Shown in pieces: positions 1-12,862 of a stretch of 12,862 nt of DNA (position 1 is its first letter; every line of letters starts with the position of its first letter). Made by a program: the position numbers and the translations under genes. Below the pieces are notes generated by a model, which made no database searches, was not told the DNA's origin, and was given only the letters and a program-made list of their open reading frames with translations. Source of the DNA: Prevotella sp. (lineage in GTDB: Bacteria; Bacteroidota; Bacteroidia; Bacteroidales; Dysgonomonadaceae); contig JAISES010000141.1 of assembly GCA_031263965.1 (NCBI GenBank), positions 1-12,862 of the forward strand, in the 5' to 3' direction.

Positions 1-549
1 GAGATGGTTAGTATCAATGAATTATTAAAACTCTCTAAAAGAGGGCTTCAGATAAAGGGTGATTCGAGAGCGGAAGTTGCCCGCCGCCTGAACCGGATTG
101 TAAAAGGAAATGGCGTCGCCCGTTTGATAGATTTTCTGTCGTTATTACATTATATAGCTTCGGAGGGCGATTATCATGTGCTATCAAGCTTGGGCTTTAC
201 CAGTACACTCGACCAGCAAGACCTTTCTCGCCTGAATAAAATATTCGATTATTTGTTAAAGAATTTCCAGAAAAACATAACGCTCGGCGAGATGTCTAAA
301 ATCGCAAGCATGAGTTCGGCGGCAATTTGCCGGTATTTTAAAGACCGTACAAACAAAACGTTCATCACGTTCCTGAACGAAATAAGAGTTGGGCATGCCT
401 GCAAATTATTGATTGAAAAGAAAGAAATGAATATTTCGGAAATTTGTTTTGAATGTGGCTTTAATAACCTGACAAACTTCAATATCCAGTTTAAAAAACT
501 AAAGAAAATGCCCCCTATGCTTTATCGGGAAACCTATAACTCACCGTAA
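1..549 (+). CDS. AraC-family transcriptional regulator, C-terminal part (5' end outside window)
   Basis: This is the DNA-binding end of an AraC/XylS-type activator. The reading frame is open from base 1 (Glu codon, then ATG at 4). The residues after this ATG (RRGLQIKGDSRAEVARRLNRI) match the linker that follows the sensor domain in full-length relatives of about 290 residues, so the ATG at 4 is probably internal and the N-terminal cupin-like sensor lies upstream. Counting from that ATG, the two helix-turn-helix motifs occupy about residues 75-178. The first contains ITLGEMSKIASMSSAAICRY. The second has the family signature ISEICFECGFNNLTNFNIQF followed by FKKLKKMPP and YRE. It stops at TAA 547-549. 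The next gene starts about 220 bp downstream behind a promoter with direct repeats, so this protein is the natural candidate to control the locus. The ligand is unknown. Family assignment is secure; the regulatory target is inferred from position. Confidence 0.9.
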   Translation, partial: EMVSINELLKLSKRGLQIKGDSRAEVARRLNRIVKGNGVARLIDFLSLLHYIASEGDYHVLSSLGFTSTLDQQDLSRLNKIFDYLLKNFQKNITLGEMSKIASMSSAAICRYFKDRTNKTFITFLNEIRVGHACKLLIEKKEMNISEICFECGFNNLTNFNIQFKKLKKMPPMLYRETYNSP

Positions 550-660
550 GAAACGGGTGTACGACAAAATTCCCTCAATCATAAATCTTTTATTATACCG
601 ACAGGCGGTTTAAAATTGTGAGATAGTGTTTTTTTATACAGAACAATAGTGATTGTATAT

Positions 661-716
661 TTAAAACATGCGATAATATTTTTAAACTGTGGAAAGCCTT
701 AAATCCCTACTTTTGG
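661..716 (+). promoter_or_regulatory. Promoter P1 with AraC-type direct repeat, upstream of the transketolase genes
   Basis: TACTTTTG at 708-715 fits the Bacteroidota -7 element TAnnTTTG exactly. No good TTG/TTTG -33 element is present; its place is taken by AATATTTTTAAA (675-686). TTAAAACA (661-668) and TTAAAC (682-687) form a direct repeat with a 21-bp start-to-start period, and the downstream copy sits at the -33 position, as in activator-dependent promoters. The same blocks at the same spacing recur at 2644-2699. Transcription would start near 720-722, leaving a leader of about 45 nt before ATG 767. Promoter by sequence match; activation by an AraC protein is inference. Confidence 0.65.
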
Positions 717-766
717 AATGTGGCAAACCGATAGAAGTATATTATCTTAATAAAACAATTCTCGTT

Positions 767-1645
767 ATGGATCAGCACGGTATTACAACGGATTTACGTA
801 AAAAGGCCTCAATAATTCAGCAAATGGCGCAACAATGCCGTATAGAGGTTTTTGAAATGATTCACCGGAGAGGAAACGGGCACTGGGGAGGTTCGTCTTC
901 CTGTATGGAAATACTTGCAACCTTATATTTTTATATATTGAAAATTGATCCCAAAAACCCCACCTGGGAAGAACGCGACAGGATTATCCTGAGTAAAGGG
1001 CATGCAGCGCCTATATTATATAATGTATTAGCGCATAAAGATTTTTTCCCATTAGAGGAACTTGCTTCATTCCGATCGCTGAATAGCCGCCTGCAAGGGC
1101 ATCCCTGTATGTTGAAGACGCCGGGTGTTGAATTATCTACCGGTTCTCTGGGGCATGGTATATCGGTTGGACTGGGGATGGCATTGGCCGCCCGGTTGAC
1201 ACAAAAGGTATATTGGACATTTGTTCTCGTCGGGGAAGGCTGCCTGAATGAAGGCCAAAGCTGGGAAGCGCTTATGGCGACGGCCAAATACAAACCATCA
1301 CGATTTGTTGTAATGGTTGACTATAACAAAGTCCAACTCGACGGAACGAATGATGCGATTATGCCTCTTGAGCCTTTAAGAAACAAATTCGAATCATTCA
1401 ATCTTACTGTAGCCCCGGAGGTATACGACGGACATAATGTATGGGAGATTATGCGTTCCTGGCAGTGGGCGCAACAGCATCAGGAGGTTCCTTGCATAAT
1501 TATCTTCGATACACATAAAGGAAAAGGGATTTCTTTTACCGAAGACGATCCTAAATGGCATGGATGCCCGATTGACAACCAGTCTTATCAGGCCGGAAAG
1601 ATTGAGTTGGAAAACACATTAAACAGGAATAACGATGAAAGCTGA
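767..1645 (+). CDS. Split transketolase, N-terminal (thiamine diphosphate-binding) subunit
   Basis: This cytosolic protein is the first half of a two-subunit transketolase, which moves a two-carbon ketol unit from a ketose to an aldose using ThDP and Mg. I start it at ATG 767 (292 aa). The frame is open upstream to a GTG at 689, but the -7 promoter element lies at 708-715, so upstream starts would not be transcribed. Family features by residue: GNGHWGGSSS with His39, SKGHA with His79, GHP with His112, the ThDP motif GEGCLNEG at 156-163, Asn187 in VDYNKVQLDG, and WHG with His265. The first motif residue after Gly is Glu157 where most transketolases have the metal-binding Asp (GDG). It overlaps the C-subunit start by 11 bp, so the pair is translationally coupled. 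The missing half being next door makes the function solid; the sugar substrate is not readable. Apulose-4-phosphate and sulfo-sugar transketolases are also split in this way. Confidence 0.9.
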   Translation: MDQHGITTDLRKKASIIQQMAQQCRIEVFEMIHRRGNGHWGGSSSCMEILATLYFYILKIDPKNPTWEERDRIILSKGHAAPILYNVLAHKDFFPLEELASFRSLNSRLQGHPCMLKTPGVELSTGSLGHGISVGLGMALAARLTQKVYWTFVLVGEGCLNEGQSWEALMATAKYKPSRFVVMVDYNKVQLDGTNDAIMPLEPLRNKFESFNLTVAPEVYDGHNVWEIMRSWQWAQQHQEVPCIIIFDTHKGKGISFTEDDPKWHGCPIDNQSYQAGKIELENTLNRNNDES

Positions 1646-2582
1646 TAATCTATCTATGCGGGACGCCTATGGCGACGAATTGGTGAAATTAGGCGACGTA
1701 TATCCCGAACTAACCGTATTAGATTCGGATGTATCGTCAAGTACGCGAACGGTTCTTTTTGCGGAAAAATACCCGGAACGTTTTTTTAATGTCGGAGTTG
1801 CAGAAGCGAATATGGTTGATATAGCGGGAGGATTGGCGTTGGGAGGATTGAAGCCTATCGTAAACTCGTTTGCCATATTCCTGGCATTAAAGGCAACAGA
1901 GCAGATCAGGAATGTGATTTGCTATAATAATCTTCCGGTAATCCTGGCGGGAAGTTATGCCGGACTTTCCGATTCGTATGATGGAGCAAGCCATCAGTCC
2001 ATCGAAGATATTGCGATTATGAGGGTAATCCCTAACTTAAATGTAATTGTCCCGGCCGATGCCATCGAGCTGCGACAGGCATTACGGCAGGCATTAACGC
2101 TAAATACCCCTACTTATCTCCGTATTTGCCGCAACCCGTCGCCTGTATTATTTGAAGATTCGGAACCCTATAAGTTTAGTAAGATACGGATCATAAAAGA
2201 AGGAAAAGATATAACTATTGCAGCTTGTGGCATTACTGTTTCAATGGCCATGCAGGCCATCGAAGAACTCGAAAAGCAAAATATTTCCGCAGAACTATTA
2301 AATGTTTCAACTATCAAACCGTTGGATGGAGGAACTATACTTACTTCGGTAAAGAAAACAAACTGTCTTTTAACGGTTGAAGAACATTCGGTATCAGGAG
2401 GATTAGGCGGCGCCATCGCTGAATTTATAGCGAACAGGTTGCCGCTACTTACTGATTTTGCAGGAATAAACGATACTTTTACGGAAACCGGAGGATATGA
2501 AGAACTGTTAGACAAGTATCAAATCTCTACTAAAGCGATTGTAAAAAAAGCATTGAAACTAATCCAATCGAAAGTCCTTTGA
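1635..2582 (+). CDS. Split transketolase, C-terminal (pyrimidine-binding) subunit
   Basis: This is the second half of the heteromeric transketolase (315 aa), with the Pyr domain at about residues 1-170 and the C-terminal transketolase domain after that. The start ATG at 1635 has an AGGAA ribosome-binding sequence (about 1625-1629) and lies inside the end of the N-subunit. Visible functional residues: Arg9 (aligns with E. coli TktA Arg358), Ser34-36 (Ser385 region), catalytic Glu57 in GVAEANMVDIAGG (Glu411), Asp116 and His120 in DGASHQSIEDIA (Asp469 and His473), Arg166 in RICRN (Arg520), and VEEHSVSGGLGGAIAEF in the C domain. At the position of the phosphate-contacting His461, usually THAG or SHAG in split enzymes, this protein has Tyr108 (GSYAGLSDSYDG). 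The following VGE is replaced by DSY. The catalytic core is intact but the phosphate end of the substrate pocket is altered. Function is secure; substrate is open. Confidence 0.9.
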   Translation: MKADNLSMRDAYGDELVKLGDVYPELTVLDSDVSSSTRTVLFAEKYPERFFNVGVAEANMVDIAGGLALGGLKPIVNSFAIFLALKATEQIRNVICYNNLPVILAGSYAGLSDSYDGASHQSIEDIAIMRVIPNLNVIVPADAIELRQALRQALTLNTPTYLRICRNPSPVLFEDSEPYKFSKIRIIKEGKDITIAACGITVSMAMQAIEELEKQNISAELLNVSTIKPLDGGTILTSVKKTNCLLTVEEHSVSGGLGGAIAEFIANRLPLLTDFAGINDTFTETGGYEELLDKYQISTKAIVKKALKLIQSKVL

Positions 2583-2617
2583 TTGATTGAGTGCAGACAG
2601 AAGAAGTGATTTTTAAT

Positions 2618-2632
2618 ATATTGATGCAATAT
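2618..2632. promoter_or_regulatory. Short palindrome upstream of promoter P2 (possible protein-binding site)
   Basis: ATATTG and CAATAT form a perfect 6-bp inverted repeat around ATG, 11 bp upstream of the promoter block that begins at 2644. A related but different palindrome, ACAAT-N4-ATTGT, lies at 643-656 just before promoter P1. Both are short and AT-rich, so chance is a real possibility. They could be operator half-sites for a second regulator. Confidence 0.2.
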
Positions 2633-2643
2633 CGATGAAATAA

Positions 2644-2699
2644 TTAAAACAGGTGCAAATATTTTTAAAACCACATAACTTCTAAATACTTACTTTTGG
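2644..2699 (+). promoter_or_regulatory. Promoter P2 with AraC-type direct repeat, upstream of the MFS gene
   Basis: TACTTTTG at 2691-2698 is an exact TAnnTTTG -7 element. Upstream lie TTAAAACA (2644-2651) and AATATTTTTAAA (2658-2669), with TTAAAACC (2665-2672) repeating the first block at a 21-bp period. Each block and each spacer length is the same as in P1 (6 bp, then 21 bp to TACTTTTGG). Inside the last spacer TAAAT also aligns. Transcription would begin near 2703-2706, giving a leader of about 20 nt before ATG 2724. This promoter would serve the MFS-isomerase-dehydrogenase run and possibly the SusC/D genes beyond, since no TAnnTTTG is visible before SusC. Confidence 0.65.
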
Positions 2700-2723
2700 C
2701 AATGATCAATAAACAACTATTCC

Positions 2724-3998
2724 ATGAAAATTAAGAACTACAGATGGTGGATTGTTGGATTGCTGGCGATAGTAACAGCTATCAATTATTTAGACAGGCA
2801 AAACTTTCCCTTGGTTTATGCCGAAATCAAGAATACAATCCCAATATCCGACTCTCAATATGGGCTGTTAAGTAGTTTGTTTCTCTTAACGTATGGAACG
2901 ATGTATGCTGTCGGAGGAAGAATCATCGACACCTTGGGCTCGAAAGTCAGTTATATCATTTTTGTAGTTTGGTGGTCGGTATCCAATATTCTTCATGGAT
3001 TAGTATCAAGTGTTTCAGGGTTAGGAATAGCGCGTTTCTTGCTAGGGGCCGGTGAAGGTGGCGCTTTTCCGGCTTCGGCAAAAGTTGTATCGGAATGGTT
3101 TCCCAAGAAAGAACGTTCTACGGCCTTTGGTATTTTTAATACCGGGTCGAGTATTGGAGCCATTGTTGCTCCCATGCTGATTTTTCTGATTGTTGATTCG
3201 TTGGGAAGTTGGCGATGGACGTTTATTGTCTTTGGCCTCATCGGATTAGTGTGGGTATTTGCCTGGATAAAGATGTTTGATATTCCGGCTAAAAGCAACT
3301 ATGTTACTGAAGAAGAAAAGAATTTTATTATCGAAGGCCATGCTGCAAACGATAAGATTGAAAATACCGGACGAAAAGAAAAGGTATCTTTATTATCATT
3401 AATAAAGGTAAGGGAATTATGGGGGCTTCTTATCATGAAGCTACTGACTGATTCGGCCTGGTTCTTCTTTATCTTCTGGCTGCCTAAATATTTGAATGAT
3501 ATGCGGGGATTGGATATCCAGAGAATTGGTATGTATGCCTGGATTCCTTATGCCTTTGCGGCAGTTGGTAGTTTAATAGGGGGATGGCTGAGTAGTTTTT
3601 TAATCAAAAAAGATATTTCACTCGATACTTCCCGGAAGATAGCATTAGGTATTGCTGCGGCTATGCTGCCGGCGTCCTTATTTATTACCTCTACGTCCTC
3701 TGTCTTGTTTGCTATATTCTTCTTTGGTATCGCTATGATGGGGCATCAGTTTTGGTCTACGATTGTTCAGACGTTGGCCGTTGATATGTTTCCATCTAAG
3801 GTAGTAGGCACAGTTTCCGGATTGATGGGATGTATCGGTACTTACGGAGCGATGATTTTCAGTTTTATTATAGGTTTTGTAATACAACATCAAGGTTATA
3901 CACCGGCATTTATTGTTTCGGGAATACTACATCCCATATCATTTGTCCTGGTATTCCTTATCATAAGAAAGATTACACCGGTCCACCAAAAATTATAA
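2724..3998 (+). CDS. MFS transporter, anion:cation symporter (ACS) type
   Basis: This is an inner-membrane importer of 424 aa with about 12 hydrophobic segments, the usual MFS size. Near the start is NYLDRQNFPL (residues 21-30), followed by an MFS motif A-like loop GGRIIDTLGSK (64-74). The stretch RFLLGAGEGGAFP (104-116) and WFPKKERSTAFGIFNTGSS (125-143) are hallmarks of the ACS family, whose known members (ExuT, GudP and relatives) carry hexuronates, sugar acids and other organic anions. The ATG at 2724 follows promoter P2 closely, making it the first gene of the run. Four bases separate its stop from the next gene. By family it probably imports a negatively charged sugar or its breakdown product, though neutral substrates cannot be excluded. 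Export of an anionic end product is a possible alternative. Confidence 0.88.
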   Translation: MKIKNYRWWIVGLLAIVTAINYLDRQNFPLVYAEIKNTIPISDSQYGLLSSLFLLTYGTMYAVGGRIIDTLGSKVSYIIFVVWWSVSNILHGLVSSVSGLGIARFLLGAGEGGAFPASAKVVSEWFPKKERSTAFGIFNTGSSIGAIVAPMLIFLIVDSLGSWRWTFIVFGLIGLVWVFAWIKMFDIPAKSNYVTEEEKNFIIEGHAANDKIENTGRKEKVSLLSLIKVRELWGLLIMKLLTDSAWFFFIFWLPKYLNDMRGLDIQRIGMYAWIPYAFAAVGSLIGGWLSSFLIKKDISLDTSRKIALGIAAAMLPASLFITSTSSVLFAIFFFGIAMMGHQFWSTIVQTLAVDMFPSKVVGTVSGLMGCIGTYGAMIFSFIIGFVIQHQGYTPAFIVSGILHPISFVLVFLIIRKITPVHQKL

Positions 3999-4002
3999 GG
4001 AA

Positions 4003-4812
4003 ATGAAATTATCAATAGCTATTACATCCGAACATGCCCTTCCTAGTGCATTTGTCGTATTCCGGGGATTTGAAGAATCTATCCTGCAGGCTGCCGCATT
4101 AGGATATGACGGCGTTGAACTGGCGCTGAAAAATGCAGGAGAAATAAACCGTAAAGAACTGCAAGCATTGCTGAACAAGACAAGGCTCCGGGTTTGTTGT
4201 ATTTCTACTGGACAGGTATATGCGGAAACAGGATTGATGTTTACAGATGTGGACCGATGGAAAAGGGCGGAAGTTAGAAAAATATTCAAAGGAATGATTG
4301 ACTTGGCTGCCGATTTCGGACAGTTCGTAAATATAGGAAGGGCCAGAGGACAAATAGACGAAGAAGGGGTAGATGCCGCCGAAGAACGATTTGTTGAAAT
4401 AATTTGCGAATTGGCTGATTATGCAGTTACTAAAGAAGTGGGGCTTTTACTTGAACCGGTCAACCGGTATGAGATAAACTTCATTAATTCGGTAGAAGAA
4501 GGAGCCCGACTTTTAAAGAAAATAAATCATCCGAATATCAAATTAATGCCGGATGTTTTTCATATGAATATAGAAGATGTCAAAATCGGTGCTGAATTAT
4601 TGAGGCATATTAATTATATTGGCTATATTCATTTAGCCGATTCCAATCGATTGGCTCCCGGTTGGGGGCATACAGACTTTGAAGATATATTTAATCACCT
4701 GGAAACGGCTGGGTATAAAGGTTGGTTTTCCGTTGAGATATTACCCAAACCCGAGCCCCGTATTGCCGCCAAACAAGCAATAGAATTTCTAAGGCCATTT
4801 TTGAAAAAATAA
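4003..4812 (+). CDS. TIM-barrel sugar isomerase/epimerase (tagatose-3-epimerase / hydroxypyruvate-isomerase superfamily)
   Basis: This cytosolic enzyme of 269 aa belongs to the AP-endonuclease-2-like TIM-barrel group (xylose isomerase-like). The expected metal ligands are visible: Glu151 in LLLEPVNRYE, Asp184 in LMPDVFHMNIED, His210 in YIHLADSNR and Glu245 in SVEILPKP. EPVNRYE..F.NS and DVFHMNIE are typical of ketose 3-epimerases (tagatose/psicose 3-epimerase) and related keto-sugar isomerases, which act on free, non-phosphorylated sugars as well as some derivatives. An AAGGA ribosome-binding site overlaps the MFS stop codon, only a few bases before ATG 4003. Tight coupling with the transporter suggests it acts early on the imported sugar, supplying a ketose with a suitable C3/C4 configuration for the transketolase. 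The exact substrate is unknown. Confidence 0.85.
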   Translation: MKLSIAITSEHALPSAFVVFRGFEESILQAAALGYDGVELALKNAGEINRKELQALLNKTRLRVCCISTGQVYAETGLMFTDVDRWKRAEVRKIFKGMIDLAADFGQFVNIGRARGQIDEEGVDAAEERFVEIICELADYAVTKEVGLLLEPVNRYEINFINSVEEGARLLKKINHPNIKLMPDVFHMNIEDVKIGAELLRHINYIGYIHLADSNRLAPGWGHTDFEDIFNHLETAGYKGWFSVEILPKPEPRIAAKQAIEFLRPFLKK

Positions 4813-4833
4813 ACTTATAAAAACGACACGGAT

Positions 4834-6123
4834 ATGGAGAAAATAAAACAAGAAGCCATACAACTTCTGATTGGATTTAAAGGAGATAAATACATTTTCG
4901 GTACCGGAGTATTTAGCAGGTTAGGTACGGAAGTCGCTAAATTAGGTAAAAAAGTTTCCGTAATTATTGACGGTTTGGGATATGAATGGGCTTCTTCCAT
5001 AATTCGTGGCGTGGAGCAAAGCGTATCGTCGGCAGGATTGACAATAACCGGGGATTATATTCACGGGGCAAGGCCCAACGCACCGCGTGAAGATGTATTT
5101 GCTATCGCAGAAAAAATCAAAGAACAAAAGCCGGATGCCGTATTATCATTTGGAGGCGGAAGTACGACAGACGCCGTCAAAGCGGCTATCGCTTTTCATT
5201 GCTTGGGAGATAAGTATCCCGATATTGATGATTATTTCGGTACGGGAGAAGTTAGCAAGATGCTGGCCGAAACGAAAAGGAATATGCTTCCCCATTTCGC
5301 TGTCATGACGGTAGCCGGTTCGGCAGCCCATTTAACGAAGTATTCCAATATAACTGATATTCATACCGGACAAAAGCTGTTAATGGTAGATGAAGCGTTG
5401 GTACCCGCCATGGCAATGTTTGATTATTCATTCTCGGCTACCCAACCTCCTTCACTAACTATTGACGGTGCTTTAGATGGTATTTCCCATGGGTTGGAAG
5501 CATTGATGGGTATTCCGGAGGCGCTCTATGCCAAAGCCGAACCGGTTTGTTTAACCTGTATCGAGCTAATCGTAAACAATATAAAGAAAGTAGTAAGCGC
5601 TCCGAATAATATAACAGCACGCGAAGCCGTTGGCTTGGGAACCGATCTGGGAGGATATGCCATCATGATCGGAGGAACAAACGGAGCGCATCTGAATAGT
5701 TTTTCTATGACGGATATCTTATCTCACGGGCGTGCATGTGCTTTGTTGAATCCTTACTATGTCGTATTCTTCTCAACAAGTATCAGTGAACGGTTGAAAA
5801 AGGTAGCGCAGATTTATAAAAGAGCAGGATATATCAGCGAAGACATTGAAACACTTAACGGCCGCGAACTCGGATTAACAGTAGCCGGAGGGATGATTAA
5901 GTTGTCGGAAGATATATGTTTTCCTACAACGTTAAAAGAGGTACCCGGTTACAGAGAAGCGCATAAAATAAAATGCCTGAAAGCTGCGAAAGACCCGAAA
6001 TTAGAATCAAAACTAAAAAATATGCCGGTTCCGATGCAATCAACGGATGTTGATAAATATATGGCGCCCATTTTAGAAGCCGCAGAAAGCGGAAATATGA
6101 GCTTGATTAAAAATATACAATAA
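4834..6123 (+). CDS. Metal-dependent (iron-type) alcohol dehydrogenase
   Basis: This NAD(P)-dependent alcohol dehydrogenase/aldehyde reductase belongs to the group III iron-containing family, 429 aa against a usual 380-430. The N-terminal Rossmann-like half carries the nucleotide motif GGGSTTD at 107-113 and AGSAAHLTKYSNITD at 162-175. The all-helical half carries the metal ligands Asp215 and His219 (LDGISHGLEAL), His286 (NGAHLNSF) and His298 (DILSHGRA). The last two histidines are 12 residues apart instead of the 14 in FucO-like enzymes, marking a distinct subfamily. It starts 21 bp after the isomerase, so it is part of the same transcript. A likely job is to reduce a short aldehyde end product, or to oxidise or reduce the imported sugar. 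Family members SarD and TauF reduce sulfoacetaldehyde, which is relevant to the pathway proposed here. Family secure, substrate unknown. Confidence 0.87.
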   Translation: MEKIKQEAIQLLIGFKGDKYIFGTGVFSRLGTEVAKLGKKVSVIIDGLGYEWASSIIRGVEQSVSSAGLTITGDYIHGARPNAPREDVFAIAEKIKEQKPDAVLSFGGGSTTDAVKAAIAFHCLGDKYPDIDDYFGTGEVSKMLAETKRNMLPHFAVMTVAGSAAHLTKYSNITDIHTGQKLLMVDEALVPAMAMFDYSFSATQPPSLTIDGALDGISHGLEALMGIPEALYAKAEPVCLTCIELIVNNIKKVVSAPNNITAREAVGLGTDLGGYAIMIGGTNGAHLNSFSMTDILSHGRACALLNPYYVVFFSTSISERLKKVAQIYKRAGYISEDIETLNGRELGLTVAGGMIKLSEDICFPTTLKEVPGYREAHKIKCLKAAKDPKLESKLKNMPVPMQSTDVDKYMAPILEAAESGNMSLIKNIQ

Positions 6124-6170
6124 TCTATAAACAAATAAGCCTATGGTAAAAAACAAATAATCAAAAGAAA

Positions 6171-6204
6171 ATTGACCGGATTACCGCCACATGACCCGGT
6201 CAAT
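6171..6204 (+). other. Intergenic inverted repeat / mRNA hairpin before SusC
   Basis: ATTGACCGG (6171-6179) and CCGGTCAAT (6196-6204) are perfect reverse complements separated by 16 nt. The stem is GC-rich in an otherwise AT-rich gap. No run of T follows, so it is not a good intrinsic terminator. It could protect or separate the upstream message from the SusC/SusD message, act in attenuation, or be a dimeric protein-binding site. The rest of the 143-bp gap shows no TAnnTTTG promoter. Confidence 0.5.
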
Positions 6205-6266
6205 GAAATCAGTTTATTAAACGGATTTAAAAAATATAAGTAAAAACTTAACAATAGTACAAATTT

Positions 6267-9200
6267 ATGAAAAAAAAAGAATACATGGATAAAAGATGTT
6301 TTTTTATCTCCATTTTCAAAACAATTGTTTTTATTGAATTAGCCCTGATCCTTCTGTTATTGTGCCCGGTTATCACTTTTGCCAATAATAACAACCCTGA
6401 AAGGAGACAGCTAATATTACCTGACCTGCCACAAAATAGCAGAAGTATTAATGGCACGGTTACAGACCGCAACGGAGAGCCGATTACCGGCGCTAATATT
6501 GTTGTTAAAGGAACTACGAACGGAGTTATTTCGGACATTGACGGTAATTATACGATACAGGCGCAATCGGGCGATATCCTTATTATTTCCTATATAGGAT
6601 TTATCAGTCAGGAAATTACCGTAGGAAACCAGTTACGTATAGATGTAACGCTTCAAGAAGATTTACAACGTCTGGAAGAAGTCGTTGTGGTTGGTTATGG
6701 AACGATGAAAAAGAAAGATATAACCGGCGCTGTAAGTTCGGTAAGTACTGAAAAATTAAAATCGGAAATGCCAAGGACCGTTCAGGAATTATTGCGTGGA
6801 AATATTCCCGGGCTGGAAGTGGGATTTTCAACGAATGCTCAGGGCGGAGGTTATTTTGAAATCAGAGGGGTCAATTCACTGACAGCCTCGTCTTCTCCGT
6901 TGCTTGTGGTGGATGGTGTTATTTTCCAAGGAGCTATGTCTGATATAAATCCGTATGATATTCAAACGGTTGACGTATTAAAAGATGCTTCGTCTGCTGC
7001 CGTATACGGAGCAAAGGCTGCCAATGGCGTAATCCTGATCACGACAACGAAAGGAGGTGAAGGAACCGGAAAGCCTATGATAAATATGTCTGCCAATGTA
7101 GGGTATGTTACACCCGGTAAAATGGCGCATTTATACAAATCGTACGATTTTATCAAATGGAGGCAGGATGTACTGCGTTCAATGAACTGGTATAGTTCAC
7201 CCGGCAATGAAAAGTTGTATTTATTCGATCATCCGGACAAACTACCCGCAGGGGTAACGATGGACATGTGGATGGATGGAAAAACAGGTAACCCCGAAGA
7301 TATATGGCTTTCCAGATTAGGATTGGGTAGCCTTGAAATTGCGAATTATAAAGCCGGCAAATCGATTGACTGGGAAGACGAAGTCTATCAAAGCGGCTTT
7401 ATGCAGGATTATAACCTGTCTGTTTCCGGAACAAAGGATAAAACCTCTTATTATTGGTCGTTAAATTATACAGATAACGATGGCATCGTAACCGGAGATT
7501 GGTATAAAAATTACCGTAGCAGGCTTAAATTCGATTTTGATATCACTAAGTGGCTGACAGTTGGTATTAATGCTGCGTTTGCAGAAAAGAATGAAAGCGC
7601 TGTTACGGCAAATAATTGGATTATCAGAGATAATTCCCCGTGGGGTTCCAAATATAATGATGATGGCGAAACGCTCCGGTATAGCCCGATAGACGATCCG
7701 CTTGGTTCGGTAAACCCGTTGTATACCATGTCGCATACGGATCAATCGGTGTTATACCGGAAACTGAATGCCAATATGTATGGTATGCTTAAATTACCAT
7801 ATAATATTTCCTATCAGATGACTTTCTCGCCTTACTATTCATTTCATGAAGAATATATTCATTTTTCATCTAAACATGAAGAATATAGAGTTTCGGGAGG
7901 GGAAGCAATCCGGGAAAACAGTACGACATTCAACTGGCAAGTCGACAATTTACTGAAATGGTATTACACCTTCAATGACATTCACAAGGTTGACGCCACT
8001 TTTCTTTTTAATGCGGAAAAGAATCAATATTGGTCAGATGGGATGTTGGGAATGGGATTCAGCCCGACGGATGCATTAGGCTATCATTCGATGTCATCGG
8101 CCAGTTCGGCCAACATCTGGAGTAATGATACATATAGTACGGGGACATCTCTGATGGGACGGTTGTTTTATTCGTTTAAAGACAGGTATATGCTGACGAC
8201 CTCTATCCGTCGCGACGGATATTCCGCCTTCGGAATCAATAATCCTTACGGAGTATTCCCCGCTGTAGCTTTAGGATGGGCTGCTACGGAGGAGGATTTT
8301 CTCAAGAATGATCTGTTTTACGGAAAACTTCGTTTCTCCTGGGGAGAGAACGGAAACAGGGAAATCGGTATTTATGATGCATTATCAGACATGAGTGTCG
8401 GAAAAATGACTTATGCCACCCCTACCGGTGCGGGCTACGAGAAAGTCTTATTGTATATTGAAAATATGGCGAATAATGACCTGAAATGGGAAAGAACCCG
8501 CTCTTTTAATTTCGGGTTGGATTATTCGATAAAAAGCGGTTTGGTCAGCGGATCCGTTGAATATTATAGCGAGCAGACACATGACTTGCTGGTATCCCGT
8601 GTGCTGCCCGACGTGACCGGATATAGAAAAGTTACCACAAACTTAGGGGAAGTTCAGAACAAGGGTATTGAGTTAAACCTGAATGCCAAGTTAATTGATA
8701 AGAAAAACTTCTTGTGGCAGGCGAACGTCAATTTCTTTTTAAACAGAAATAAAATCGTCAGTTTGTATGGAGATATGGAAGATGTGTATGATAACGACGG
8801 AAACATTATCGGTCAGAAGGAATCCGACGATATAACAAACGAGTGGTTTATCGGCAAGGCATTAGACCGGATATGGGGGCCGCGTGTGCTGGGTATCTGG
8901 CAACAGGGAGAGGAAGAGCAGGCAAGAGTGTACGGACAATATCCCGGGGACTTCAAAGTGGAAGATGTTGACGGTGACGAAAGGATCAGCGAAGATGACA
9001 ATGTGTTCCAGGGATATAGAAATCCTCGCTTCAGATGGAATATGCGGCATGATTTTAATCTGTTTAAGAATATAAATCTTTCCTTTAATTTATACTCTCA
9101 CTGGGGCCATTACGGTGACTATAACCAAGTAGCAAAAGATAATGGCAAGAACGACAGAAATAATGATTTTAATTATCCTTACTGGACTCCCGAAACGCCT

Positions 9201-9476
9201 TATGAACAGTATTATGGTAGAATCGGGACATATCATGCCGGATCTTCCTTTACTGTTTACAAGAAGCGGTCGTTTATCCGGTTGGAAAATATCTCCGTGT
9301 CGTACAGAATGCCTTCAAAGATATGTAAATTCATACAGGTGGAAAATCTAACGGTTTCGGGTTCGATCCGAAACGCGGCCGTGTGGGCTCCCGACTGGGA
9401 TTTTGGAGACCCGGAAGTTGATAATGGCTATCCGGCACCAAGATATTTTACATTAGGCATTAATTTAACGTTATAA
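6267..9476 (+). CDS. SusC-like TonB-dependent outer-membrane transporter
   Basis: This is the outer-membrane import channel, 1069 aa, normal for SusC proteins. It has an N-terminal signal peptide (basic start, hydrophobic stretch about residues 19-38, ending near TFA), then a carboxypeptidase-regulatory-like domain at about 60-130 (NGTVTDRNGEPITGANIVVKG and YIGFISQEITV). The SusC signature LEEVVVVGYGTMKKKDITGA follows at about 136-155, then a plug domain to about residue 265 (LLVVDGVIF, DASSAAVYGAKAANGVILIT) and a long beta-barrel ending in the aromatic-poor strand YFTLGINLTL. There is no STN signalling domain, so control by an anti-sigma pair is unlikely. A second ATG at 6285 could also be the start. 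It forms the usual pair with the SusD gene 21 bp downstream. Its cargo is an oligosaccharide or glycoside too large or too scarce for porins; identity unknown. Confidence 0.95.
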   Translation: MKKKEYMDKRCFFISIFKTIVFIELALILLLLCPVITFANNNNPERRQLILPDLPQNSRSINGTVTDRNGEPITGANIVVKGTTNGVISDIDGNYTIQAQSGDILIISYIGFISQEITVGNQLRIDVTLQEDLQRLEEVVVVGYGTMKKKDITGAVSSVSTEKLKSEMPRTVQELLRGNIPGLEVGFSTNAQGGGYFEIRGVNSLTASSSPLLVVDGVIFQGAMSDINPYDIQTVDVLKDASSAAVYGAKAANGVILITTTKGGEGTGKPMINMSANVGYVTPGKMAHLYKSYDFIKWRQDVLRSMNWYSSPGNEKLYLFDHPDKLPAGVTMDMWMDGKTGNPEDIWLSRLGLGSLEIANYKAGKSIDWEDEVYQSGFMQDYNLSVSGTKDKTSYYWSLNYTDNDGIVTGDWYKNYRSRLKFDFDITKWLTVGINAAFAEKNESAVTANNWIIRDNSPWGSKYNDDGETLRYSPIDDPLGSVNPLYTMSHTDQSVLYRKLNANMYGMLKLPYNISYQMTFSPYYSFHEEYIHFSSKHEEYRVSGGEAIRENSTTFNWQVDNLLKWYYTFNDIHKVDATFLFNAEKNQYWSDGMLGMGFSPTDALGYHSMSSASSANIWSNDTYSTGTSLMGRLFYSFKDRYMLTTSIRRDGYSAFGINNPYGVFPAVALGWAATEEDFLKNDLFYGKLRFSWGENGNREIGIYDALSDMSVGKMTYATPTGAGYEKVLLYIENMANNDLKWERTRSFNFGLDYSIKSGLVSGSVEYYSEQTHDLLVSRVLPDVTGYRKVTTNLGEVQNKGIELNLNAKLIDKKNFLWQANVNFFLNRNKIVSLYGDMEDVYDNDGNIIGQKESDDITNEWFIGKALDRIWGPRVLGIWQQGEEEQARVYGQYPGDFKVEDVDGDERISEDDNVFQGYRNPRFRWNMRHDFNLFKNINLSFNLYSHWGHYGDYNQVAKDNGKNDRNNDFNYPYWTPETPYEQYYGRIGTYHAGSSFTVYKKRSFIRLENISVSYRMPSKICKFIQVENLTVSGSIRNAAVWAPDWDFGDPEVDNGYPAPRYFTLGINLTL

Positions 9477-9497
9477 TCATTTAAAACACTATAGAAA

Positions 9498-11378
9498 ATG
9501 AAAACAATTGTCGTAAAACTGAGTTTGGCGCTGTTTTTTATATATTCGCTGGTTGGATTCGCCGGTTGTGGCGCTGATTTTTTAGAGCCTAAGCCGTTAT
9601 CTTTCTTCTCTCCCAACAATGTGTTTCACGATGCGGAAGGGTTTATGTCTGTTATCAGGGCATGTGATGAAAAGGTTCGTTCGGAATTTTATACCAATGG
9701 CGACCGGTCGTTTTTTGCCGATGAATATATTTATTCCGATGTGGCTGTGGAAGGGCTGAGCGACCAGGCTTCCTGTATTCAGGATATTATCCAGAAAATC
9801 ACACCGTCGGCGGCATTAAATATTGAAAATTGCAGGATTGGCTGGTTTTGGCAATCAGCTTATCAGCGAATCAAATATACCAATGTCGTTTTATCCCGGA
9901 TAGATGATGTTGAGTTGTCGGACGAAAAGGAGAAAAACAAGATAAAGGGTATGGCCTATTTCCACCGTGCTTATGCTTACTACCGTCTTGTCAATTTATT
10001 TGGCGATGTTCCTTTCCTCGGACAGGAATTGACGGAACCCAAAGTGGATTATGCTTCAACCAAACGGGATGTTATCTTAAGAAAGATGAAAAAAGACATG
10101 GAACTGGCCGTTCAATGGTGTACCGATGGGATGGACAGAGGAGATGTTACGAAAGGAGCCTGTTTACATTTGCTGACAAAGATAAATCTGGCGTTAGGCG
10201 AATTTGACGATGCCATTTCGTCGGCATCAGCGCTTATTGACGGAGGAGTATACTCGTTAATGACCGAACCTTTCGGATCAATACCGGAAGAAGAAGGTCC
10301 TTTTCTCAGGGATTTGGGAGTTGTAAGGGATGATGTGGTATCCCAGTTACACTGGCAGGAAAACAAAGCTATCGCAGAAAACAAAGAGGTGCTTTATATG
10401 GCTGTTTCGAGAGAAGATCTGACCGGTTCGCGGGTGAATACTTATTCCATGAGGCTTTGCCTTCCCTGGTGGAGCCGGACAGCCGCTAATCAATTGTACA
10501 CACCGGACGGAAAAAGAGGTATGTCCGACGGGGCCGATAACGAATTTGATTTAGTAAAAACATTCGGGCGGGGTATCGGGCGTGTACGCGGAACAAAATA
10601 CCATACGCAGGATATATGGGATGATGCCAATGACCTCCGGCATAAAAAATACAATTGGATGGAAATGGAATACATGGTGTACAATAATCCGGACATCAAA
10701 GAAGATAGCCCGTATTATGGACAACCTCTCCGAAAATTCAATGATGATGGTTCCGTATTGACGTCGGACTCTATTAACTGCTGGTATGGTTGGCCGCATT
10801 ATAAACTTTATACGTTAGACCCCCGTACCCCGCAAGCAAGAGGAGGAGCCGCCGACTGGTATATATTCAGGCTTGCGGAAACCTATTTGCTGAGAGCAGA
10901 AGCTTATTGGTGGAAAAATCAGTTGTCTGAAGCGATGAGTGACGTAAATGCCGTCAGAACAAGGGCGAAATGTTTGCCTTATACCAATACCGCCGGGTTT
11001 AATATCGGTACGATTCTGGACGAACGGGCCCGCGAATTATTCTATGAGGAGCCCAGAAGAACCGAATTAACCCGTATTGCCTTTATTTTCGCAAAAACCG
11101 GAAAAGAATTTAACGGCCAATCTTATTCATTAAATAATATTGGGACAAAGAATTTTTATTTTGATTGGGTAAACGAAAAAAATGATTTTTATAACAAAGG
11201 GATTAAAAGTAATTCCGGGCAATTTTATACCTTAGGCACCTGGCATATATTATGGCCTGTACCTCAAACAACCATCAGTGCAAACACGAAAGGGATAATA
11301 AACCAGAATTACGGATATGCAGGATACGAAAACAATATCGAACCCTTAGGCGAAATTCCACCCGAAGAAGATAATTGA
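9498..11378 (+). CDS. SusD/RagB-family surface glycan-binding lipoprotein
   Basis: This outer-membrane lipoprotein of 626 aa caps the SusC channel and captures the substrate. The signal peptide ends in a lipobox FAGC with the lipidated Cys24, followed by the typical GADFLEPKP start of mature SusD proteins. TPR-like helices are visible, for example around residues 150-172 (MAYFHRAYAYYRLVNLFGDVP) and 451-475 (WYIFRLAETYLLRAEAYWW). The C-terminal region contains ERARELFYEEPRRTELTRIAF, the usual family motif, and the protein ends with a normal SusD tail (WPVPQTTI..N). At 626 aa it is slightly longer than average for SusD proteins. Start at ATG 9498, 21 bp after SusC. No further surface binding protein (SusE/F type) follows; the next gene is a cytosolic isomerase. 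Confidence 0.95.
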   Translation: MKTIVVKLSLALFFIYSLVGFAGCGADFLEPKPLSFFSPNNVFHDAEGFMSVIRACDEKVRSEFYTNGDRSFFADEYIYSDVAVEGLSDQASCIQDIIQKITPSAALNIENCRIGWFWQSAYQRIKYTNVVLSRIDDVELSDEKEKNKIKGMAYFHRAYAYYRLVNLFGDVPFLGQELTEPKVDYASTKRDVILRKMKKDMELAVQWCTDGMDRGDVTKGACLHLLTKINLALGEFDDAISSASALIDGGVYSLMTEPFGSIPEEEGPFLRDLGVVRDDVVSQLHWQENKAIAENKEVLYMAVSREDLTGSRVNTYSMRLCLPWWSRTAANQLYTPDGKRGMSDGADNEFDLVKTFGRGIGRVRGTKYHTQDIWDDANDLRHKKYNWMEMEYMVYNNPDIKEDSPYYGQPLRKFNDDGSVLTSDSINCWYGWPHYKLYTLDPRTPQARGGAADWYIFRLAETYLLRAEAYWWKNQLSEAMSDVNAVRTRAKCLPYTNTAGFNIGTILDERARELFYEEPRRTELTRIAFIFAKTGKEFNGQSYSLNNIGTKNFYFDWVNEKNDFYNKGIKSNSGQFYTLGTWHILWPVPQTTISANTKGIINQNYGYAGYENNIEPLGEIPPEEDN

Positions 11379-11414
11379 AATCATAAAGTACAAACAACAT
11401 TAAAAACGTTTACT

Positions 11415-11906
11415 ATGGAACCTGGTGAAATATGGATAGCCAATGATCACGGAGGATATAAGTTGAAGCTTCTGATTACGGATTATTTATCGGAAAAAGG
11501 AATACCCTTTAAAAATATCGGATGTGATTCGGAGGAAATCGTTCGGTATCCGCATTATGCAGCAATCGTAGCAGGCGCCGTCTCCCGGCATGTAATTAAC
11601 AGGGGAATCCTGATTTGTTCGACGGGTATCGGGATGAGCATCATAGCTAATAAATTCAAAGGCGTCAGGGCTTCTTTATGTACCGGTACCTATATGGCGA
11701 AAATGACGCGCCTGCATAACGATTCGAATATACTATGTTTAGGTGGGAAAATTACAGGCGATTTTGAAGCATTGGATATTCTTGAAACATGGTTGTATAC
11801 GGAATTCGAAGGAGGGAGGCACTGTATTTCACTGGGTTTGATAGAGGAAGCGGAAGAAGTTATCTGCAATCCTAAAATAAGCAAGATATGGAAAAACGAA
11901 TTATAA
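11415..11906 (+). CDS. LacAB/RpiB-family sugar isomerase with altered phosphate-binding residues
   Basis: This cytosolic aldose-ketose isomerase of 163 aa has the fold of ribose-5-phosphate isomerase B and LacA/LacB. Catalytic residues are present: Asp11-His12 (ANDHGG), Cys68 in the anion-hole loop ICSTGIGMS (E. coli RpiB Cys66), and His101-Asn102-Asp103 (E. coli His99), plus WLYTEFEGGRH. The phosphate-binding arginines are not all kept. Aligned to E. coli RpiB, Arg110 is Lys112, Arg133 is Arg135, and Arg137 is Ser139 (GGRHCIS instead of GGRHxxR). This suggests a substrate without the usual terminal phosphate, or with another anionic group. The C-terminal tail after residue 140 is also unlike the usual one. 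SqwI, the sulfoerythrose isomerase of the sulfo-transketolase pathway, is to my recollection an RpiB-like enzyme. It lies 36 bp after SusD and overlaps the next gene by 19 bp. Fold and catalysis are confident; the substrate is not. Confidence 0.88.
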   Translation: MEPGEIWIANDHGGYKLKLLITDYLSEKGIPFKNIGCDSEEIVRYPHYAAIVAGAVSRHVINRGILICSTGIGMSIIANKFKGVRASLCTGTYMAKMTRLHNDSNILCLGGKITGDFEALDILETWLYTEFEGGRHCISLGLIEEAEEVICNPKISKIWKNEL

Positions 11907-12862
11907 ATGCCCTGGTGCTGTTATGTTTTTTGATTGTTTTCTCTCAGAAAACAATTGCACAGGAGAAAGTAACGATACCGGTAGAAATCGTAACGGATAA
12001 GATTCGCGGAGGGTTATTAGGACAGATATTGGGTAATCTGAATGGGATTCCTCATGAGATGAGTTATATTAATGAACCGGGGGATGTCCGGAACTATATC
12101 CCGTCTTTGCCGGAAGGGGCGCGTTCCGACGACGATACCGACTTTGAGTGGTTCTACGTCTACGAAATGCAGAAGAACAGAAAGCTTATGTTGGATACCG
12201 GTTATATTACACAACTGTGGATAGAACGTGTGAACAAAGGAGTATGGTTTTCCAACCGGTTTGTCCGCTACCTGATGGATATTGGTTTTAAGCCGCCTTA
12301 TACAGGTTATACGGAATTTAACCCGTGGGCCGAATTTAATATATCGGGGCAATTCTTGTGCGAAACATACGGCCTCCTTGCACCGGCAATGCCTCAGACA
12401 GCCGCGAAAATCGGATTGAACTATACGACGGTTGCCATTAACGGCGAACCGGCTCAGACAACACAGTTTTTTACAACCATGATAGCAACCGCCTTTGTAG
12501 AAAATGATATAAATAAGATACTGGATGCCGGAATCGCCTCCTTAGATAATCGAAGTATCATAAGGCGGATTACAGATGATATAAGAGAATGGCATAAAGA
12601 AAACCCTGTTGATTGGAAAAAGGCCAGGCAACTACTGAGAGACAAATATACACAGGAGAATGGCAAGACAAGAGACAGCAACGGATACGAACTCAATACA
12701 GGCGCTATTATTGCCGCCTTATTGTATGGCGACGGAGACTTTGCCGAAACAATTAAGCATGCTTTTAATTGGGGATGGGATGCCGACTGTAATGCCGCAA
12801 CAGCAGGAACGATCATCGGTGTAACCTACGGATATCGCCGGATGATGACGCAGAGCAAAAGG
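11888..12862 (+). CDS. Exported ADP-ribosylglycohydrolase-family protein (3' end outside window)
   Basis: The frame from ATG 11888 stays open for 325 codons to the last base, so the C-terminus is missing. Residues 1-24 form a signal peptide (MEKR, hydrophobic core NALVLLCFLIVF, cleavage near TIA-QEK), which places the protein in the periplasm or at the surface. The ADP-ribosylglycohydrolase fold is recognisable from DKIRGGLLGQILGN (37-50), the metal motif SDDDTDFEW (80-88) and GWDADCNAATAG (296-307) with Asp298 and Asp300. A Cys replaces the Thr of the classic GGDTDT motif. Cytosolic members remove ADP-ribose from proteins, but an exported one beside SusC/D more likely hydrolyses a glycosidic, perhaps ribosidic, bond in the nutrient. 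The Bacteroides rus ribose locus also carries such a gene. Its start overlaps the isomerase by 19 bp. Family assignment is good; nutrient hydrolysis is inference. Confidence 0.85.
   Translation, partial: MEKRIINALVLLCFLIVFSQKTIAQEKVTIPVEIVTDKIRGGLLGQILGNLNGIPHEMSYINEPGDVRNYIPSLPEGARSDDDTDFEWFYVYEMQKNRKLMLDTGYITQLWIERVNKGVWFSNRFVRYLMDIGFKPPYTGYTEFNPWAEFNISGQFLCETYGLLAPAMPQTAAKIGLNYTTVAINGEPAQTTQFFTTMIATAFVENDINKILDAGIASLDNRSIIRRITDDIREWHKENPVDWKKARQLLRDKYTQENGKTRDSNGYELNTGAIIAALLYGDGDFAETIKHAFNWGWDADCNAATAGTIIGVTYGYRRMMTQSKR

Follow-up and report, generated by a model that had tools for sequence, protein, structure and literature searches.

One of the closest described systems is the sulfo-transketolase (sulfo-TK) pathway, in which a split transketolase (SqwGH), an RpiB-family isomerase (SqwI) and an iron-type alcohol dehydrogenase (Fe-ADH; SqwF) process a non-phosphorylatable ketose without a kinase (PMC12890257, PMC11659671). 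In the 5-keto-L-gluconate/D-tagaturonate branch, IolO of Thermotoga and LguG of Luteolibacter epimerise 5-keto-L-gluconate, with the ketohexonate being reduced and dehydrated to KDG (PMC12632266). Lastly, E. coli TktA carrying the substitutions R358I/H461S/R520Q converts 5-keto-D-gluconate to tartaric semialdehyde (PMC12016104).

The window analysed here spans all 12,862 bases of contig C181, one of 527 contigs in its MAG, and its ten genes all lie on the + strand. They are, in order, an AraC-family regulator represented by its C-terminal part (1-549; Pfam HTH_18, 72 bits), the N-terminal (ThDP) half of a split transketolase (TktN, 767-1645; PF00456, 166 bits; ATG at 767, with GTG at 689 as a possible start), its pyrimidine-binding and C-terminal half (TktC, 1635-2582; PF02779/PF02780), an MFS transporter of the anion:cation symporter (ACS) type (2724-3998), an IolO-like ketose 3-epimerase of TIM-barrel fold (4003-4812), an Fe-ADH (4834-6123), a SusC/RagA TonB-linked outer membrane transporter (6267-9476; TIGR04056, 734 bits), a SusD/RagB outer membrane lipoprotein (9498-11378; PF07980, 138 bits), an RpiB-like isomerase (11415-11906) and a secreted ADP_ribosyl_GH-family hydrolase (11888-12862; PF03747, 84 bits) with a signal peptide recognised by inspection and the motifs DDDTD and DADC. 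Neighbouring genes show overlaps of 11 nt (TktN/TktC) and 19 nt (RpiB-like/last gene), short gaps (MFS-IolO, 4 nt; IolO-Fe-ADH, 21; SusC-SusD, 21; SusD-RpiB, 36) and larger ones (AraC-TktN, 217 nt; TktC-MFS, 141; Fe-ADH-SusC, 143). The co-oriented cluster proposed by the first-pass annotation is thereby confirmed gene by gene, although its extent of 767-11906 left out the regulator and the tenth gene. Profile scans found neither a kinase nor an aldolase among the ten proteins, in agreement with the earlier claim; the contig cuts genes at both ends, the AraC gene being 5'-open and the ADP_ribosyl_GH gene 3'-open, so a kinase could lie just beyond them. Rfam gave no match at the gathering score, and plasmid searches returned only relatives below 60% identity.

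Set against the available descriptions, the window resembles sulfo-TK in having a split transketolase, an RpiB-family isomerase, an Fe-ADH and no kinase, whereas its transketolase belongs to a different group, its isomerase to a different subfamily and its Fe-ADH is distant; it also has an IolO-like epimerase and SusC/D uptake, and no TauE exporter or sulfoquinovose (SQ) isomerase. With the 5-keto-L-gluconate branch it shares an epimerase of the IolO family, known there to act on unphosphorylated 5-ketohexonates, but a transketolase would stand in for the reduction and dehydration. The likeness to the engineered TktA consists of a substitution at H461 and the cleavage of a carboxylated ketohexose; R358 and R520 are also changed in the engineered enzyme, while the window keeps both and has Tyr for H461 (PMC12016104). 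The gene set of the window had no match in open-licence PMC papers, which agrees with the earlier remark that no SusC/D-fed version of this logic is known to be described.

TktC has Tyr at the position of E. coli H461 and retains R358, S385, D469, H473 and R520; of H461, R358, S385 and R520, which we take to be the phosphate ligands of the E. coli enzyme, only the first is altered. The retention of R358 and R520 means that TktC could still accept phosphorylated donors. In the transketolase tree (unrooted, SH-aLRT values from a quick search without bootstrap), the window falls with 17 spirochaete enzymes in an 18-row group (SH-aLRT 100) that clostridial transketolases adjoin (93). Tyr replaces H461 in 18/18 rows of this group. 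The 120 best TktC homologues, among them the window's own protein, show Tyr in 117 cases, the position being unread in the other three, and Parabacteroides pacaensis has a TktC of 67% identity with the Tyr motif; moreover, the GHP motif of TktN is altered to GHW in those 18 rows and in no other row read. The window combines the placement among the 18 rows, H461Y together with GHW, and the link to an IolO-like epimerase by which the group was defined. Tyr at H461 is not exclusive to the group, which counts against a sugar-acid route: it also occurs in L129, L130, L131, L138 and L140, while clostridial L083 has Asn there. Another transketolase group has Ser at this position and includes L135, in which a tartronate semialdehyde reductase (470 bits against a cut-off of 397) directly follows TktC. 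Among the 120 best homologues each of the Fe-ADH and of TktC, equal-sized longest contigs (at least 6 kb) were found in 17 instances, whereas none of 120 shifted controls gave more than 1, so the two genes co-occur more often than by chance.

The relatives of this transketolase keep company with acid-type genes. Within 6 kb on each side, the 17 spirochaete loci of the group, compared with 22 other split-transketolase loci that mostly came from shorter stretches, contain an IolO-like epimerase in 13/17 cases against 2/22, an Asp/Glu-racemase-like gene in 12/17 against 2/22, a LarA-like gene in 6/17 against 1/22, GntR in 11/17 against 5/22 and a PdxA-like gene in 2/17 against 0/22, the figures for PdxA, GntR and TctA having been lowered by the equal-length recount; TctA, at 9/17 against 6/22, is modestly enriched, which counts against a sugar-acid route. 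Over the whole fetched stretches (12-20 kb), the same 17 loci hold TctA and TctC in 14 each, IolO-like and Asp/Glu-racemase-like genes in 13 each, GntR in 13, PdxA-like genes in eight and LarA-like genes in seven; neighbour genes of the relatives were scanned against profiles in part, and the labels spirochaete and clostridial rest partly on the genome group searched around a MAG. The count of Fe-ADH in these loci is biased, as 13 of the 17 were reached through it. Seven of 20 Fe-ADH loci lack the window's type of transketolase, and five of these seven have a LarA-like gene; altronate/galactarate dehydratase (L034) and a sugar-diacid-recognition regulator (L039) also occur in Fe-ADH loci of this kind. 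The gene of about 460 aa between Fe-ADH and IolO in spirochaetes, once considered a DUF1537 four-carbon-acid kinase, encodes the LarA-like protein instead. In clostridial G1195 the order is Zn-ADH, RpiB, GntR, IolO and TktN, TktC, and the Zn-ADH scores 375.8 of 376 bits with PRK10083, a model that presumably represents L-galactonate 5-dehydrogenase. Other neighbours speak against a kinase-free sugar-acid route. In L046 the genes that immediately follow the Fe-ADH encode an ATPase and a permease of sugar-type ABC kind, and L032 has a similar ABC set with a sugar-binding-type protein; in L126 a kinase-family gene of 164 aa, by inspection a gluconokinase, lies 7 kb from the transketolase, and in L125 an FBP-aldolase-family gene adjoins TktC on the opposite strand. 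The RpiB-like, ADP_ribosyl_GH and MFS genes occur in none of the 17 spirochaete loci, so the set in the window is a different cassette, a further point against such a route.

The H461Y group, the conserved link to an IolO-family epimerase and the acid-type neighbours in spirochaetes support the part of the first-pass annotation that assigned the transketolase to a non-phosphorylated, probably anionic ketose, while its sulfoquinovose version finds no support. The reading we favour, tentatively and somewhat short of calling it probable, is an 'acid-TK' pathway, in which a non-phosphorylated 2-ketose with a carboxyl group is broken down without a kinase; the substrate may be a uronate or another C6-modified sugar. 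From the observed genes, tree position, residue changes and neighbours, we infer every substrate and the order of the steps. SusC/D and the secreted hydrolase would capture and release the substrate, and the ACS-type MFS, which scores best with the D-galactonate transporter model TIGR00893 (255.9 bits, under the cut-off of 395) and has the motifs YLDR and RFLLGAGE, would bring the sugar acid through the inner membrane. The metal-ligand motifs DxxxH, GAH and SHG are present in the Fe-ADH, which stays far below the threshold score in all NCBIfam models that it matched (SarD, 89 of 700 bits) and might oxidise a hexonate to a ketohexonate or reduce the final aldehyde. The IolO-like enzyme, for which NF041099 is the best-scoring model (251.2 bits, under the cut-off of 300) and TM_0416 the best PDB relative, would invert the carbon beside the keto group, for example converting 5-keto-D-galactonate to 5-keto-D-gluconate, and so give the D-threo form needed by a transketolase. 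A phosphorylated compound, for instance glyceraldehyde 3-phosphate, would then receive a two-carbon unit from TktN-TktC, with xylulose 5-phosphate as one product and an aldehyde acid of four carbons as the other. The RpiB-like enzyme might isomerise this acid for a second transketolase round that ends in glyoxylate, as SqwI does in sulfo-TK. The 3-keto tetronic acid that this second round calls for is chemically labile, which weighs against the route, and the placements of the Fe-ADH and the RpiB-like enzyme are its weakest parts.

A serious rival, which we regard as possible yet rather doubtful, is a riboside route, in which the ADP_ribosyl_GH protein would free D-ribose (or a 5-modified ribose barred from phosphorylation), the RpiB-like enzyme would form D-ribulose and the IolO-like enzyme D-xylulose, the transketolase would load two carbons onto a phosphorylated acceptor, and the Fe-ADH would reduce the remaining aldehyde, glyceraldehyde, to the alcohol. 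The RpiB subfamily itself points to ribosides, and this counts against acid-TK: it adjoins ADP_ribosyl_GH-type genes (L084, L087, L091) or two nucleoside hydrolases (L085) in four of six other loci, and in the window it overlaps the ADP_ribosyl_GH gene. Judging from transketolase stereochemistry, ribulose would need exactly the C3 inversion of the IolO type to serve as a donor, and the sugar-type ABC genes of L046 fit a riboside as well. Bacteroides rus-type ribose SusC/D loci combine a ribosidase-type hydrolase with ribokinases; the window is alike in the SusC/D and hydrolase, and differs in lacking a kinase. The Fe-ADH is rare: within the window's order, just two genomes out of 334 have it; at E 1e-50 it was not found in 100 relatives searched, and at E 1e-60 it was absent from 394 of 395 Bacteroidota genomes, the sole match being the window's own. 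The second of these, G1365 (75%), counts against acid-TK, as it has no transketolase of the window's group and its Fe-ADH lies near a PfkB-kinase/nucleoside-hydrolase SusC/D locus, a position that fits a riboside. The gene is on the strand opposite the kinase and hydrolase genes, however, and this, together with the missing transketolase, weakened a nucleoside-only reading. Against ribosides also stand the organic-anion type of the MFS, the absence of ADP_ribosyl_GH and nucleoside hydrolase genes from the 17 spirochaete loci, and the LarA-, PdxA- and Asp/Glu-racemase-type genes, often with TTT transporters, that accompany the spirochaete relatives of the transketolase, epimerase and Fe-ADH.

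Ordinary pentose-phosphate use, with a kinase encoded outside the contig and the transketolase, RpiB and epimerase acting on phosphates, is unlikely. It would accord with the cut contig ends, the three of four phosphate ligands kept in TktC, the kinase-family genes near the transketolase in L126 and near the Fe-ADH in G1365, and the score of the RpiB-like protein, which lies above the TIGR01120 rpiB cut-off (166.7 against 138.65 bits). However, the H461Y change is uniform in the group, the epimerase belongs to a family with known activity on keto-sugars that are not phosphorylated, and the RpiB-like protein, recognised by the motifs VRYP, ICSTG, LGGK and GGRHxxS, is a distinct subfamily with 35% identity to the canonical RpiB of its own genome. 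It has K in GxR and S in GGRHxxR, which we take to be phosphate-site residues of canonical RpiB, and keeps GGRH intact; among its 120 best hits, itself included, the GxR position is K in 101, R in 13 and unread in six, and the last position of GGRHxxR is S in 117, A in one and unread in two. The earlier claim that both pentose-phosphate-type enzymes lost phosphate-contacting residues accordingly stands for H461 of TktC and for these two positions, and not for R358, S385, R520 or GGRH.

A SusC/D-fed sulfo-TK pathway for sulfoquinovose (SqwGH, SqwI, SqwF), as the first-pass annotation had suggested, is very unlikely even though the enzyme classes agree. Two spirochaete clusters (L143, L146) with the arrangement TktN-TktC-RpiB-FeADH-TauE were identified as sulfo-TK by context, one of them also encoding a protein related to sulfoquinovose isomerase (205 of 700 bits), and their transketolases served as references with L149, assigned solely from its place in the tree; the comparison included no named Sqw protein. 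Grouping the window with these three was rejected (p-AU 2.3e-51), in a test that followed an earlier hypothesis and with L149 added after the tree; as group labels were set after the neighbours were known, the p-value is a description. At the H461 and D469 positions the references carry Asp and Asn, and the window Tyr and Asp; the L143/L146 isomerases are 37-38% identical to the window's isomerase, lack GGRH, and come with Fe-ADHs of 22-24% identity. Neither a TauE/SqwE exporter nor an SQ isomerase nor a GH31/sulfoquinovosidase is among the window's ten proteins, and sulfofructose is already D-threo, so a 3-epimerase would be needless. Reference clusters, tree and residues led to the rejection of this reading. 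An apiose-type route, with an AptA/AptB transketolase acting on apulose 4-phosphate, is suggested by the split transketolase in a sugar operon, but it is highly improbable, as it requires an apulose kinase, absent from the window, and the phosphate site of the transketolase is altered.

Extended beyond this locus, and stated a shade more tentatively, acid-TK may be an undescribed entry into central carbon metabolism, in which transketolase groups with remodelled phosphate sites break down keto-sugar acids without a kinase in Bacteroidota, spirochaetes and clostridia, the Bacteroidota version adding SusC/D and a secreted ADP_ribosyl_GH protein whose role would be to release sugar and not to remove ADP-ribose from proteins. 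If true, kinase-free transketolase catabolism would no longer be confined to one sulfur sugar but would include sugar acids or ribosides, the several split transketolases held by many of the examined spirochaete genomes would be accounted for in part, natural enzymes would become available for the engineered step from 5-keto-D-gluconate to tartaric semialdehyde, and the secreted ADP_ribosyl_GH protein would gain a testable role in sugar catabolism.

The window, one complete contig of a 3.52-Mb MAG (82.7% complete, 5.8% contamination), carries ten genes for AraC, the two halves of a split transketolase (TktN and TktC), an ACS-type MFS transporter, an IolO-like epimerase, an Fe-ADH, SusC, SusD, an RpiB-like isomerase and a secreted ADP_ribosyl_GH protein, all in one direction; the co-oriented cluster of the first-pass annotation lacked AraC and the ADP_ribosyl_GH protein. 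The Fe-ADH has no match at E 1e-50 in 100 relatives (101 genomes including the window's own), or, at E 1e-60, in 394 of 395 Bacteroidota genomes and 332 of 334 from the order (both of these totals include the window's own genome), and is found at 20 places in 18 of the 392 genomes searched in the phylum to which a Spirochaetales-titled MAG belongs. Homologues in the protein database reach 79% identity for Fe-ADH, 75% for TktC and 82% for the RpiB-like protein. Within the top 120 hits per search, coincidences in longest-contig size (at least 6 kb), taken as the sign of a shared contig, number 17 for Fe-ADH and TktC (shifted controls, at most 1), 7 for Fe-ADH and RpiB (at most 2) and 3 for TktC and RpiB (at most 2), the last a weak figure.

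In a tree of 44 TktN+TktC rows, the window lies inside an 18-row set (SH-aLRT 100), which is adjoined by three clostridial transketolases (SH-aLRT 93); a topology uniting the window with that clostridial trio to the exclusion of the spirochaetes is rejected (p-AU 8e-5). Six positions were read, namely R358, S385, H461, D469, H473 and R520, numbered and assigned roles as in E. coli transketolase. They read RSYDHR in 18/18 rows of the window group, RSHDHR in the C. hydrogenoformans enzyme, and RSSDHR in a group of seven transketolases, several of which have SDR and GarR-type neighbours. Outside the window group, Tyr at H461 occurs at L129, L130, L131, L138 and L140, and Asn at L083, and the GHW motif of TktN is present in all 18 rows and in no other readable row. 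The position altered in the window group, H461, is also changed, with R358 and R520, in an engineered TktA that cleaves 5-keto-D-gluconate (PMC12016104).

The spirochaete relatives suggest what this transketolase may meet. Twenty Fe-ADH loci were examined (L004 and L031-L049; L005, a short contig with no transketolase genes, was set aside), 13 of which carry window-type TktN and TktC; with four reached by TktC, they make 17 loci in 14 genomes. In these stretches as fetched, the neighbours include TctA (14), TctC (14), IolO-like, Asp/Glu-racemase-like and GntR (13 each), PdxA-like (8) and LarA-like genes (7), together with Fe-ADH in 13, but the loci were selected for it. As the stretches available for 22 other split-transketolase loci were mostly shorter, the neighbours were recounted within 6 kb on each side of TktC, contig or stretch ends cutting 3/17 window-type and 2/22 other stretches. 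In this recount (17 versus 22 loci), IolO-like genes number 13 versus 2, Asp/Glu-racemase-like 12 versus 2, LarA-like 6 versus 1, GntR 11 versus 5, TctA 9 versus 6, PdxA-like 2 versus 0 and Fe-ADH 13 versus 0, and therefore the specific partners are the epimerase, racemase-like and LarA-like genes, the transporter link being modest. Transport is not always of the acid type, as in L046 the genes immediately after Fe-ADH encode an ABC ATPase and a permease of sugar type, L032 carries a similar set and L035 has a TRAP transporter. The transketolase is missing from 7/20 Fe-ADH loci, five of which have LarA-like genes; among the loci lacking it, an altronate/galactarate dehydratase is present in L034 and a regulator of the sugar-diacid-recognition type in L039. 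On balance, the window-group transketolase most likely meets a sugar acid and, because of the spirochaete relatives of the transketolase, epimerase and Fe-ADH, a kinase-free transketolase pathway for a sugar acid is the reading that we tentatively prefer for the window.

Other split transketolases extend this picture. L135, L141, L147 and L148 represent a group with Ser at H461 accompanied by SDR and GarR-type 2-hydroxy-3-oxopropionate reductase genes, profile-checked in L135 and, in the other three, assigned by eye from the start of the sequence, which suggests a transketolase route from pentonates to tartronate semialdehyde. In L135, a tartronate semialdehyde reductase (470 bits, cut-off 397) directly follows TktC, suggesting that other spirochaete split transketolases also act on sugar acids, and a transaldolase-family gene is also present. 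L150 and L151 hold a further type, which has Cys in place of H461 and Leu in place of D469 and adjoins a different RpiB-like gene. Separately, a sulfatase-family gene shared by two spirochaetes (L126:15222-16706 and L004:2006-3475, 59% identical) lies within or adjacent to the TTT-transporter section of the transketolase cluster, a GntP-family permease (L004:14425-15768, profile-matched, and L127:16270-17613, 87% identical) lies downstream of it, and three related proteins of ~560-580 aa stand in a row beside Fe-ADH at L047:4289-9395, the two scanned having no Pfam match.

A kinase-free transketolase pathway for a riboside or other furanoside is possible, with less confidence, and draws on the RpiB-like and ADP_ribosyl_GH pair through clostridial relatives. 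The 17 spirochaete loci, as fetched, contain neither RpiB-like nor ADP_ribosyl_GH genes, nor any gene for a nucleoside hydrolase or an MFS transporter. Among 120 homologues, the RpiB subfamily has RYP for the usual DYP in 117, ICSTG for ICGTG in 118 (2 unread), Lys at the GxR position in 101 (13 Arg, 6 unread) and GGRHxxS for GGRHxxR in 117 (1 Ala, 2 unread); the window protein is 35% identical to the canonical RpiB of its genome, and the new Arg could, at a guess, bind a carboxylate. Subfamily members adjoin ADP_ribosyl_GH-type genes in L084, L087 and L091 and two nucleoside hydrolases in L085. The clostridial genome G1195 has, in order, Zn-ADH, RpiB-like (71% to the window), GntR, IolO-like (58%) and a partial TktN, whose end is repeated at the start of a second contig that continues with TktC and a TIM-barrel protein; with a score of 375.8, its Zn-ADH falls just short of the cut-off (376) of PRK10083, the model for E. 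coli YjjN/LgoD, L-galactonate 5-dehydrogenase. In clostridial G972, IolO-like and RpiB-like genes diverge from an operon of regulator (read by eye), ABC transporter, TktN, TktC and Gfo-Idh, and these two arrangements thus link RpiB-like, IolO-like and transketolase genes outside the window too. Of six further genomes with the subfamily, four (G972, G1195, G1203, G826) hold a transketolase of the window group or its clostridial neighbours, and G958 and G1191 hold none; G826 is the spirochaete with the clearly best RpiB-like match (176 bits, 58%; others <=144 bits, <=53%). The 700-aa product of L087:1-2103 starts with an ADP_ribosyl_GH domain, its C-terminal half being unannotated, and its gene stands in tandem with another ADP_ribosyl_GH gene and the RpiB-like gene. 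L093-L094 (G1365:C9:53348-62204) carry SusC/D, a PfkB kinase, a permease and two genes of the nucleoside-hydrolase family, near a 75% identical Fe-ADH.

Transketolases require a D-threo donor, which, with a conserved 3-epimerase, implies that the primary ketose is erythro; ribulose, 5-keto-D-galactonate and psicuronate fit, and sulfofructose and fructuronate would need no 3-epimerase. IolO and LguG epimerise 5-keto-L-gluconate (PMC12632266). As IolO/LguG substrates would themselves give no D-threo donor, either the window epimerase differs in substrate or the transketolase in stereochemistry.

An ordinary phosphate pathway, with its kinase lying off-contig, is unlikely; the contig ends cut both outermost genes (AraC and ADP_ribosyl_GH), and the absence of a kinase consequently holds for the window only. 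L126, where a kinase-family gene of 164 aa lies at a distance of 7 kb, and L125, where an FBP-aldolase-family gene adjoins TktC on the opposite strand, count against a strictly kinase-free picture. The sulfoquinovose version put forward in the first-pass annotation is highly improbable: L143 (G853) and L146 (G821), with the order TktN-TktC-RpiB-FeADH-TauE expected for the sulfo-transketolase pathway and, in L143, a sulfoquinovose isomerase relative (205 of 700 bits), are probable clusters of that pathway and serve as references by context, with L149 grouped by the tree without that context, and a tree that unites the window with L143, L146 and L149 is rejected (p-AU 2.3e-51), their residues being RADNHR (3/3) versus RSYDHR. 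An apiose-type route is just as improbable.

Literature searches of open-licence PMC papers yielded the sulfo-transketolase pathway and the engineered transketolase, and no description of the window's transketolase group or locus. A kinase-free transketolase pathway follows from the sugar-acid and the riboside reading alike.
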